The notes below the pieces were generated by a model. It had not been told where the DNA came from, searched no databases, and worked only from the letters and a program-made list of their open reading frames with translations. The position numbers were made by a program, and so were the translations under genes. Below, in pieces: positions 1-59,785 of a DNA stretch of 59,785 nucleotides (its first letter is position 1; the number at the start of each line of letters is the position of its first letter). This DNA comes from an uncultured Bacteroidales bacterium (GTDB lineage Bacteria > Bacteroidota > Bacteroidia > Bacteroidales > Paludibacteraceae), in contig ONJT01000010.1 of the NCBI GenBank assembly GCA_900318245.1, positions 1-59,785 on the forward strand, written 5' to 3'.

Positions 1-98
1 TTAGCCTCCTCGATGGAAGCGATACCGTTAGCGTTCAGAGCGGCGAGAATCTGTTTCTCGCGGCGGTCTTGCGACTCAAATTTTACTTCACGAATCAT
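1..98 (-). CDS. GGGtGRT family protein, N-terminal fragment (cut by window edge)
   Basis: Only the first 32 codons are present; the frame is open to the window edge. The start MIREVKFESQDRR, followed by a stretch ending in GIASIEEA, resembles my memory of the N-terminus of GGGtGRT proteins, a family of unknown activity that usually follows a NifU-like scaffold gene in Bacteroidales. It lies 12 bases downstream of such a gene on the same strand, and the gap holds a clear purine-rich ribosome site (ggagga) that supports this ATG. Co-transcription with the scaffold gene is inferred. The namesake motif lies outside the window, so the family call rests on the N-terminus and the neighbour. Confidence 0.6.
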   Translation of the reverse strand, partial: MIREVKFESQDRREKQILAALNANGIASIEEA

Positions 99-110
99 AA
101 CGTCTCCTCC

Positions 111-812
111 TTAGTTTTTGCGTGGATCAATCGATTTAACTGCACCTTGCTCTTTGGTCGTGCGGCCATACGTACCGGTAACGCTCTTCAGCGCCTCGTC
201 TGCCGGAACACCCTTCTTGATGGCGTCCATGAACTTGCCCATGTGAACGTACTCGTATCCGCAAACCTCATTGTCCTCGTCGAGGAACTCCTTGGTGATG
301 TAACCTTCGGTGAGCTGCAGGTAACGAACGCCCTTAGCCTTGGTGGAGTAGAGTGTACCGCACTGGCTAACAAGGCCCTTACCGAGGTCTTCCAGACCTG
401 CACCGATGGTCAGACCGCCCTCCGAGAACGCACTCTGCGTACGACCGTAAACGATCTGCAGGAACAACTCGCGCATTGCCGTGTTGATAGCGTCGCAAAC
501 GAGGTCGGTGTTCAGTGCCTCGAGAATCGTCTTGCCCGGCAGGATCTCAGCAGCCATAGCAGCCGAGTGAGTCATACCCGAGCAACCGATGGTCTCTACG
601 AGTGCCTCTTCGATAACACCGTCTTTTACATTCAGACTCAGCTTGCAGCAACCTTGTTGAGGTGCACACCAGCCGATACCGTGCGTCATACCCGAGATGT
701 CCTTGATCTCAGTAGCCTTCACCCATTTGCCCTCTTCGGGAATAGGCGCCGGTCCGTGCTTCGGACCCTTCGCTACAACGCACATTTCTTGTACTTCTTT
801 CGAATAAATCAT
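111..812 (-). CDS. NifU-like iron-sulfur cluster assembly scaffold protein
   Basis: A 233-residue cytoplasmic protein related to the NifU N-terminal (IscU-like) scaffold fold, which holds nascent Fe-S clusters on cysteines. Candidate ligands visible are Cys49, Cys55/56, Cys77 in ETIGCSGMTHS and Cys106. It is longer than ordinary IscU (about 130 residues), with an extra C-terminal half, as is usual for the Bacteroidales form paired with GGGtGRT proteins. It is the first gene of a two-gene unit with a good promoter 46 bases upstream. Role in Fe-S assembly is inferred from family; which apo-proteins it serves is unknown. The long open frame on the opposite strand is a shadow. Confidence 0.8.
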   Translation of the reverse strand: MIYSKEVQEMCVVAKGPKHGPAPIPEEGKWVKATEIKDISGMTHGIGWCAPQQGCCKLSLNVKDGVIEEALVETIGCSGMTHSAAMAAEILPGKTILEALNTDLVCDAINTAMRELFLQIVYGRTQSAFSEGGLTIGAGLEDLGKGLVSQCGTLYSTKAKGVRYLQLTEGYITKEFLDEDNEVCGYEYVHMGKFMDAIKKGVPADEALKSVTGTYGRTTKEQGAVKSIDPRKN

Positions 813-857
813 GTGTTTAAAATATTGTTTGTTAATGGAATTCTTAAAAACCGGCTA

Positions 858-889
858 CAAAATTACAAATAATTTTGCATATACGCAAA
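858..889 (-). promoter_or_regulatory. Bacteroidota-type promoter of the NifU-like gene
   Basis: On the minus strand TTTG (886-889) is followed after 20 bases by TAATTTTG (858-865), matching the -33 TTTG / -7 TAnnTTTG pattern. The start codon is 46 bases further on. Confidence 0.75.
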
Positions 890-936
890 TAAAAACTTAT
901 TTTTTTATAAAATTCGTAAAAAATGAAGAGAAATTA

Positions 937-1440
937 TTATAAATCAGGCAATTGTTTGAGACTTTTCTCGCGGATGATGGCTTGAATGAAGTTGTCTAGT
1001 TTGACATATTGCTTACGCCGGAGGACGCTGGCTCCAGGGCGCAATGTCTTCTCGAAAGGCGCTTCCGGATCGGGTCGCTTGAATTGGGCATAGAAGCGCT
1101 TGCGGTAATCCTCTAATTCGGCGCGCAGGTTCATAATGTGTGTACGCTCTTCGGCGGTCATTGCAGACAGGTCTTCGTCTGTGATCTTGGCGGAGTTGAT
1201 GATAGCAGAGGAGAGTTGCTTCGTTTGGGCAAAGAGCTGGATGTTTGCGAGTTCAGCTCCTTTGGGCGGAGTTTTCTCATAATCGCGGGGATTGACAATC
1301 TTATAGGACTCCTGAACGCCCTCTTTAAGGACTGTTCCGCTGGGTGCGCGGTACTTCTTTTTTCGCATGATAATACCGCTTCCTTTTTCGAATTCCCCGT
1401 TCATTTCTTTTACGGGGGCATAAAACTTAATTTTGGTCAT
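937..1440 (-). CDS. Unrecognised conserved-looking protein, 167 residues
   Basis: I do not recognise the family. The protein is soluble, basic and without a signal peptide: an N-terminal part rich in Lys/Arg (MRKKKYRAP), a central predicted helical, charged stretch (about 90-130: AEERTHIMNLRAELEDYR) and a C-terminal basic helix. Codon use and base composition look like a real gene. It stands alone: about 300 bases upstream lies a strong minus-strand promoter, and in between an array of 11-bp repeats. That implies either a very long leader or a separate non-coding transcript. No catalytic motif is visible, and no function is proposed. Confidence 0.6.
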   Translation of the reverse strand: MTKIKFYAPVKEMNGEFEKGSGIIMRKKKYRAPSGTVLKEGVQESYKIVNPRDYEKTPPKGAELANIQLFAQTKQLSSAIINSAKITDEDLSAMTAEERTHIMNLRAELEDYRKRFYAQFKRPDPEAPFEKTLRPGASVLRRKQYVKLDNFIQAIIREKSLKQLPDL

Positions 1441-1739
1441 ATTTTGGCACGATTTTTGTAGTATATATTATTGAGTATCAGCACGTTACGCCAATCTGGC
1501 AGTTCTTGGTAATATTTGGCAGCTTCTCGTGCAAATCTCTGGTTCATCCGAGATAAACATCCCTCAAATCACACAGAAACGACACTGTAATCACCCTGAA
1601 ATCACCCCCTTTATCCTGTATTTTAGCCCTACAAAACCTCGATTGCACATCGAGGGGAATTCGTTGCGCCTATGAGAGGCTATTGGATGTCAGCAATGTG
1701 TCAGTTGAGACGAGGGTAAATCACTTCTCAATTTGGGTG
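1441..1739 (-). other. Gene-free leader region downstream of a strong promoter
   Basis: About 300 bases without an open frame lie between the promoter at 1740-1771 and the gene ending its 5' side at 1440. The stretch contains four 11-bp direct repeats (1566-1609). It could be a long 5' untranslated leader or a small RNA gene. The sequence alone does not decide. Confidence 0.4.
1566..1609. repeat. Four-unit 11-bp tandem array (aaatcaccctg-like)
   Basis: Units of exactly 11 bp: aaatcacacag, aaacgacactg, taatcaccctg, aaatcaccccc. It belongs to the class of short-period arrays seen repeatedly in this window. Confidence 0.75.
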
Positions 1740-1771
1740 CAAAGGTACAACAAAAAAATGACATTTCCAAA
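1740..1771 (-). promoter_or_regulatory. Strong Bacteroidota promoter facing left
   Basis: Minus strand: TTTG (1768-1771), 20-base spacer, TACCTTTG (1740-1747). The spacer contains TGTCA 11 bases before TACC. The stretch from TGTCA through TACCTTTGCA is identical over 26 bases to the promoter at 5122-5153. The T-rich spacer is also the T-tract of the terminator hairpin of the HTH gene. Confidence 0.85.
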
Positions 1772-1794
1772 TTTTTGTCTTTAGAAATGTCATT
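1750..1794 (-). terminator. Intrinsic terminator of the HTH gene, fused to the next promoter
   Basis: A perfect 11-bp inverted repeat (AATGACATTTC 1757-1767 / GAAATGTCATT 1784-1794, 16-base loop) is followed on the minus strand by seven T (1750-1756), just after the HTH gene stop. The T-tract lies inside the spacer of the following promoter. Confidence 0.7.
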
Positions 1795-1815
1795 AAAATT
1801 GAAAAAAAGAAAAAA

Positions 1816-2121
1816 TTACCATAGAGCCACGCGGCCAATGGAAGGAATGTCCAGAGAGACTTTCTGGTTAAGAGCTTTGAATAACCGTGCAATAGTGGAA
1901 ATAGTCAGATTCTTGCCATTTCCCAGACGAGAGATTTGTGCTTTTTGAACACCAACCATCTCTCCCAATTGTTCTTGGGAAAGGGATTGCGCTTGGCGAG
2001 CTTTCCGAATAGCGTCGCCGACGAGCATCAACTCGACTTGCTCGTCATATTCATCACGTGCCGGCGTGCCTTTTGCACCGACGTGCTTATCAACCATTTG
2101 TTCTTGGGTGTAGAAATTCAT
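1816..2121 (-). CDS. XRE-family HTH protein, HigA-like orphan antitoxin
   Basis: A 101-residue DNA-binding protein. Residues 36-88 form an XRE helix-turn-helix (LSQEQLGEMVGVQKAQISRL). The N-terminal 35 residues (MNFYTQEQMVDKHVGAKGTP) match the short leader of Bacteroidales HigA-type antitoxins, which decides the start: the ATG at 2119-2121 lies just downstream of a TACCTTTG promoter, and the upstream in-frame extension would include that promoter. The usual HigB/RelE toxin gene is not present on either side, so it looks like an orphan repressor or the survivor of a toxin-antitoxin pair. The position after the recognition helix is SRLGNGKN, where relatives commonly carry Glu in place of the first Gly. 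Confidence 0.8.
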   Translation of the reverse strand: MNFYTQEQMVDKHVGAKGTPARDEYDEQVELMLVGDAIRKARQAQSLSQEQLGEMVGVQKAQISRLGNGKNLTISTIARLFKALNQKVSLDIPSIGRVALW

Positions 2122-2138
2122 ATTTTTTAAAATCACTG

Positions 2139-2171
2139 CAAAGGTACACAAAAGTTTCCATATACAGAAAC
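2139..2171 (-). promoter_or_regulatory. Promoter of the HTH gene with overlapping palindrome
   Basis: TACCTTTG on the minus strand at 2139-2146, no good TTTG at -33. In its place lies an inverted repeat GTTTC (2154-2158) / GAAAC (2167-2171), a plausible operator for autoregulation by the HTH protein. This is inferred from position only. Confidence 0.6.
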
Positions 2172-2224
2172 ATTTTTGCAAAAAAATGCAATTTATTTAC
2201 GTTTTTTCTGAAATATGCAAGATT

Positions 2225-2983
2225 TTACTTTTTCTTTTTGCGTTTTTTGTCGTTTTGTGATTCGCTATTTGGCACTCGACCTCTTTCGTGTTTCTTTTGG
2301 TAATGCGATACAAATCGCAGGCTATCGTGATAAACAAAACAAGACAACATGTCTTCACCTACTTTCTTTAAAAATAAAGCATCAACATTAGGAATCGCAT
2401 AAGATTTTGATATGATAATATTATAACTGCTGCCCTTCTTTGGAAACGGTATTTGAGGGTGGAAACCGCCTTCTATAAAGACAACAAGTATATCCGGCGA
2501 ATATTTAATTTCCACATGTCCTATACTGTCCGTATAGTATTTAGTTATGATTCCATCTTCAGAATATACGTATAGCAAACCGCTTTTTATTGGGAGGGTA
2601 TCTCTTGTCGCTGGTGCAATTTCTAAAAGATCAACTAATATTATAGAATCAGTCGTCACATTTGGAACACACGAATAATTCACATTATGAGGAACAAGAG
2701 AAATATAATTTCCTCTATTGCTCCATGTCCCTTCAATAATTCCTTCAATAGTTTTGCCTCCCACATCGTAGAATCTACTACCTTTCAGTATATAACTACT
2801 ATCTGGGGACACTAGCAAACTATCCCATACATTTTGACTTGGTTCTGTATTTCGACGTTTATCTGAATTTAACCTCCAATAATACTTTCCTGGATTCCAA
2901 ACATATAAGCCTTCTATAGGGGGTGTCGATGCCCATAATTGATGGCATATGAGAACAAACCATAAAATTAATAATCTTTTCAT
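2225..2983 (-). CDS. Secreted protein of unknown function, 252 residues
   Basis: The N-terminus MKRLLILWFVLICHQLWAS is a typical signal peptide, so the protein should leave the cytoplasm. The mature part is beta-rich with many Tyr, Asn and Ser, contains lipocalin- or TolB-like short strands (SYILKGSRFYDVGG), and ends in a Lys/Arg-rich tail (NDKKRKKKK). No known domain is recognised. Base composition is clearly AT-richer than the housekeeping genes of the window, which suggests acquisition. A second, out-of-frame open frame overlaps its first 125 bases and seems to be a remnant of another gene. Confidence 0.65.
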   Translation of the reverse strand: MKRLLILWFVLICHQLWASTPPIEGLYVWNPGKYYWRLNSDKRRNTEPSQNVWDSLLVSPDSSYILKGSRFYDVGGKTIEGIIEGTWSNRGNYISLVPHNVNYSCVPNVTTDSIILVDLLEIAPATRDTLPIKSGLLYVYSEDGIITKYYTDSIGHVEIKYSPDILVVFIEGGFHPQIPFPKKGSSYNIIISKSYAIPNVDALFLKKVGEDMLSCFVYHDSLRFVSHYQKKHERGRVPNSESQNDKKRKKKK

Positions 2984-3151
2984 CTTGTGAATCTTTCTTT
3001 ATCTGTCCTTCCGTTCGCAGAAGCTTTTTACTCTCTTTGGGCCGTTTATATGCAATCATTTTCCCATTCTTATCATACAAATACCATTTCCCGTTTTCCC
3101 GCAAACCACCAGCAAGAGCTTTGCCAAAACAATCAAAAATACCTCTTTCAT
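2859..3151 (-). pseudogene. Probable broken small lipoprotein or MORN-like gene remnant
   Basis: An ATG at 3149-3151 begins a lipoprotein-like leader (MKEVFLIVLAKLLLVVCG) that soon reaches a stop. In another frame the same stretch continues as a coding-like sequence (RENGKWYLYDKNGKMIAYKR) that runs out of frame into the next gene, to 2859. A single frameshift near 3095-3105 would join them. I read this as a decayed gene whose 3' part was lost, but a chance open frame cannot be excluded. Confidence 0.35.
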
Positions 3152-3258
3152 CGTGATAAAAAAATTAATTAAACCGAAAAAATACTGTTTTTTTACTTTA
3201 AAAGAGGTGGTTGGCTGTCAATCAGGCACTCTCACGCTACTTTAATCATATCAATCGA

Positions 3259-3654
3259 TTAAATGCTTTCCTTTTTTCTTAATTGTTGAATAAGCCACCT
3301 TTTAAACTGGTGATCTCCTTTTGATCTTTTTACATTACGAATACATTTTCCTACATCAATATCGTCATTAACTGGATTTTGTAGTTCATTGGCAATTTTA
3401 TTTGCGTTTGCTTCGTTCATGCATTTGTTTAAGAAAGATACAAATTCAGTGCTTTTTTCCGATGCCAATCGGCAGAACATGTATTCATTTCGCATTTCTA
3501 ATATTTCTACATTTGTATCGAGTGAATCAGCATACCATTGAATCCAAATTGAATCTGATATATTGTAGCACATTGAACAATTATCATTTGCATACATTAT
3601 CTGTACATTGCATGCTATGATTGAGACTAATAAGTATATTAATGCTTTCTTCAT
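3259..3654 (-). CDS. Small secreted protein of unknown function, 131 residues
   Basis: A signal peptide (MKKALIYLLVSIIACNVQIMYA) precedes about 110 residues. These include Cys-x-x-Cys (CSMC) near the mature N-terminus, a Trp-rich strand (SIWIQWYADSLD) and a basic C-terminal helix (HQFKRWLIQQLRKK). No domain is recognised. The start fits an A-rich leader (aaaagaa) directly before the ATG. It lies in the AT-rich accessory patch between two other exported proteins, all on the minus strand but separated by gaps with hairpins, so joint transcription is uncertain. Confidence 0.6.
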   Translation of the reverse strand: MKKALIYLLVSIIACNVQIMYANDNCSMCYNISDSIWIQWYADSLDTNVEILEMRNEYMFCRLASEKSTEFVSFLNKCMNEANANKIANELQNPVNDDIDVGKCIRNVKRSKGDHQFKRWLIQQLRKKESI

Positions 3655-3670
3655 TTCTTTTTCTCTTTTT

Positions 3671-3702
3671 AGTACTGAAGCGAAAGTTAACGCATCAGTA
3701 CT
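3671..3702. repeat. Inverted repeat AGTACTGA/TCAGTACT before the 131-residue gene
   Basis: AGTACTGA (3671-3678) and TCAGTACT (3695-3702), extended by GC/GC past one mismatch. No T-tract follows on either strand, so an operator is more likely than a terminator. It lies 17 bases upstream of the start codon. Confidence 0.6.
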
Positions 3703-3742
3703 AATGTTTTATTTCACTTCTTGCCCGGTGAGCATATAGGTC

Positions 3743-4198
3743 TTATTGCCTTTTCATCACAAAATCAGCCTGTACGTGTCCGTCACGAACAACATACCAT
3801 TGCGTACCCTCCGGATAACGATGTCGAACCTCTACAGAGAAGGTTTTTGTCTGCGTCTCGTATATGCCGGCAGTATCCTTTGCTGTGAGAGTTAGTTCTT
3901 CGGGAAACTCCACATCTTCCCATCGGTCATATTTAGAGGCAATCGGGAAACCGAAATGGCCCTCCTTATCCGAATAGCAAAGATCTGCATAATAAAAACT
4001 CCATACCTCTGAACTAACTTTAGGATCATTTACCGTGATCTTGATGGATCGAATCGGCTGATTCGCATCATCAGTAACACTTCCCGTGATCGTAAACTGT
4101 GAGGGCGCCGGAGCAACTGTCGGATCGCCATCTGTTTGCTTGTGCTCACATGCCACCAGCGAGAGCATAGCTAATGCTGTTAATAAAATCTTTTTCAT
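3743..4198 (-). CDS. Lipoprotein with carboxypeptidase-regulatory-like domain
   Basis: A 151-residue predicted outer-membrane lipoprotein. The signal MKKILLTALAMLSLVAC ends in a lipobox with Cys17. Residues about 38-120 read like one Ig-like carboxypeptidase-regulatory domain (TGSVTDDANQPIRSIKITV), common in Bacteroidota surface proteins. I chose the ATG at 4196-4198 because it starts the lipoprotein signal and lies 27 bases after a TAATTTTG promoter; a longer upstream frame would run through that promoter. It resembles the small lipoproteins that accompany radical-SAM enzymes in this phylum, but no such enzyme is in the window, so that link is weak. Confidence 0.7.
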   Translation of the reverse strand: MKKILLTALAMLSLVACEHKQTDGDPTVAPAPSQFTITGSVTDDANQPIRSIKITVNDPKVSSEVWSFYYADLCYSDKEGHFGFPIASKYDRWEDVEFPEELTLTAKDTAGIYETQTKTFSVEVRHRYPEGTQWYVVRDGHVQADFVMKRQ

Positions 4199-4224
4199 AA
4201 TGATAAAAGTTTTAATTTGCGCTG

Positions 4225-4256
4225 CAAAATTACTGCTTTTTAGGCAGATATGCAAG
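4225..4256 (-). promoter_or_regulatory. Promoter of the lipoprotein gene
   Basis: Minus strand: CTTG (4253-4256), 20-base spacer, TAATTTTG (4225-4232), then 26 bases to the start codon. Confidence 0.7.
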
Positions 4257-4350
4257 TCAATTCAATTATTGCCTACTCTTTATCGGATTTTCGGCTTTCT
4301 CCGTTTATTGAATAGTTTACACAAATACACACGAAAAAACGTGAGGCTTG

Positions 4351-4503
4351 TTAGCTTCAATCTGGGTGCTTGAGGTTCTCGACTACCTAATAAGACCAAA
4401 TATCTACAGAACAAGACTCACGTACACACGTGAGCATAAAAGCCTTGTTCTTGGTCTTATTGGTTTGAAACTGTCGAGATTTCAAGTACCCAAGTTTTAG
4501 CTT
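4351..4503 (+). ncRNA. Long imperfect hairpin, structured RNA or MITE-like element
   Basis: Nested inverted repeats fold about 130 bases into one rod. The outer stem is 4364-4383 with 4473-4491, then 4386-4399 with 4452-4464, then 4408-4416 with 4444-4452, and a tip CTCACGT-ACAC-ACGTGAG (4418-4435). In the outer stem three pairs are G-T when read on the plus strand (4368/4487, 4374/4481, 4375/4480); on the other strand these would be C-A mismatches. That points to a functional RNA read rightwards. Against this, the element is bounded by a direct repeat TTAGCTT (4351-4357 and 4497-4503), as expected for a small transposable element with target duplication. No clear promoter is seen. Confidence 0.5.
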
Positions 4504-4599
4504 AATGCTTTATTTTATCCATTAGCGCACACTTGCGCTTGTCTTTGCTGTTTACGTCGGCAAGCGACGACCGCAAAACCCTCGCGGCGAAGTAATATG

Positions 4600-4827
4600 C
4601 TATTGTCCTATCTCGTAGAGATATTCGGGAGCCAAATCAGCGCCGTTAGCCCATTCGATAGTAACGGGTGTGAGCGCATATTGAATGAACTGCTCTTTGT
4701 CGCGCAAAGAGCCAAATACCTCACCATGAAGGAGAGGTTCTAAATCAACTACCTTGTGCGCTCCATCACTAAAAGTAAGCGCCAAACGATAATCGCCTTG
4801 ATAATCAACATCTTTTACGCGTAACAT
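4600..4827 (-). CDS. DUF2442 family protein
   Basis: A 75-residue protein with the DUF2442 pattern: an N-terminal VKDVDYQGDYRLALTFSDG strand pair, VDLEPLL, then GVFGSLRD-like and W-x-NGADLAPEYLYE at the end. Pairs of DUF2442 with DUF4160 genes are common in bacteria and are often listed among candidate toxin-antitoxin-like modules, without proof of activity that I know of. It begins 7 bases after the DUF4160 gene and shares its promoter. Function unknown. Confidence 0.8.
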   Translation of the reverse strand: MLRVKDVDYQGDYRLALTFSDGAHKVVDLEPLLHGEVFGSLRDKEQFIQYALTPVTIEWANGADLAPEYLYEIGQ

Positions 4828-4834
4828 AATAATT

Positions 4835-5092
4835 CTATTTTAAAGGTTCTATTCTTCCTATTTGTTTGCCCTGCTGGGCTTTCTCCCACAATGTAAGAAT
4901 CTCTTGTTCGTGCAAATCAATCCATTGATTAACTTTGCTAATTACTTTAGCGGGAGCTTGACCGTCTACAACTCGATCTAAAACACTAATGCTACATTCA
5001 TAATTGCCATATGTAAAATGTACATGTGGTGGATTGTGGTCTTTCCAATACAAGCAGATGATAATTCCGTAAAAACGACTAATCTCGGGCAT
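4835..5092 (-). CDS. DUF4160 family protein
   Basis: An 85-residue protein matching DUF4160: MPEISRFYGIIICLYW, followed by the signature DHNPPHVHFTYG with two His, and a helical end (WIDLHEQEILTLWEKAQQG). The His-rich HNPPHVH motif could bind metal or be catalytic, which is inference. The start is secured by aaggagata shortly before the ATG and by a strong promoter upstream. It is the first gene of the DUF4160-DUF2442 pair. Confidence 0.85.
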   Translation of the reverse strand: MPEISRFYGIIICLYWKDHNPPHVHFTYGNYECSISVLDRVVDGQAPAKVISKVNQWIDLHEQEILTLWEKAQQGKQIGRIEPLK

Positions 5093-5121
5093 AATATCTC
5101 CTTATTAATGATTTTCGGTTG

Positions 5122-5153
5122 CAAAGGTACAACAAAAAAATGACACATGCAAA
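5122..5153 (-). promoter_or_regulatory. Promoter of the DUF4160-DUF2442 pair
   Basis: Minus strand: TTTG (5150-5153), 20-base spacer, TACCTTTG (5122-5129); TGTCA 11 bases before TACC. The sequence from TGTCA onward is identical over 26 bases to that at 1740-1771. Confidence 0.85.
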
Positions 5154-5172
5154 TATTTGTGTCATTTTTTGT
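5132..5172 (-). terminator. Terminator of the GHL10 gene overlapping the next promoter
   Basis: An inverted repeat of 15-16 bases (5132-5147 with 5158-5172, one-base indel, 10-base loop) starts inside the stop region of the glycosyl hydrolase gene. It gives TGACACA...TGTGTCA followed by seven T on the minus strand, inside the promoter of the DUF4160 gene. Confidence 0.7.
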
Positions 5173-6388
5173 AAAATTCGGTGATGGTGTCGCACACATG
5201 CCGGGGATTGCGGAGGAGGGGACGGGTGGAGTAGAAGCACTCGCCGGAGATCTCGGGGATGGTGCGGTTGAGATTCATTTGGCGGCCGATCTCGTTACCG
5301 GTAGCCCAGGGGTTACGGGTTACGGGTGAAGGGTTACGGGTGGCGTTTGGCGTCTCTACGAGACGATAGGGTGCCATGCCGATATAGAGACGGACATTGT
5401 TGGATGGATCGAGTTCGCGGGCACGCTTGATCTCGTTCGCCCACCAATGCGCGAGGACTTCGTAGTCCGCCACTTTCTTGCCGATCTCCCAGTAGAGTTG
5501 AGGCAGGACATAGTCTATCCAGCCGGCCTGAATCCACAGACGGATGTTGGCGTATAGGTCATCGTAATTGGTGATGCCGGCTTTGGTTGCGCTACCCGTC
5601 GAGTCGACGTCTGCGTTCCGCCACACGCCGAAAGGCGAGATACCGAATTGGACATTGGGTTTGCATTCGCGAATTGTGGCGCTGATGTCCTGAATGGCCA
5701 TATCGACGTTGTTGCGCCGCCATTCCTTGATATCCTCGTACCCGCGCGGAATACGAGCGAAGGTGTGCTCATCGGGAATCGCCTTTCCTCCCACCGGATA
5801 CGGGTAGAAATAATCGTCCATATGGATGGCCTGGATGTCGTAGCGCTCGACGATATCTTGTACAATAGTACAAATCCACTCGCGCGTCTCGTCCAAGCCC
5901 GGGTCAAAATACCACTGTTTGTTATAGCACCAGAACCACTCGGGATGACGCCGCATGAGGTGATTCGGCGCGAGGATAGAGGTGTCGTTCTTTGCCAGAT
6001 TGACGCGGTAGGGATTGAGCCACACATGCACTTCCATATTTCGGGAGTGCGCCTCTTCAATGGTCCATTCCAGCGGATCCCAAGGCGTCTGTTCTCCCCA
6101 ACTGCCTTGCGTGCCGGTCAGCCAATGCGCGACGGGTTCTAACTCGCTGGAATAGAGCGCGTCCGAAGTAGGGCGAACCTGGAAGATGATAGCGTTGATG
6201 CCGAGACTCTCTAGCGAATCGAGTATCCAGACCATCTCCGATTGCTGCAGTTCGGTGTTGCCCACCGCTTCGGGCGAGGGCCAATCGATGTTCGCAACCG
6301 TCGCGATCCACGCGCCGCGGAAAGCGATCTCGGCATTTACCGAGAGCGTAAGAAGCAGCAATAGGAATATGTTACGCAATTTGGCCAT
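5162..6388 (-). CDS. GHL10 family glycosyl hydrolase (DigH/YngK-like), exported
   Basis: A 408-residue protein with an N-terminal signal (MAKLRNIFLLLLLTLSVNA) and one GHL10 (DUF187) TIM-barrel domain from about 22 to 370. The family start FRGAWIATVANIDWPS, the strand FQVRPTSDALY, HVWLNPYR and the acidic IHMDDYFYPYP are visible; the two Asp are candidate catalytic residues. Relatives such as E. coli DigH cleave denuded peptidoglycan glycan strands, so a cell-wall role is likely. The start overlaps the end of recF by 17 bases, implying translation coupling. A five-unit heptamer array (5311-5345) is inserted in frame near the C-terminus (ATRNPSPVTRNPWAT). The gene ends in a hairpin terminator. 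Confidence 0.85.
   Translation of the reverse strand: MAKLRNIFLLLLLTLSVNAEIAFRGAWIATVANIDWPSPEAVGNTELQQSEMVWILDSLESLGINAIIFQVRPTSDALYSSELEPVAHWLTGTQGSWGEQTPWDPLEWTIEEAHSRNMEVHVWLNPYRVNLAKNDTSILAPNHLMRRHPEWFWCYNKQWYFDPGLDETREWICTIVQDIVERYDIQAIHMDDYFYPYPVGGKAIPDEHTFARIPRGYEDIKEWRRNNVDMAIQDISATIRECKPNVQFGISPFGVWRNADVDSTGSATKAGITNYDDLYANIRLWIQAGWIDYVLPQLYWEIGKKVADYEVLAHWWANEIKRARELDPSNNVRLYIGMAPYRLVETPNATRNPSPVTRNPWATGNEIGRQMNLNRTIPEISGECFYSTRPLLRNPRHVCDTITEFYKK
5311..5345. repeat. In-gene 7-bp tandem array (ggttacg) in the GHL10 gene
   Basis: Five consecutive heptamers: ggttacg, ggttacg, ggtgaag, ggttacg, ggtggcg. Total length keeps the frame and encodes a TRNP/SPVTRNP stretch that I would not expect in this family. 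Confidence 0.75.
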
Positions 6389-7454
6389 TCTCTACATGGA
6401 AGATTTTGGCATCCGGGCCGGGTTGGATGATGTCGGAGAGGTGTTGGCGGTCGGTGTCGGTGATGAAGATCTGTCCGAACTGCTCGCCCTGCACCATCGC
6501 CACGATGCGCTCTACGCGTTCGCTATCCAAGCGATCGAAGATATCGTCCAACAGCAGGATCGGTGCCTCGCCCGTTGTATCGGCTAAGTACAAAGCCTGT
6601 GCCAATTTCAGCGCGAGGACGAAAGTGCGTTGCTGTCCTTGGCTGCCGACTTGCTTGAGCGGAAAGTCTCCGAGACGCATGTCAAGGTCGTCTTTGTGCG
6701 GACCTTGTGAAGTCCAACCGAGGATGAGATCGCGCTTGCGGGTACGGATATACGCTTCGCGTAACTCGCGGTCCTGGAGCTGAGAGATATAGCGGAGATT
6801 CGGAATCTCAGCAGAGCCGCTGATGACCTTATAGACTTCTTGGAAATACGGCTCGAACTCGCGGAAGAAATCCGTACGGGCACGGAAGATATACTCTGCG
6901 GGTTCAACCATCTGCCATTCCAAAACCTCTAATAAATCGTCAGGAGGGTTGGGCGCGTCGGCATATTGCTTAAGCAGCGCATTGCGTTGCTTGAGCAGCG
7001 CGTTGTATGTTGCCAGACAATCGAGATATTTGCGGTTGCGCTGACCAATCACGACGTCCATGAATCGGCGCCGCTCGTCTGAACCTTCTTCGATGAGTTG
7101 ATGGTCCGCCGGACATACCATCACAAGGGGTATCAAACCGATATGATCCAACAGACGCGGATAGTCTTTCTTGTCCTTGCGGAACTGCTTCTTCACGCCG
7201 CGACGCAGGCCGCAGGAGATGACGAACTCTCCGTAGTTGCCTTGCACCATCGCCAATTCCTCGCCATGCGTGATGTTGAGACTGTCTTGCGCGGTGAAAG
7301 CCGACTTGGTGAAACTCAGCAGATAAATCGCATCGAGGACGTTCGTTTTTCCTTGTCCGTTGAGCCCGACGAGGCAGTTGAGTTTGGGACTGAACTCCAA
7401 ACTCGCTTCGCGGATGTTGCGGTAGTTAAGAATATTTAGGGATTGCAGAATCAT
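6372..7454 (-). CDS. recF: DNA replication and repair protein RecF
   Basis: A 360-residue SMC-like ATPase that helps load RecA at gapped DNA with RecO and RecR. Walker A GLNGQGKTN is at 30-38, the signature region is GSQGQQRT, and Walker B ILLLDDIFDRLD is at about 299-310. Length fits the family. The start at 7452-7454 (MILQSLNILNYRN) overlaps the stop of the upstream regulator gene as ATGA and matches the usual RecF N-terminus; the longer open frame upstream is out-of-family sequence. Linkage of recF to an NtrC-like regulator and a cell-wall hydrolase is unusual, since in many bacteria recF neighbours dnaN. Confidence 0.95.
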   Translation of the reverse strand: MILQSLNILNYRNIREASLEFSPKLNCLVGLNGQGKTNVLDAIYLLSFTKSAFTAQDSLNITHGEELAMVQGNYGEFVISCGLRRGVKKQFRKDKKDYPRLLDHIGLIPLVMVCPADHQLIEEGSDERRRFMDVVIGQRNRKYLDCLATYNALLKQRNALLKQYADAPNPPDDLLEVLEWQMVEPAEYIFRARTDFFREFEPYFQEVYKVISGSAEIPNLRYISQLQDRELREAYIRTRKRDLILGWTSQGPHKDDLDMRLGDFPLKQVGSQGQQRTFVLALKLAQALYLADTTGEAPILLLDDIFDRLDSERVERIVAMVQGEQFGQIFITDTDRQHLSDIIQPGPDAKIFHVENGQIA

Positions 7455-8611
7455 GCGTAAGTCTCTACATCTTCTTTGGTGATGGTGTTGCCGGCCAGGA
7501 TGATGAGTCGCTCGATGACGTTGCGCAGTTGGCGGATGTTTCCTGTCCACTCTCTGGATTGCAGCGCCTTGATAGCGCCCTCGTCAAAAGTCTTCGGCGC
7601 AATACCTTGCTCGTTACAGATCCGCGCGGTGAAGTGCTCTACGAGCAGCGGGATGTCTTCGAGGCGGTCTTTGAGCGGCGGCACAGCCACCGGAATGACG
7701 TTTAGACGATGGAAGAGGTCCTCGCGGAAATTGCCTTCGGCGATCTCTTTCTGCAAGTCCTTGTTCGTAGCCGCGAGTACACGCACATTGACTTTGATCG
7801 GTTTGTCGGACCCGACGCGTGTGATCTCGGATTCCTGGAGCGCCCGCAGCACTTTCGTCTGAGCGGCGAGCGACATGTCGCCTATCTCATCGAGGAAGAG
7901 CGTACCTCCGTCGGCTTGCTCGAACTTCCCTGCGCGGTCTTTGACCGCACCGGTAAACGAACCTTTCATATGTCCGAACAGTTCGGATTCGATGAGTTCG
8001 GACGGGATGGCGGCGCAGTTAACTTCGACCATAGGTCCATTGGCGCGCGGGGATTGCTCATGGATGAGGTGGGCTACCACTTCTTTTCCTGTTCCGTTAG
8101 GTCCGGTGATAAGCACGCGCGCTTCGGTAGGCGCCACCTTATCAATGATCTCGCGTACGCGGGCGATAGCGGCACTATTTCCGATCATCTGCGGTCCGTG
8201 ATCGCTGATTTTCTTGCGTAGCTGTTTGGTCTCTTGTTTGAGCGATTTGGACTCCAGTGCGTTCTTGGTGGTGATGAGGATGCGGTTCAGATCCAGCGGC
8301 TTGAGCAGGAAGTCGTATGCCCCTGCTTTCAATGCCTGCACCGCCGTCTCTACGTCGCCGTGTCCGGAGATCATAACGATGGGCGTGTCGATAGCTTCTT
8401 CGCCTTCTTTGAGTGCTTTCAGCACTTCAATACCATCCATCTCGGGCATTTTGATATCGGAGAAGATGAGGTCGAAGGTCTTGGCTCGCGCCATCTCCAG
8501 ACCTTGCTTACCATTCTCGGCGACTTCTACCTCATGTCCTTCATCCGCCAGGATCTCGCGAAGCGTGTTTCGAATGCCGCGTTCGTCGTCTATAATCAAT
8601 AATTTTGCCAT
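7451..8611 (-). CDS. NtrC-family sigma-54-interacting response regulator, no HTH domain
   Basis: A 386-residue protein. The receiver domain spans 1-120 with phospho-acceptor Asp52 (FSDIKMP) and Lys104. The AAA+ sigma-54 interaction domain spans 140-375 with Walker A GPNGTGKE (170-177), the loop motif GSFTGA (217-222, usually GAFTGA) and Walker B TLFLDEIGD. It ends right after the AAA+ helical lid, so the C-terminal Fis-type DNA-binding domain of classic NtrC is missing. I believe this short form is common in Bacteroidales; it may act from solution or through a partner. No histidine kinase gene lies nearby. It is the first gene of a regulator-recF-GHL10 operon with its own promoter. Confidence 0.9.
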   Translation of the reverse strand: MAKLLIIDDERGIRNTLREILADEGHEVEVAENGKQGLEMARAKTFDLIFSDIKMPEMDGIEVLKALKEGEEAIDTPIVMISGHGDVETAVQALKAGAYDFLLKPLDLNRILITTKNALESKSLKQETKQLRKKISDHGPQMIGNSAAIARVREIIDKVAPTEARVLITGPNGTGKEVVAHLIHEQSPRANGPMVEVNCAAIPSELIESELFGHMKGSFTGAVKDRAGKFEQADGGTLFLDEIGDMSLAAQTKVLRALQESEITRVGSDKPIKVNVRVLAATNKDLQKEIAEGNFREDLFHRLNVIPVAVPPLKDRLEDIPLLVEHFTARICNEQGIAPKTFDEGAIKALQSREWTGNIRQLRNVIERLIILAGNTITKEDVETYA

Positions 8612-8639
8612 AAATCCAAATGAATTGCCAAATTTTGCG

Positions 8640-8671
8640 CAAATGTACTACTTTTTTCTGAATTACACAAA
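8640..8671 (-). promoter_or_regulatory. Promoter of the regulator-recF-GHL10 operon
   Basis: Minus strand: TTTG (8668-8671), 20-base spacer, TACATTTG (8640-8647), 28 bases before the start codon. TTCA lies at the position where other promoters carry TGTCA. Confidence 0.75.
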
Positions 8672-8706
8672 TAAATCTATTATTTTGCAAAAAAAAGCAA
8701 ATTTTA

Positions 8707-8738
8707 TTTGGTCATGTCAAAAATTATGCCTACCTTTG
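8707..8738 (+). promoter_or_regulatory. Promoter of the modular secreted protein gene
   Basis: TTTG (8707-8710), 20-base spacer, TACCTTTG (8731-8738), with TGTCA at 8715-8719 exactly 11 bases before TACC. An AT-rich leader of about 80 bases follows. Confidence 0.85.
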
Positions 8739-8823
8739 CACCGGAAAATGGGCACAAATTAACATTTTATGTTACATAACATATTTTAACCCAATTTATT
8801 CATTTAACACAAAATTTAAAACA

Positions 8824-11124
8824 ATGAAAAAGTTTTTTACTTTTGTTGCAGCGTTGATGGCAGTTGTAGCTGTCAATGCGACTGTTGTTACGCTGACGCC
8901 GGGTCAGTTTACTGCCGGTGAGAACTTAGAGAACTTCAGCGGGACAGTGGACGGCATCACTGTAGCGATTGCTCCGAAAACGACAATTACTGCAGATCAA
9001 ATCCGTGTTTTCAAAAATTCAACGATTACCATCTCGGCCGAGAAAGAGATTTCCGGTATCGTGTTTACTTGCACCGCTAATGGTGATGTGAAGTATGGTC
9101 CGGGTTGCTTTGCAGCACAGGACGGTTATTCTTTTGAAGGCAAGGTAGGCACATGGGTTGGTACTCCTGCAACCTCTGTAGCTTTCACCGCTTCCTCTAA
9201 TCAGGTTCGCACCACGAAGATTGAGGTATATCTGGACGGCGAGACTCCGGGTACTCCGACTCCGCAAGAGACCGTTAAGGTTGATGTAGCCGGTGCAATC
9301 GCTGCCGGCCAGGCATTGGCAGACGGCAAGACTTCGGAGGAAGTATATGAAGTGACCGGTTTTGTAGTGAATGCACAACCGTATAACCCGACGTACAAGA
9401 ACCAAATCTGGTTCATGGCTGACGATGCAGAGAACACCGGTGCTCAGGAGTTTGAGGCTTACGCATGTACGGTTAGCGAGAACAGTACAATCATGCAGGT
9501 TCTCAACGGTGACAAAGTTACCTTGACCGGTAATATTACAAAGTACGTAGATTCGAAAAATGACAACAAGGTTATCATTGAGATTAAGAACGGTACGGCT
9601 GTATTTGTAAGCAAGGCTGAGGGTGATCACTCGATTGATGGCGGTGTGACTCCTCCTGCAGATCTGGATACGATTACCGTAGCGAAAGCTTTGGAAATCG
9701 GTGGCGCACTTCCTTCAGACGGAAAGACCGATGTACAATATGTTATCGAGGGTTATGTATCCGACATCGTAGAGGTTTATGCTTCCGCAACGGATTATGA
9801 GACCTTCTGGCTGGTAGACGAGAAGGGTGGTCGCGCGAAGACCAATGCAGATGGTGCATTCGAGGTTTACCGCGGTAACCCGGTACAGAAGATGACGGCC
9901 GGTCTGGACGGACACGTATTTGTAACCGCAAAGATCCAGAACTACAAAGGCAATACGATTGAGACTTCCGGTGCTACTTCGATTAACATCGTTGAGCAGG
10001 GTACTGTAGAGGAGGTTGAGTCGATCAACGTAGCAGAAGCATTGGTAATCGGTAAGGCTTTGGCAAACGGCGGTGTTTCGGAGAAACGCTATGAGATCAC
10101 CGGCTATGTATCGAATGTATATACGTTCTACAACCCGGACTTCGGCAACGAGACCCTTTGGATTACGGACGACCCGAGTAGCACGGCAGCCAGCATGGCT
10201 GATGGCGCTTTCGAGATCTATCGTGGCAAACCGGATTCGAAAGCAGAGGTTGGTTATGGCGCAAAGGTAAAGATTGTCTGCAAGATCAAGAACTATAACG
10301 GTACCACAATTGAGAACGATGGTAGCAATGTGCCGTTTGAGGTGCTTGAGGCAAGTGCGTTTGTTCCGGACACCGTAAGTATCGAAGAGGCTGCAGCACT
10401 GGTTCAGAGCTTGGCAGAGGGCGCAAAGGCTCCGAAGTACAGCGTAGTGAAGGGCTTCATCCAGAGTGTTGTTACTCCGTATGATTCCAAGAACAACATT
10501 GCTTCCTATAAGCTGTCTGATTTTCCGGGTGATGCAGACGGTTTGGTACAAGCTTACAAGGCTACTATCCTGAAAGAGGATGCAGAGAAGGTGGTAGAGA
10601 ACAACTACGTAAGCGTAACCGGTTATCTGATGAAGAAGAGCGGCGCTGCACAGATTGCACAAGGTTCGATTACCATCTTTGAGGAAGCTCCGGTAATGGA
10701 TACGATTTACGTAAACGTAGCTGAGGCTGTTGAGGCTGGTTTAGCTCTGCCGGTTGGCGATAAGTCTGACCGTATCTATGCTGTTACCGGTTTTGTAAAC
10801 TTCGTATCTGAAGAGTTTGCAGAAGGCGTAGAGTCGTTCTTCTTGGCAGATGATGCAGCAAGTGAGGCATATAACTTCTTTGCATCTGCCGCTTCGATTG
10901 AGAAAGCCGTTGAGGCCGGTGCTAAGGTAGAGGTAGTAGGCCGCCTGCAGAACGCTGACGGCGAGATTGTTACTATAGAGAACGGTAAGGCTCGCATCAT
11001 TCCGGGCGAAGGTGTTGAGAACATCGTTCTGACCGAGAAGGTACAGAAAGTGGTTGTTGACGGTATGATCTATATCGTTCGCGATGGCAAGATGTTCAAC
11101 CTCCAGGGTGCACAAGTTCGTTAA
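8824..11124 (+). CDS. Secreted modular protein with five repeated OB-like domains and probable T9SS tail
   Basis: A 766-residue protein. The signal peptide is MKKFFTFVAALMAVVAVNA; a beta-rich domain follows to about 145. Five related modules begin near 150, 281, 398, 515 and 625, each opening with an amphipathic helix (TVAKALEIGGAL) followed by YxVxGFV or YVIEGYV and later Gly/Asn-rich strands. This is the look of bacterial OB-fold modules (DUF6359-like). The end KVVVDGMIYIVRDGKMFNLQ resembles C-terminal sorting sequences of T9SS cargo in Bacteroidales, in keeping with sprA in the window. It stands alone with its own promoter and a strong terminator. Ligand and activity are unknown. Confidence 0.8.
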   Translation: MKKFFTFVAALMAVVAVNATVVTLTPGQFTAGENLENFSGTVDGITVAIAPKTTITADQIRVFKNSTITISAEKEISGIVFTCTANGDVKYGPGCFAAQDGYSFEGKVGTWVGTPATSVAFTASSNQVRTTKIEVYLDGETPGTPTPQETVKVDVAGAIAAGQALADGKTSEEVYEVTGFVVNAQPYNPTYKNQIWFMADDAENTGAQEFEAYACTVSENSTIMQVLNGDKVTLTGNITKYVDSKNDNKVIIEIKNGTAVFVSKAEGDHSIDGGVTPPADLDTITVAKALEIGGALPSDGKTDVQYVIEGYVSDIVEVYASATDYETFWLVDEKGGRAKTNADGAFEVYRGNPVQKMTAGLDGHVFVTAKIQNYKGNTIETSGATSINIVEQGTVEEVESINVAEALVIGKALANGGVSEKRYEITGYVSNVYTFYNPDFGNETLWITDDPSSTAASMADGAFEIYRGKPDSKAEVGYGAKVKIVCKIKNYNGTTIENDGSNVPFEVLEASAFVPDTVSIEEAAALVQSLAEGAKAPKYSVVKGFIQSVVTPYDSKNNIASYKLSDFPGDADGLVQAYKATILKEDAEKVVENNYVSVTGYLMKKSGAAQIAQGSITIFEEAPVMDTIYVNVAEAVEAGLALPVGDKSDRIYAVTGFVNFVSEEFAEGVESFFLADDAASEAYNFFASAASIEKAVEAGAKVEVVGRLQNADGEIVTIENGKARIIPGEGVENIVLTEKVQKVVVDGMIYIVRDGKMFNLQGAQVR

Positions 11125-11147
11125 TCAACCGTACTTGAATAGAATTG

Positions 11148-11175
11148 GGGAGGCTTCACGGCCTCCCTTTTTTTG
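11148..11175 (+). terminator. Intrinsic terminator after the modular secreted protein
   Basis: GGGAGGC (11148-11154) pairs with GCCTCCC (11161-11167) over a 6-base loop, followed by a run of eight T. Confidence 0.9.
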
Positions 11176-11192
11176 TCATATAGAGTTGACAA

Positions 11193-11220
11193 GGAAACTA
11201 TAAAAGTGAAAAAAGTTTCC
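11193..11220. promoter_or_regulatory. Palindrome upstream of the tetR promoter, candidate operator
   Basis: GGAAACT (11193-11199) and AGTTTCC (11214-11220) flank a 14-base spacer just before the -33 box of the efflux operon. A binding site for the TetR protein is inferred from position. Confidence 0.4.
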
Positions 11221-11226
11221 AAAAAA

Positions 11227-11258
11227 CTTGCACATGTCAAATAATTGTTGTACCTTTG
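11227..11258 (+). promoter_or_regulatory. Promoter of the efflux operon
   Basis: CTTG (11227-11230), 20-base spacer, TACCTTTG (11251-11258), with TGTCA at 11235-11239, 11 bases before TACC. The leader of about 50 bases can form a CCCC/GGGG stem before the start codon. Confidence 0.85.
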
Positions 11259-11313
11259 CAGCCGTTTTTCGCGTTCGCTCTCCCCAAGGATTAAAATTCT
11301 CGGGGACCCCAAT

Positions 11314-11916
11314 ATGAATGATCAACGAATACATATTATCAAGACAGCTGGCGAACTATTCTTTCGCTTAGGTATCCGCAGTGTCTCCATCGACGATATA
11401 TGCCGCGAACTCGGTATGTCGAAGAAGACTTTCTACGTCTATTTCGCATCGAAAGATGCGCTGATAGAGCAAATGCTGCAGGCAAACCTGGACTACATGG
11501 CGGGGAAGATGGAGGAGTTGGTAGCGCTGAAGGATTTCCGTCAATTGGTGAAGGTCTTCATCAAGCGCCAAGAGGCGGAGAAGAACGATGTGCGCCGTGT
11601 TCCGCAGTTGGTATATGACCTCAAGAAATACTATCCTCGTCAGTTTGCGGATTTCCAAACCAAATGCTTCGAGACCCAGAAGAACTATATCATGCAATAC
11701 CTGGAACAGGGTGTGGCACAGGGTCTCGTGCGCGCGAACCTTAATATAGAATTAACGGCTGTGCTGTTTGCGAAGATTCACAACGATGCCATTCGCGACT
11801 TCGAGATCATCGAGGGGCATAACCATAACATGCACCAATTGGCACACACGGCGATGGACGTATTCGTACGCGGAGTGCTGAGCGAAGAAGGAATGAAACT
11901 GTTTAAGTCAGAATAA
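11314..11916 (+). CDS. TetR/AcrR-family transcriptional regulator
   Basis: A 200-residue regulator. N-terminal helix-turn-helix residues 23-45 read VSIDDICRELGMSKKTFYVYF, followed by the KDALIEQM helix typical of TetR proteins and an all-helical ligand domain. The start MNDQRIHII at 11314 sits 55 bases after the promoter; an upstream in-frame extension would overlap the promoter. As first gene of a TetR-TolC-MFP-RND operon it probably represses the pump and itself. The ligand is unknown. The gene's end merges with a 9-bp repeat array whose first unit supplies the stop codon. Confidence 0.88.
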   Translation: MNDQRIHIIKTAGELFFRLGIRSVSIDDICRELGMSKKTFYVYFASKDALIEQMLQANLDYMAGKMEELVALKDFRQLVKVFIKRQEAEKNDVRRVPQLVYDLKKYYPRQFADFQTKCFETQKNYIMQYLEQGVAQGLVRANLNIELTAVLFAKIHNDAIRDFEIIEGHNHNMHQLAHTAMDVFVRGVLSEEGMKLFKSE

Positions 11917-11937
11917 TCCGAATAATCAGAATAATCC
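11911..11937. repeat. Three-unit 9-bp array between tetR and tolC-like genes
   Basis: Units gaataatcc, gaataatca, gaataatcc run through the tetR stop and fill the short gap before the next start. The same unit recurs inside thiL (27160-27195) and, inverted, inside the DHH gene (53548-53574). Confidence 0.8.
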
Positions 11938-11944
11938 GAAGATA

Positions 11945-13288
11945 ATGAGAAAAACTATTTTATTGATGACGGCGCTGGTGATGAGCGCCACAATGATGGC
12001 TGAGGACCATGTGATGGCGGCGACGAAAGGCTCGAAGAAGTCGGCCGAAGAAGCTGCGCCAAAGGTGTTGACCCTCAGTTTGAGTGAGGCACAGGAGTAT
12101 GCGGTGAAGCAAAACCGCACGCTGAAGAATGCTTCGTTGGCCGTACAAGAGGCCTATGCGCAGCGCTGGCAGACTATCGCGGCGATGTTGCCGTCCGTAG
12201 ACGGAAGTTATACCTATAGCAACTACTGCGGTTACAGTGCGACGCTGAATATGGGCGGCGTAGAGATACCGATTAGCATGCCGAACGTTGGTGCGCTGGG
12301 TGTAACGGCTGCGATAGGCTTGAACGGTCAGGGTATCGTAGGCATATTGCTCAATAACATCGCTATCGAGATGAAGAAACTGGCGGCAGAGCAATCGGAG
12401 AACCAGTTGCGCGGAAGCGTACGCACCAGTTATGTCTCGGTATTGGCGCTGCAGAGTATCGCAGGATTGTTGGATTCCAGTTTGGTGAACATCCAGGAAT
12501 TGGAGAAGATGACGCAGCATGCCGTAGATGCCGGAGCAGCTGAGCAGACATCCGCAGACCAAATCCGCGTGCGTGTGAATACCCTCAAGAACTCGATCAA
12601 TGCGCAGAAACGTAATATCGAGTTGGCGACCAACAGCCTGAAGGTGCTTTTGGATGTGCCGGTAGAGACGGAGTTGGTGCTGACGGACAATATCGATGCA
12701 GCGCTGTCGCCCGAGAGCATCTTGGAACTCTTAGGTGCAAATTTCGCAATTGAGAACAACCTTAACTATCAGATGCTGCAGAAGCAAGTCGATCTGGCGA
12801 AGAAGAATGTGCACATGGCCGGTTGGGCATATGGTCCGACGGTGTCTTTGGCGTATAACTACACCAACCAGCAGTACTACGGCGACGGCGGTATGCGTAT
12901 GACGCCGCCGAATGTGGTACAAGTGAGTGTGCGTATGCCGTTGTGGTCCAGCGGAAAGCGAGCTGCAGGCGTAGTGGAGAAGAAGATTGCGCTCGAGGCG
13001 GCAAAGAATACCCTCTCTGAGACGACGGAAAACCTGGAGATCCAGTACCGCCAGTTATGCTTCAACTTGACGAACGCCTATGAGACCTATCTGAACGAGA
13101 AAGAGAATCTGGATGTGTCGCAGCGCGTGTTTGCTTCGGCGACGAACAAATATAAATACGGCGCAGCATCGAACGTGGAGTTGACCAATGCGTCGAACGA
13201 CCTTATTAACGCGCAATCGAGTTATATACAGGCTATCCTTACGCTCGTAACCGCGCAAGTGGACTTGGAAGAATTTTTGAACAACTGA
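11945..13288 (+). CDS. TolC-family outer membrane efflux protein
   Basis: A 447-residue outer membrane protein. The N-terminal signal-like stretch (MRKTILLMTALVMSATMMA) is followed by two OEP repeats made of long amphipathic helices (LSLSEAQEYAVKQNRTLKNA near the start; STYLNEKENLDVSQ-type helices near the end) and short strands that insert in the membrane. It forms the exit duct for the RND pump encoded downstream, linked by the periplasmic adaptor. It sits second in the operon, 28 bases after tetR, and 4 bases before the adaptor gene. Confidence 0.9.
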   Translation: MRKTILLMTALVMSATMMAEDHVMAATKGSKKSAEEAAPKVLTLSLSEAQEYAVKQNRTLKNASLAVQEAYAQRWQTIAAMLPSVDGSYTYSNYCGYSATLNMGGVEIPISMPNVGALGVTAAIGLNGQGIVGILLNNIAIEMKKLAAEQSENQLRGSVRTSYVSVLALQSIAGLLDSSLVNIQELEKMTQHAVDAGAAEQTSADQIRVRVNTLKNSINAQKRNIELATNSLKVLLDVPVETELVLTDNIDAALSPESILELLGANFAIENNLNYQMLQKQVDLAKKNVHMAGWAYGPTVSLAYNYTNQQYYGDGGMRMTPPNVVQVSVRMPLWSSGKRAAGVVEKKIALEAAKNTLSETTENLEIQYRQLCFNLTNAYETYLNEKENLDVSQRVFASATNKYKYGAASNVELTNASNDLINAQSSYIQAILTLVTAQVDLEEFLNN

Positions 13289-13292
13289 TAAT

Positions 13293-14297
13293 ATGAAAAA
13301 GAGTTTTATTTATGTACTTGCCGCGTTGACGCTTATCGCCTGCGGCAGTGAGAACACGACGGAGCAGGAAGAGCGCGTAGAGCAAGTGCGCACCAAAGTG
13401 CTCCATGAACAAGAGATCGAGCGTGAGATTTCCGTCTCGACTAACCTCCAAGGCTACCTGACGCAAAACGTGGCGCCTTCGTTGACCGGTAAGATCGAGC
13501 ATATCTACTGCGAAGTAGGTGACCGCAAGGCAGCTGGCGCTGACCTGGTGCGTATGGATCAGACCCAGTATAAGACCACGAAGATCTCGTTGGCCAACCT
13601 CGAACTGGAGAAGAACCGCGTGGAGATGCTGCTCAAGACAGGTTCGGCTACGCAACAGCAGTATGACCAGATCCTCGCGCAGTATAACTCAACCAAGGAG
13701 CAACTGGAGTTCTTAGAGAAGAACACGTATGTCAAAGCTCCGTTCAGCGGTGTGATCGCGGCGAAGAACTACGAGGACGGCGAGCTCTATAGCGGCCAGC
13801 CAATCTTGGTATTGACGCAGATTGACAAACTGAAAGCCCTTGTCGCTATTCCGGAGAGATATTTTCCGAACTTCAAAGCCGGCATGAAGCTGACGCTGAC
13901 TTCGGAGATTTATCCCGAGCAAGTCTTTCCCGCTACGGTGGAGGTAATCTATCCGACGATTGATGCAACCAGCCATACCTTCCAGGTAAAGATCGTTGTG
14001 CCGAATGGCAAGAACCTGCTTCGTCCGGGTATGTACGTGACTACTACCATCGGCTTGGGCAAGGCGAAGACGATCGTAGCGCCGTATCAGGCAGTGGAAA
14101 AACTCGTCGGCGCGAATGACCGCTATGTGTTCATCAACGAAAACGGTCGTGCCAAGCGCGTAGGTGTAGAACTCGGTCAGCGCTTTGACCAGAATATCGA
14201 ACTCATCTCGCCGGAGATCGTCGATGGTGTAGAGATGGTGACCGTAGGTCAGCATAAACTTGTAGATGGCGTTAAACTCAACGTAGTAACAGATTAA
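13293..14297 (+). CDS. RND efflux periplasmic adaptor (membrane fusion) lipoprotein
   Basis: A 334-residue adaptor. The signal MKKSFIYVLAALTLIAC ends in a lipobox with Cys17, so it is anchored by lipid. A lipoyl-like half (TGKIEHIYCEVGDRKAAG), a helical hairpin (about 95-140, with the SATQQQYDQ element), the second lipoyl half (YVKAPFSGVIAA) and beta-barrel and membrane-proximal domains follow in the usual HlyD/AcrA order. It bridges the TolC-like channel and the inner-membrane pump. Gene order and 4-base gaps on both sides indicate one transcript. Confidence 0.92.
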   Translation: MKKSFIYVLAALTLIACGSENTTEQEERVEQVRTKVLHEQEIEREISVSTNLQGYLTQNVAPSLTGKIEHIYCEVGDRKAAGADLVRMDQTQYKTTKISLANLELEKNRVEMLLKTGSATQQQYDQILAQYNSTKEQLEFLEKNTYVKAPFSGVIAAKNYEDGELYSGQPILVLTQIDKLKALVAIPERYFPNFKAGMKLTLTSEIYPEQVFPATVEVIYPTIDATSHTFQVKIVVPNGKNLLRPGMYVTTTIGLGKAKTIVAPYQAVEKLVGANDRYVFINENGRAKRVGVELGQRFDQNIELISPEIVDGVEMVTVGQHKLVDGVKLNVVTD

Positions 14298-14301
14298 TAT
14301 T

Positions 14302-17300
14302 ATGGCAATCTATAAAACAGCGATACAAAAACCCGTAACAACTGCCCTGATCTTTGTGGCGGTTATTATCGTGGGTATCTACAGCTTCATCAAGCTGCCG
14401 ATAGATATGTTCCCGCAGATGGATCCTCCGTATATCACGGTGATGACTACCTATCCGGGCGCATCGGCATCGGAGATGGAGACGAATGTGACCAAGTACA
14501 TGGAGAATGCTTTGACCTCTGTGGACCACCTCAAGCATATCACCTCGCAATCGAAAGATAACATGTCGATGGTGATGTTGGAGTTAGAGTGGGGTGCCAA
14601 CATGGACGAAGCAGTGAATGACGTGCGCTCGTACGTCGATATGACAAAGAGTAACCTGCCGGATAACTGCGGTACGCCGATGATCTTCAAACTCTCGACA
14701 TCCGCCATGCCGGTAGCGCAATACTCTATAACAGCCGATGAGACGTACGCGGGTCTGGATAAGATCATGAATGACGAGGTCATTCCGCAATTGAACCAGA
14801 TTGACGGTATCGGAAATATCTCGTTGTCGGGTGCGCCGGATCGCTATGTATATATCAATATCGACCAGGAGAAACTCGATGCGTACGGATTGACGATTGA
14901 GCAGGTAGGTCAAGTGGTGCAAGCCAACAACCTCAACCTCTCGTCGGGAACCATCAAGATGCCGCAAGAGCAGTACCAGATGCAGGTCCGTTCGGAGTAT
15001 ATCGAGAGTTCGGAGATCGAGGACTTGATGGTAACGATGACGCCGCAAGGCCAGCAGGTCTTCATTCGCGATATCGCAACTGTCAAGGATACAATCAAGG
15101 ACCTGTCGTTGGATGAGAAGACTAACGGACGTGAAGCCGTTCGTCTGATTATTGCCAAGCAGACAGGTGCCAACACCGTCAAGATCTGTAAAGATGTCCG
15201 TGAAGAGTTGGCGAAGATCCAAAAACAATTGCCGTCCGATGTGAAGATAGAGAAAATCTACGACCTGAGTGATACCATCCAGAACTCTATCAACTCACTG
15301 GAGGAGTCTGTGATGTACGCCCTTTTGTTCGTGGTGCTGGTGGTGCTCTTCTTCTTGGGCAAATGGCGCGCGACGCTGATCATCGGTATCACGATTCCTA
15401 TCGCGTTGATCGTAGCGTTCATATACTTGGGCGTTGCTGATTCGTCGTTGAACATCATCTCGCTCTGTTCGTTGACCATTGCTATCGGTATGGTGGTGGA
15501 CGATGCGATTGTGGTGCTGGAGAACATCACCCGTCACGTAGAGCGTGGCGAAGATCCGCATGAGGCGGCTATCTATGCGACGAACGAGGTATGGGTATCC
15601 GTTATCGCGACGACCTTGGTGCTCGTAGCCGTATTCGTTCCTCTAACGATGCTGAACGGTATGGCGGGTATTATGTTCCATGAGTTAGGATGGATCGTGA
15701 CGGTCGTTTGCTGTACATCTACGCTTGTCGCTATCTCATTAACGCCGATGCTCTGCTCCAAGCTGTTGAAAGCAAAGAAAGTGCATGTAGATGAAGAAGG
15801 AAACCTGGTTGATGACGAAGCAGACAAGAAGAGTTGGTACGACCGTACCGTAGTGCGCATGCTTGATACGATCGATATGTATTATGCGCGCTCCCTCGGT
15901 TGGTGCCTCAAACATAAGGCGCTTACTATTCTTATCATCTTCGGTACATTCATCCTCTCGCTCCTGCCTGTTATCACAGGTCGTATCGGTACGGACTTTA
16001 TGCAAGAACAGGATAACGGACGTTTGTCTGTGACCGTGAAACTGCAGCGTGGTACGCGTATCGAAGAGACATTGAAGACAGCGCGTCAATTAGAGACGCG
16101 TTTCATGGTGCTTGTTCCGGAGATAGAGTTGATCAACACCTCCGCAGGTTCTAATGACGATGCTACCATAGCGGCGTTGTTCTCGAGCACGATGAACAAC
16201 AAGATATCCATGACCGTACGACTGCCGAAGAAATGGGAGCGTGACAAGACGGTATGGGAGATCGCAGAGATTCTCCGTCAAGAGATGGCGCGTTATCCGG
16301 AGATTGTTGAATACCAATGTCAAGTGGCTTCTAACGGCCCGGGCGGAGGTGGCGGTAATACCGTGAACGTGGAGATCTACGGATATGATTTCGACAAGAC
16401 GAGCCAACTCGCGGAGCAGACGCGCCGCTTATGCATGGCATTGCCCGGAGCGCGCGACGTCAATATCAGCCGTGAGGATGATCGTCCGGATATCAAGATT
16501 ACCGTGGATAAAGAGAAAGCTTCGCGCTTAGGATTGAGTTCGGCTACTATCTCTACCTATCTGCGTAACCGCGTAGCGGGTATGAACTGCGGCTATCTGA
16601 AAGACGATGGCTCGGAGCATGATATCGTAGTGCGTTTGCAAGAGGAAGACCGTAACTCGATCTCCGATATCTTGGATCTCACGATTCCGACACCTACGGG
16701 AAAGAAAGTGAAGTTGAGCGAAGTCGCTTCAATCGGTGAGTATTGGGCTCCGCCTACCATTGAGCGTAAGAGCCGTCAACGTATCGTAACGGTTAAAGTA
16801 ACGCCGTATAATACCTCTTTAGGAGAACTCGCCGGCCAGATTGAAGCGAGTGTATTGCCTCAATTGGATCTTCCTGTCGGTTATAGTACGCACCTTGCCG
16901 GTAACTACGAAGACCAGCAAGAGACCTTCGGCGATATGATCTTGCTGATGGCATTGATCATCCTGCTCGTATATATCACCATGGCTTCGCAGTTTGAGAG
17001 CCTGCGTATGCCGGCGATCATCATGCTGACCATTATTCCGGCCTTTACGGGTGTGATCCTTGCGTTGTGGATAACGGGACGTTCACTTGATATGATCGGT
17101 GCGCTGGGCGTGGTTCTGCTCGTAGGTATCGTAGTGAAGAACGGTATCGTGCTCGTGGATTATATCAATCTGATGCGTGAGCGCGGATATGAGTTGAATA
17201 AGGCTATCACGATGTCCGGCCGTAGCCGTATCCGCCCGATTCTTATGACCGCATTTACGACCATCCTCGGTATGGTGCCGATGGCAGTGTCGAGTGGTGA

Positions 17301-17493
17301 AGGTGCGGAGATGTGGCAACCGCTCGGTATCGTTGTGATCGGCGGTTTGACGGTTTCTACCTTCCTGACGCTGTATCTGGTGCCTGTGTTGTACGGATCG
17401 ATGACCAAGCACGGCGACCGCGATAAGCAAGAGGCGCTCCGCAAGAAATTCATCTTTATGGACATTAAGGTAAAGAAGGAGGAAAAGGCATGA
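14302..17493 (+). CDS. RND-family efflux pump permease (HAE1 type)
   Basis: A 1063-residue inner-membrane proton-driven exporter of the AcrB kind. Twelve membrane segments are expected: one near the N-terminus (PVTTALIFVAVIIVGIYSFI), then groups after each large periplasmic loop. The TM4 motif IGMVVDDAIVVLENI carries the two Asp needed for proton relay, and TM10-12 include VVLLVGIVVKNGIVLVDYI. HAE1 membership points to amphiphilic drugs or bile-like compounds rather than metals. The final residues overlap the next gene by four bases (ATGA), so that small gene is likely translationally coupled. Confidence 0.94.
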   Translation: MAIYKTAIQKPVTTALIFVAVIIVGIYSFIKLPIDMFPQMDPPYITVMTTYPGASASEMETNVTKYMENALTSVDHLKHITSQSKDNMSMVMLELEWGANMDEAVNDVRSYVDMTKSNLPDNCGTPMIFKLSTSAMPVAQYSITADETYAGLDKIMNDEVIPQLNQIDGIGNISLSGAPDRYVYINIDQEKLDAYGLTIEQVGQVVQANNLNLSSGTIKMPQEQYQMQVRSEYIESSEIEDLMVTMTPQGQQVFIRDIATVKDTIKDLSLDEKTNGREAVRLIIAKQTGANTVKICKDVREELAKIQKQLPSDVKIEKIYDLSDTIQNSINSLEESVMYALLFVVLVVLFFLGKWRATLIIGITIPIALIVAFIYLGVADSSLNIISLCSLTIAIGMVVDDAIVVLENITRHVERGEDPHEAAIYATNEVWVSVIATTLVLVAVFVPLTMLNGMAGIMFHELGWIVTVVCCTSTLVAISLTPMLCSKLLKAKKVHVDEEGNLVDDEADKKSWYDRTVVRMLDTIDMYYARSLGWCLKHKALTILIIFGTFILSLLPVITGRIGTDFMQEQDNGRLSVTVKLQRGTRIEETLKTARQLETRFMVLVPEIELINTSAGSNDDATIAALFSSTMNNKISMTVRLPKKWERDKTVWEIAEILRQEMARYPEIVEYQCQVASNGPGGGGGNTVNVEIYGYDFDKTSQLAEQTRRLCMALPGARDVNISREDDRPDIKITVDKEKASRLGLSSATISTYLRNRVAGMNCGYLKDDGSEHDIVVRLQEEDRNSISDILDLTIPTPTGKKVKLSEVASIGEYWAPPTIERKSRQRIVTVKVTPYNTSLGELAGQIEASVLPQLDLPVGYSTHLAGNYEDQQETFGDMILLMALIILLVYITMASQFESLRMPAIIMLTIIPAFTGVILALWITGRSLDMIGALGVVLLVGIVVKNGIVLVDYINLMRERGYELNKAITMSGRSRIRPILMTAFTTILGMVPMAVSSGEGAEMWQPLGIVVIGGLTVSTFLTLYLVPVLYGSMTKHGDRDKQEALRKKFIFMDIKVKKEEKA

Positions 17494-17783
17494 AAAGCGT
17501 AATGATTGTTTTCAACCAGGCCAATACGGGCCGTGTGGAATATATGTTAGACGTACTGGGCATCAAAGGATTCACGTTCTTTGAGCAAGTACAGGGTCGT
17601 GGTACCAACGGCGGCGAACCCCGCCGTGGTACACACGCATGGCCCGAGATGAACTCGTGCGTCATCACCATCGTAGAGGATGAGCAAATGGCTCCGCTGC
17701 TGGAGGCAGTGAAGAAACTCGACTTACGCAATGAGGAAGTGGGAGTGCGCGCGTTCGTGTGGGATATCGTCGCTACGGTTTAG
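17490..17783 (+). CDS. PII-like small protein coupled to the RND pump
   Basis: A 97-residue protein with the size and beta-alpha-beta pattern of PII-like sensors: an N-terminal strand MKSVMIVFNQANTGRVEYML, a flexible loop rich in Gly and Arg (QGRGTNGGEPRRGTH) where PII proteins carry the T-loop, and a strand SCVITIVEDEQMAPLLEAV. Start overlaps the pump stop as ATGA. Members of this group sit in RND operons of Bacteroidales; I infer a sensor or modulator of the pump. Its 3' end overlaps the opposing NadR-like gene by four bases. Confidence 0.65.
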   Translation: MKSVMIVFNQANTGRVEYMLDVLGIKGFTFFEQVQGRGTNGGEPRRGTHAWPEMNSCVITIVEDEQMAPLLEAVKKLDLRNEEVGVRAFVWDIVATV

Positions 17784-18241
17784 ACGTGGCGAATGATATA
17801 ATACGGAATATCCAGCGCCTGTACCTCTGCTTCGTAACGATCGAAGAGTTCTTTACGAATCGCATCCGAACCATTGGAGCGGGCAGGGTCGGGCACCCAG
17901 GCAATATCCGGATAGGTCAATAGGTAAACATCCATCGGAAAACGGTGGATGTTTTCGTTTAACCATTCCGGTACGCGCCCGAAGGCATAGTCGAACCATA
18001 CCTTCGTCACGATTAACTCCGTGTCGAAGAAGTATAGGCTAGAGCTTAGATTCTCCAGTTCTTCAATCTGGTGTTTGGCTATGGCGCATAGTTCATCGAA
18101 AGTGACTTCGGTAGTCCCTTTTTGCTCTACGTATTCGCGGGCATATTCGGGGATAAGCACGCCGCTATAGCGCTTCGCTAAATAGCGCGCCAGCGTACTC
18201 TTGCCGCTAGACTCGGGTCCTATGATACCAACTTTATACAC
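17780..18241 (-). CDS. NadR-like nicotinamide riboside kinase-type P-loop protein
   Basis: A 153-residue P-loop kinase related to the C-terminal domain of NadR. Walker A is GPESSGKST (8-16); PEYAREYVEQKG and the acidic FFDTELIVTKVWFDYAFG follow the NadR kinase pattern, with a lid-like region around YPDIAWVPDPAR. The stand-alone kinase would phosphorylate nicotinamide riboside for NAD salvage, but this is by family only. It is the last gene of the ruvA-sprA unit, three bases after sprA, and converges on the PII-like gene with no room for a terminator. Confidence 0.75.
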   Translation of the reverse strand: MYKVGIIGPESSGKSTLARYLAKRYSGVLIPEYAREYVEQKGTTEVTFDELCAIAKHQIEELENLSSSLYFFDTELIVTKVWFDYAFGRVPEWLNENIHRFPMDVYLLTYPDIAWVPDPARSNGSDAIRKELFDRYEAEVQALDIPYYIIRHV

Positions 18242-18244
18242 CGG

Positions 18245-21200
18245 TTAGCGCGTGAGCATCAGTTTGATATTGAGACCGATATTATCTGTCTTAACAGGGT
18301 AGGAGGACGAGATAAGCGGCGTGGTACCTTGATGGTCGTAGAAGAGTTGCAGATTGATCTTCTGACTCAGTACATAGTCGGCCGAGATCTTGATAGCAAA
18401 GACTTTGTTACCGGACGAAGCCTGCGTGATTCCTTCGTCAATCTTACGGAGCAGCATCTTCACGTCTTTGTACGACAGATCGACTTGTATCTTGAGATCG
18501 TTGCTTACTTTCTTTTGTACGCCGTCTTTGTTCTTAGTGATGAAGTTGAGGTTCTTAATCGTATAACCGCCTCCGATGACGAATTCATCGGTATGCCCCT
18601 CGGTCAATTGTACGCTCGTGATGTTGAGCGCGAGGTTACGCTGCTTGCGGTACTCGGCTTTCACGGAGAGGGAGTTCTTCATCGTGAGGTTCACACCGAT
18701 AAGCGGCGAGAAGGCTTCGGTAAGGGTGACGTTGCTGATGTCGTATGCAGACGAAGGCATAGGCGAGTCAGTAGACACATTACGAACGAAGCCGACTTGC
18801 GTGTTGTTATCCTCACAGCCTACCCAGGTAGAGAACGAGCCATAGGAACCGATGGAATACTTACAAGTATACGCATGCGTGAGGGTAACCGATTTGAAGT
18901 GATCTTTCATCCACGGCAGTTTGCCTAAACCGTCGTACGTGAGGGACCAGTTCGGTATGATCTTAAGGATACTCAAGAAGGGGTTAAGGCCGATGGTGCG
19001 CGGGTTCTGACCCGTGTATGCAGCGAGGAAGGCAGGCACTAAGACGTCTGCCGACGTGGAGCTGACGCGCCCGTGCTTGTTCGGGTCGTACTTCGTCCCG
19101 GCCGGTATATCCTTCATGAATCCTTTACTCGGGAGCGTGATACCGGTATATTGGTCTTGCACGCGGGCATGCAGGATTGCGCGGTACTCCAAGAATCGGT
19201 CATATGTCGCGTTGGCGAAGTTAGCTTCTTGCGGTCCCACCGGTGCAAACATCGTTCCGATAGCGCACTGCGTGATGTTAAACGAACCCGTCACCATCTC
19301 TTGCGGATCATCGAAGGTGTAGATGATCGAACTCGATTGCGCGAAATAGCGCTTACCGTTCAGTTGTATCTTGAGACCCGGCAGGGGCTCGAGTGTCAGT
19401 TTGACATCGAAGTCCGAGGTGTGCGCGCGGATGGCAGGCTGCACGACAGAGGTGTCGCCGGATAACCAGCCGTTCTCTTTCGCGCGCTCGATCATGTTCG
19501 CCGGTATGAAACCGAAGGCGAAGTCATAACCCGGTGCCCAGATTCCGTTCACTTTACATTGTCCCATGAAGCCCGCTTCGGGTTCGAAGCCCGGAATGGT
19601 CATAGAGTTCGTCTCGCGATAGGTAACTTGCAGGCGGCGTACCATTGTACCGAGGTAAGCAAACATATCGCCTGTGATCTGTGCCGGCGTACGCTCGTTC
19701 GGGTCGCGTGTAGCAACCGTAATCGTCGCATTGGCGCAATCGGCCTTCGGCGTGATAGTCACTTTGGTATTGCCGTCCGGACGGAAGGATACAGGGACCG
19801 CTTTGCCGGTAGAGTCGGCTACGCTGACGGTGAGTAACTCCGTATTCAGACGGTGGGTTACTTCGAGCGGCTCGCCTTTCTTGAGCGCTACGGTCTGGGT
19901 ATAGTTCTTCGGCTTGAAGTTACGTTTGGTATTCCGACCGGTATAGCGCTGCGTCATTTGCTTCCAGTATTTGGATTTGCCGTACCAGGTCTCGAAGTTG
20001 ATACCTCCGTCTACTTGCCATGATTGCATCGAACTGATGGTGTTACCGCGGTTGATGCCATTGGATGAAGAGGCGGTGCGGTTCCAGTTATAGTTGGCGT
20101 TATAGGAAGCATTCGCGGTGAGCGGGTCGAGATACGGGATGCGGTTGAACGGCACATTCCAACTGGCGGTGAAGATCTGCTGGTATGCGTATGCATGGCC
20201 AAAGCGCGCCAGCGAACGCTGGATGGTGTCGCGCCATGCCTCGTAATGATCGTGGTTGAACTCCGGATCGAAATAGCGATCGATTAATATCTCCGGCGTA
20301 TATTTACCTTCATCGATGATGGCGTTCATCGCTGATTGGAAGGTGAACTTCAGGTTCTTCGTCAGGTCGTATTTGATATCTACGTTACGATCCCAGGTGA
20401 AGTCCTTGCTATAGGTCAGGTCCATCGCTTGGGCCGAAGAACCGGCGAGGTCGCGCATCTTCATGTGGCTGAAGGTACGGTGCATGTTCATGCGGAAGGC
20501 CCAGGATTGCGGGAGATAGTAGAAATTCATCTCTTTGAGGACCTTCACGTTCTGCACTTTCTCTACTTTGCTGAACGGTTCCCAAGGCTTGGGATTGAAG
20601 TTATACGCATACTGGAATGAACCCTTATGGTCGGTGTTGTAGTTGGTCTCCATCTCCGGTGAGTGCTCCGCTTGCTTGTTGTACGAAGCCGAGAGCGAGA
20701 AGTTCGCCGGGTCGTAGAACATGTCGCGTTTCTTGGAGTGGATATCCACTTTGAAGTTCGACAAGGAGAAGGACGTGGACTCGTGTACCGTCGAGGTCAA
20801 AGCTTTGACGGAGTCACGATCCGATTTCTTCTCATAGGTGCTCAGGGTCTCCGCTAACTTCACGTCGGTATCGAGCGGGTCATAGTCCGGCGTAGTAGTC
20901 TCTTTGCTATAGGAGACGTAGAGCGGAATCTGCAGTTTGGCTTTCTCCGGGAAGAGTCGTCCGGCTTCCATGGCTGCGCTGACGGATATCTGGTAGAAAT
21001 TATCCATGTTGCGGTCGAGCACGTTGGCTTCGATAGATCCGTATCCGGCGGTCTCCAATCGTCCGGCTACGTTCACTTGCGCGATATCGCTGATAGCCAA
21101 TGCTGCATTCGCCATAGCGGCCACACCGCCCTGCTCGTTGAATTGGCTGAGACGTAACTCATCGACCCAGACCTCTCCGGAAACGTCGTGCTGGCCGTTG

Positions 21201-24200
21201 TTACGCACACCGATCATGATGGACGCTACATCTTCGAGTGTCGGGTTACCCATAACGGTGATCTTGTTCTGCGGATGACCGGATTCTTCGTCGTATACGA
21301 TGTATGGGATGGTGTTGCTTACCCCTGCGGTTCCTGCCCGTTTGGCTTTGTTACGCGCCAGCTTGGCATCCGTCAGCACTTTGAGCGCGAAGTTGAACAT
21401 GTTCGCATCCGGCCAAACGAGTCGGCGATCCGCTTCGGAGTTGTTATTATACAATCCCGGCGCAGTGAGGTGCAGCGGAATCTCGTACTCGTAGTAGTTA
21501 TTCTTAAGGTCCGTACCCAGACGGATGAAGCAAGAGAGGTCGCCGTCTTTGAGATTCGGGTCAAGGGCAGTGACTTGCTCCGCATGAACAAACATCTGGA
21601 GGTTCTTGTATTGGCGCATGTCGTAGACGGTGTTCTTGTACATCGCGCGGGCATCGTGCGGACTGAGGTTGGTGACACGCAACACCATCGATTGCTCATT
21701 CTGCGCGATGAGTTGGGCCTGTCCCGGGTCTGTCTGACGACTCACGCCAGGAGGAAGCACATAGTTGACCGGCGTACGAGTGCTGTTTTCTTCGATATTC
21801 ACAGCCTGCACGTCAATAGAAGCGCCTGTGTTGACAGGAATACCTACCGGCGCTAAGTCACGCGTGTACTGACGCCATTCGCCGCGAACGAGATCCATCG
21901 TCGCGAAACGCAGATAGGTATCATGCGCAAAGCCCGTGAGGAAGATACGCATGAAGCGGATGGATTTCCAGTTGCGGATGCCGTTGATCTTTTCTACCGT
22001 AGCGCTGTCTCCGCGAAGAGGAATCTTGAACTGATACCATGTTACATTGACCGTTTCGCCGTTACGCAGGGTGACCGCGCGAACCTTTTTCTCCGTGATA
22101 TGCTGTTTGCCGACCTCTAACATGTCGGGGCGGAGCAGCACTTTATACTGGTAGTATTTCTCGTATTCGTTCAGCGTGTTATCGAGGTTGACATCTTCGA
22201 TATCCGGTTGCATGGTAGCAGCAGTACCGTAACTCTCCGTCTGTTGCTCGGTTGCGGGGGAGTTGCCTTGAGGACCGTTGAAGTGCTTGTAACGGTCGAG
22301 GATGCTCACCTCCTGCTCATCGAAGTCTGTACCACGATAGAAATGGTAGTTATCGCCGGCAGGGTCATTTAGCGGCGAGAAAACGTCATTCTTCCATTTC
22401 TCGAGTACAAACGGATTGACTTTTTTGGTCAGTTCTTCCACAAAGGTCTTGTAGGCCGGCCAGTTGTGCTCTTGCTCATCATTCAAACCATTGAGACCGA
22501 CGTCTTGCATAGGGCGCGAACCGGGTTCGTTGCTAAAGGCAACCACCGTACTCGTCGTACGCGGAACGTAACCCCAAATGGTGGAGTCCACACGACCTTG
22601 GTCAGCCGGCGAGACGGGCAGACCATGCTCGAAGGCTTTCTTTCCGTCGTGGAGCACGTCCTCGCTGATGTCACCGAGGTTGATGTACATTTCGCCGTTG
22701 TAGTCGAGTTCGTGTCCTGGGTTAGTAAGGGCCGGATCCATCAGCCAGAACTGGATATACTCGATGTTCGCTTTCTCGAAATCCGTATTATCCATGCGGC
22801 GCATCATACCGCCCCAGCGTTGTTTCGGGTTGAGCATCTTACCATCCGCTCCGATCTCATCCGGCGCGATGTTATATTGTCCGCGCTCCTCAGGATAGAA
22901 GGCGAGGTTGAGCACCGGTAACTTGGTGTCCACGTTGCTGGCTTCCTGGCGATTCGGGTATATCTCGTCTTGGTACACAATACGTGTACGGTGGTCGCTG
23001 AGGGCAGCCAAGTCGTTGCGAATATGCGCAGGCGTGTTTGTTTGCGGATAGCCGAAGATAGGATCGACAGTATACCATGCCATGTGAGCACGGTTCTTAT
23101 TGTACGAGATGTCGTATGCCCTCGACTCCGCGAACTTAGCCGGCGTAGAGGCTAAGAACCAATAGGTCGGGTAATGAACGTCTATGTTCGTAGTAGTGTT
23201 CTCGAAGTCATCGATGTATGCTGTTCCCACAGAACCAACGTCATTGGTATGACCCGGGATGAGGTGCGCAAACTCGGCGTTGATAGAGAAGGTCGAAGGA
23301 GCGGTCGCTGTGATCCATGGGATCTTATCGATGGCATTGGTAAGCCACTGCATCTCGGTCTTCCAACTACCGTTCACACCCCAGATGGTGTTCGCCAGCG
23401 GTTCAGCACCCGTGTTGACTTTTGTAGTGAGCGGACGCTCGCGCAAGTGCATGATGGTACCGCCGATGACTAGGTCTTTAGAGAACTCATACTCAAGGTG
23501 AGCGCCGAAGAGCGACTTACGCTGCATAGAGAACGTGCTCTGGTTCTCCAGTTTGACATCTACGTTTGTGCCGGACTCCAGGATGGAGGTGTTAAGAATG
23601 GTAACCGTTCCCATGGTGTAGTCCACGGTGTAGTCGACATTCTCTACGAGGGTAGCACCTCCGGCGGTGACGGTGACACTTCCGCGCGGGATATTCATCG
23701 CGCCGAGGCGTATCTCGCTGCTGTTGGTGCCTTTGTACTTACCGGTGAGGCGGAATTTGTTTTTCTCCGTCATCTCTTGTGCGACTACTAAGGTAGAGTC
23801 GTAGAGTTCCGGGAAGCAGTACTTGCTTACCAAGCGCGGATCGTTATTCAGCACACTCGCCAAGTGGGAACCGAAAGGCTCCAGCACCGGGAAGATGATT
23901 CGGCCGGAGGAGGAATAGACGGTGAGTCCTTCGATGTAGTCGAATCGTCCATCGGGGCTGGCGTTATGCTTCTGATCCAAACGGTCGAGATTCATCACGC
24001 GAAGCAACTGCTTACCATTGACAGGACCTTCGTCTAAGTATTGCATGTCCGTACCGACGGAGTCGTTACGGTAGGTGACGTAGAGTTCGAATTTCTCTTG
24101 TGAGAGACTTGTTGCGCCCAGCGAGTAGATATTCTTCATCATGAGGTCCCATGTGCCGCGGTGCTTCTCGCCGGGCGCATTGGCGCTGGACTTCAGCATT

Positions 24201-25834
24201 TTAAGAGCCAAAGCATTTGGGGCACGCAGCTCTTCACCTCCGTCGGTGGAGAACTCACCCACTTGGTATACCTGGCCGTTATACGTATATTCGAACGCTA
24301 CAGCGAGGACCTCGTCTTGGTTGAGGGCGCTCTTGAGAGATATATATCCGAGTGAGGCATTGAGCGTATATTCGCTGCTGGTCAGCAAGCGCGCGGACTC
24401 GATCTTCTCGAAGTCCTCACCGCCATGCATGCCGTTGAGTCCTTCCAATGCCGTCGTGGTCTGCGACAGATCGCGGAAGGGCGTAGTTTTAACCGTCTCA
24501 TAAAGGGTGTTGGCGGTGTTATCAGGAACGGCGTTTGCGGACTTATCCCATGCGCGGTTGTGGGTGTGACGGCTGTTCTCACCGAGGTCGACGAAGGCTA
24601 CGATGTTACGTGCTTGGTCGTACGTGCCGCGCTTGTTGGTGATCCATACTTCAATTTTCGTGATCTGTGCTCCGCTCGCTACGTAAGGAACGGTCTCCAT
24701 CGCTTTCTCGAAGTTATCGCGGAAGAAATGGGCAAGGAAGAAATGTCGGTTCTCGTCGTAGTTATCCCCGGCGATATCGAAGCGCGTCATCTGCGCACCG
24801 CCTTGGCTGCTGACGGATTGCGATTCGCTGTTCTGCTGCGAGATGAGAGCTTGGATTCTCAGTTTGCCGAATTTGAGGTTCGTCTTGATACCAAACAGCG
24901 CTTTGCTACCGCGGATGAGCGACGAAGGCAAGTCCATCGTGACATTACCGGCTTCGATAGACTGAATGATATCGTCCTCTTCGCCTTTGTAGTTGAGTTT
25001 GAGATTCTGCTGGTCGAAAGAGAACGAAGCCTCGGTGTTATACGAGAGGTTGAAGTTGAGTTTTTGGCCCACTTTACCTTGTACGCTCGCTTGGATCTTC
25101 TCGTCGAAATCGAAGATGTTATTGTTGCGCGCGCGTGCGGTCAAAGACGGGTTAGCGATATACTGATGCTTGAATCCGAAGAGCAGTTCCGCCGAACCTT
25201 GCATCTTGAGTTGTACGCCACCCGGGCCGAACACTTTATCGGCAGGTCCGATATTGAACTTCATATCGGTGATGTCGAATTTCGTTTCGTTATTATGCTC
25301 GACTTCTCCGATTTTCTGCTGCCAGTATTTATGCATGATCTGCCGCTCGGCGTACTGGTTATATTCCTCTTGCGTGAGCAGGTAAGGCGTAGTGATGTCC
25401 GTATCGCCCATGCGCGTGCGAATGACGTACGTACCTGTCTCCGGTTGGTACTCCACGGAGGTGGTGATATTGTCCGGATCGTTCAGGTCAAGGGATGAGA
25501 CGGGTTGGGTCAGTTCGCCGTAGTTCTGCGCACCGAGTTGCTTCACGTTCGTCGGCGCCCATAGCGCACTGTCCGTGAGGGTGATGATATCGGCTACATC
25601 TTCAGGAACGGCTTCGCCGGCCGCAAGCGCCGCATCGCGTTTTGCCTTTGCCTCCTCGCGTGCTTTTTTCTCGGCTTCTTGCCGCGCTTTCTCTTCGGCC
25701 TTGGCTTTCTTCTCCGCCTCTTTGGCCGCCTTCTCTTCGGCGACTAACTCTTTGAGCGTCTTCTGGGCATACGTTACCTGCACGGACCCGAAGGCCAGTG
25801 TGCAAAGGAGTACTATGTGCAGGAATTTCTTCAA
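18245..25834 (-). CDS. sprA: SprA, T9SS outer-membrane translocon / gliding motility protein
   Basis: A 2529-residue outer-membrane protein, the giant barrel through which T9SS cargo is exported. A signal peptide (1-24) is followed by a Lys/Glu/Ala-rich coiled segment (about 27-72, KKAREEAKAKRD). Then come SprA N-type domains (PYLLTQEEYNQYAERQIMHK near 160, and VWITNKRG, ALFGIKTNLKFG motifs), and many alternating strands to the C-terminus (GLNIKLMLTR). No ATG is available: the frame begins with TTG at 25832-25834, one base after the ruvA stop, and that codon opens the signal peptide. Adjacency to ruvA is common in Bacteroidota. With the probable T9SS-tailed protein at 8.8-11.1 kb it indicates an active T9SS. 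Confidence 0.95.
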   Translation of the reverse strand: MKKFLHIVLLCTLAFGSVQVTYAQKTLKELVAEEKAAKEAEKKAKAEEKARQEAEKKAREEAKAKRDAALAAGEAVPEDVADIITLTDSALWAPTNVKQLGAQNYGELTQPVSSLDLNDPDNITTSVEYQPETGTYVIRTRMGDTDITTPYLLTQEEYNQYAERQIMHKYWQQKIGEVEHNNETKFDITDMKFNIGPADKVFGPGGVQLKMQGSAELLFGFKHQYIANPSLTARARNNNIFDFDEKIQASVQGKVGQKLNFNLSYNTEASFSFDQQNLKLNYKGEEDDIIQSIEAGNVTMDLPSSLIRGSKALFGIKTNLKFGKLRIQALISQQNSESQSVSSQGGAQMTRFDIAGDNYDENRHFFLAHFFRDNFEKAMETVPYVASGAQITKIEVWITNKRGTYDQARNIVAFVDLGENSRHTHNRAWDKSANAVPDNTANTLYETVKTTPFRDLSQTTTALEGLNGMHGGEDFEKIESARLLTSSEYTLNASLGYISLKSALNQDEVLAVAFEYTYNGQVYQVGEFSTDGGEELRAPNALALKMLKSSANAPGEKHRGTWDLMMKNIYSLGATSLSQEKFELYVTYRNDSVGTDMQYLDEGPVNGKQLLRVMNLDRLDQKHNASPDGRFDYIEGLTVYSSSGRIIFPVLEPFGSHLASVLNNDPRLVSKYCFPELYDSTLVVAQEMTEKNKFRLTGKYKGTNSSEIRLGAMNIPRGSVTVTAGGATLVENVDYTVDYTMGTVTILNTSILESGTNVDVKLENQSTFSMQRKSLFGAHLEYEFSKDLVIGGTIMHLRERPLTTKVNTGAEPLANTIWGVNGSWKTEMQWLTNAIDKIPWITATAPSTFSINAEFAHLIPGHTNDVGSVGTAYIDDFENTTTNIDVHYPTYWFLASTPAKFAESRAYDISYNKNRAHMAWYTVDPIFGYPQTNTPAHIRNDLAALSDHRTRIVYQDEIYPNRQEASNVDTKLPVLNLAFYPEERGQYNIAPDEIGADGKMLNPKQRWGGMMRRMDNTDFEKANIEYIQFWLMDPALTNPGHELDYNGEMYINLGDISEDVLHDGKKAFEHGLPVSPADQGRVDSTIWGYVPRTTSTVVAFSNEPGSRPMQDVGLNGLNDEQEHNWPAYKTFVEELTKKVNPFVLEKWKNDVFSPLNDPAGDNYHFYRGTDFDEQEVSILDRYKHFNGPQGNSPATEQQTESYGTAATMQPDIEDVNLDNTLNEYEKYYQYKVLLRPDMLEVGKQHITEKKVRAVTLRNGETVNVTWYQFKIPLRGDSATVEKINGIRNWKSIRFMRIFLTGFAHDTYLRFATMDLVRGEWRQYTRDLAPVGIPVNTGASIDVQAVNIEENSTRTPVNYVLPPGVSRQTDPGQAQLIAQNEQSMVLRVTNLSPHDARAMYKNTVYDMRQYKNLQMFVHAEQVTALDPNLKDGDLSCFIRLGTDLKNNYYEYEIPLHLTAPGLYNNNSEADRRLVWPDANMFNFALKVLTDAKLARNKAKRAGTAGVSNTIPYIVYDEESGHPQNKITVMGNPTLEDVASIMIGVRNNGQHDVSGEVWVDELRLSQFNEQGGVAAMANAALAISDIAQVNVAGRLETAGYGSIEANVLDRNMDNFYQISVSAAMEAGRLFPEKAKLQIPLYVSYSKETTTPDYDPLDTDVKLAETLSTYEKKSDRDSVKALTSTVHESTSFSLSNFKVDIHSKKRDMFYDPANFSLSASYNKQAEHSPEMETNYNTDHKGSFQYAYNFNPKPWEPFSKVEKVQNVKVLKEMNFYYLPQSWAFRMNMHRTFSHMKMRDLAGSSAQAMDLTYSKDFTWDRNVDIKYDLTKNLKFTFQSAMNAIIDEGKYTPEILIDRYFDPEFNHDHYEAWRDTIQRSLARFGHAYAYQQIFTASWNVPFNRIPYLDPLTANASYNANYNWNRTASSSNGINRGNTISSMQSWQVDGGINFETWYGKSKYWKQMTQRYTGRNTKRNFKPKNYTQTVALKKGEPLEVTHRLNTELLTVSVADSTGKAVPVSFRPDGNTKVTITPKADCANATITVATRDPNERTPAQITGDMFAYLGTMVRRLQVTYRETNSMTIPGFEPEAGFMGQCKVNGIWAPGYDFAFGFIPANMIERAKENGWLSGDTSVVQPAIRAHTSDFDVKLTLEPLPGLKIQLNGKRYFAQSSSIIYTFDDPQEMVTGSFNITQCAIGTMFAPVGPQEANFANATYDRFLEYRAILHARVQDQYTGITLPSKGFMKDIPAGTKYDPNKHGRVSSTSADVLVPAFLAAYTGQNPRTIGLNPFLSILKIIPNWSLTYDGLGKLPWMKDHFKSVTLTHAYTCKYSIGSYGSFSTWVGCEDNNTQVGFVRNVSTDSPMPSSAYDISNVTLTEAFSPLIGVNLTMKNSLSVKAEYRKQRNLALNITSVQLTEGHTDEFVIGGGYTIKNLNFITKNKDGVQKKVSNDLKIQVDLSYKDVKMLLRKIDEGITQASSGNKVFAIKISADYVLSQKINLQLFYDHQGTTPLISSSYPVKTDNIGLNIKLMLTR

Positions 25835-25835
25835 A

Positions 25836-26441
25836 TTATAACATCGTAAGGGCTTTGCGAATCACGCCTTCTACCGTCAGCGTAGGTTCGGCTTTGAGGA
25901 TCTTATCCACGGCTTTGCCGCTAGCTGCAGCAGCAAATCCAAGCATAGTGAGGGCGCTGATGGCTTCGGTCTTGATCCCATTGTCGGCTTCAACCTCTAA
26001 CATCGGAATCTCTGTCGGATCACCACCAAGGTCGAGTTTGATCACTTTGTCCTTGAGGTCCACGATGATACGTTGGGCAGTCTTAGGTCCAAGACCTTTC
26101 ACTTTCGCCATCGCTTTGGAATTGCCGGTAGCGATGAGCATACGCAGTTCCTCGGCTTGGAAGGCCGACATGATCATACGTGCGGTAGCCGCGCCGACAC
26201 CGCTGACGGTCATCAGCATCTCGAATAGCTGGCGCTCCTTACGCTCGTAGAATCCGTATATTTCGTGCGTGTCCTCGCGGATAATCTCCGTGACAAACAG
26301 CTTCACTTCTTTCTCTTCGCTACCCACCAGCGCCGAGTACGTCGGCAAGGTGATAGCCAAGGAATAACCCACGCCGGCAGCTTCTACGACCGCCTCTGCA
26401 GGGTTCAATTCCGTCAATATTCCTTTGATATATTCAATCAT
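25836..26441 (-). CDS. ruvA: Holliday junction branch migration protein RuvA
   Basis: A 201-residue protein that binds four-way junctions and directs the RuvB motor. The N-terminal OB domain starts MIEYIKGILTELNP; two helix-hairpin-helix motifs follow (LMTVSGVGAATARMIMSAF near 75-93 and VKGLGPKTAQRIIVDLKDK near 111-129); the flexible linker and C-terminal RuvB-binding helices complete it. The start at 26439-26441 matches RuvA and lies 18 bases after a TACTTTTG promoter; upstream in-frame codons cross that promoter. It leads an operon with sprA and the NadR-like gene. Confidence 0.95.
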   Translation of the reverse strand: MIEYIKGILTELNPAEAVVEAAGVGYSLAITLPTYSALVGSEEKEVKLFVTEIIREDTHEIYGFYERKERQLFEMLMTVSGVGAATARMIMSAFQAEELRMLIATGNSKAMAKVKGLGPKTAQRIIVDLKDKVIKLDLGGDPTEIPMLEVEADNGIKTEAISALTMLGFAAAASGKAVDKILKAEPTLTVEGVIRKALTML

Positions 26442-26459
26442 ATGTGCACAAAAAGCCTG

Positions 26460-26491
26460 CAAAAGTACGAAAAATATTTTATATACGCAAG
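26460..26491 (-). promoter_or_regulatory. Promoter of ruvA-sprA
   Basis: Minus strand: CTTG (26488-26491), 20-base spacer, TACTTTTG (26460-26467). Confidence 0.7.
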
Positions 26492-26549
26492 TGCGCACGC
26501 AATTTTCCATAAAAAAGTACCTATTTGCGTAAATTTTCACTTTCCGATT

Positions 26550-26579
26550 TTTGTTTTTCAATTATTTGGTGTATCTTTG
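26550..26579 (+). promoter_or_regulatory. Promoter of the thiL operon
   Basis: TTTG (26550-26553), 18-base spacer, TATCTTTG (26572-26579). TTTCA lies 11 bases before TATC. Divergent from the ruvA promoter. Confidence 0.7.
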
Positions 26580-26599
26580 TGCGCTAAATTAGGAATATT

Positions 26600-27643
26600 A
26601 TGGCTAGAACAGAAATATCGGAGTATGGTGAGTTTGGTTTGATCAAGCACCTCACCAAGGATTTGAAACCCGTGCAACCGTCCACGAAGAAAGGTGTCGG
26701 AGACGATTGTGCGGTGATGGATTTCGGCAGTAAGAAGGTCTTGATGACGACCGACATGCTGTTGGAAGGGATCCATTTTAATTTGGAATACGTACCTTTG
26801 AAACACCTTGGTTATAAGGCGGCGGTGGTGAATTTCTCGGATATCTATGCGATGAACGGCACCCCGACGCAGATCACGGTGAGTTTGGGTATCAGCAAGC
26901 GCTTCTCGGTAGAAGATATCGAGGAGTTGTATAGCGGCATTCGCTTGGCTTGCGAACGCTACGGTGTGGATTTGGTAGGCGGAGATACGTGTGCATCCAT
27001 GACGGGCTTGACGATTTCCATCACCTGTTTGGGTACGGCTGCGGCAAAGGATATCGTCTATCGCAACGGCGCCAAACTGAATGATTTGATTTGCGTGAGC
27101 GGAAACTTAGGCACGGCCTATATGGGTTTGCAGTTGCTGGAGCGCGAGCGAATAGCTCTGAGCAATCAGAATATTCCGAATAATCAGGGTGTTCCGAGTG
27201 CTTTCGAAGGCCGCGAGTATCTGCTGGAGAGACAATTGAAACCGGAGGCAAGACGGGATATCTTAGAGGCCTTACGCAAAGCCGGTGTGAAACCGACGGC
27301 GATGATGGATATCTCGGACGGATTGTCTTCGGAATTGATGCATATCTGCAGCCAATCGGGTGTAGGATGTTGCGTCTATGAGGATAAGTTACCGATAGAT
27401 TTCCAGGCTGCGGCTTTAGCCGAGGAGATGAACCTCAATATCGTCACTTGCGCGCTGAACGGCGGCGAGGATTATGAGTTGCTGTTCACCTGCTCGTTGG
27501 ACGACTATGAGAAGCTCATTCCGGTGGAGGACCTCTATATCATCGGTCATATCACGAAGCAGGAGTACGGATGTAATCTGATTGGCCGAAACGGCGAGGA
27601 ATTAGCACTCAAGGCCCAAGGCTGGAACGCGTTTAAAGAATGA
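26600..27643 (+). CDS. thiL: Thiamine-phosphate kinase
   Basis: A 347-residue ATP-dependent kinase making thiamine diphosphate, of the AIR-synthase-like fold. Visible motifs are GVGDDCAVMD for metal and ATP binding near residue 32, TTDMLLEGIHF, NFSDIYAMNG, LVGGDTCAS and the late MMDISDGLSSEL and ALNGGEDYELLF, in ThiL order. Length is typical. A four-unit 9-bp repeat array (27160-27195) gives an odd NQ/IP-rich insertion around residue 188-199 (SNQNIPNNQGVP). It starts a five-gene operon; the end overlaps the IspD-like gene as ATGA. Confidence 0.92.
   Translation: MARTEISEYGEFGLIKHLTKDLKPVQPSTKKGVGDDCAVMDFGSKKVLMTTDMLLEGIHFNLEYVPLKHLGYKAAVVNFSDIYAMNGTPTQITVSLGISKRFSVEDIEELYSGIRLACERYGVDLVGGDTCASMTGLTISITCLGTAAAKDIVYRNGAKLNDLICVSGNLGTAYMGLQLLERERIALSNQNIPNNQGVPSAFEGREYLLERQLKPEARRDILEALRKAGVKPTAMMDISDGLSSELMHICSQSGVGCCVYEDKLPIDFQAAALAEEMNLNIVTCALNGGEDYELLFTCSLDDYEKLIPVEDLYIIGHITKQEYGCNLIGRNGEELALKAQGWNAFKE
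27160..27195. repeat. In-gene 9-bp tandem array in thiL
   Basis: Four 9-bp units: gagcaatca, gaatattcc, gaataatca, gggtgttcc. The core unit gaataatc is the same as in the array at 11911-11937, 15 kb away. Confidence 0.75.
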
Positions 27644-28317
27644 AGCATATAGCGATCATATTAGCCGGCGGAACGGGTAGCAGAGTAGGAGGAAAGACCC
27701 CGAAGCAGTTACTGCCCTTGCAAGATGGGCGCTCGATCTTGGAGCACTCGGTAGATGCGTTTGAACAGGCGATTCCTATTCATGAGATCGTCATTGTGAT
27801 GCACCCGGACTGGTTGAAAGAAGCGGAGGAAATAGTGGCGCGCAATTCGTGGCACAAGGTGAAACAAATCATCGCCGGAGGCAGCGAGCGCTGGGAGAGT
27901 TCATGGAACGCCATCTCGTTCTTCCTCAAAGAGGACAAGAAAGATCCGGACACGTTCTATTGGTTTCACGACGCTGCGCGTCCGTTTGTGTCGCAGGAAA
28001 TTCTACGACGTGTAGCAGAAGCGCTCAAGAGTCATTTGGCCGTAACGGTAGCCGTGCCTGTAACGGACACGCTGTATCAGACCAAAGATGGTAAAGTGGC
28101 CGCTATTCGCAATCGCAAAGAGTTTATGCGTGCACAGACGCCGCAAGCTTTCCACTATCTGGTTATAGGTCCCGCCTACATGCGTGCGATAGAAAAAGGA
28201 AAGATAGAAGCGACAGACGACGTAGGTATCTTGATGAAGTACAATCCCGAGGTGGAAGTATGCATTGTGGAAGGCGACGAAGCAAATAAGAAAATCACGT
28301 ATAAGGAAGACCTATGA
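27640..28317 (+). CDS. ispD: IspD/TarI-type sugar-alcohol phosphate cytidylyltransferase
   Basis: A 225-residue nucleotidyltransferase. The N-terminal CTP-binding motif is AIILAGGTGSRVGGKTPKQL, followed by HDAARPFVS (about 109-117) and the late RAQTPQAFHY and NKKITYKEDL motifs. These fit IspD, which makes CDP-methylerythritol for isoprenoids, but the ribitol-phosphate enzyme TarI shares them. As the window contains a LicD gene 6 kb downstream, a CDP-polyol product is possible; IspD is the more likely call because every such organism needs one. It overlaps both neighbours by four bases. Confidence 0.8.
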   Translation: MKHIAIILAGGTGSRVGGKTPKQLLPLQDGRSILEHSVDAFEQAIPIHEIVIVMHPDWLKEAEEIVARNSWHKVKQIIAGGSERWESSWNAISFFLKEDKKDPDTFYWFHDAARPFVSQEILRRVAEALKSHLAVTVAVPVTDTLYQTKDGKVAAIRNRKEFMRAQTPQAFHYLVIGPAYMRAIEKGKIEATDDVGILMKYNPEVEVCIVEGDEANKKITYKEDL

Positions 28318-29447
28318 AAATCATTCTTTTGGGCACATCTTGGCCGTATCGCGGTGGGTTAGCTACGTTCAACGAACGCTTAGCTAAGCAATTTGTGTCC
28401 GAAGGACATGAAGTGGAGATTTGGACCTTCACGCTGCAATATCCGTCGTTCCTCTTCCCCGGGAAGACGCAATATACGGAAGAGGCTGCGCCGAAGGGTT
28501 TGACCATCCGTAGGGAATTGAATTCCTGCAATCCGCTGAACTGGATCCGCGTGGGCAAGGCGATTCGTAAAGCCGCGCCGGATATGCTCATATGCTGCTA
28601 TTGGATGTCGTTCTTTGCACCCGCGTATGGACTTATATCCAAAATCGCGCGTAAGAACGGCAAGACGAAATGCGTGGCACTGGTGCATAACATGATTCCG
28701 CATGAGCCGAATATACTGGATAAACTCTTTGCGCCGTATTTTGTGAAGAGTCAGGACGGATTTGTGGCTTTGAGTGACAGTGTGGTCAAGGATATAGACA
28801 ATTTGGACAAAAAGGACACTCCAAAAACTTTCTCGCCGCACCCGATATATGATCATTACGGCGAGCGCATGGCGAAAGAAGAAGCATGCAAAGCATTGAA
28901 TCTGCCGAGCAACAAAGACTATATGTTATTCTTTGGATTAGTGCGCGCGTACAAGGGCTTGGACCTGTTGCTGGAGGCTTTCGGAGAAGTGAAAGAAGCC
29001 TTGCCGAATTTGCAGTTGATTATCGCAGGTGAGTTTTATGAGGATGAAGCAAAGTACCGCGCGCAAATAGCGCAGTTGGGTTTGGTGCATAGGGTGATAG
29101 TAAAGAATGAGTTTGTGCCCGATGGCGATTTGAGGAAATATTTCGGTGCGTCGGATTTGATTGTACAGCCGTATAAGACGGCTACGCAGAGCGGCGTGAC
29201 CCAGGTGGCGTTCCATTTCGAGAAACCGATGCTGGTGACGAATGTAGGCGGGTTAGGCGAGATTGTGCATGACGGAAAGATGGGCTATGCCTGTGCGCCG
29301 GAGGCGAAGGCAATCGCGGAAGACTTGATGGATTATTTTGAGAACAAGCGGCAGAAAGCCTTCACAACGTATTTGAAAAAAGAGAAAACGAAATACGCAT
29401 GGTCAAATATGACGCGTGCGTTTGAAAAGATATTATCGCAATGTTAG
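28314..29447 (+). CDS. Glycosyltransferase family 4
   Basis: A 377-residue GT-B enzyme. The N-terminal half starts MKIILLGTSWPYRGGLATFNERLA with the Gly-rich donor-side loop; the C-terminal half has LFFGLVRAYKGLDLLLEAF, a region in which GT4 enzymes bind the nucleotide, and ATQSGVTQVAFHFEKPMLVT, where the usual E-x7-E motif is altered. The presence between IspD-like and Kdo genes suggests a role in LPS or another envelope glycan. Acceptor and sugar cannot be told. It overlaps the next gene by seven bases. Confidence 0.85.
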   Translation: MKIILLGTSWPYRGGLATFNERLAKQFVSEGHEVEIWTFTLQYPSFLFPGKTQYTEEAAPKGLTIRRELNSCNPLNWIRVGKAIRKAAPDMLICCYWMSFFAPAYGLISKIARKNGKTKCVALVHNMIPHEPNILDKLFAPYFVKSQDGFVALSDSVVKDIDNLDKKDTPKTFSPHPIYDHYGERMAKEEACKALNLPSNKDYMLFFGLVRAYKGLDLLLEAFGEVKEALPNLQLIIAGEFYEDEAKYRAQIAQLGLVHRVIVKNEFVPDGDLRKYFGASDLIVQPYKTATQSGVTQVAFHFEKPMLVTNVGGLGEIVHDGKMGYACAPEAKAIAEDLMDYFENKRQKAFTTYLKKEKTKYAWSNMTRAFEKILSQC

Positions 29448-30412
29448 AAACCGAGATTATTAATAAAGCCAAGGATTGTCTTACCTGCGAAGCGAAAGCC
29501 ATAGAGGCACTTATCCCGCGCTTGGGAGAAGATTTCGTGCGCGCGGTAGAGGCTATCCATATGTGTAAGGGAAAGGTTGTTGTGACGGGTGTCGGGAAAT
29601 CCGGACATATCGGATCGAAGATCGCGGCTACCTTGGCAAGTACGGGTACACCGGCGTTTTTCCTCAATCCGCTGGATGCCTATCACGGCGATTTGGGTAT
29701 GCTCACGGAGAACGATTTAGTGTTGGCTATTTCGTATTCCGGCGCGACGGAAGAATTGTTGCGCTTCCTGCCGCTGATTCAGGCAAAGAAGATTAAGATC
29801 ATCGGCATGACGGGAAAGGCAGATAGCCTGTTAGCCAAATATTCGGATATTCATCTGAGTATCGCGGTGGACCGCGAGGCCGATCCGCTGAATCTCATTC
29901 CGACAGCCAGTACCACGGCTACTTTAGCGCTCGGCGACGCGTTGGCGTGTGCACTCGTGGAGGCGAAACATTTCCAACCGACGGACTTCGCGCAGTTGCA
30001 TCCGGGCGGAGATTTGGGACGTAAGTTGTTGGCGAAAGTAGAAGAGGTAATGTTCACAGAGAACCTGCCGTTTGTTCGTCCGGATATGCCGCTGAGTGAA
30101 GCGATTGAGGTGGTGACTAATGGAAAATTAGGCGTTGGTATTGTGATGGAAAACGAAGCGCTGGTAGGAATTATTACCGACGGCGATATTCGTCGGGCAA
30201 TGCAGAAATTAGGACAAGCCTTCTTCGCCACACCGGTAGCGGATATTATGAGTAAGAACCCGAAGACGATTTGCAGTAACGCGAAGATCGTAGAGGCCGG
30301 CGAGACGATGAATCATCACTCGATACATACCTTGGTAGTGGTAGATGAGAACAAAGTGGTCGGAATTATCGACTCGTTCTCCTGCCTGCCCGGAACACGT
30401 TTTTATCATTAA
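29441..30412 (+). CDS. kdsD: KpsF/GutQ-type D-arabinose 5-phosphate isomerase
   Basis: A 323-residue isomerase converting ribulose 5-phosphate to arabinose 5-phosphate, the first step toward Kdo. The N-terminal SIS domain (about 30-170) shows GKVVVTGVGKSGHIGSKIAA and SYSGATEELL; LHPGGDLGRKLL marks the linker; two CBS domains follow (about 205-323). A start at 29441 lies inside the preceding gene, so translation is likely coupled. The next gene encodes the Kdo-8-phosphate phosphatase, which strongly supports the assignment. Confidence 0.93.
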   Translation: MLETEIINKAKDCLTCEAKAIEALIPRLGEDFVRAVEAIHMCKGKVVVTGVGKSGHIGSKIAATLASTGTPAFFLNPLDAYHGDLGMLTENDLVLAISYSGATEELLRFLPLIQAKKIKIIGMTGKADSLLAKYSDIHLSIAVDREADPLNLIPTASTTATLALGDALACALVEAKHFQPTDFAQLHPGGDLGRKLLAKVEEVMFTENLPFVRPDMPLSEAIEVVTNGKLGVGIVMENEALVGIITDGDIRRAMQKLGQAFFATPVADIMSKNPKTICSNAKIVEAGETMNHHSIHTLVVVDENKVVGIIDSFSCLPGTRFYH

Positions 30413-30417
30413 GAGAT

Positions 30418-30909
30418 ATGAAAGACGTTAAGTTATTTCTAACCGACGTAGACGGATGTCTGACGGACACGGGAATGTACTACTCGGCGAACGGCGAGGA
30501 GATGAAGCGTTTCTGTGTGTACGATGGGATGGGAATGGTGTTGCTGCGCCAGGCCGGAATCCCGTGCGGAATCCTGACATCCGAGCAATCACCGATTGTA
30601 AAAGCGAGGGCAGAGAAATTGAAGTTAGAGTTTCTGTATCTGGGAGTGGGCAGTAAGGTGAACCCAAAGTGCTTGACCAAGCTGGAAGCAGCGCAAGAGA
30701 TATGTGTGAAATTGGGCATTGGTCTAGAGCATGTTTGTTATGTAGGGGATGATGTGAATGATGTCGACTTGTTGAGTGCCGTAGGATATCCTTGCTGTCC
30801 GCCGAATGCACGGCCGGAAGTGAAGGCTATCAAGGGAATCAAGGTGTTAAAGACGCCAGGAGGCCAAGGAGCGATTAGAGAGATTGCCGATGAAATATTG
30901 AAAAAATGA
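30418..30909 (+). CDS. kdsC: KdsC-type HAD phosphatase (Kdo 8-phosphate phosphatase)
   Basis: A 163-residue HAD hydrolase of the tetrameric, cap-less KdsC/YrbI group. Motif I is LTDVDGCLTD with nucleophile Asp10 and acid Asp12; motif II is the Thr in GILTSEQS, motif III Lys near 80, motif IV YVGDDVNDVDLL. It removes phosphate from Kdo 8-phosphate before activation by KdsB. Placement after kdsD supports this over the sialic-acid relatives. The operon ends here: just after the stop come inverted 9-bp arrays. Confidence 0.9.
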   Translation: MKDVKLFLTDVDGCLTDTGMYYSANGEEMKRFCVYDGMGMVLLRQAGIPCGILTSEQSPIVKARAEKLKLEFLYLGVGSKVNPKCLTKLEAAQEICVKLGIGLEHVCYVGDDVNDVDLLSAVGYPCCPPNARPEVKAIKGIKVLKTPGGQGAIREIADEILKK

Positions 30910-30911
30910 TA

Positions 30912-30975
30912 TGAGACAGTTGAGATAGTTGAGACAGTTAACGGGAAGTGTCTCAAGAGTCTCAAGAATCTCATG
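30912..30975. repeat. Inverted 9-bp array 1 (tgagacagt)
   Basis: Left arm: tgagacagt, tgagatagt, tgagacagt (30912-30938). Right arm (30949-30975): tgtctcaag, agtctcaag, aatctcatg, which pairs with the left arm through TGAGACA/TGTCTCA cores. The arms can form a long imperfect hairpin. Confidence 0.85.
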
Positions 30976-31026
30976 CAAATTTTCAAGTCGGATACCATCC
31001 GACACAACGAACATAGAAAAATGACA

Positions 31027-31088
31027 TTGCACTATTTGCACTATCTGCACTTTGGAGGATGAAAGTGCAAAAAGTGCAGAAAGTGCAA
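31027..31088. repeat. Inverted 9-bp array 2 (ttgcactat)
   Basis: Left arm: ttgcactat, ttgcactat, ctgcacttt (31027-31053). Right arm: aaagtgcaa, aaagtgcag, aaagtgcaa (31062-31088). The 8-base loop is ggaggatg. The 27-base arms are nearly fully complementary. Confidence 0.88.
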
Positions 31089-31102
31089 AGCAAAAAATAA
31101 TA

Positions 31103-31156
31103 TGGCACTATTGGCAAAAATGGCAAAAGTTTTGCCAAACTAGCCACTTTTGCCAA
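31103..31156. repeat. Inverted 9-bp array 3 (tggcaaaaa)
   Basis: Left arm: tggcactat, tggcaaaaa, tggcaaaag (31103-31129). Right arm: ttttgccaa, actagccac, ttttgccaa (31130-31156). Same unit length and number as arrays 1 and 2, different core. Confidence 0.85.
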
Positions 31157-31195
31157 AGCAAATTTTTAGAAAGAAACTAAATAAGGTTGATAGAA

Positions 31196-32764
31196 ATGAG
31201 AGTATATCACGGAAACATAGTAACTGTGGATGAGAAGAATAGTGTCTATCAATATCTTGTAGAAGATAAGGGACGGATCGTGTATGTAGGCGATGTTTTG
31301 CCCAAAGAGTATGTAACTGCTGAGTTGCTTGAATTAGGCAAGAAGGCGATTGTGCCTTCGTTTGTGGACACCCATCAACATTTTGCTTCGTTCGCTATCT
31401 TCCATTCGGGGCTGAATGTAATGGACTTCACGTCGAATAAAGAGATGCTGGTCGCTATTAAGGAATATGTAGCAAAAGCAGAGGAGAAGAGTTTGCTGGC
31501 TTTCGGAGCATCACCTTATTCCGTAAAGGAGAAACGACTAATCAATCGTGAGGAGTTGGATAGTGTATGTCCGGACAAGCCAATGATGATGGTGAAATAC
31601 GACGGACATGCGTGTGTGGTAAATAGTGTACTGCTGAAGAAATTAGAGAAGAAGTTGTGCAAGTTACGCGGCTATCATCCCGAAAGCGGAGAAATGAACC
31701 AAGAGGCATTCTTTGCAGTGTCGGATTATATTTCCAATTCGATATCTATACCGAATATGATTCGAAATATGCAGAAGGCTGTTGACTATGAGGCTGCGCA
31801 TGGAATAGGTATGGTCCATACCGTGAGTGGAGTAGGTTTTCCGCTAAATGCAGATATAACGATAGAGAAATTGTTCGCGAAGAGCGTGCAGAACGGATTT
31901 CAGATAAGAGTATTTCCGCAGTCGATGGATACAAGTGTGGCGACAAGTCGTAAATTGCCGCGAATAGGTGGATGTTTTGAATGTGCCTTGGATGGCTGTT
32001 ATGGTTCACAGGATGCGGCAATGATTGAGCCGTATGTGAATGATAAGAGTAACAGCGGTGTATTATACTATACGGATGAGAAAGTGATTGATTTCTGCAT
32101 GAAAGCGAATAGGCTTGGACTGCAAATAGAGATGCATGCAATAGGCGATAAAGCATTTGAACAAGCTACGAAAGCGTTAAAGGCTGCGTTGGACGATTTC
32201 CCGAGAGAAGACCATCGACATGGAATTATCCATGCGTGCCTGCCAACCAAAGAGGGGGTCGATATTTGTGCAAAATATCATATTAATCTGCTGATGCAAT
32301 CCGCATTCGATAACTGGCGTCAGGAACCGCCAGAGTACACGGAGAGTATCTTGGGTAAGGAGCGAAATGCGCAACTGAATCCCGTGAAGACCTTTGTGGA
32401 AAACGGATGTATAGTCGGTCAGGGTAGTGATGCTCCATGTACGAATCCGGACCCGATAGACTGGTTGTACAGGGCTTGCAATCATACGAATCCGAGTCAA
32501 TCGGTGGATGTTTATACGGCTTTGCGTATGTTGACGTATAATGGGTGCTATGCTACGTTTGATGAGAAGGAGCGCGGAACTTTGGAGAAAGGGAAGATCG
32601 CCGATATGGTTATTCTGTCTGATAATCCCTATAAAGTAGAACCGCAGAATTTACGCCAATTGAAAGTGGAGAAGTTGATTCTCTCGGGCGAAGAATACAA
32701 ACCCCAGAACCAATCCCTGGCATCGGTTGTTTGGCAGGGTATTACTAGTAGTCAGAAATATTAA
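31196..32764 (+). CDS. Amidohydrolase family 3 (YtcJ-like) metal-dependent hydrolase
   Basis: A 522-residue amidohydrolase. An N-terminal composite beta domain (RVYHGNIVTVDE, residues 1-60) leads to the metal motif FVDTHQHFASF (His-x-His), later IEMHAIGDKAFEQ and HGIIHACLP with metal His, and VGQGSDAPCTNPDPI with the catalytic Asp; the second beta domain closes it (KGKIADMVILSDNP). Relatives hydrolyse amide or carbamoyl bonds. I chose the ATG at 31196; a TTG three codons upstream is possible. It heads the glycan cluster right after the three inverted arrays; no promoter of the usual kind is clear there. Confidence 0.85.
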   Translation: MRVYHGNIVTVDEKNSVYQYLVEDKGRIVYVGDVLPKEYVTAELLELGKKAIVPSFVDTHQHFASFAIFHSGLNVMDFTSNKEMLVAIKEYVAKAEEKSLLAFGASPYSVKEKRLINREELDSVCPDKPMMMVKYDGHACVVNSVLLKKLEKKLCKLRGYHPESGEMNQEAFFAVSDYISNSISIPNMIRNMQKAVDYEAAHGIGMVHTVSGVGFPLNADITIEKLFAKSVQNGFQIRVFPQSMDTSVATSRKLPRIGGCFECALDGCYGSQDAAMIEPYVNDKSNSGVLYYTDEKVIDFCMKANRLGLQIEMHAIGDKAFEQATKALKAALDDFPREDHRHGIIHACLPTKEGVDICAKYHINLLMQSAFDNWRQEPPEYTESILGKERNAQLNPVKTFVENGCIVGQGSDAPCTNPDPIDWLYRACNHTNPSQSVDVYTALRMLTYNGCYATFDEKERGTLEKGKIADMVILSDNPYKVEPQNLRQLKVEKLILSGEEYKPQNQSLASVVWQGITSSQKY

Positions 32765-32782
32765 AGTCAAAATACACTCACT

Positions 32783-34258
32783 ATGGAAGATAAAAATTAT
32801 TGCATGAGTTCGTACTTAACATTTCGTTATGTAGAAGACCCGAACAAGCAGTTTAAGGAAGGCTTGCATCATACCTTAGATATTCCCTATCCTGAAGAGA
32901 AGAAAGTATTGGTACATACAGCCGAAGATATCGCAAAGGCCTATAAGGAGATGTTTGCCGAGAAGCAGAAGAATACAAAGTTGGGTATTTTACTATCGGG
33001 AGGAATGGATTCTGCTTGTTTGGCTGCTTTCTTGAAACCGGGTACGGACGCTTATACGTTCCGCTTTATGGATGGAACATTCTCGACCGGCGATATGGAA
33101 CGTGCGAAACTCTATGCGGAGAAATATAAGTTGAATCTGCATTACGTGGACATCAATTTTGATATCGTGAAGAAGCATCTTCCGGCATTGATGAAGATGA
33201 AGGGTGCTCCTGTTCATTCCATAGAACCGCAAATCATGGAGGCTGCGCTGCAAGCGAAGAAGGATGGTGTAGAGCAGATAGTAGCGGCTGACGGTAGTGA
33301 CTTGGTTTTCGGCGGTATGGACAAGATGCTTTCTAAAGATTGGGATTTTGATGAGTGGGTAGATTTCTATACGTTCCTAGATCCGAAGAAAGTGCTTAAA
33401 GAACCTGTTTCGATGGCGCATATCTACGAGCGTTACCGTTTGCCTAATAACAAGATTGATTTCTTGCGTTTCCAAGATGAGATTTTTGCACATGAGTCGA
33501 GCGGCTCCTATTGCAATGCGGTTATAACTGCAGGAATGAAGTATGTTCCACTCTTCGATCCTTCGGGAATGGTGAAGATGGCCGATCCATTGGATTTGAA
33601 ACGCGTACGTAGTGGTGAGTCAAAATACCTGATCCGTGAATTGTTCCATATGTGCTATCCGGAGATTCCTATTCCTGAGAAAGTGCCAATGCCTCGTCCA
33701 GTGGACGTCTATTTTAAAGATTGGGCAGGTCCTACTCGTCCTGAGTTCCGCAGAGATATCGACATGGCTTCGCTGACAGGAAATCAAAAATGGTTATTGT
33801 ATTGCTTGGAGGAGTTCCTGAATATGGTAGATCCGATTAAGGTTGGTTATACTACGGGCGTGTATGACTTGTTTCATATCGGTCATCTGAATCTGTTGCG
33901 TAAAGCTAAAGAACAATGCGACTATCTGATAGTAGGCGTTTCGACGGATGATTTGGTAGAGTATAAAGGCAAGCGTTCTGTTATTCCGTTTGAGGAACGT
34001 AAAGAGATAGTGGGTGCTATCAAATACGTGGATGAAGTTGTTACGCAGGAGAATATGGACAAACTTGGTGCCTGGAAGAAGTACCATTTTGATGTCATGT
34101 TTGTAGGCGACGATTGGAAGGGCACAGACAAGTGGAATAAGATAGAAAAGGATCTTGCTGAAGTTGGAGCAAAAGTAGTCTATTTCCCATACACAAAAGG
34201 TACCAGTAGCACGTTGATTAATGAAACACTGATTCGTCTGCGCGAAGAGAATAAATAA
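32783..34258 (+). CDS. Fusion: asparagine-synthase-like ATP pyrophosphatase + glycerol-3-phosphate-type cytidylyltransferase
   Basis: A 491-residue two-domain protein. Residues about 45-345 form the synthase half of asparagine synthetase with the PP-loop SGGMDS (72-77), a late KVPMPRPVDVYFKDW region, and no glutaminase domain. Residues 352-491 form a TagD-like cytidylyltransferase with GVYDLFHIGH (HIGH at 365-368) and TSSTLINE (474-481). The first half would adenylate a carboxylate and amidate it with free ammonia or an amine; the second would make a CDP-activated alcohol or acid phosphate. LicD, which uses CDP-activated headgroups, starts one base into its stop (TAATG). I infer one pathway; the substrate is unknown. 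Confidence 0.85.
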   Translation: MEDKNYCMSSYLTFRYVEDPNKQFKEGLHHTLDIPYPEEKKVLVHTAEDIAKAYKEMFAEKQKNTKLGILLSGGMDSACLAAFLKPGTDAYTFRFMDGTFSTGDMERAKLYAEKYKLNLHYVDINFDIVKKHLPALMKMKGAPVHSIEPQIMEAALQAKKDGVEQIVAADGSDLVFGGMDKMLSKDWDFDEWVDFYTFLDPKKVLKEPVSMAHIYERYRLPNNKIDFLRFQDEIFAHESSGSYCNAVITAGMKYVPLFDPSGMVKMADPLDLKRVRSGESKYLIRELFHMCYPEIPIPEKVPMPRPVDVYFKDWAGPTRPEFRRDIDMASLTGNQKWLLYCLEEFLNMVDPIKVGYTTGVYDLFHIGHLNLLRKAKEQCDYLIVGVSTDDLVEYKGKRSVIPFEERKEIVGAIKYVDEVVTQENMDKLGAWKKYHFDVMFVGDDWKGTDKWNKIEKDLAEVGAKVVYFPYTKGTSSTLINETLIRLREENK

Positions 34259-35043
34259 TGGAGGATTTACGAAAATATAATCCAGAAGGATCCACCCTCC
34301 GCAAAGCACAATTACGGATGTTGGATATTCTGCTTGAGATAGATAAGATTTTTCGCAAGCATGGCATTGAGTATTGGTTAGAAGGAGGAACGCTTCTAGG
34401 GGCTGTTAGACATAGAGGATTTATTCCTTGGGATGACGATTTAGATATTAATGTATTATGGAAGGATATTCCTAGAATACGTCAGATACTTCAATCAGAA
34501 TTGCCTGATAATATGTGTTATCAAGATATAACACTTGATATGAATCATCACTTAATTATTAGCAAAGTACGTGATAAAAATTCCATTTTTGAGGATCCTG
34601 GATGTAAACGAATGAAGGAAAGGGGTATATTTGTAGATTTAATTCCAGTAGAAGAAGTTGTTTCGCAACGCCTTAAAAATAGTATCGATTTTGTATATAT
34701 ACGATGTCTTAGAGGAATGCGCCATTATAATGATAGATTCATAGAGAAATTTTTAGGATATCTATGCTACGTGCCTGCAATATTTTGTGTGGGAGTGTGT
34801 CGACTATGGACAAAATTATTTCACTCTCATCAATGGGGGCATACTTATGGTTGGCTTTCGTATAATCATATAGCGGAAAAAGACATATTTCCATTAACTG
34901 AGATTATGTTTGAGGGGCATTTATTTTATGCGCCTCATGATCCTGATGCTTATTTAACAACACTTTACGGCGATTATATGCAAATTCCCCCAGAAGATAA
35001 GCGAGCGACGCATGAAGCAAAAATTACATTTTTAGACGAATAA
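34258..35043 (+). CDS. LicD family phosphotransferase
   Basis: A 261-residue protein with the LicD signature: LRKAQLRMLDILLEIDKIF, GGTLLGAVRH, and IPWDDDLDINV with the clustered Asp for metal binding, then a Cys/Trp-rich hydrophobic stretch near 175-200 that may contact the membrane. LicD proteins transfer phosphocholine, phosphoglycerol or similar groups from CDP carriers to glycans. The TAATG overlap couples it to the cytidylyltransferase fusion. The gene is markedly AT-rich compared with the genes on either side, a sign of transfer together with the next gene. Confidence 0.88.
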   Translation: MEDLRKYNPEGSTLRKAQLRMLDILLEIDKIFRKHGIEYWLEGGTLLGAVRHRGFIPWDDDLDINVLWKDIPRIRQILQSELPDNMCYQDITLDMNHHLIISKVRDKNSIFEDPGCKRMKERGIFVDLIPVEEVVSQRLKNSIDFVYIRCLRGMRHYNDRFIEKFLGYLCYVPAIFCVGVCRLWTKLFHSHQWGHTYGWLSYNHIAEKDIFPLTEIMFEGHLFYAPHDPDAYLTTLYGDYMQIPPEDKRATHEAKITFLDE

Positions 35044-35068
35044 TGTTAAACCATAAATTGTTAATACA

Positions 35069-35965
35069 ATGAACATATTGCAGCGCACAAGGCAAATAGG
35101 TATAGTTGCTATGTGGCATAAGTTTAAGCAATGGCTTAAGCCGAATGCTGAGGTTCAGGATATTTGTGCCCGTTATGGTGCTTATGAATATTTGCTGCGT
35201 TATAAGTATGCTTGCAAGTCGAATCCGAATAGTGAATTATCTCCGAAAGCAAAGATAATATGGACTTGTTGGTGGCAGGGAGAAGAAAAAGCACCTCTGC
35301 TTGTCAAGAGATGTATCTCTTCGATGAGAAAATATGCAGGGGATAATGAAGTCGTTGTGATTGATGAAAATAATCTACAAGATTATGTGTCTCTCCCTAC
35401 ATACATTTGCGAAAAGCATGATAAGGGAATAATCAAGCACACTCAATTTGCTGATATAATCCGCTTAGCTTTGCTCCAAAAATATGGAGGAACTTGGATT
35501 GATGCAACCATTTTACTCACAGACGTGTTGCCGGAGTATATTCAAAATGCAGATATATTCTGTTTTAGTACAGAAAGAAGAAGCGCGATTAAAGTAGAAT
35601 CTCCATTTATATCTGCTTGCGCAAATCATCCGGTTATCAATGATGTGCTGTCCTTACACTATGAATATTGGGCTCATGAAAACAAATTGATTTCATATAG
35701 CATCATACATCTCTTCTTTACAATAGCATTTGAAGCATCAGAAGCTAACAGGAAATCATTGGAGAATATGCCATTTGTTTATTGGTATAAAATGGATTAT
35801 CTTATCCAATTATTATCTAAGCCCTATAGTGCTGAATCTTATAAATTGGTGACTCAATTATCATCTATTCATAAACTGACTTATAAGTTCGAGCAATATG
35901 GCATTGATATCAATAGAACGGGTACCTTCTATGATGTCTTAATTAACAGAGCAGAACCATGTTAA
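35069..35965 (+). CDS. Capsular polysaccharide synthesis-type glycosyltransferase (GT32-like)
   Basis: A 298-residue enzyme. IIWTCWWQGEEKAP near residue 65-80 and HTQFADIIRLALLQKYGG leading to the GGTWIDAT motif (about 147-154) are the fold features of capsule/OCH1-type transferases that use a nucleotide sugar with a DxD-like acid. No signal peptide is present, but hydrophobic stretches are. AT-rich like the LicD gene. It lies 25 bases after licD and overlaps the GT2 gene by seven bases, so it belongs to the same operon. Donor and acceptor unknown. Confidence 0.8.
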   Translation: MNILQRTRQIGIVAMWHKFKQWLKPNAEVQDICARYGAYEYLLRYKYACKSNPNSELSPKAKIIWTCWWQGEEKAPLLVKRCISSMRKYAGDNEVVVIDENNLQDYVSLPTYICEKHDKGIIKHTQFADIIRLALLQKYGGTWIDATILLTDVLPEYIQNADIFCFSTERRSAIKVESPFISACANHPVINDVLSLHYEYWAHENKLISYSIIHLFFTIAFEASEANRKSLENMPFVYWYKMDYLIQLLSKPYSAESYKLVTQLSSIHKLTYKFEQYGIDINRTGTFYDVLINRAEPC

Positions 35966-36867
35966 CGGCAATCATATGTACATATAACCGGGCAAAGTAT
36001 ATCGGTAATTTGCTGGAGAGTGTCGCCAAGAACGATCTAGCGAAGAGCGAATATGAGATCGTGCTTGTGGATAATAACTGCACGGATAATACGCGAGAGA
36101 TATGCGAGGCTTTTGCTAAAGCGCATAAAGATGTGAACTTCCGCTATGTGTTAGAACCGGAGCAGGGACTCTCTGCTGCGCGGAATAAGGGCATCAAGGA
36201 GGCGAAAGGAGAAGTCATAGTCTATATTGACGATGATGCGCTGGTAGATACATGGTATCTTCGGACTTATGCGGAGTGGTTTGCCATGCACCCCGAGACT
36301 ATGGCTTGCGGAGGTCCGATTGAGCCGTTGTACGAGACAGAAGAGCCGAGTTGGATGACGCCTTATACGAAGGCTTTATTGACGGCTTGGATGAACTATG
36401 GCGATAAGGTGCGCGAGTATCCGAAAGGACGTTATCCCGGAGGCGGGAATGCAGCATATCGCAAAGAGGTTTTCGATAAAGTCGGCTTGTTTAATACGGC
36501 GTTGGGGCGCAAAGGAGGAAACCTTATGGGATCGGAGGAGAAAGATATCTTCGATAAGATGCAGGCATTGGGTATGCAGGTGCTATATCTGCCAACACCG
36601 GTCCTACATCATATTATCCCTCAAACCAAATTAGAGCCTGACTACTTCAATCGATTAACCACCCAAATAGGTATCAGCGAGCGGCAACGCACACTCGCGA
36701 TAGGTAAGGGAAAATATTATAAACGTTTGTTCTCTGAATTCATTAAATGGTGCGGAACAATTGTATTACTTTGCGGCTATACAATAAGTTTCCACCCCGT
36801 TAAAGGATGGAAACTCGTCCTGTTCCGTGCGAATGTGACGCGCGGTTTACTTGGCTTCCTTTCATAA
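35959..36867 (+). CDS. Glycosyltransferase family 2
   Basis: A 302-residue GT-A enzyme. The N-terminus MLTAIICTYNRAKYIGNLLE, the LVDNNCTDNTREIC strand, and the DxD region VIVYIDDDALVDTWYL (about 89-104) are typical, followed by PGGGNAAYRKEVFDKVG for the acceptor loop. The last 50 residues are hydrophobic and basic and may bind the membrane. Composition returns to the window average here. The gene ends tail-to-tail with yfhO, the two stops overlapping by six bases, without a visible terminator. Confidence 0.9.
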   Translation: MLTAIICTYNRAKYIGNLLESVAKNDLAKSEYEIVLVDNNCTDNTREICEAFAKAHKDVNFRYVLEPEQGLSAARNKGIKEAKGEVIVYIDDDALVDTWYLRTYAEWFAMHPETMACGGPIEPLYETEEPSWMTPYTKALLTAWMNYGDKVREYPKGRYPGGGNAAYRKEVFDKVGLFNTALGRKGGNLMGSEEKDIFDKMQALGMQVLYLPTPVLHHIIPQTKLEPDYFNRLTTQIGISERQRTLAIGKGKYYKRLFSEFIKWCGTIVLLCGYTISFHPVKGWKLVLFRANVTRGLLGFLS

Positions 36868-39294
36868 AAGGCGTCCCCATAACGGCCAAGTCAGGCTTCC
36901 TACACATATTAGCAGAAGCAATATAACGCAAGCATAACTCCATTTATCGAGAGTTAGCGCTGTCGGCACAAATTGCATTGTGATCGTATGTTCGCCGGCC
37001 GGAATAACAGCGGCGCGGAGGATGTAGTTTACACGTCCGAGGGCGATCTCTTTTCCATCGACATAGATATGCCATCCCTCCGGATAATAGATCTCGGAGA
37101 AGACCGCTATGCGGTCATTGGCATTCTTCGCATAGTAGGTGAGTGCGTTAGGCTTGTATTCCGTCAATACAATCTCATCGTTCTCGTTGGGTTGCGGCGC
37201 GCATGTCAGTACTTCACGGAATTGCTCATCAGCCACAGCGGACTTAGTCAGATCAAGCGTATTGAGCGCTGCACTCTCATCGTCGGGCGTAGGTACAAAA
37301 AGCACCTCGTTAACAAACCACGCATTGCCCATCGCATCGGGGTTGGGGTATACGCCTTGACGAGTGACGATATACTTGGTGTTGAGCATGTTGAGTACGT
37401 TCCAGTTCATCTTCGAGATATGCTCGTCAATAAGGTCTTGGTAGCGACGTAACTTAACAGCAGAGTAGCCACCGATGGATTTGAGACGGTAACTGGTTCG
37501 CGCGTCGTTGAAAGTGTTTGTATTGAGATTCAAAACGCGATAATCGAGACTCTTATCTTGGAGAATCTCCTCTTCCCACGGTTGCATCTTGAAGAATGCA
37601 TCGCTCTCTTTCTGCTTAACAAAGTTATCGTTATTGAAGAAACGCTTGTTAACCGGCGTCAAATCCGCGAGAATGAGTACGAGCATACCTCCATAGAGGA
37701 CGTACGACCAAGTCGGCTTGTCTTCTTTCTGTTTCTGCCATGCGTACCAATAGATAAGCGCGCAGCCTAAGAGGACGAAGAGCAAACTACGCCATGCATC
37801 GGCTTTTGCCATCGCTACGCGCTGGTCTAAGACTGCGTCATAAACCCACTGCGGCATCTGGCCTTTCCACTGCACGTCGTAACTGCTGGTCATATCAAAG
37901 CTGCCGGCAAAAAGTGCGGCAAAAAGACATATGCCGGCGGTAATGCCTCCGGCGATGAGGAGGTTCGGGCGCAGTTTGTTCCATTCTATTTCTCCGGATA
38001 CGATGCGCTGGAGCGCCATGAAACCGAGTAATGGCATGGTGATCTCTGCAACTACGAGGATGGACTCTACGGCACGGAACTTATTGTACATCGGGAAATA
38101 GTTGAAGAACAGCTCCGTGAGCCACATCATATTCTTGCCCCAGGCGAGGAAGATAGACATAATTGTAGCGAAGAGGAGCGCCCATTTATACGGACCAGGT
38201 ACGATGAGTAAGCCGAGCAGGAAGAGGAAGCAGATAATGGCACCGACATACACGGCTCCGGAGGTAAACATCTTCTCTCCTCGATAGGTAGGCGCATGTT
38301 CGCAGAACTGCTCCGCATCGCGTTTCGACACACCCTGTTTGCGGAGCGCTTTGCATAGTTCTGAGTCTTTGCCGACATTGTATCCGCTGGCGCCGCCTTC
38401 CCAGTTCGGGATAAGGAGCGTCATCGTTTCGCCTTTGCCGTAACTCCAATCAGTAGCATATTTGAGGTCAAGACCTTCTGCGGGGGCATTCTCTGCTTGC
38501 TTAGTGAGTTCGCTATGTCCGCCACGCATGGTCTGCTTCAGATAGGAGTTGTTCATCTCCATCCAACTCCATTTAGTACCTAAGATCAGTCCTAAGCACA
38601 GAACCAGAATGCCGACCGATATGCCTAATTCCTTCCATTGTTTATCGCGGATATGGATATACAACTCTGCACAAGCCATCACACCAATCAGCATGGCGAT
38701 GTAATAACTCATCTGCGGATGGGAAGTGATACCCACATAACCGTATAGTAGGACTATAGGAATGCCTAACCAGTATTTGCGACGCATGATTGCATAGAAG
38801 CCACCAATGATAGGAACTAAAAAACCGATAGCAGCAGCTTTGGTCATGTGCCCGGCAGGAATAATGATAAAGAAATAACTGCTGAGTCCCAGCGCCATAC
38901 CACCGACTATACTGAGCCATGGATTCACGCCAAAGCAGAGTAGCATCAGGAAGAACCCAAAGAAATATGCAAAAATCAAACCTATGGCTTCGGCTCCGTT
39001 ATTACATCCCAAACATAAAACCTCATTAAGGAAGTAACGAATTTCGCCTGACGGCATTCTTCCCGTGATTTGATAGGTAGGCATACCTCCGAACATTGAG
39101 TTTGTCCACCATGTCGTCTCACCAGTTTTGGCACGGTATTCAAGGGCTTCATTGGCAGCGCCTTGCCAGTTCATCGTATCGCCGGCATAGAGCACTTTGC
39201 CTTCCAAGAGCGGGCTGCAGTAGAGCACAGCAAAGCCAATAAAAACGACTAGTGCGACCAAGTAGGGCGCTATTTTCTTCCAATCTATTTTCAT
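36862..39294 (-). CDS. YfhO-family integral membrane protein
   Basis: An 810-residue polytopic protein: a first membrane segment (YLVALVVFIGFAVLYCSPLL), then about ten more up to residue 540, a soluble C-terminal region and a last segment near 785-805 (WSYACVILLLLICVGSLTW). The lumenal-type sequence AGDTMNWQGAANEALEYRA and QITGRMPSGEI match YfhO, a GT-C-like family that in Gram-positive bacteria glycosylates lipoteichoic acid. A role in transferring sugars from a lipid carrier across the membrane is inferred. It is the last gene of the 18-gene run, seven bases after the acyltransferase. Confidence 0.85.
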   Translation of the reverse strand: MKIDWKKIAPYLVALVVFIGFAVLYCSPLLEGKVLYAGDTMNWQGAANEALEYRAKTGETTWWTNSMFGGMPTYQITGRMPSGEIRYFLNEVLCLGCNNGAEAIGLIFAYFFGFFLMLLCFGVNPWLSIVGGMALGLSSYFFIIIPAGHMTKAAAIGFLVPIIGGFYAIMRRKYWLGIPIVLLYGYVGITSHPQMSYYIAMLIGVMACAELYIHIRDKQWKELGISVGILVLCLGLILGTKWSWMEMNNSYLKQTMRGGHSELTKQAENAPAEGLDLKYATDWSYGKGETMTLLIPNWEGGASGYNVGKDSELCKALRKQGVSKRDAEQFCEHAPTYRGEKMFTSGAVYVGAIICFLFLLGLLIVPGPYKWALLFATIMSIFLAWGKNMMWLTELFFNYFPMYNKFRAVESILVVAEITMPLLGFMALQRIVSGEIEWNKLRPNLLIAGGITAGICLFAALFAGSFDMTSSYDVQWKGQMPQWVYDAVLDQRVAMAKADAWRSLLFVLLGCALIYWYAWQKQKEDKPTWSYVLYGGMLVLILADLTPVNKRFFNNDNFVKQKESDAFFKMQPWEEEILQDKSLDYRVLNLNTNTFNDARTSYRLKSIGGYSAVKLRRYQDLIDEHISKMNWNVLNMLNTKYIVTRQGVYPNPDAMGNAWFVNEVLFVPTPDDESAALNTLDLTKSAVADEQFREVLTCAPQPNENDEIVLTEYKPNALTYYAKNANDRIAVFSEIYYPEGWHIYVDGKEIALGRVNYILRAAVIPAGEHTITMQFVPTALTLDKWSYACVILLLLICVGSLTWPLWGRLL

Positions 39295-39301
39295 ATGTAT
39301 A

Positions 39302-40162
39302 TCAATTAATTCCTAAATAACGATATATAGGCAGTATCTTTTTGAGCAATACGCCGCCAAACGTACATATTGCCACCACGAGTATGCTCGTGCTGATAGG
39401 CATGAGCATGAGGAGCCACATGGGTGCGGTTGCTCCCGAAAAACCAACCAGCATATAGAACGGCGTAATAAACACCATATGCATCAGGTAGGTCATATAA
39501 CTGCAGTCGCTGATTGCGCGAATGACGGCGTTCGGCTTCGCCGTCAAGCGTTTTCCCCATTCTCTATAGAGCAGGTAGCCCAGAATATAAAATCCCAAGA
39601 AATACGTCAGTCGGGACGTATATTCCAATAAATAGAGCGAGGGATAGAAACGTCTTAAGAGCACGTAGCAAAGCCATACAACACAGATACCAATCAGTTC
39701 GTTGCGGCTGCAGGCTTGCAAGGTGCGCTGCAAGAAAGGCGTTATGGCGTAGAGCGCGACGATCAGGCCGATGAACCAATAGGCCTCATTGATGCGATTG
39801 GTGAGCATATACGGGATATAGCATAGCACTCCGTCGCTCAGCGAATGAATATCCGGATATTTGCCGGCCAGACACGACAGAGTATACACTATTGCGCTCC
39901 AGATAAAGAACGGAATAAGGATACGTAGATAACGTTTTTTGTAGAATTCTCCTAAGGGCCGGACGGGTGCGGATAGTTGCAGCGCGCCGGAGATCATCAC
40001 GAACAGCGGAACACCGCAGCGATGAAAGCAGGCGTATACGACGCTCAACACCGGATATGCATTCGCATCGATACGCGCCAAAGACCAGGTGTGCACCGTG
40101 ACTACCATAAGGATCGCCAATGCCCGGAGTATGTCTAATACCACATCGCGTTCTTTGGTCAT
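39302..40162 (-). CDS. Acyltransferase family 3 membrane protein
   Basis: A 286-residue membrane protein with about ten hydrophobic segments and the acyltransferase-3 N-terminal motif LDILRALAILMVVTVHTW with the key His in the first segment. A charged cytoplasmic stretch FYKKRYLRILIPFFIWS (about 72-88) with the Arg-x-x-Arg pattern follows. Such enzymes O-acetylate LPS, peptidoglycan or other glycans. Start lies one base after the MerR-like gene. The acceptor is not known, but the surrounding genes make an envelope glycan likely. Confidence 0.85.
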   Translation of the reverse strand: MTKERDVVLDILRALAILMVVTVHTWSLARIDANAYPVLSVVYACFHRCGVPLFVMISGALQLSAPVRPLGEFYKKRYLRILIPFFIWSAIVYTLSCLAGKYPDIHSLSDGVLCYIPYMLTNRINEAYWFIGLIVALYAITPFLQRTLQACSRNELIGICVVWLCYVLLRRFYPSLYLLEYTSRLTYFLGFYILGYLLYREWGKRLTAKPNAVIRAISDCSYMTYLMHMVFITPFYMLVGFSGATAPMWLLMLMPISTSILVVAICTFGGVLLKKILPIYRYLGIN

Positions 40163-40163
40163 G

Positions 40164-40493
40164 TTACTTAATCATTTTGCGGATGGCACATAGTTCCTCT
40201 TTGACGCGCAGCAGGATTTCCAGTGCCGCTTGGCGTTCATCGGATTTCTTGTGGTTGCCTTTGAGTTCTTTGCGGATGGCTTCGATGCGCGTGATCTTCA
40301 GTTCGTCGCGGATATACTTAATATGCTTGATGATTTCTTGATCGGCTCGCGTGTAGTAGCGGTTACCATGCCCGTCTTTACGCGGGTTGAGTTCATCAAA
40401 CTGCTTTTCCCAATACCGCAGCGTGGTGGCAGGAACTCCTGTCTCCTGTTCGGTTTCGCGTAGCGAGTAATATACCTTCTCTATCTCAGCCAT
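40164..40493 (-). CDS. MerR-family transcriptional regulator
   Basis: A 109-residue regulator whose N-terminal winged helix reads YYSLRETEQETGVPATTLRY, then WEKQFDELNPRKDGHGNRYY, with a helical arm (about 60-105) for dimerisation. No Cys-rich metal site or large ligand domain is present, so it is of the short Bacteroidota type often found near mltD. The ATG overlaps the mltD stop by one base. Targets unknown. Confidence 0.88.
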   Translation of the reverse strand: MAEIEKVYYSLRETEQETGVPATTLRYWEKQFDELNPRKDGHGNRYYTRADQEIIKHIKYIRDELKITRIEAIRKELKGNHKKSDERQAALEILLRVKEELCAIRKMIK

Positions 40494-41851
40494 TACTTGC
40501 AGATTTTTAATTTCTGACCTTCCCGAATGTTGTCACTCTTCAGTTTGTTCCATTGCTTGAGTTGCTTAACCGAACAGTGGAAGCGCTTCGCAATGCCGCC
40601 GAGTGTGTCGCCTCGCTTTATCTTATAATAGGTGATACCGTTGGCACGATAAGCTCCGTTGATAGAAGTGACTTTTGCCATGTCTATCTCTGCACGGCGG
40701 TTGTTGATGAGGCTGTCTGCTTTGTAGGCAATGATAGAGTCTTGCTGGTCAATAAACAATCCTACTTTGTCGGACGGCAGGCACAGCGCGTAAGGAGTGC
40801 CACCGGGGAGGATGTCGCGCGAGTACTGCGGGTTGAGGCGGCGCAGTTCATCCATGCTGATATAGAGGTTCTCACTCACCTGTTGCAAGTGCAACCGCTG
40901 CGTAGTGCGAATCGTATCAGTGATCATCGATTTATTCTCTATCGGTGCCTTGCAAATACCATGCTCCTGACCGTAGTTCATCGCGTAATTGGCGGCGATG
41001 AAGATAGGTACGTAGTTGCGGGTCTCCAAGGGCAAGTACGGGTAAATCGACCAGAAGTCGCGTTTTCCACCGGCACGACGGATGGCTTTATTGACATTGC
41101 CACTGCCGCAGTTATAGGCGGCGATGACGAGGTTCCAATCTTGGTAGACATTGTACATGCTGCTGAGGAAGCGGCAGGCAGCGTCGGTGGCTTTGATCAC
41201 ATCCATTCGTTCGTCCACGAGCGAGTTGATCTCCAATCCGAACAGTTTACCGGTAGCCGGCATGAACTGCCACAGACCTGCAGCACCGGCATGCGAGCGG
41301 GCTATGGGATTGAGGGCCGACTCGATGATAGGCACGCAGCGCAGTTCATACGGTAGGTTATAGCGCGCGAGGGCTTCCTCGAAAATCGGGAAATAATACT
41401 CGCTCATGCGCATGAGGCGTGCTACTTGCTTAGGCTTATGCTTGACGTAGCGCAAGATGAAGGCCCGTACGCGTTCGTTATACGGCAACTCAATGACGCA
41501 AGGCAAGGCTTGCAGACGCGCCTTATAGACAGAGTCGGGAAGAGTGACCGTATCGTGCAAGGCGACGCAGTCCGTCGTGTCGAGCCATCTAAGACTCCAT
41601 TCTAAGGAACGCATCTCGATATCCGAGAGCTCGCTGTCACTCCACGAGAGATAGAAAGGCGGGATTGGCTCAACGATGGTATCTGCCAACACAACGGTGT
41701 CAGCAGGCACACTGTCGGCGACTTGCATAGGCACTAACTCCAGCGACTCTACATCCGTGGAGTCCTTGGCAATACTGTCCGTTACTACCTCTTGCGCCTG
41801 CATCGCGGTGAGGCAGCAGAGGGATAGAAGTATGAATAAGATCTTTTTCAA
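40493..41851 (-). CDS. mltD: MltD-like membrane-bound lytic murein transglycosylase with LysM domain
   Basis: A 452-residue exported cell-wall enzyme. The signal peptide is MKKILFILLSLCCLTAMQA. An SLT domain around 165-300 contains PIIESALNPIARSHAG with the catalytic Glu and AAGLWQFMPATGKLFGL. The C-terminal LysM domain (YKIKRGDTLGGIAKRFHCSV, about 400-450) binds glycan. It cleaves peptidoglycan with formation of 1,6-anhydro ends. The start overlaps the DUF5683 gene by four bases; the parA-parB-DUF5683-mltD order is a conserved Bacteroidota block. Confidence 0.92.
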   Translation of the reverse strand: MKKILFILLSLCCLTAMQAQEVVTDSIAKDSTDVESLELVPMQVADSVPADTVVLADTIVEPIPPFYLSWSDSELSDIEMRSLEWSLRWLDTTDCVALHDTVTLPDSVYKARLQALPCVIELPYNERVRAFILRYVKHKPKQVARLMRMSEYYFPIFEEALARYNLPYELRCVPIIESALNPIARSHAGAAGLWQFMPATGKLFGLEINSLVDERMDVIKATDAACRFLSSMYNVYQDWNLVIAAYNCGSGNVNKAIRRAGGKRDFWSIYPYLPLETRNYVPIFIAANYAMNYGQEHGICKAPIENKSMITDTIRTTQRLHLQQVSENLYISMDELRRLNPQYSRDILPGGTPYALCLPSDKVGLFIDQQDSIIAYKADSLINNRRAEIDMAKVTSINGAYRANGITYYKIKRGDTLGGIAKRFHCSVKQLKQWNKLKSDNIREGQKLKICK

Positions 41852-42444
41852 AACTGTATAGCTAATTTTAATTCAGCGCTCTGTTGGTGCTGATAGTCAT
41901 AATAAATCTGCGGTTCGATATTGAGGGATAAATCAGGCGATATGTCATAATCAAACAATTGGGCATCTACGTACGCATCAATGAGGGACAGGGCATAGAC
42001 AATCACGACAGCCAAGATCGAGTAGTCGCGGTAGCGCCGGAAAATCTGCTGCCTGTTGTCGAGCGTCTTCACCCAAGTATTCGCCCCGCCTACGCGCTGC
42101 AGGTTATAGCCATCCGGTATAACGGCGATGTAACTCTTCGAGGGGTCTTCACTTACCGTACCTGCTTGGATATCGTTGTAGAGGTCGAGGTAAGCCATTT
42201 TGTAATTGGAATAGCGGTTCTGGGTCCAATTGATGGCATAGCCGCAACCCATGAAGGCGCCATACACGATAGGCAACTTCCAGTAGGATTTGTTGTATAT
42301 CTGTCCTGCTCCCGGGCATATGACCCCTAACCAGACCGCCTTAATGGCATCGGGTTTCTTGTAGAAGGTGCTATCCTCTTTTTGCTGCTGGGCTTGCGCC
42401 AAGAGCGGAAGTATCATCAGTACTATGTAGAGCCAACGTTTCAA
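41848..42444 (-). CDS. DUF5683 domain-containing membrane protein
   Basis: A 198-residue protein. A signal-like N-terminus (MKRWLYIVLMILPLLAQAQ) is followed by the DUF5683 core: KAVWLGVICPGAGQIYNKSYWKLP with the typical PGxGQxYN motif, and two further hydrophobic segments (PIVYGAFMGCGYAI and YSILAVVIVYALSLIDAYVD). Its function is unknown. It nearly always sits between parB and mltD in this phylum, which suggests a link between chromosome segregation and the cell wall. Overlaps of four bases on both sides. Confidence 0.9.
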   Translation of the reverse strand: MKRWLYIVLMILPLLAQAQQQKEDSTFYKKPDAIKAVWLGVICPGAGQIYNKSYWKLPIVYGAFMGCGYAINWTQNRYSNYKMAYLDLYNDIQAGTVSEDPSKSYIAVIPDGYNLQRVGGANTWVKTLDNRQQIFRRYRDYSILAVVIVYALSLIDAYVDAQLFDYDISPDLSLNIEPQIYYDYQHQQSAELKLAIQF

Positions 42445-43268
42445 CTGATTTTCGCAATAATATCGGCTAATTCGTCGTTGTCGGCAAAACGAATAATGAG
42501 TTTACCGGCCTGAATCTTCACGTTATGGCCAAGCTTGGCGCTCAGTTCGTTCTGCAACTCATCGTAGGGGTTGAGGGTCGGTTTGGCGGGTTTCTTCTCT
42601 TTCTTTCCTTCTTGCGCGAGCGCTTCCACTTGACGCACGGAGAGTCCTTCGCGCAGAATACGCTGGTAGAGCGCTAACTGACGTTCTGCCGAAGGTGTGC
42701 CGAGGATGGCGCGAGCATGGCCCATGTCGATCTTGTGCTCTTTGATACCGACTTGTATCTCTGCCGGCAGTTTAAGCAGACGGAGGTAGTTGGCTACCGT
42801 TGCGCGCTTCTTGCCTACGCGCTCGGACATACGCTCCTGCGTGAGGTTATAGTCATCCATGAGGCGTTGGTAAGCCAAGGCTATTTCGATAGCGTCCAAG
42901 TCTTCACGCTGGATATTTTCGATGAGGGCCCACTCCATGACCTGCTCATCTTTGGCGGTGCGGATATACGCGGGGATACGCTCCAAGCCCGCCATCTTAC
43001 TTGCGCGGAAGCGGCGCTCACCGGCGATGATCATATAGGTGTCGTCACCGTTGTCTCGCAGCGTGATAGGCGAGATGACACCATGCTCGCGGATGGAGTC
43101 GGCTAACTCTTGCAGCGCCTCTTCATCGAAGGTGCGGCGCGGCTGGTCAGGGTTCGCTACAATCTTCGCGAGTTCGATCTCCGAGATAGAGCTGCCGCCG
43201 TTGGTATCTACATGCGAGGTGTCGATGAGTGCATCGAGGCCTCGTCCGAGTCCTGTCATCTTTTTCAT
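42441..43268 (-). CDS. parB: Chromosome partitioning protein ParB
   Basis: A 275-residue CTP-dependent DNA clamp that loads at parS. The N-terminal domain carries NPDQPRRTFDEEALQELADS and the CTP-binding GERRFRASK motif; the central HTH (about 140-180, LTQERMSERVGKKRATVANY) reads parS; the short C-terminal domain (about 230-275) dimerises. A Lys-rich linker (KKEKKPAKP) joins the last two. I could not find an obvious parS palindrome in the window. Overlaps parA by four bases. Confidence 0.95.
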   Translation of the reverse strand: MKKMTGLGRGLDALIDTSHVDTNGGSSISEIELAKIVANPDQPRRTFDEEALQELADSIREHGVISPITLRDNGDDTYMIIAGERRFRASKMAGLERIPAYIRTAKDEQVMEWALIENIQREDLDAIEIALAYQRLMDDYNLTQERMSERVGKKRATVANYLRLLKLPAEIQVGIKEHKIDMGHARAILGTPSAERQLALYQRILREGLSVRQVEALAQEGKKEKKPAKPTLNPYDELQNELSAKLGHNVKIQAGKLIIRFADNDELADIIAKIS

Positions 43269-44032
43269 AAGGATTGTCGTTTAATAAGTTCTTTGGCTAA
43301 GGAGGTGTAGTTCTGCGCACCCTTTGACGACGGGTCATAATCTAGGACGGAGACACCGTGCGAGGGCGCTTCGCTGAGGCGCACATTGCGGGCGATGACG
43401 GTGTTGAACACGAGGTCGCCGAAGTGACGCTTCACCTCTTCATATACCTGGTTGCTGAGGCGCAGGCGGTTGTCATACATCGTCAACAGGAAACCTTCGA
43501 TCTTCAAGGCCGGGTTGAGTTTGGACTTGATGATCTTGATGGTGTTCAGCAGTTTGGCGATACCTTCGAGGGCGAAGAACTCACATTGTACCGGGATGAT
43601 GACGCTGTCGCTGGCCGTGAGGGCGTTAACAGTGATCAGACCGAGGGACGGACTGCAATCGATGAGGATGTAGTCGTAGTTATCACGAATCTGTTCCAGG
43701 ACGCGCTTGAGGAGCGTCTCGCGGTGCTCAAGGTTCAACATCTCTATCTCAGCGCCTACCAGGTCGATATGACTCGGGATGAGCCAGAGGTTCTTAGTAT
43801 TGGTCTCCACGATAGCAGTGTGCGGGTCGATACCATTCACCAGACACTCGTAGATCGTGTTGTCCAGTTCTTTGATCTCGACTCCCAGACCCGACGAAGT
43901 GTTCGCCTGCGGGTCGGCATCGATGAGTAGCACGCGTTTGCCTTGATGAGCCAGGGCGGCTGCCAAGTTAATAGAAGTAGTCGTTTTTCCGACGCCTCCT
44001 TTTTGGTTCGCTAATGAAATAATTTTACTCAT
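43265..44032 (-). CDS. parA: Chromosome partitioning ATPase ParA
   Basis: A 255-residue Walker-type ATPase. The deviant Walker A is QKGGVGKTTTSINLAAAL (residues 9-26), Walker A' is LLIDADPQAN and Walker B ILIDCSPSLG. Size without an N-terminal HTH marks the chromosomal Soj type. With ParB it moves the origin region. Start lies inside the end of the GT9 gene by eight bases, so even this housekeeping pair is read in the long operon. Confidence 0.95.
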   Translation of the reverse strand: MSKIISLANQKGGVGKTTTSINLAAALAHQGKRVLLIDADPQANTSSGLGVEIKELDNTIYECLVNGIDPHTAIVETNTKNLWLIPSHIDLVGAEIEMLNLEHRETLLKRVLEQIRDNYDYILIDCSPSLGLITVNALTASDSVIIPVQCEFFALEGIAKLLNTIKIIKSKLNPALKIEGFLLTMYDNRLRLSNQVYEEVKRHFGDLVFNTVIARNVRLSEAPSHGVSVLDYDPSSKGAQNYTSLAKELIKRQSL

Positions 44033-45020
44033 ATAGTTGTTGTATTATTGTTTCTGCTTCAATCTGTCGGCAGGCGTAGTTGCCATACCGACAGTGGTTG
44101 GTGCCGTGACAGGTACAGGGACGGCATCGTAAGTCGTTGCGCTGGATAATATCTTCGCGGCGTTGTTTCCATCCGGCGAAGCCTATCAGCGGGTGGGTTG
44201 CGCACCATACACTGATGGCGCGAAGGCCCACAAGACTCGAGAGGTGCTGGTTCGCACTATCCATGCAGATCATCGCCTCGAGTTGGCGCATGAGCTCCAG
44301 TTCTTCCTCCAGTTTGAGTTGCCCGGCGACGCTTGTGGTGCGCGGGAAGACGGACGCCCACTGGCGTAACATCTCACATTCTACTGCGCCTGCTCCGAAG
44401 AGGAACACCCGTGTGTCGGGATCTTGCGTCAAGCGCTCGATGATGTCTTTGGTGACGCGGTAGGGCAGCATGTTCGAGCGCGATTTGGCGAAGGGCGCGA
44501 GTCCAATCCATCGTCCTTCTTTGGGTCCGAATTGTTCTTCGATTGTCTGTGCTGCGGCGCGGTTGATCTTGATGGCTTCAAAGTCTCTATCGGTCTCCAG
44601 TCCGGCGCGGCGGAAAGTATTTTCGTAGCGATCGAACTCCGTCGGGAGGTTTCTGCTACCAATGCCCCATACGGTGATGAAGTGCTTGCGGATGCGACCA
44701 TAACGGATGCGCGTGACATGCTTGCCGCTCAGGAGCATGAACAGGTCAAAGACCCGCGTGCGAAGGACATCCTGAAGGTCGATGACGGCATCGGCTTCGT
44801 GCCGCAAGTGTCGCCATAGGCGCCATACTCCGCGCCAGTTGAGGTGGTTGTCCACTTCCCAAAACACCACGTTGGGCATGGAAGCGAACATCGCCCCGAG
44901 TTTTTTCTTACTTGCTACAATGAATCGATCATTCGGATAGCGACGGCTGAGGGAAGCAATCACGGGTACCGTCATTGCCACATTACCAAGTGTCGCCAAT
45001 CGAATAATCAGATAGGTCAT
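44025..45020 (-). CDS. Glycosyltransferase family 9 (heptosyltransferase-like)
   Basis: A 331-residue GT-B enzyme. MTYLIIRLATLGNVAMTVPV is the GT9 N-terminus; IGLAPFAKSRSNMLP holds the nucleotide-sugar side, and MICMDSANQHLSSLVGLRAIS matches the D(S/T)xxxHxAxAL(G) element. A Cys-rich end (RCRPCTCHGTNHCRYGNYAC) is common in Bacteroidota members. GT9 enzymes add heptose to the LPS core. It starts nine bases after the DUF4861 gene and overlaps parA. Confidence 0.9.
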   Translation of the reverse strand: MTYLIIRLATLGNVAMTVPVIASLSRRYPNDRFIVASKKKLGAMFASMPNVVFWEVDNHLNWRGVWRLWRHLRHEADAVIDLQDVLRTRVFDLFMLLSGKHVTRIRYGRIRKHFITVWGIGSRNLPTEFDRYENTFRRAGLETDRDFEAIKINRAAAQTIEEQFGPKEGRWIGLAPFAKSRSNMLPYRVTKDIIERLTQDPDTRVFLFGAGAVECEMLRQWASVFPRTTSVAGQLKLEEELELMRQLEAMICMDSANQHLSSLVGLRAISVWCATHPLIGFAGWKQRREDIIQRNDLRCRPCTCHGTNHCRYGNYACRQIEAETIIQQLYE

Positions 45021-45029
45021 TGTTGCGTG

Positions 45030-45887
45030 TTATTTTTCTTTCCACTCACTCCAGGTTGCCCCGAAGAAATAGGTCAATGTATCGCCGAGTTGGTAGTCCT
45101 TTACAGCTATCAAGTTTCCGTCCTGTATGTCGGTGACGGTAGCATCGGGTGTGCGGACAGTGAGGTAAATACGTCCCTGCGAAGTGCTGCCGTTAAAGTC
45201 GTAGTTCATCTGCGCCGCCGTCTTGTCGCTCAGCGCATCCTCTTCGTAATAGACCGTACCCAATTCTTCATACACCTCGAAGTGGTCGATTGTATCGTGC
45301 ATGTATATACCGCCTCCGACAAGCAGTTCTCCGTCATAGCTTCCGGTCAGTACCACCTCTGCGCGGTTCATCGGTTCACCGGCTTCGGCGGTGATGGTGA
45401 TTGTCTCTTGGAGGATATGTCCGGCTACGAGCAGGCTGTCATATTCCAGACGGAAGACGAACTTCTCGGGTGTCTGCTCGAGGATAGTCCAACGGTCATA
45501 GGGGCCTCCGATATAAGTAGTGTCGTTCGCCAGCACGATAAGTCCTCCGGCGCCGCAGGTATGACCGACTTTGTAACAGTCGAGACCTTTGCCGTAGTTG
45601 ATATGGTACGGCAGACCGAGGACATGCTCGCGGTAATAGAAACTATCCACGATGAGTTCCGGCGAAGCCTTGAGCCAGAGATCTACACCGTTCGAAGGAT
45701 TCTCGGCCTTGAGGGCAGGTCCGTACATGCGGAAAGCCGCATACTCGTTTTCCCACGCGAAGTCATCCTTGCGCTCCGGTACATAGCGACCGAATACCTT
45801 CGGCTGAACGGTCTCTTTATGACACGCGGTGAGGCTCAAGAGGGCGAATATGATAAACAAGTACTTTTTCATCTTTCTCTCATTCAT
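45030..45887 (-). CDS. DUF4861 family lipoprotein
   Basis: A 285-residue predicted lipoprotein: MKKYLFIIFALLSLTAC with the lipidated Cys at position 22 of the longer form. The mature part has FGRYVPERKDDFAWENEYAAF and YREHVLGLPYHINYGKGLD, the core of DUF4861, a family seen beside pectin and uronate catabolism genes. The first ATG overlaps the kduD stop by one base (TAATG), while a second ATG five codons later starts the lipoprotein signal; both are possible. I infer a role in handling unsaturated uronides. Confidence 0.85.
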   Translation of the reverse strand: MNERKMKKYLFIIFALLSLTACHKETVQPKVFGRYVPERKDDFAWENEYAAFRMYGPALKAENPSNGVDLWLKASPELIVDSFYYREHVLGLPYHINYGKGLDCYKVGHTCGAGGLIVLANDTTYIGGPYDRWTILEQTPEKFVFRLEYDSLLVAGHILQETITITAEAGEPMNRAEVVLTGSYDGELLVGGGIYMHDTIDHFEVYEELGTVYYEEDALSDKTAAQMNYDFNGSTSQGRIYLTVRTPDATVTDIQDGNLIAVKDYQLGDTLTYFFGATWSEWKEK

Positions 45888-46690
45888 TACTTCGGCTGAC
45901 GGCCGATGTAGGCGAGAATACCGCCATCTACATACAGGATTTGTCCGTTGACTGCGTCCGAAGCGTGCGAAGCGAGGAAGACGGCAGGAGCACCGAGTTC
46001 ATCGGCTTCTAACCAACGGCCGGCAGGGGTCTTGGCACATATGAATGCATCGAAGGGATGCTTGCTGCCATCCGGCTGCGGCTCACGCAGCGGTGCCGTC
46101 TGCGGCGTAGCAATATAACCCGGGCCAAGACCGTTGCACTGGATGTTGTACTCCCCGTACTCCGAGCAGATATTCTTGGTCAGCATTTTCAGACCGCCTT
46201 TCGCGGCAGCGTAGGCACTCACGGTCTCGCGGCCCAACTCGCTCATCATCGAGCAGATGTTGATGATCTTGCCTTCGCGCCTTGCCATCATCTCCGGCAA
46301 CACAGCTGCAGAGACGATATACGGCGCCACGAGGTCAATATCAATCACCTGTTGGAACTCCTCACGCTTCATTTCGTGCATCGGGATACGCTTGATGATG
46401 CCGGCGTTATTAACGAGGATATGAATCGGACCTACCTCTGCGTGGATTTGCTCCACAAGGGCTTTGACAGCTTTCTCGTCGGTCACGTCGCATACATAGC
46501 CATGCGCGTTGGTGATGCCTTCGGCGCGATAGAGTTCATAGGCTTTATCGATCGCCTCTTGGCTACGGGCATTGAAGATGATGTTATCTGCACCGGCTTG
46601 CGCGAAAGCTTTCGCGATGGCAAAACCAATTCCGTAGCATCCGCCGGTTACCCAGGCGTTCTTGCCTTCCAATGAAAATAAGTTCTTCAT
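45887..46690 (-). CDS. kduD: 2-dehydro-3-deoxy-D-gluconate 5-dehydrogenase (KduD-like SDR)
   Basis: A 267-residue short-chain dehydrogenase. The NAD(P) site is VTGGCYGIGFAIAKAF (14-29), NNAGI is at about 90, the catalytic Ser lies in NICSMMSELG and the Tyr-Lys pair in YAAAKGGLKML. It would reduce 2,5-diketo-3-deoxygluconate to 2-keto-3-deoxygluconate. Closeness of one base to kduI and the DUF4861 partner support KduD over the related gluconate 5-dehydrogenase. Confidence 0.9.
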   Translation of the reverse strand: MKNLFSLEGKNAWVTGGCYGIGFAIAKAFAQAGADNIIFNARSQEAIDKAYELYRAEGITNAHGYVCDVTDEKAVKALVEQIHAEVGPIHILVNNAGIIKRIPMHEMKREEFQQVIDIDLVAPYIVSAAVLPEMMARREGKIINICSMMSELGRETVSAYAAAKGGLKMLTKNICSEYGEYNIQCNGLGPGYIATPQTAPLREPQPDGSKHPFDAFICAKTPAGRWLEADELGAPAVFLASHASDAVNGQILYVDGGILAYIGRQPK

Positions 46691-46691
46691 A

Positions 46692-47534
46692 TTACTTGAG
46701 GTCTGTTATTTTACTGAAATCTTGATCGCTATAGTCGAGGTTTTCACCGCCCATACCCCAGATGAAGGTGTAGTTGTGGGTGGCTGCGGCAGAGTGAATG
46801 GACCACTCGGGCGAGAGAACCGCTTGGTTGCCTTTCATCCAAATGTGGCGGGTCTCTTCGACTTCGCCCATAAAGTGGCAAACGGCTTGCTCTTCGGGTA
46901 CCTCGAAATAGAAGTAAGCTTCCATGCGGCGGCTGTGGACGTGAGCCGGCATGGTGTTCCATACGCTACCTGTCGCGAGTTCGGTCATACCCATTTGCAG
47001 TTGGCAAGTAGGCAGCACCTGATTGACGAGCATCTTGTTGATGTCGCGTTCGTTGCTCATCTCCAGGCTACCCATGTGGGCTACCACTGCATCGGCTTTC
47101 GTCACCTTCTTGTCTGGGTAGGTGCAGTGCGCGGTGGTGGAGTTGAAATAGAAGAGGGCGGGTTTGTTAGCGTCAAGGCTCTCGAACTTCACCTCGCGGT
47201 CACCGCGACCGAGGTACAGTGCTTCTTTATAGTCGAGTTCGAACACTTTGTCACCGGCTATGACGCGACCTTTGCCGCCGACGTTGAAGATACCTATCTC
47301 ACGGCGGGTGAGGAAGAACGGTGCTTTGAGCGGATCGATGGCTTCGAGCAGCAGGGTCTCGCCTACAGGCATTGCACCGCCGACAATCATGCGGTCGTAC
47401 ATGGAGTAGACCATGTTCACTTCATTTTTCACAAACACATGCTCAATCAGGAAATCCTTGCGGAGACGAGTAGTGTCATAACTCTTTGCGTCCGTCGGGT
47501 TCGACGCATAACGCACTTCATAATTTGTTTTCAT
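46692..47534 (-). CDS. kduI: 5-dehydro-4-deoxy-D-glucuronate isomerase KduI
   Basis: A 280-residue cupin-like isomerase acting on the ketouronate made by pectate lyases. The zinc site shows MPAHVHSRRMEAYFYFE with two His and Glu, and a later His in ETRHIWMKG; MEDRMI-like SMYDRMIVGGAMPVGE near residue 45-60 is typical. Length matches the family. It is separated by one base from kduD. No lyase or SusCD-type uptake genes are in the window, so the substrate source lies elsewhere. Confidence 0.93.
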   Translation of the reverse strand: MKTNYEVRYASNPTDAKSYDTTRLRKDFLIEHVFVKNEVNMVYSMYDRMIVGGAMPVGETLLLEAIDPLKAPFFLTRREIGIFNVGGKGRVIAGDKVFELDYKEALYLGRGDREVKFESLDANKPALFYFNSTTAHCTYPDKKVTKADAVVAHMGSLEMSNERDINKMLVNQVLPTCQLQMGMTELATGSVWNTMPAHVHSRRMEAYFYFEVPEEQAVCHFMGEVEETRHIWMKGNQAVLSPEWSIHSAAATHNYTFIWGMGGENLDYSDQDFSKITDLK

Positions 47535-47535
47535 A

Positions 47536-48234
47536 TCATTGTATTTTTGTTTTCTTTTTGATGGGCCACATCCATACGAAGTTCACACTCAGGTCCATAG
47601 GGCTTGCCATGGCGAAGTGGTCCGTAAGGGAAGTGCCGAAGACCCCTCCAAAGGCATATTCGAAGCGTGCCTCAATCTCATAGATGCCAGCGCGGACGGT
47701 AGGGAAGGAGACTCCGGTGCCGGCCATTAATCCCCAGTAGAAGGGGTGGTCAATAGGCTGGTATTCTGTCTGTCCAAGACCGTTAACGAGGACTCCTTTG
47801 TTGCCTTCATCCTTGACGCAGTAGCCGAGTTGCGGACCGAGGTTAAAAATCCAGCGGCAGGTTCGGCTACCGAAGTTCAGGTGCATGAGGATAGGCACGT
47901 TCACATAATGGAGGTTGCGCTCATAATGGTCGCCGGCCGCGTTTTTCTCCGCCCAGCCACGATGTACGTAGTTGAGTTCCATCTGGAAGGCACAGTATTT
48001 ATGTCCGGCATAACGGAAGGTGATTCCTCCGTTGCCGCCGAGCACACAGGCGTTTGTTATCGGCGTCATATTCGATACGGCAGGATTGAATAGCACCGAA
48101 CTGGCCGTCACACCACCGTGCACACCGAGGTAGAACTCCCGAGCGCGCAAGCGGGGTTGGGCCTGTAGGGTCTGTGCGCCGAGTGCGGCGAGTAGCAGGC
48201 AGACAAGGGTTAATATGTGACTACTTCTACGCAT
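47536..48234 (-). CDS. PorT-like outer membrane beta-barrel protein
   Basis: A 232-residue exported protein. The signal MRRSSHILTLVCLLLAALG ends in LQAQ. The mature chain shows alternating strands with aromatic ends (FYLGVHGGVTASS, MQLNYVHRGWAEK-type, VPILMHLNFGS, FNLGPQLGYC) like the PorT/OMP_b-brl_2 family. It may be a T9SS-related or a general barrel; I cannot tell. The ATG at 48232-48234 overlaps the upstream gene by 25 bases; the longer frame is rejected because it lacks a leading signal peptide. Confidence 0.78.
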   Translation of the reverse strand: MRRSSHILTLVCLLLAALGAQTLQAQPRLRAREFYLGVHGGVTASSVLFNPAVSNMTPITNACVLGGNGGITFRYAGHKYCAFQMELNYVHRGWAEKNAAGDHYERNLHYVNVPILMHLNFGSRTCRWIFNLGPQLGYCVKDEGNKGVLVNGLGQTEYQPIDHPFYWGLMAGTGVSFPTVRAGIYEIEARFEYAFGGVFGTSLTDHFAMASPMDLSVNFVWMWPIKKKTKIQ

Positions 48235-49595
48235 GCGTTTTGGTATCCACCTTGTCCCACTTGTTGCCAGCGGATAGATGATTGGAGGCCAGTATGGGTT
48301 TGTTCGCCGTTGAGCCATGCTACGAGGGCCTGCATGAGGTCATAGCCAAGCAGGTCGTAACGCGGCGCTTCGGATACATGTTCTTCCGAGAAATAGGTTC
48401 TCCATTGTGCATCATAGGCCTCGAGGCTCGCGTTGCTCGAGAATAGCGAGGTATATACGACCGGGACACCCAGATCCTCTTTGGTCCAACTGAAGTGACT
48501 GATAAGACGGATGCGATAGCCTTCTTCTTGCAGTTTGACGATATGGGGGATAGCCAAACGTACTAACTGATAACGATCGCTGTGCAACAGGATGACGTTC
48601 TCTCTTTCCGGATCGAGGGCATAGGCCACAGAGTCCATCATTAAATCGTGCAAGCCCATGGCGGTGCAGGGTATACCTCGTACCCGCATCTGCTTACGGA
48701 GGGTACGGACGGATGCCGAGAGGTCTTCGTCTCGTACTTCGACTGCCACACAATGTGCATGACGTTTCTTGATCCATGCGCAGAGGCTGTCCGCTTCCTG
48801 CTCGTCCGTCGAGTTGAATTGGAGCACATAGGGATAGTTCTCCAGTTCGAGATCATCGCTGAAGGGCAGGAGCAACGGTACTTGGTGTTGCCTACACCAT
48901 GTGGCCATTCGCTCTATCTGGATGGGGTACACGAGTCCGAGGATCGCTTTGACGCTGTCTAAGTCCGTACTGTCGCAGAGGGCAGCCACACGACGTTCGC
49001 TCCGCTCGCTGTCGTAGACGCGTAGACGGTAGAGGATGCTGTCGTTCTGCAGGTCATGGATGGCGAGGAGTGCGCCTTGGTAAAACTCCATCATACGCTC
49101 GGCGTTGGTGCTGCGTTTAGTCTGACGACTCTCAAAAGGCAAGAGGATTGCCAGTTCAACGACACGACGGGTGTCGGGCACAAGACTATCTGCAGCGAGC
49201 GAGTCTGTGGCAAGGGAAGCCACCGAGAGGGTTTCGGTAGTGAAGTGGTCTTCCGAAGTACTCGGAGTTTCCGGAACCACTACTGTCTCAGTGACAACCG
49301 TCTCGAGGACTTTCGCCTTTGACTGCATGATTACCGGGCGCTTGGTCGGCAGGAGGATGACTTCGCCGAAGTGGAGTCCGCGTTCGCGTAGTTGCGGGTT
49401 GAGACGAAGAATCTCGGACTGCGGTACATCGAAGTTGACTCCGACGCGATACAGACCTATGCCGCGTTCCACTTGATAACGGTACACCTCTTCCCCGTTG
49501 ATAGTGTCGAGCGGGTAATTCAATAACTCTTGTGCCTTTGCCGGAACAACGAGCAAAGCACAAAGAGCAAGAACTATAAATGCTTTATTTCTCAT
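48210..49595 (-). CDS. LysM and periplasmic-binding-protein-like exported protein
   Basis: A 461-residue exported protein: signal (MRNKAFIVLALCALLVVPAKA), a LysM-like domain (about 38-86: YQVERGIGLYRVGVNFDVPQ), a Thr/Ser/Val-rich linker with repeated VVTETVVVPET and SLATDSLAADSL, then a type-1 periplasmic-binding fold (about 145-440, VVELAILLPFESRQ). No transporter lies nearby, so it may bind the wall and a ligand as a scaffold. It overlaps gldG by 11 bases. Such proteins are frequent in Bacteroidota but unstudied as far as I know. Confidence 0.78.
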   Translation of the reverse strand: MRNKAFIVLALCALLVVPAKAQELLNYPLDTINGEEVYRYQVERGIGLYRVGVNFDVPQSEILRLNPQLRERGLHFGEVILLPTKRPVIMQSKAKVLETVVTETVVVPETPSTSEDHFTTETLSVASLATDSLAADSLVPDTRRVVELAILLPFESRQTKRSTNAERMMEFYQGALLAIHDLQNDSILYRLRVYDSERSERRVAALCDSTDLDSVKAILGLVYPIQIERMATWCRQHQVPLLLPFSDDLELENYPYVLQFNSTDEQEADSLCAWIKKRHAHCVAVEVRDEDLSASVRTLRKQMRVRGIPCTAMGLHDLMMDSVAYALDPERENVILLHSDRYQLVRLAIPHIVKLQEEGYRIRLISHFSWTKEDLGVPVVYTSLFSSNASLEAYDAQWRTYFSEEHVSEAPRYDLLGYDLMQALVAWLNGEQTHTGLQSSIRWQQVGQGGYQNACVEVVTY

Positions 49596-51216
49596 ATCTA
49601 CGTTTTCTTATAACAAACACTATGCCACCGATGAGAGCCAAGATGGCGACGGGGCTGATGGTGCTTATTAGTTGGATCTTCATTCGTTCGTCATGTGCGC
49701 GCTTGTCGTTGAGTAAGCGCAGGGCGATGTCTTTCTCGCGGAGGGCGATGAGTCCTTCGGCGTCGGTGAGCCAGAGTACGGCGTTAACGACTATGTCACG
49801 GTTGGAGAACTGCATGCCGCTGTAGCGGTCGTAGCCCATGGGCAGGGCTTGGTTTTTCTGGAGCTCGTTGATGACGATGCTTCCGGAGGCGATGACTACT
49901 TGGCGGGTAGGTACGCCGTTTTTGCGGATGGGTTCGTCGGTCAGGACGCCTTCGGGCACCATGCGGTGGGCATAGGCACTGGTGAAGGTTCCTTCGAGGG
50001 AGACAGCCACCGGGACGTATTGGTATTTGAACTCCGACATATCGGGATTCATATCGTTCAGGTTCACCTCGCCGGGTGTCGCGGTGACACGGCTGGCGGT
50101 GCTGGTAGCCAGGAGGATGCGTTTCTCAATGCCATCTTCTCCGCCAACGGCATCAATGGGGCTGACGAAGGTACTCATGACTTGTCCCATATTCTTGGTG
50201 ATGGGCGATCCTTGGCTGGTGAGCAGCAAGGGCGCATAGGTCCAAGGCATGGGTTGGAAGTTCGGATGCTCGGCGTCGGAGGACACATTCACGGGGATAG
50301 GCAGACACTGGACGTCCTGCACGAGGGCTGGGTTGATGCGCACGCCATAGCGGAAGAGCAGGTCGGTCAGTCCGAGGTCCAGAGGGATGATAGGAGTGAA
50401 GCCTTCTTTTTGTAAGACTTCTTCACTCAGTTGTACACCATTGAGGGCCCAGAGGACGGCACCGCCTCGCATGATATACTGGTCGATGATAAACCGCTCG
50501 GCGTCGGAAAAGGCGGTCTGCGGGGCGAGGATGAGGAGGGCTTGATAGCCGTCGAGAATATGGGCATCGATAGAGTCCGAAGCTATGGCTCCGCGGTCTA
50601 CAGCGAAGTACTTACTAAGGGCCGACATGAGGTCATAAGTATGCGCTTCGTCGGGTTCGCCGTGTCCCTCGAGGATGGCTACCCGCGGTGTCTCGGACTG
50701 CGTGAGCAAGTGGAGCGCTTCCATGAAGGCGAACTCGAGTTGCTCGATGCTGGCGTTGAGGTTCTCTTCGCCGCTGAGGCCGCGGGTGTTCTTGAGAAGC
50801 GTCACTACCGCCCGTTTGCCTTTGTAGGAAAGCAGGGCGTAGGGATAGACGGTCGTTTGCGCGGTCTTACCGTTCTGCTCCCGCTCGTGAATAATAATCG
50901 GCGAGAGACCGAGAGAATCTCCTTTCACCTTTAACCTTTCACCTTTCACCTTTACGACGTCGGCATAGACGCCGAGTTCTTCGATCGTCTCTTCGGTGGC
51001 TTTCTTGAGTCGGCGGAAACCGGCATTGAGGTCTCCGTCGAGCAAGAGGGTTACCTCGATAGGCGCATCGGTGGCACGGAGCAGGGTCTTGGAGGCCTCA
51101 CTCAGACTATAGTGCTTGTCGTCCGTTAAATCCCAACGAACGGGGCGTTCATATAACACTCCGTAAAGACAGAGGAACAAACCTACGATAAATATGTACG
51201 GCGCGTACTTCCGCAT
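49585..51216 (-). CDS. gldG: GldG, ABC-associated gliding/T9SS-linked membrane protein
   Basis: A 543-residue protein with one membrane segment at each end (APYIFIVGLFLCLYGVLY near 5-22; ISPVAILALIGGIVFVI near 518-535) and a large periplasmic IFT52-like domain: WDLTDDKHYSLSEAS and RVAILEGHGEPDE are typical. GldG works with GldA (ATPase) and GldF (permease), but gldF is not adjacent here: the flanking genes are a PPIase and a LysM protein. A five-unit heptamer array (50921-50955) inserts KVKGERLKVKGD near residue 90-100. Overlaps its downstream neighbour by 11 bases. Confidence 0.85.
   Translation of the reverse strand: MRKYAPYIFIVGLFLCLYGVLYERPVRWDLTDDKHYSLSEASKTLLRATDAPIEVTLLLDGDLNAGFRRLKKATEETIEELGVYADVVKVKGERLKVKGDSLGLSPIIIHEREQNGKTAQTTVYPYALLSYKGKRAVVTLLKNTRGLSGEENLNASIEQLEFAFMEALHLLTQSETPRVAILEGHGEPDEAHTYDLMSALSKYFAVDRGAIASDSIDAHILDGYQALLILAPQTAFSDAERFIIDQYIMRGGAVLWALNGVQLSEEVLQKEGFTPIIPLDLGLTDLLFRYGVRINPALVQDVQCLPIPVNVSSDAEHPNFQPMPWTYAPLLLTSQGSPITKNMGQVMSTFVSPIDAVGGEDGIEKRILLATSTASRVTATPGEVNLNDMNPDMSEFKYQYVPVAVSLEGTFTSAYAHRMVPEGVLTDEPIRKNGVPTRQVVIASGSIVINELQKNQALPMGYDRYSGMQFSNRDIVVNAVLWLTDAEGLIALREKDIALRLLNDKRAHDERMKIQLISTISPVAILALIGGIVFVIRKRRYEK
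50921..50955. repeat. In-gene 7-bp array (aaggtga family) in gldG
   Basis: Five heptamers on the plus strand: cctttca, cctttaa, cctttca, cctttca, cctttac. On the coding strand they encode KVKGERLKVKG. The same heptamer array occurs in murG at 56163-56197. Confidence 0.8.
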
Positions 51217-51219
51217 CTA

Positions 51220-52995
51220 TCACTTACGAATCTTCTGCCAAACGTCTTCGTTAATTACTACCGGATATTTCGCACGGAGTTTCTCGATCCAAGCTTTCTC
51301 GAGGAAGTCTTGGTAGTCAGTCGTCACTTTGCCTTTCTCATCGTCCCAGGTTGCAGGAGCTTTGAGTTTCTTACCTATGCATACGACGTAGGGCAGTTGC
51401 TCGTTGGGGGTAAACTCGGCTTTCTTGATCTTGAGGCCGTATTTATCTACGGCTGCGTTCTTGCCTTGTTCCCACAGACCGCGCTGTGCCTTGACATAGG
51501 TGACGCTGTCTTGGTTGATGCGATGCGCGATGTAGCTCTTTACAGAGTCCGGATCGGCACTCTTGATGATAGCTTGAGCCGCTTTGGCGCTGTTCTTATC
51601 TTTGCACTGGAGCAACCATCCTTTGAAGTGGGGTGCGTCCCAAGTGTATTTCTTCTTGTTGGCAGCGAAGAACTGCTCGAGTCCTGCGGTGTCCTTGGCA
51701 GCTTTATCCCATACCTCACGGAGCGATACTTCGAAGAGCAGGATGCCGTCGTGGTATTCCTGCACGAGGTTTCTCAGTTCCGGATACTTGGCCTCGAGGT
51801 GCTCATCGGCATAGGCTTTGACTTCTTCGTCGGTCATGGATGCCGGGAGATTGTACTCTGCGCGGGTCTTGCGGATAAAACTCTTATCGGCTTCTTTGGC
51901 ACGCTCGTCGCGTTGTACTTGGCGCTCTACCTGGCTGCGGATAGAGTCGAGGGGTTGGATGCCACGCTCACCTTCTTTGTACATGATATGCCATCCGTAC
52001 ATGGTCTGGAAGGGTTTGCTGATCTGGCCTACCTCGAGTGCAAAAGCAGCATCTTCGAAGGGCTTGACCATCATACCTTTGCCGAACCAACCGAGGTCAC
52101 CGCCGCGAGCGCTGCTGCCGCGGTCTTCGGATTCGATCTTGGCTACCTCGCCGAAGTTCTCCGGAGTGACGATCGCGGCGATGGAGTCGATGAGGGCTTT
52201 CTTGGCTGCTACGATAGAGTCTTCGCCTTCGCCACGCGGGGTCATCTTCATGATATGGCTGGCCTTGACTTCTTTATGGTCGCGTTCTTCTTCAACGAGC
52301 ACGATATGGAAGCCGTACTGGGTACGGAAGGGCGCACTGATCTTTCCTACTTCGGTGCCATACACAGCCTCTTCGAGCGGATAGACATAACGGAAAGGAG
52401 TGATCCATCCGAGTTCGCCGCCGGTCTCTTGTACAGAGGGGTCGGTGCTGATGGCGCGGGCTACGTCTGCGAAGGCTTCTACCGGCTGACGCACTTTCTT
52501 TGCTTTGCGGCCTTTACCTTTGATGACCTCTTTGCCGATCGTGACACGCTCATAGGCTTCGTTGATCTTCGCGAGTGCTTCGGCTGTTTGTGCACTGTCT
52601 GCTGTTGCGGGGCACTGGATGGCGATGTGTGCGGCGCGGCGGTCTTTGGACATATGGCGCCAACTCATCTCTACGAGGCTGTCCATAGCTGCGGCATCCT
52701 GCAGGTATTTCGGGGTAGCTTGGGCACGGTAGCCTTTGAGTTCTTTCTTGAAGGCCTCGGTGGTGTCGATACCTTGCGATTCAGCTTCTACCACTTTGAG
52801 TTTGAAGTTAATGAACATGTCGAGGTACTCGTCCATGGTCTTGGGATCGATAGCACCTGCTTGGTTGTTTTTCTCATAGATGTAGAGGAACTCCTCTGCA
52901 CTGACGGGTTGACCGTTGATGGTCATAAGCGGTTTGTCCTGAGCCATGAGGTTGAGGCTCAATGCCGCGATTGCAACTAAAAATACTTTTTTCAT
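51220..52995 (-). CDS. Periplasmic peptidyl-prolyl isomerase with two parvulin domains
   Basis: A 591-residue SurA/PpiD-like chaperone. The signal is MKKVFLVAIAALSLNLMA; an N-terminal helical domain (LYIYEKNNQAGAIDPKTMDE) follows. Two rotamase domains come next: about 115-237 (GGELGWITPF, YGFHIVLVEE) and 240-350 (ARGGDLGWFGKGMM, YGWHIMYKEGER). The C-terminal third is helical. It helps fold outer-membrane proteins such as the barrels encoded nearby. It overlaps the DHH gene by four bases and precedes gldG by three. Confidence 0.88.
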   Translation of the reverse strand: MKKVFLVAIAALSLNLMAQDKPLMTINGQPVSAEEFLYIYEKNNQAGAIDPKTMDEYLDMFINFKLKVVEAESQGIDTTEAFKKELKGYRAQATPKYLQDAAAMDSLVEMSWRHMSKDRRAAHIAIQCPATADSAQTAEALAKINEAYERVTIGKEVIKGKGRKAKKVRQPVEAFADVARAISTDPSVQETGGELGWITPFRYVYPLEEAVYGTEVGKISAPFRTQYGFHIVLVEEERDHKEVKASHIMKMTPRGEGEDSIVAAKKALIDSIAAIVTPENFGEVAKIESEDRGSSARGGDLGWFGKGMMVKPFEDAAFALEVGQISKPFQTMYGWHIMYKEGERGIQPLDSIRSQVERQVQRDERAKEADKSFIRKTRAEYNLPASMTDEEVKAYADEHLEAKYPELRNLVQEYHDGILLFEVSLREVWDKAAKDTAGLEQFFAANKKKYTWDAPHFKGWLLQCKDKNSAKAAQAIIKSADPDSVKSYIAHRINQDSVTYVKAQRGLWEQGKNAAVDKYGLKIKKAEFTPNEQLPYVVCIGKKLKAPATWDDEKGKVTTDYQDFLEKAWIEKLRAKYPVVINEDVWQKIRK

Positions 52996-53978
52996 TTCAG
53001 ATATGTTTTGTATGTTTGTTCAAAGAGTCGTACTGCTTGGCCGATAGTGCCGAATATCTCACCTCCGGAGGCGTTGGCATGTCCGCCGCCATGGAAGACT
53101 TCGCTCGCCCATATGTTGACGGGTCGGTCTCCCTGCGAGCGGAAGGAGATACGGATGCGTGACTTGGGTGTGCCGGGTTTGGCGCGTTCCTCACGCATGA
53201 AGACGGAGTAATAGACGTCGCTGATCTGGAGCGGCATGTTGACCAGTCCTTCGGTGTCGCCCACTTGGTAATGGTACTGGTCCAACTCATCGGCGGAGAG
53301 GGTGATGAGCGCCAAGTGGTGCTCGGGGTAGATACGCATCTTACGATAGAGGGCATAGCCGGTAAGGCGAACGCGGTGCTCGGAATACTGGTTAAAGACC
53401 GCATCGTAGATGGCGTCTTTCTGCACGCCCGCGCGTAAGAGTTCGGCGATGATGTCGTATAACTCTGCGCGCGTAGAGTTAAAGCTGAAATTGCCCGTGT
53501 CGGTCATAAGGCCGGTGTAGAGGCAGGTTGCGATATCCAGGTTCATCGGATTAATCGGAGTAGTCCGAATAATCTGATAGACGATCTCGCAACTGGACGA
53601 GGCTTCGGGGTGGGAGTGGACCTCATCGGCGAAGTCGGTCGGGTTGAGGTGGTGGTCGATCAGGATCTTCGGGCAAGGGTTCGCGAGCATCTTGTCACCC
53701 ATGGGTCCGATACGCTTGGGGTCGTTGAAGTCGGTGCAGATAAAGAGGTCCGCGGCCGCGATGATCGTATCGCATGCCGCTTTCTCTTTCTCATACACAT
53801 GAATCCGATCCGCGCCCGGCATCCAGTTGAAGAAAGCCGGAAAGGCGTTGGGAACGATTACTTCGGGTTTCCCGCCGAGCCAGTGATAGAGCGCGAGGGC
53901 CGAACCCATGGCATCGCCGTCAGGCGCCATGTGGGTGAAGATGACGATATGTTGTGCGTTCTGCAGCAGTTCTTTCAT
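52992..53978 (-). CDS. DHH-family phosphoesterase (NrnA-type oligoribonuclease / pAp phosphatase)
   Basis: A 328-residue manganese-dependent phosphoesterase. DHH motifs are visible: FTHMAPDGDAMGSAL near 14-28, FICTDFNDPKR, the name motif LIDHHLNP and GLMTDTGNF. The DHHA1 substrate domain ends with VFHGGGHANASGG. NrnA enzymes degrade nano-RNA and 3'-phosphoadenosine-5'-phosphate. A 9-bp array (53548-53574) sits in frame and gives IIRTTPINP near residue 136-144. It is six bases after the AsmA-like gene in the long operon. Confidence 0.88.
   Translation of the reverse strand: MKELLQNAQHIVIFTHMAPDGDAMGSALALYHWLGGKPEVIVPNAFPAFFNWMPGADRIHVYEKEKAACDTIIAAADLFICTDFNDPKRIGPMGDKMLANPCPKILIDHHLNPTDFADEVHSHPEASSSCEIVYQIIRTTPINPMNLDIATCLYTGLMTDTGNFSFNSTRAELYDIIAELLRAGVQKDAIYDAVFNQYSEHRVRLTGYALYRKMRIYPEHHLALITLSADELDQYHYQVGDTEGLVNMPLQISDVYYSVFMREERAKPGTPKSRIRISFRSQGDRPVNIWASEVFHGGGHANASGGEIFGTIGQAVRLFEQTYKTYLK
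53548..53574. repeat. In-gene 9-bp array in the DHH gene
   Basis: Units ggattaatc, ggagtagtc, cgaataatc on the plus strand; related in inverted orientation to the gaataatcc unit at 11911-11937 and in thiL. Confidence 0.6.
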
Positions 53979-53984
53979 TCGTTC

Positions 53985-55604
53985 TTATTTCTTCTTGTTT
54001 TTCACCTGCTTATGCACATACAGTCCCGGCAGGAAGGTCTTCTTCACACCGTCGATACACGGACCGAACATATAGAGCGGGAAGGGTTTCCACTCGTCGC
54101 GCTTCCACTCTACCTCATATGCCCGCGGGCGGATATCCACGGCCGTCGGGTTGCTCTTCGGCAGCAGGGTGTTGGCGAGGGTGGTGAAGGTCTTGGCGTT
54201 CTTGGTCACGATCTTATAGGGGATATCATCTTCCTCATGCACCTGTACTTTCAGGCCATGGTAGAGCATGCGGAAGGTGCCTTTGGCGATCTGGTCGTCG
54301 CCGGTATAGTGCATGTCGAGCGTGTCGATATGGCAGTCGGCGGTGATACCTACGAGCGGACGAACGAAGGTGTTGAGGTAGTCGATGTCCACGCTGGTGG
54401 TATGGAGGTCCAGCAGCCAGTGGCAAGCTTTATCCATGGTCATGGTCACTTTCGCATTCGCGCGGCCGTTCTTCGAGATCGGGCAGTTACCGCTCACGTA
54501 GAGGGTTGCGCCGCGTTTGTTGGTCACATTATCCACCGCGGTGCGGATGTCGCGGAGCGCCAGGCGACCGCAGTTGACGTTGGTGCTGGCGAACTCGATA
54601 TCTATCTTGCGAATACCGGCATTCACACGCTTGATGTTGAAGACGACGGGTATAGCGGTCAGGATGTTCTGCGGCATGTCGAACGGTGCTTTCGGGGCAT
54701 AACGCTCGTCGCGGAAGATATCCATGGAGGCTACGACAGCCGTGAGACGGTCGAGGTTGAAGTCTTGGTTCATCGCCTTGTGGATGGGGTTGAGCGGCGC
54801 CGTGGTGACACTCTCGATGGTCATGTCCATCCATGTGACGGGTTCGCGTACGATGTCGCCGAGTTTCTTACGCGGCATGGTGTGGCATATACGGGTACGG
54901 CCGACCTTCAGCTCACCTTGGTTAGCATGCTCGATGCCGCTGGTCTCCAGGCGTATCATGCCGTCGGGCATCAGCACGCGGGCATTGCCGAGCGAGAAAG
55001 CATAGAGGGTGTCGTTATAATGGAAGGTCGAGTCATAGACGAGGTCATGGACCGTCAGGCCGACAGTGTCTGCCGCCAGGTCGAGTTTGGAGGACAGGCT
55101 ATGGAGCGAGAAAGCAGCGTTCTTGATATGCAGTTTGTCCAGTTCTGCGCGCTTGAGCCACTCGCCGCCTTGGCGAAGGGTGGTGTCTTTGAACTGCGGG
55201 AAGGACAGTTCCGGGTGCTTCTCGTCGAGCCATAACTCCATTGCCGGGCGCACGATGCGCACATCGGTGATATATATCTGTTTGTCGAGCAGCAAGGAGT
55301 AGAGGATACGTCCTACGGCGATGCGGTCCACGTGGGCAATGAATCCAGGAGCGACGGTATCTTTCTCGTTCAGAGGCTCACCACGATAGGCGAAGTGAAG
55401 GTCTGTCACATCGGCGGTACCGCTGAAGAAACGCAGGTCGATGTCGCCGACAGAGGCCTCGCAGCCCGGCAGTTGGGTCAGGGCTTTGTTGACCTCTTTG
55501 GTAAGGAGGCTGGAGAGCATGAGGTCTGCCACGATGAAGAGGATGCCGATGAAGGCAAAGATAGAACCCAAAACGATGAGGGTTATTTTCGTTCCTTTTT
55601 TCAT
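53985..55604 (-). CDS. AsmA/DUF748-like inner-membrane anchored protein
   Basis: A 539-residue protein with one N-terminal membrane segment (ITLIVLGSIFAFIGILFIVA) followed by a long, beta-rich periplasmic region. ALTQLPGCEASVGDIDLRFF and DLHFAYRG after the segment, and the recurring short strand pattern, fit AsmA-like proteins, which bridge the envelope and move lipids in other Gram-negatives. The end is basic (HKQVKNKKK). It starts 21 bases after murG, the largest gap in the operon. Exact family membership is uncertain. Confidence 0.7.
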   Translation of the reverse strand: MKKGTKITLIVLGSIFAFIGILFIVADLMLSSLLTKEVNKALTQLPGCEASVGDIDLRFFSGTADVTDLHFAYRGEPLNEKDTVAPGFIAHVDRIAVGRILYSLLLDKQIYITDVRIVRPAMELWLDEKHPELSFPQFKDTTLRQGGEWLKRAELDKLHIKNAAFSLHSLSSKLDLAADTVGLTVHDLVYDSTFHYNDTLYAFSLGNARVLMPDGMIRLETSGIEHANQGELKVGRTRICHTMPRKKLGDIVREPVTWMDMTIESVTTAPLNPIHKAMNQDFNLDRLTAVVASMDIFRDERYAPKAPFDMPQNILTAIPVVFNIKRVNAGIRKIDIEFASTNVNCGRLALRDIRTAVDNVTNKRGATLYVSGNCPISKNGRANAKVTMTMDKACHWLLDLHTTSVDIDYLNTFVRPLVGITADCHIDTLDMHYTGDDQIAKGTFRMLYHGLKVQVHEEDDIPYKIVTKNAKTFTTLANTLLPKSNPTAVDIRPRAYEVEWKRDEWKPFPLYMFGPCIDGVKKTFLPGLYVHKQVKNKKK

Positions 55605-55625
55605 AAGATAATGATATTAGAAGGT

Positions 55626-56702
55626 TTATTGTTTCTGTTTAGCGAGCGCTATCACTTCTTCAGCGATACGTTTGGCTGAGTCACGCTGGGCGAGGGTGAG
55701 GACGTTAGTATGCAGGGTCTTGAGACGCGCATCGTCTTGTATCAGTTCGAGAGCCGTAGGGATCAGTTGCTCTGCGGCATCTGCATCTTTGACGAGTACT
55801 GCGGCATCTTTCCGCACGAGGGCCATGGCGTTATGCGTCTGATGATCCTCCGCTACGTTGGGCGAAGGCACGAGGATAGCGGGTTTGCCGAGCAGGCATA
55901 TCTCGCTGATGGACGAAGCGCCTGCGCGGGATATCACGAGGTCAGCCTGGGCATAACGGTCGGGCATGTCGGAAAGGAAATCCAGACACTCGATGTTCGC
56001 CGGACTTCCGGCTGCTTCCCATGCGGCTTTGCACGAATCGAAATAAATCTTACCTGTCTGCCATACGACGTGGATGTCAGAAGCAGCGAGGGTAGGCAGG
56101 GCGGCCTTGATGGCGTTATTGATCGTACGGGCACCGAGACTTCCGCCGATGATAAGAAGAGTCCTTTCACCTTTCACTTTCTTCCTTTCACCTTGCAGCA
56201 GGTTCTGCCTTACGGGGTTGCCGGTGAGGATGATCTTATCGGCGGGGAAGAAGCGCTCCATGCCTTCGTAGGCTACGCAGATCTTCGCGGCTTTGTTCTT
56301 GAGAATCTTATTGGTCACGCCGGCGAAGCCGTTTTGCTCTTGCAGGAGGATAGGTATGCCCATCCGGGCTGCGGCCCACATCGCGGCACCGGAGGCGTAG
56401 CCGCCGACACCGACACCTACGTCGGGGCGGAAGTCACGAATGATCTTCTTCACTTGGCGGATGGACTTCGCGAGGTCGGCGAGTACGGAGATGTTCTTCC
56501 AAGGCTGGGCACGGTTGAAGCCGCGTACGGGCAGGCCGACGATCTTATAGCCGGCTTGCGGAACACGCTCCATCTCCATGCGTCCAAGGGCGCCGATGAA
56601 TAAGATCTGCGCGTCGGGATCGAGTTCCTTCAGCGCGTTCGCGATGCTGACTGCGGGGAAAATATGTCCTCCGGTTCCCCCTCCGGAAATCAAATAACGC
56701 AT
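55626..56702 (-). CDS. murG: MurG, UDP-GlcNAc:lipid I N-acetylglucosaminyltransferase
   Basis: A 358-residue GT28 enzyme that makes lipid II at the inner membrane face. The G-loop ISGGGTGGHIFPAVSIANAL is at 5-24, GVGVGGYASGAAMWAA near 94-109, LIIGGSLGARTINNAI near 180-195 and SRAGASSISEICLLGKPAIL holds the UDP-GlcNAc site. The ATG at 56700-56702 fits MurG; the longer frame would read through the promoter region. An in-frame heptamer array (56163-56197) gives QGERKKVKGERTL before the second Rossmann half. murG stands apart from other mur/fts genes here and leads an 18-gene run. Confidence 0.95.
   Translation of the reverse strand: MRYLISGGGTGGHIFPAVSIANALKELDPDAQILFIGALGRMEMERVPQAGYKIVGLPVRGFNRAQPWKNISVLADLAKSIRQVKKIIRDFRPDVGVGVGGYASGAAMWAAARMGIPILLQEQNGFAGVTNKILKNKAAKICVAYEGMERFFPADKIILTGNPVRQNLLQGERKKVKGERTLLIIGGSLGARTINNAIKAALPTLAASDIHVVWQTGKIYFDSCKAAWEAAGSPANIECLDFLSDMPDRYAQADLVISRAGASSISEICLLGKPAILVPSPNVAEDHQTHNAMALVRKDAAVLVKDADAAEQLIPTALELIQDDARLKTLHTNVLTLAQRDSAKRIAEEVIALAKQKQ
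56163..56197. repeat. In-gene 7-bp array (aaggtga family) in murG
   Basis: Five heptamers: cctttca, cctttca, ctttctt, cctttca, ccttgca. It shares unit and encoded VKGER motif with the array in gldG. Confidence 0.78.
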
Positions 56703-56724
56703 AGGTCTATTCAAAAATCGGGCA

Positions 56725-56756
56725 CAAAGGTACAAAAAAATATTGATATATGCAAA
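56725..56756 (-). promoter_or_regulatory. Promoter of the 18-gene murG-to-yfhO run
   Basis: Minus strand: TTTG (56753-56756), 20-base spacer, TACCTTTG (56725-56732), 22 bases before the murG start. TATCA lies 11 bases before TACC. Confidence 0.85.
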
Positions 56757-56760
56757 TAAA

Positions 56761-56792
56761 TTTGCACATATCGCGAAAAAGCAGTAATTTTG
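56761..56792 (+). promoter_or_regulatory. Promoter of the EamA transporter gene
   Basis: TTTG (56761-56764), 20-base spacer, TAATTTTG (56785-56792). Its -33 box starts five bases from the -33 box of the opposing murG promoter, so the two promoters are back to back. Confidence 0.85.
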
Positions 56793-56818
56793 TGCACTAT
56801 TTTGTGAAAGAGTGAAAC

Positions 56819-57769
56819 ATGTGGATTGTTTTATCGTTCATCTCCGCCCTCTGTCTGGGGTGCTATGATATCAGTAAGAAGATCGCGCTGCGGGAGAACC
56901 GGGTGATTGATGTGCTGACGTTGAGTGTGTGTATCTCGACGGTGCTGTTGTCGGTGCCGTGGGTGCTGTCGCGGGTGTGTCCGGAGACGATGACGGCTAC
57001 GCCGTTCTACGTGCCGCAACTGGATCTGGCGGCGCACGGGTTGGTGGTCGTGAAGTCGATGATCGTGCTGAGCAGTTGGGTGTTTGCATATATCTCGTTG
57101 AAGCACCTGCCGCTGTCGGTGGTGAGTCCGATGCAGGCGACGCGGCCGATGTGGACGTTGGTGGGTGCGTTGCTGCTGTTCGGGGAGCGCCTGAACGGCT
57201 GGCAGTGGCTGGGTGTGAGTCTGGCGATAGGAACGGTGTTTGTGTTCTCGTTTCGTAATAAACAGACTATTCGGAATACCAGGCATACTCCGGCGGGCCG
57301 CTATTATGTGGCACTGGTGTTGGCGATATTGATCGGGGCGTGTTCAGGCTTGTACGACAAGTACCTGATGCGCAGTTATGACCATAACGCCGTGCAGGTG
57401 TATTATACCTTCTACCAGGCGCTGATGATGCTCGTGGTGTGGGGAATTGAGAGAGGAATAAGGGCAAAAAGGGAACAAGCTAATTGGGCAAAAAGGGAAC
57501 AAGCTAATTGGGGGTTGGAGCTGAAGGGAGCATGGTGGGTGATAGGATTGATTTCGGTGTTTTTGATCATCAGCGATAATGTGTATATGTTGGCGCTGCG
57601 GGATCCGGACAGTCTGATAGCGGTAGTGAGTACGATACGAAGAGGTGGGGCGGTGATAGGCTTTGCGTATGGATTGCTTTTCCTCAAAGAGGAAGATCCG
57701 TGGAAGAAAGTCGCCTGCATGGTTGGCATCCTCGCAGGACTGATATGCCTGGCGATTGGGTCGATGTAG
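56819..57769 (+). CDS. EamA/DMT-family transporter
   Basis: A 316-residue inner-membrane protein of the drug/metabolite transporter superfamily with about ten membrane segments in two EamA repeats (first: MWIVLSFISALCLGCYDISK to about 145; second: YYVALVLAILIGACSGLYDK to the end). Pro-rich SVVSPMQATRPMWTLVGALL in segment four is typical. The substrate is not predictable. Between the repeats lies a perfect 24-bp tandem duplication (57462-57509) that encodes AKREQANW twice in a cytoplasmic or periplasmic loop. It is a single-gene unit with a strong promoter. Confidence 0.88.
   Translation: MWIVLSFISALCLGCYDISKKIALRENRVIDVLTLSVCISTVLLSVPWVLSRVCPETMTATPFYVPQLDLAAHGLVVVKSMIVLSSWVFAYISLKHLPLSVVSPMQATRPMWTLVGALLLFGERLNGWQWLGVSLAIGTVFVFSFRNKQTIRNTRHTPAGRYYVALVLAILIGACSGLYDKYLMRSYDHNAVQVYYTFYQALMMLVVWGIERGIRAKREQANWAKREQANWGLELKGAWWVIGLISVFLIISDNVYMLALRDPDSLIAVVSTIRRGGAVIGFAYGLLFLKEEDPWKKVACMVGILAGLICLAIGSM
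57462..57509. repeat. Perfect 24-bp tandem duplication in the EamA gene
   Basis: The unit gggcaaaaagggaacaagct plus aatt is repeated twice without change, giving AKREQANW-AKREQANW. Confidence 0.92.
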
Positions 57770-57770
57770 G

Positions 57771-57834
57771 ATCTCCACCTGGTCTCCACCTGATCCCAAA
57801 GGGTGCTCAATGGGTGCTGAAAGGGTGATCAAAG
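57771..57834. repeat. 11-bp array with inverted halves after the EamA gene
   Basis: Left part: atctccacctg, gtctccacctg, atcccaaag (57771-57801). Right part: ggtgctcaatg, ggtgctgaaag, ggtgatcaaag (57802-57834). The CCACC and GGTG cores are complementary, so the halves are partly inverted, as in the 9-bp arrays at 30.9-31.2 kb. Confidence 0.7.
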
Positions 57835-57892
57835 GCAGCTTATCCCGAGATCATCCCAACCACAAACTAAGATCCTTAGAAACCAAAAACAA

Positions 57893-57916
57893 GCCCGCGG
57901 AAGCGGGCCTATTTTT
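57893..57916. terminator. Bidirectional terminator between EamA and DUF6249 genes
   Basis: GCCCGC (57893-57898) pairs with GCGGGC (57903-57908), loop ggaa. Runs of T follow on both strands (attttt on plus, ttgttttt on minus), fitting two convergent genes. Confidence 0.85.
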
Positions 57917-57943
57917 GTATAACAAACGGTATGAAGACGAACG

Positions 57944-58369
57944 TTATTCTTCTTTCCAGTTATCCTCGGTCGGGTGCTGTTTCTTTGCTAAGCGCAATTC
58001 TACGAGGAAAGAACAGAGCATTCCAATACCGACGCCGAAGGCGATGATGAGCCAAAAATAGATGCTTTTTGTACTAATATCCGCAAGCCAGTTGATACCT
58101 GCTCCGAGACCGACACCGAGCAACATGCAGGCGGTGCGAAGTGTGCCGAGATCAATCGTGCCGGGCTTTGGCGCTTTCTTCGGTTCGTCGATGAGCAGTT
58201 TGGCCGTTTCCGGATCCGTCTTGTTCTCAATAATAAGTTGACGAATCTCTTTCTGCTGCTGGTCCTTCTTCATCTTCTTGAGGAAGACCATGATAACGAC
58301 GACGATAGGCAAACCAAAAATAAAAATAATGGCAATGATACCAACTAAATTATCAGGTATATATTCCAT
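57944..58369 (-). CDS. DUF6249 domain-containing membrane protein
   Basis: A 141-residue protein with an N-terminal membrane segment (LVGIIAIIFIFGLPIVVVIMV), a charged cytoplasmic linker (KKMKKDQQQKEIRQLIIENK, then KPGTIDLG) and two C-terminal segments (ACMLLGVGLGAGINWL; IYFWLIIAFGVGIGMLCSFL). This is the DUF6249 layout found next to ECF sigma/anti-sigma genes in Bacteroidota. Its upstream region holds a copy of the box found before the sigma gene, so it is probably a direct target of that sigma factor. Biochemical role unknown. Confidence 0.8.
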   Translation of the reverse strand: MEYIPDNLVGIIAIIFIFGLPIVVVIMVFLKKMKKDQQQKEIRQLIIENKTDPETAKLLIDEPKKAPKPGTIDLGTLRTACMLLGVGLGAGINWLADISTKSIYFWLIIAFGVGIGMLCSFLVELRLAKKQHPTEDNWKEE

Positions 58370-58439
58370 AATACTAAAAATTTTAATTGTTTAACAATGT
58401 TTGTTTGGGGAGTTGACTAGTATGCTCCTCTATTTGTAT

Positions 58440-58467
58440 GATACGCGGAGTGCGAAAAGGTTACACC
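58440..58467 (-). promoter_or_regulatory. Predicted ECF sigma promoter of the DUF6249 gene
   Basis: Minus strand: GGTGTAACCTTTT (58455-58467), 10 bases, GTATC (58440-58444). Identical box and spacing as before the sigma gene at 59309-59336. The -35 box overlaps the stop codon of the preceding gene; the start codon lies about 70 bases downstream. Confidence 0.75.
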
Positions 58468-58769
58468 TCCGGCGAGAAATAATGTAAACGTTGCGCAGCC
58501 AGAGCAAGGACGGTAGCAATCGGCAGGGCGATACTCAGAACCCGTAATGGTTCCGGCATCTCTGGCATAAAGACGAAAAGTGCATAGATATACACCACTA
58601 CCGCTACCGGCAGACCGAAACAAATGCCTAAAAGCTTCGCCCATTTACGAACAGCTTTCAGGCGCAAGTCACGACGCACAGTGCGCATGACGGTAGCGTT
58701 AATCTGCGCTATTTCCGGTTGCCGCTTGGCGCTTTCGCGCAGTAAGATGTCTAATTCTTGATCGGTCAT
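58461..58769 (-). CDS. Small membrane protein, probable anti-sigma factor
   Basis: A 102-residue protein. The N-terminal half is a soluble helical part (MTDQELDILLRESAKRQPEI); two hydrophobic segments follow (LLGICFGLPVAVVVYIYALF and PLRVLSIALPIATVLALAAQ). It overlaps the ECF sigma gene by four bases (ATGA), the classic arrangement of a sigma factor with its membrane-bound partner. No zinc-binding HxxxCxxC motif is seen, so if it is an anti-sigma factor it is of a non-ZAS type. Function is inferred from context. Confidence 0.65.
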   Translation of the reverse strand: MTDQELDILLRESAKRQPEIAQINATVMRTVRRDLRLKAVRKWAKLLGICFGLPVAVVVYIYALFVFMPEMPEPLRVLSIALPIATVLALAAQRLHYFSPEV

Positions 58770-59296
58770 GATTGCATTTTCCTTTTTATTCGTTCGCGTA
58801 TGCGGTACATGCGTACCTTGATGTTATTCTCTGTTTGCCCGAGTTGTTGGGCGATGGTTTGCAACGGGAGGTTTTCGTAATAGTGCCATTGGATGAGTTG
58901 TCGGTCGGCTTCGGGGAGTTGGGCGATGGCGGCCTCCATGGCTTGTAACTGCAGTTCCCTCTGCTCGTCATAGCTCTCGTCCGGTGCATCGGTGTTCTCA
59001 TCCAGGGGATCGGTCTGCCGTCGTTTCTCTTTCTCGAGCATGCGCAGGGCGATATGATTGGCGATGATGGTGAGCCATGCCCCGAAGTTCTCTCCGCGCC
59101 AACTGTCCAGCTGACGATATGCCTGAATGAACGCCATTTGCGTCACTTCCTGTGCCTCGTCTTCATCTTTCATCAGCCGCAGGGCGGCACCATAGACAGA
59201 GGAAGTATAGCGCTTCATCAGCGTCTCGAACGCACGTGCGTTGTCGTTTTGCAACACCTCGCGTATGAGCTCTATATCCGTTGGATTGATCAGCAT
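58766..59296 (-). CDS. ECF-type RNA polymerase sigma factor
   Basis: A 176-residue sigma-70 family protein of the extracytoplasmic-function group. Region 2 (about 20-88) shows FETLMKRYTSSVYGAALRLM, DEAQEVTQMAFIQAYRQLDS and WLTIIANHIALRML. Region 4 (about 118-172) shows QLPEADRQLIQWHYYENLPL and IAQQLGQTENNIKVRMYRIR, an HTH for the -35 box. Two promoters precede it: a housekeeping one (59358-59389) and a probable self-recognised one (59309-59336). The latter leaves a very short leader before the ATG. Confidence 0.93.
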   Translation of the reverse strand: MLINPTDIELIREVLQNDNARAFETLMKRYTSSVYGAALRLMKDEDEAQEVTQMAFIQAYRQLDSWRGENFGAWLTIIANHIALRMLEKEKRRQTDPLDENTDAPDESYDEQRELQLQAMEAAIAQLPEADRQLIQWHYYENLPLQTIAQQLGQTENNIKVRMYRIRERIKRKMQS

Positions 59297-59308
59297 TTCT
59301 ATAAGGAA

Positions 59309-59336
59309 GATACCCCCCGATCCAAAAGGTTACACC
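59309..59336 (-). promoter_or_regulatory. Predicted autoregulatory ECF sigma promoter
   Basis: Minus strand: GGTGTAACCTTTT (59324-59336), 10 bases, GTATC (59309-59313), 12 bases before the start codon. Same box and spacer length as at 58440-58467. TGTAAC-type -35 boxes are known for ECF sigmas of other groups, which supports the reading. Confidence 0.78.
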
Positions 59337-59357
59337 CCCGAAGCATTTTTTTCGCTG

Positions 59358-59389
59358 CAAAGGTACAACAAAATAATGAAATACGCAAA
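59358..59389 (-). promoter_or_regulatory. Housekeeping promoter upstream of the ECF sigma gene
   Basis: Minus strand: TTTG (59386-59389), 20-base spacer, TACCTTTG (59358-59365); TTTCA 11 bases before TACC. Confidence 0.8.
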
Positions 59390-59398
59390 ACTTGGGCA

Positions 59399-59429
59399 TA
59401 AAAAAAAGAGCCTCTCCGAAGAGAGACTC
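59399..59429 (-). terminator. Intrinsic terminator with UUCG loop after the partial gene
   Basis: On the minus strand GAGTCTCTC, loop TTCG, GAGAGGCTC (59408-59429), then eight or more T (59399-59407). Confidence 0.88.
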
Positions 59430-59448
59430 CATTTCGCCGCGCGGGCGC

Positions 59449-59785
59449 TTACGCTCCTGCGAGTGCTGCGTCGTACGCGTCTCCACAGACTTTCCAGAGG
59501 TACGCTTTCATGGTCTTTTTGCCACCGGCGGTGTCCTTCTGTGCGAGGAAGTTGGTGATGTCGGTCGCCTGCTGCATCAGGTCCTTGCTGCGCGCTTTCA
59601 CCGCTGCTGCTACCGAAGCGAAGCGCGAACGTGCTGCGAGCTCTTTCGCCTGCGGTACCGTCGAGCGAGTTACGGAACTCAAACCGCGGATGTACAGGCG
59701 GTTGCAGTGGGTGTCCTCGGTTGCCGCTACGCGGTGAGTAGCCAGAATCATCTTCTGGTCTGCCGCGTGCTGCGACTTCTTGTTG
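59449..59785 (-). CDS. Alanine- and lysine-rich protein, C-terminal part (cut by window edge)
   Basis: At least 112 residues are open to the window edge; the stop is at 59449-59451 and a strong terminator follows, which supports a real gene. The visible part begins NKKSQHAADQKMILATHRVA and continues with LYIRGLSSVTRSTVPQAKEL, then a helical Ala/Lys-rich segment (FASVAAAVKARSKDLMQQA), and ends YLWKVCGDAYDAALAGA. No domain is recognised. The true start may be only a few codons outside the window. It might be a small nucleic-acid-binding or structural protein, but nothing in the sequence proves this. Confidence 0.6.
   Translation of the reverse strand, partial: NKKSQHAADQKMILATHRVAATEDTHCNRLYIRGLSSVTRSTVPQAKELAARSRFASVAAAVKARSKDLMQQATDITNFLAQKDTAGGKKTMKAYLWKVCGDAYDAALAGA

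Follow-up and report, generated by a model that had tools for sequence, protein, structure and literature searches.

The window, that is, the whole 59,785-base stretch of DNA analyzed here, carries three inverted arrays between a gene for a HAD-type phosphatase and a gene for an amidohydrolase (Table 1). The neighboring genes of the locus encode glycosyltransferase, LicD and Caps_synth domains (Pfam), and the kdsC-amidohydrolase junction is within a surface-sugar operon of a gut bacterium. All three arrays named in a preliminary description of this DNA are present in the sequence. Its claim that every arm consists of three units applies to arrays 1 and 2, which are strict arrays with three 9-bp units in each arm, but the right arm of array 3 lacks three clean units. 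The small spacer hairpin GTCGGATACCATCCGAC has a very similar counterpart in array chains of two other genomes (G058 and G108). Elsewhere, the window contains a 2529-codon open reading frame (18245-25834, minus strand) and a 24-bp tandem repeat of 2.1 copies with a 100% match (57462-57512).

Table 1 Features of the array locus, in window coordinates
Feature	Position	Strand	Remark
Upstream gene, HAD-type phosphatase	30418..30909	+	Pfam; "kdsC" is the name given in the preliminary description
Array 1 left frame AAAATGATA	30903..30911	+	includes the kdsC TGA stop
Array 1, whole span	30912-30973		
Array 1 left arm TGAGACAGT TGAGATAGT TGAGACAGT	30912..30938	+	
Array 1 loop TAACGGGA	30939..30946	+	8 nt
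Array 1 right arm AGTGTCTCA AGAGTCTCA AGAATCTCA	30947..30973	+	
Array 1 right frame TGCAAATTTT	30974..30983	+	
Small spacer hairpin GTCGGATACCATCCGAC	30987..31003	+	
Array 2 left frame AAAATGACA	31018..31026	+	
Array 2, whole span	31027-31088		
Array 2 left arm TTGCACTAT TTGCACTAT CTGCACTTT	31027..31053	+	
Array 2 loop GGAGGATG	31054..31061	+	8 nt
Array 2 right arm AAAGTGCAA AAAGTGCAG AAAGTGCAA	31062..31088	+	
Joint where the right frame of array 2 (AGCAAA) meets the left frame of array 3 (AAAATAATA)	31089..31102	+	A tract common to both
Array 3, whole span	31103-31155		
Array 3 left arm TGGCACTAT TGGCAAAAA TGGCAAAAG	31103..31129	+	
Array 3 right arm	31129..31155	+	less regular, hardly any loop; base 31129 common to both arms
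Array 3 right frame and conserved leader AAGCAAATTTTTAGAAAGAAACTAAATAAGG...	31156..31195	+	reaches the amidohydrolase start
Downstream gene, amidohydrolase (Amidohydro_3)	31196..32764	+	Pfam

A scan that makes no use of unit sequence (periods 6-14, 27-nt arms) returned two matches over the 59,785 bases, arrays 1 and 2, both at period 9, and no array of this architecture appeared with the same settings in 20 dinucleotide shuffles of the window. When the arms were shortened to 22 nt, two matches were obtained in the intergenic stretch of 287 nt, and any match at all was seen in 2 of 2000 shuffles of it. The preliminary description had named such a scan as its own refuter, should shuffled sequence hold these arrays as often; shuffles yield them rarely. 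A looser scan of 334,508 bases of the genome (the window plus 20 stretches) gave nine matches, only arrays 1 and 2 having period 9 and the seven others having periods of 6, 7, 8, 11, 12, 13 and 14; five shuffles of all 334,508 bases gave one match. Two inverted arrays of 7-bp units (AGGTGAA vs TTTCAAT type) also occur in the genome (L050:11401-11471 and L057:6575-6648), and the commonest short tandem periods in the part of this genome sampled were 7 bp (24 windows) and 14 bp (28 windows), compared with 0.3 and 3 in shuffles. Array 3 was missed by the unit-free scans, those with 18-nt arms included, and is a looser family member; what recovers it is a covariance model whose training arrays came from elsewhere (E = 4.2e-4, model E-values being rough). 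The array region folds at -93.7 kcal/mol (z = -9.0), the plus and minus strands of the stretch folding about equally well.

Arrays in the same frame as those of the window also lie downstream of kdsC in two related species. A frame-pattern search across genomes of the same genus revealed many different cores, its count of 43 of 151 genomes containing chance matches and not being a prevalence. When a grammar pattern was run over a collection of species genomes, at least 119 stretches matched, and among the matches listed our extractor found an array in 69 of the 119; all of these but one (L140) are labelled Bacteroidales or Paludibacteraceae, many from the ruminant gut. We dropped L140 as a family member: together with L125 it belongs to one metagenome-assembled genome labelled Proteobacteria, which carries a different 9-bp tandem repeat (TATGGGACC type). 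Reading 14 stretches with other labels gave 13 without a second arm, the remaining one being L140, and the extractor found no array in five further stretches with other labels (L183, L186, L194, L203 and L206). From 91 distinct extracted rows (144 occurrences) we kept 86, leaving out three register duplicates, one misread minus-strand copy and L140. The subsets used below (58+11, 57 and 23 arrays) omit shorter loops, and that of 57 also omits the TTGCA and TAGCA arrays.

The covariance model, trained on 13 arrays, matches 28 of the 61 genomes of the window's genus, its own genome included, with 0 to 25 matches per genome when both strands are counted. In its own genome this locus is the only match among the 76 of 500 first-look candidates that were scored. 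Under strict filters, two of 295 genomes of the order match, both from the window's genus, and no match was found outside that genus among the 183 genera sampled; 15 candidates per genome were scored in this search, so weak relatives may be missed. The arrays are thus a dispersed, genus-restricted family and not local inventions. The preliminary description had proposed that each array grows from a locally chosen seed. Instead, the cores come from few classes that recur across many genomes in the same frame, which makes the three arrays members of a dispersed repeat family; its other observation, a conserved architecture with differing cores, extends to all 86 distinct arrays. We rejected a phage or plasmid origin: searches of phage and plasmid collections gave no array match, and in the single viral-contig match a second arm was not seen. 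For 30700-31400, Rfam 15 returned ten matches with E no higher than 1, all of them short of their gathering score, and our searches of an open-access library brought up no account of the repeat.

The members of the family share a frame, a core common to the six units of an array, and a strand-polar unpaired position. The right frame (G/A)CAAA follows 80 of the 86 arrays (GCAAA in 63) and was not used in finding most of them; AAAATG[AC] precedes 80 of the 86, the left frame being part of the search pattern. Sorted by their first four letters, the cores fall into the classes TGGC (28), TGAC (28), TGAG (15), TGCA (13), TGTC (1) and TAGC (1). Unit position 1 is T in 258 of 258 left-arm and 255 of 258 right-arm units, and the corresponding counts of G at position 2 are 256 and 252 of 258. 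At the class-variable positions 3, 4 and 5 the two arms match in 87, 98 and 87% of cells, falling to 52 and 43% at positions 7 and 8. The arms are not perfect duplexes, position 8 being mostly unpaired. Its pairing equals the expectation from column composition (0.16 vs 0.17 in unit 1, 0.16 vs 0.19 in unit 2), and on the frame strand its mismatches are polar: in 58 arrays, purine-purine outnumbers pyrimidine-pyrimidine by 42 to 7 in unit 1 and by 42 to 6 in unit 2.

Long hairpins with compensating arms are usually read as proof of a selected RNA structure, and a rival explanation of this kind would see in each array a transcribed hairpin, its shape kept for mRNA stability, attenuation or protein binding, with three helices of 6-8 bp, purine internal loops every 9 bp and cores that drift by compensatory change. 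It is consistent with the stable folds, with the purine-rich internal loops of one strand and with the strong covariation: between classes, both partners differ in 18 of the 27 pairs, compared with 12.5 in shuffles, and the covariation score is 0.514 against 0.164, in an author-chosen, mixed-class alignment of 13 arrays with a loop of 8 and with shuffles that do not preserve relatedness. The orientation bias and the spacing to downstream genes reported below also count in its favor. Against it, the minus strand folds about equally well, the arrays were not found in the other genera sampled, framed left arms lacking a right arm are common, with half arrays in the genome itself, and in mixed arrays the facing units pair no better than the non-facing ones. 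We consider it unlikely that selection for RNA structure explains the arrays.

This last point comes from comparing units within arrays. In 57 arrays, core identity is 0.895 between left-arm units, 0.849 between right-arm units, 0.849 between facing units and 0.881 between non-facing units, so that identity within arrays is 0.85-0.90, compared with 0.527 between arrays. Correction of base pairs one at a time would make facing units the best match. Of the 57 arrays, 23 are mixed, and there the facing order gives 55 core mismatches and the five other orders give 41-50; in-register correction of facing positions was not detected in this set. That facing units match no better than others points to homogenization and not to pair-by-pair compensation, the six units of an array behaving as one homogenized set that shares a core. 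The slightly lower likeness of facing units also means that in-register arm-to-arm copying is not supported, which counts against the explanation that we favor below, as do the similar folding of both strands and the strand-polar mismatches at position 8, the latter being unexpected if mutation alone were at work.

A framed triple can also occur without a hairpin. Among the matches listed, 24 Bacteroidales loci have a framed left arm and no extracted array, and in most of them inspection by eye of the following 110 nt revealed no clear right arm, a few being cut, loose or nested. These one-sided arms slightly lower our confidence in the favored explanation and slightly raise that in the rivals that invoke a mobile element, binding sites or terminators. 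Framed one-sided triples of the AAAATGACATGACACTTTTGACACTTTTGACACTTTCT type are found in several species (L094, L108, L109, L149, L153, L158, L167 and L168). In the window's own genome, half arrays of the array 2 class (AAAGTGCAG/AAAGTGCAA) lie at L053:9538 (contig C16) and at L055:12364 and 13127 (contig C19), their opposite arm not evident; those on C19 carry a joint of the GCAAAAAAATAAGAT type.

Comparing copies revealed turnover at the level of loops and of whole cassettes. Ten inverted-loop pairs were flagged, all being copies and not orthologous before/after pairs (the genomes are one per species), and six are convincing: four share one 17-19-nt loop, two of them exactly, and two have an exact 6-nt loop. 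One stretch (L107) holds both orientations of the 17-19-nt loop, one copy there being two bases shorter. The four other flagged pairs have short loops and different classes and may be chance. Whole cassettes are present or absent within one genome, where a gammaL-beta-delta-gammaR arrangement (L271) is matched by gammaL-delta-gammaR (L272). Six places carry arms identical to those of array 1; the array that comes next belongs to the TTGCAC class at two of them and to the TGAGA/TAAGA class at the other four. Among 178 genomes of the genus, 8 have the amidohydrolase gene, and arrays lie within 420 nt before it in three genomes and in none of the other five. Two species (G006 and G108) agree in the amidohydrolase gene and in the gene upstream of it (RhuM family, 89% identical, where the window has kdsC), with different array sets in between; in G036, a 35%-identical relative of kdsC lies directly upstream of the amidohydrolase gene without arrays. 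Inverted loops, cassette gain and loss, and differing arrays at one gene pair across two species together show that the arrays turn over.

Such presence or absence before one gene is also what a miniature mobile element would produce, its frame recognized by a transposase or recombinase and its arms serving as binding repeats. Copies that are nearly the same although their sites in one genome are unrelated, and the patchy number of model matches per genome, also fit this rival. However, when copies of one genome were read with their flanks, no target duplication was seen by eye, and the RAYT-type Y1 transposase is absent from three array-rich genomes (G015, G033 and G071). We rejected this enzyme as the mobilizer, PF01797 being found in 10 of the 28 array-bearing genomes and in 12 of the 33 others. 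A serine resolvase was likewise rejected as a partner, being common in the genus (110 of 178 genomes); a match to the covariance model (E up to 0.1) lies within about 1.5 kb of it in 5 of 30 resolvase loci, three of them strong, which also speaks against a mobile element. Overall, we regard this explanation as rather improbable. In two species a serine resolvase gene adjoins the array chain (L281, L287 and L288).

With regard to genomic context, 75 of 102 instances, about five of which are duplicates or false hits, lie outside open reading frames called with a crude ORF caller, and 27 overlap them. The 75 non-overlapping instances are oriented like the upstream gene in 53 cases and opposite to it in 17, no upstream gene being called in 5; the p value of 2e-5 assumes independence, and the instances include related copies and are not independent. 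A same-strand gene starts within 140 nt downstream of 23 arrays; 14 of these stop 29-47 nt short of that gene, and a AGAAAGAAACTAAATAG-like leader precedes the gene in several cases. Ten of 17 downstream proteins searched against Pfam are sugar-nucleotide, acyl-transfer or related enzymes, and the other seven comprise RhuM, DUF1016, a HAD hydrolase, a resolvase, a sub-threshold carbohydrate-binding match and two proteins without a family; these 17 were hand-picked, not drawn at random, and we claim no enrichment. A 124-aa protein without a Pfam match (MAHYKPTAGF..., L160:2377-2751) follows one array, and arrays at L164, L199 and L283 precede proteins with a similar start.

A further possibility is that the arrays are ordinary intrinsic terminators, and the preliminary description had included termination among their possible roles. 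Support for that suggestion is weak: arrays that close a chain often end in GCAAATTTTT. However, on the frame strand a T4 lies no more than 12 nt from the 3' foot in 24 of the 86 arrays and starts within 6 nt in 11, the sole terminator-like match in 30700-31400 sits on the minus strand, and several arrays directly precede a same-strand gene. We hold this explanation to be extremely improbable.

Arrays occur singly and in company. In 74 clusters (a few duplicates included) the extractor found one array in 53, two in 18 and three in 3. In one species group, the outer arms of one class surround hairpins of other classes, and a multibranch fold is predicted; two such stretches of about 260 nt (L208 and L278) hold two other-class hairpins inside the outer arms. 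Upstream of arrays at L271, L273-L275, L277-L281 and L283-L285 lies an A-rich leader made up of several units of 12 bp (AATAACTAAGG type), and in many cases a small hairpin, variable in sequence, stands between it and the first array; the window lacks this leader. Several classes can stand in a row at one locus, which argues against another rival, that the arrays gather binding sites for related DNA-binding proteins, each core class having its own specificity; binding was also among the possibilities named in the preliminary description. This rival gains from the core that six units share irrespective of facing order, from the almost invariant TG at unit positions 1-2 and from the one-sided triples. 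On the other side, no candidate protein emerged, and the spacers differ by strand and not by unit orientation. We consider it quite unlikely.

How does the family relate to known repeats? Integron attC sites have conserved ends around a variable, imperfect hairpin, the order of their cassettes varies, and their core sites are RYYYAAC / GTTRRRY. The arrays resemble them in conserved ends, variable imperfect hairpin and cassette order, but the array cassette carries no gene, and 7-mers like the attC motif occur in 0 of 86 arrays. In BOX-type repeats, modules combine in variable number into one element. The arrays are modular too; they differ in sequence and build, each module being a hairpin of 9-bp units with a switchable core. 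REP and BIME elements are described in PMC3733652 as palindromes tagged GTAG and CGTC. The traits given there, short, palindromic, intergenic, multi-copy and plausibly transcribed elements, with families of different stems and grouped copies, are shared by the arrays, which are multi-copy, intergenic and palindromic and hence REP-like in a loose sense. In contrast, none of the 86 arrays has a GTAG/CGTC tag on either strand in the 12 nt next to the arms, the arms consist of three tandem 9-bp units, the stem class differs inside a fixed frame, and the arrays have no association with RAYT. The earlier view that they are unlike REP or MITE families is thus borne out in tags, RAYT association and stem class, and not in their nature, since they are a dispersed palindromic repeat all the same. 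PMC8604942 presents arm homogenization and spacer inversion as effects of template switching, and PMC8794818 argues that template switching is able to create and maintain hairpins. Both effects are seen here. Compared with the hairpins of the two papers, we have a whole family, with tandem units in each arm and class switching, and no in-register correction was detected in the arrays. The family is known in kind (REP/BOX-like) and unusual in its build and its signs of concerted rewriting.

We favor, at about an even chance, the explanation that the arrays are a REP/BOX-like intercistronic repeat rewritten by replication slippage and hairpin template switching. Each cassette consists of a frame (A-tract and TGAYAT on the left, GCAAA on the right) around a hairpin with three 9-bp units per arm, and cassettes sit between genes singly, chained or nested, mostly oriented like the upstream gene. 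The class-level covariation, the homogenized cores, the inverted loops, the cassette turnover and the orientation bias described above count in favor of this explanation. In this model, concerted evolution would keep the arms alike: slippage may spread a variant unit along an arm, and DNA-polymerase template switching across the hairpin may carry it to the other arm and flip the loops. Through these two processes the core could change while shape and frame stay. Recombination in the common A-rich joint would exchange cassettes. The element may be transcribed within operons, and any action it has might be that of an intercistronic RNA hairpin in mRNA stability or polarity, a plausible role of the kind proposed for REP sequences.

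More speculatively, and with considerable doubt, we hypothesize a self-rewriting repeat, in which a fixed frame and 9-bp period hold a word of 5-6 bp that is copied through the six slots of the two arms and changes block-wise. Chaining and nesting of cassettes would then place many combinations of hairpins between genes, those for surface glycans among them, and a host factor that binds RNA or DNA might read them.

The family offers a natural setting in which to study the rewriting of DNA hairpins. A word shared without facing preference, flipped loops and words that differ between arrays make it a natural test of the extent to which mutation only, by slippage and template switching, can build hairpins and keep them up. 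It also tests how intergenic repeats spread and reassort in the operons of uncultured gut bacteria.
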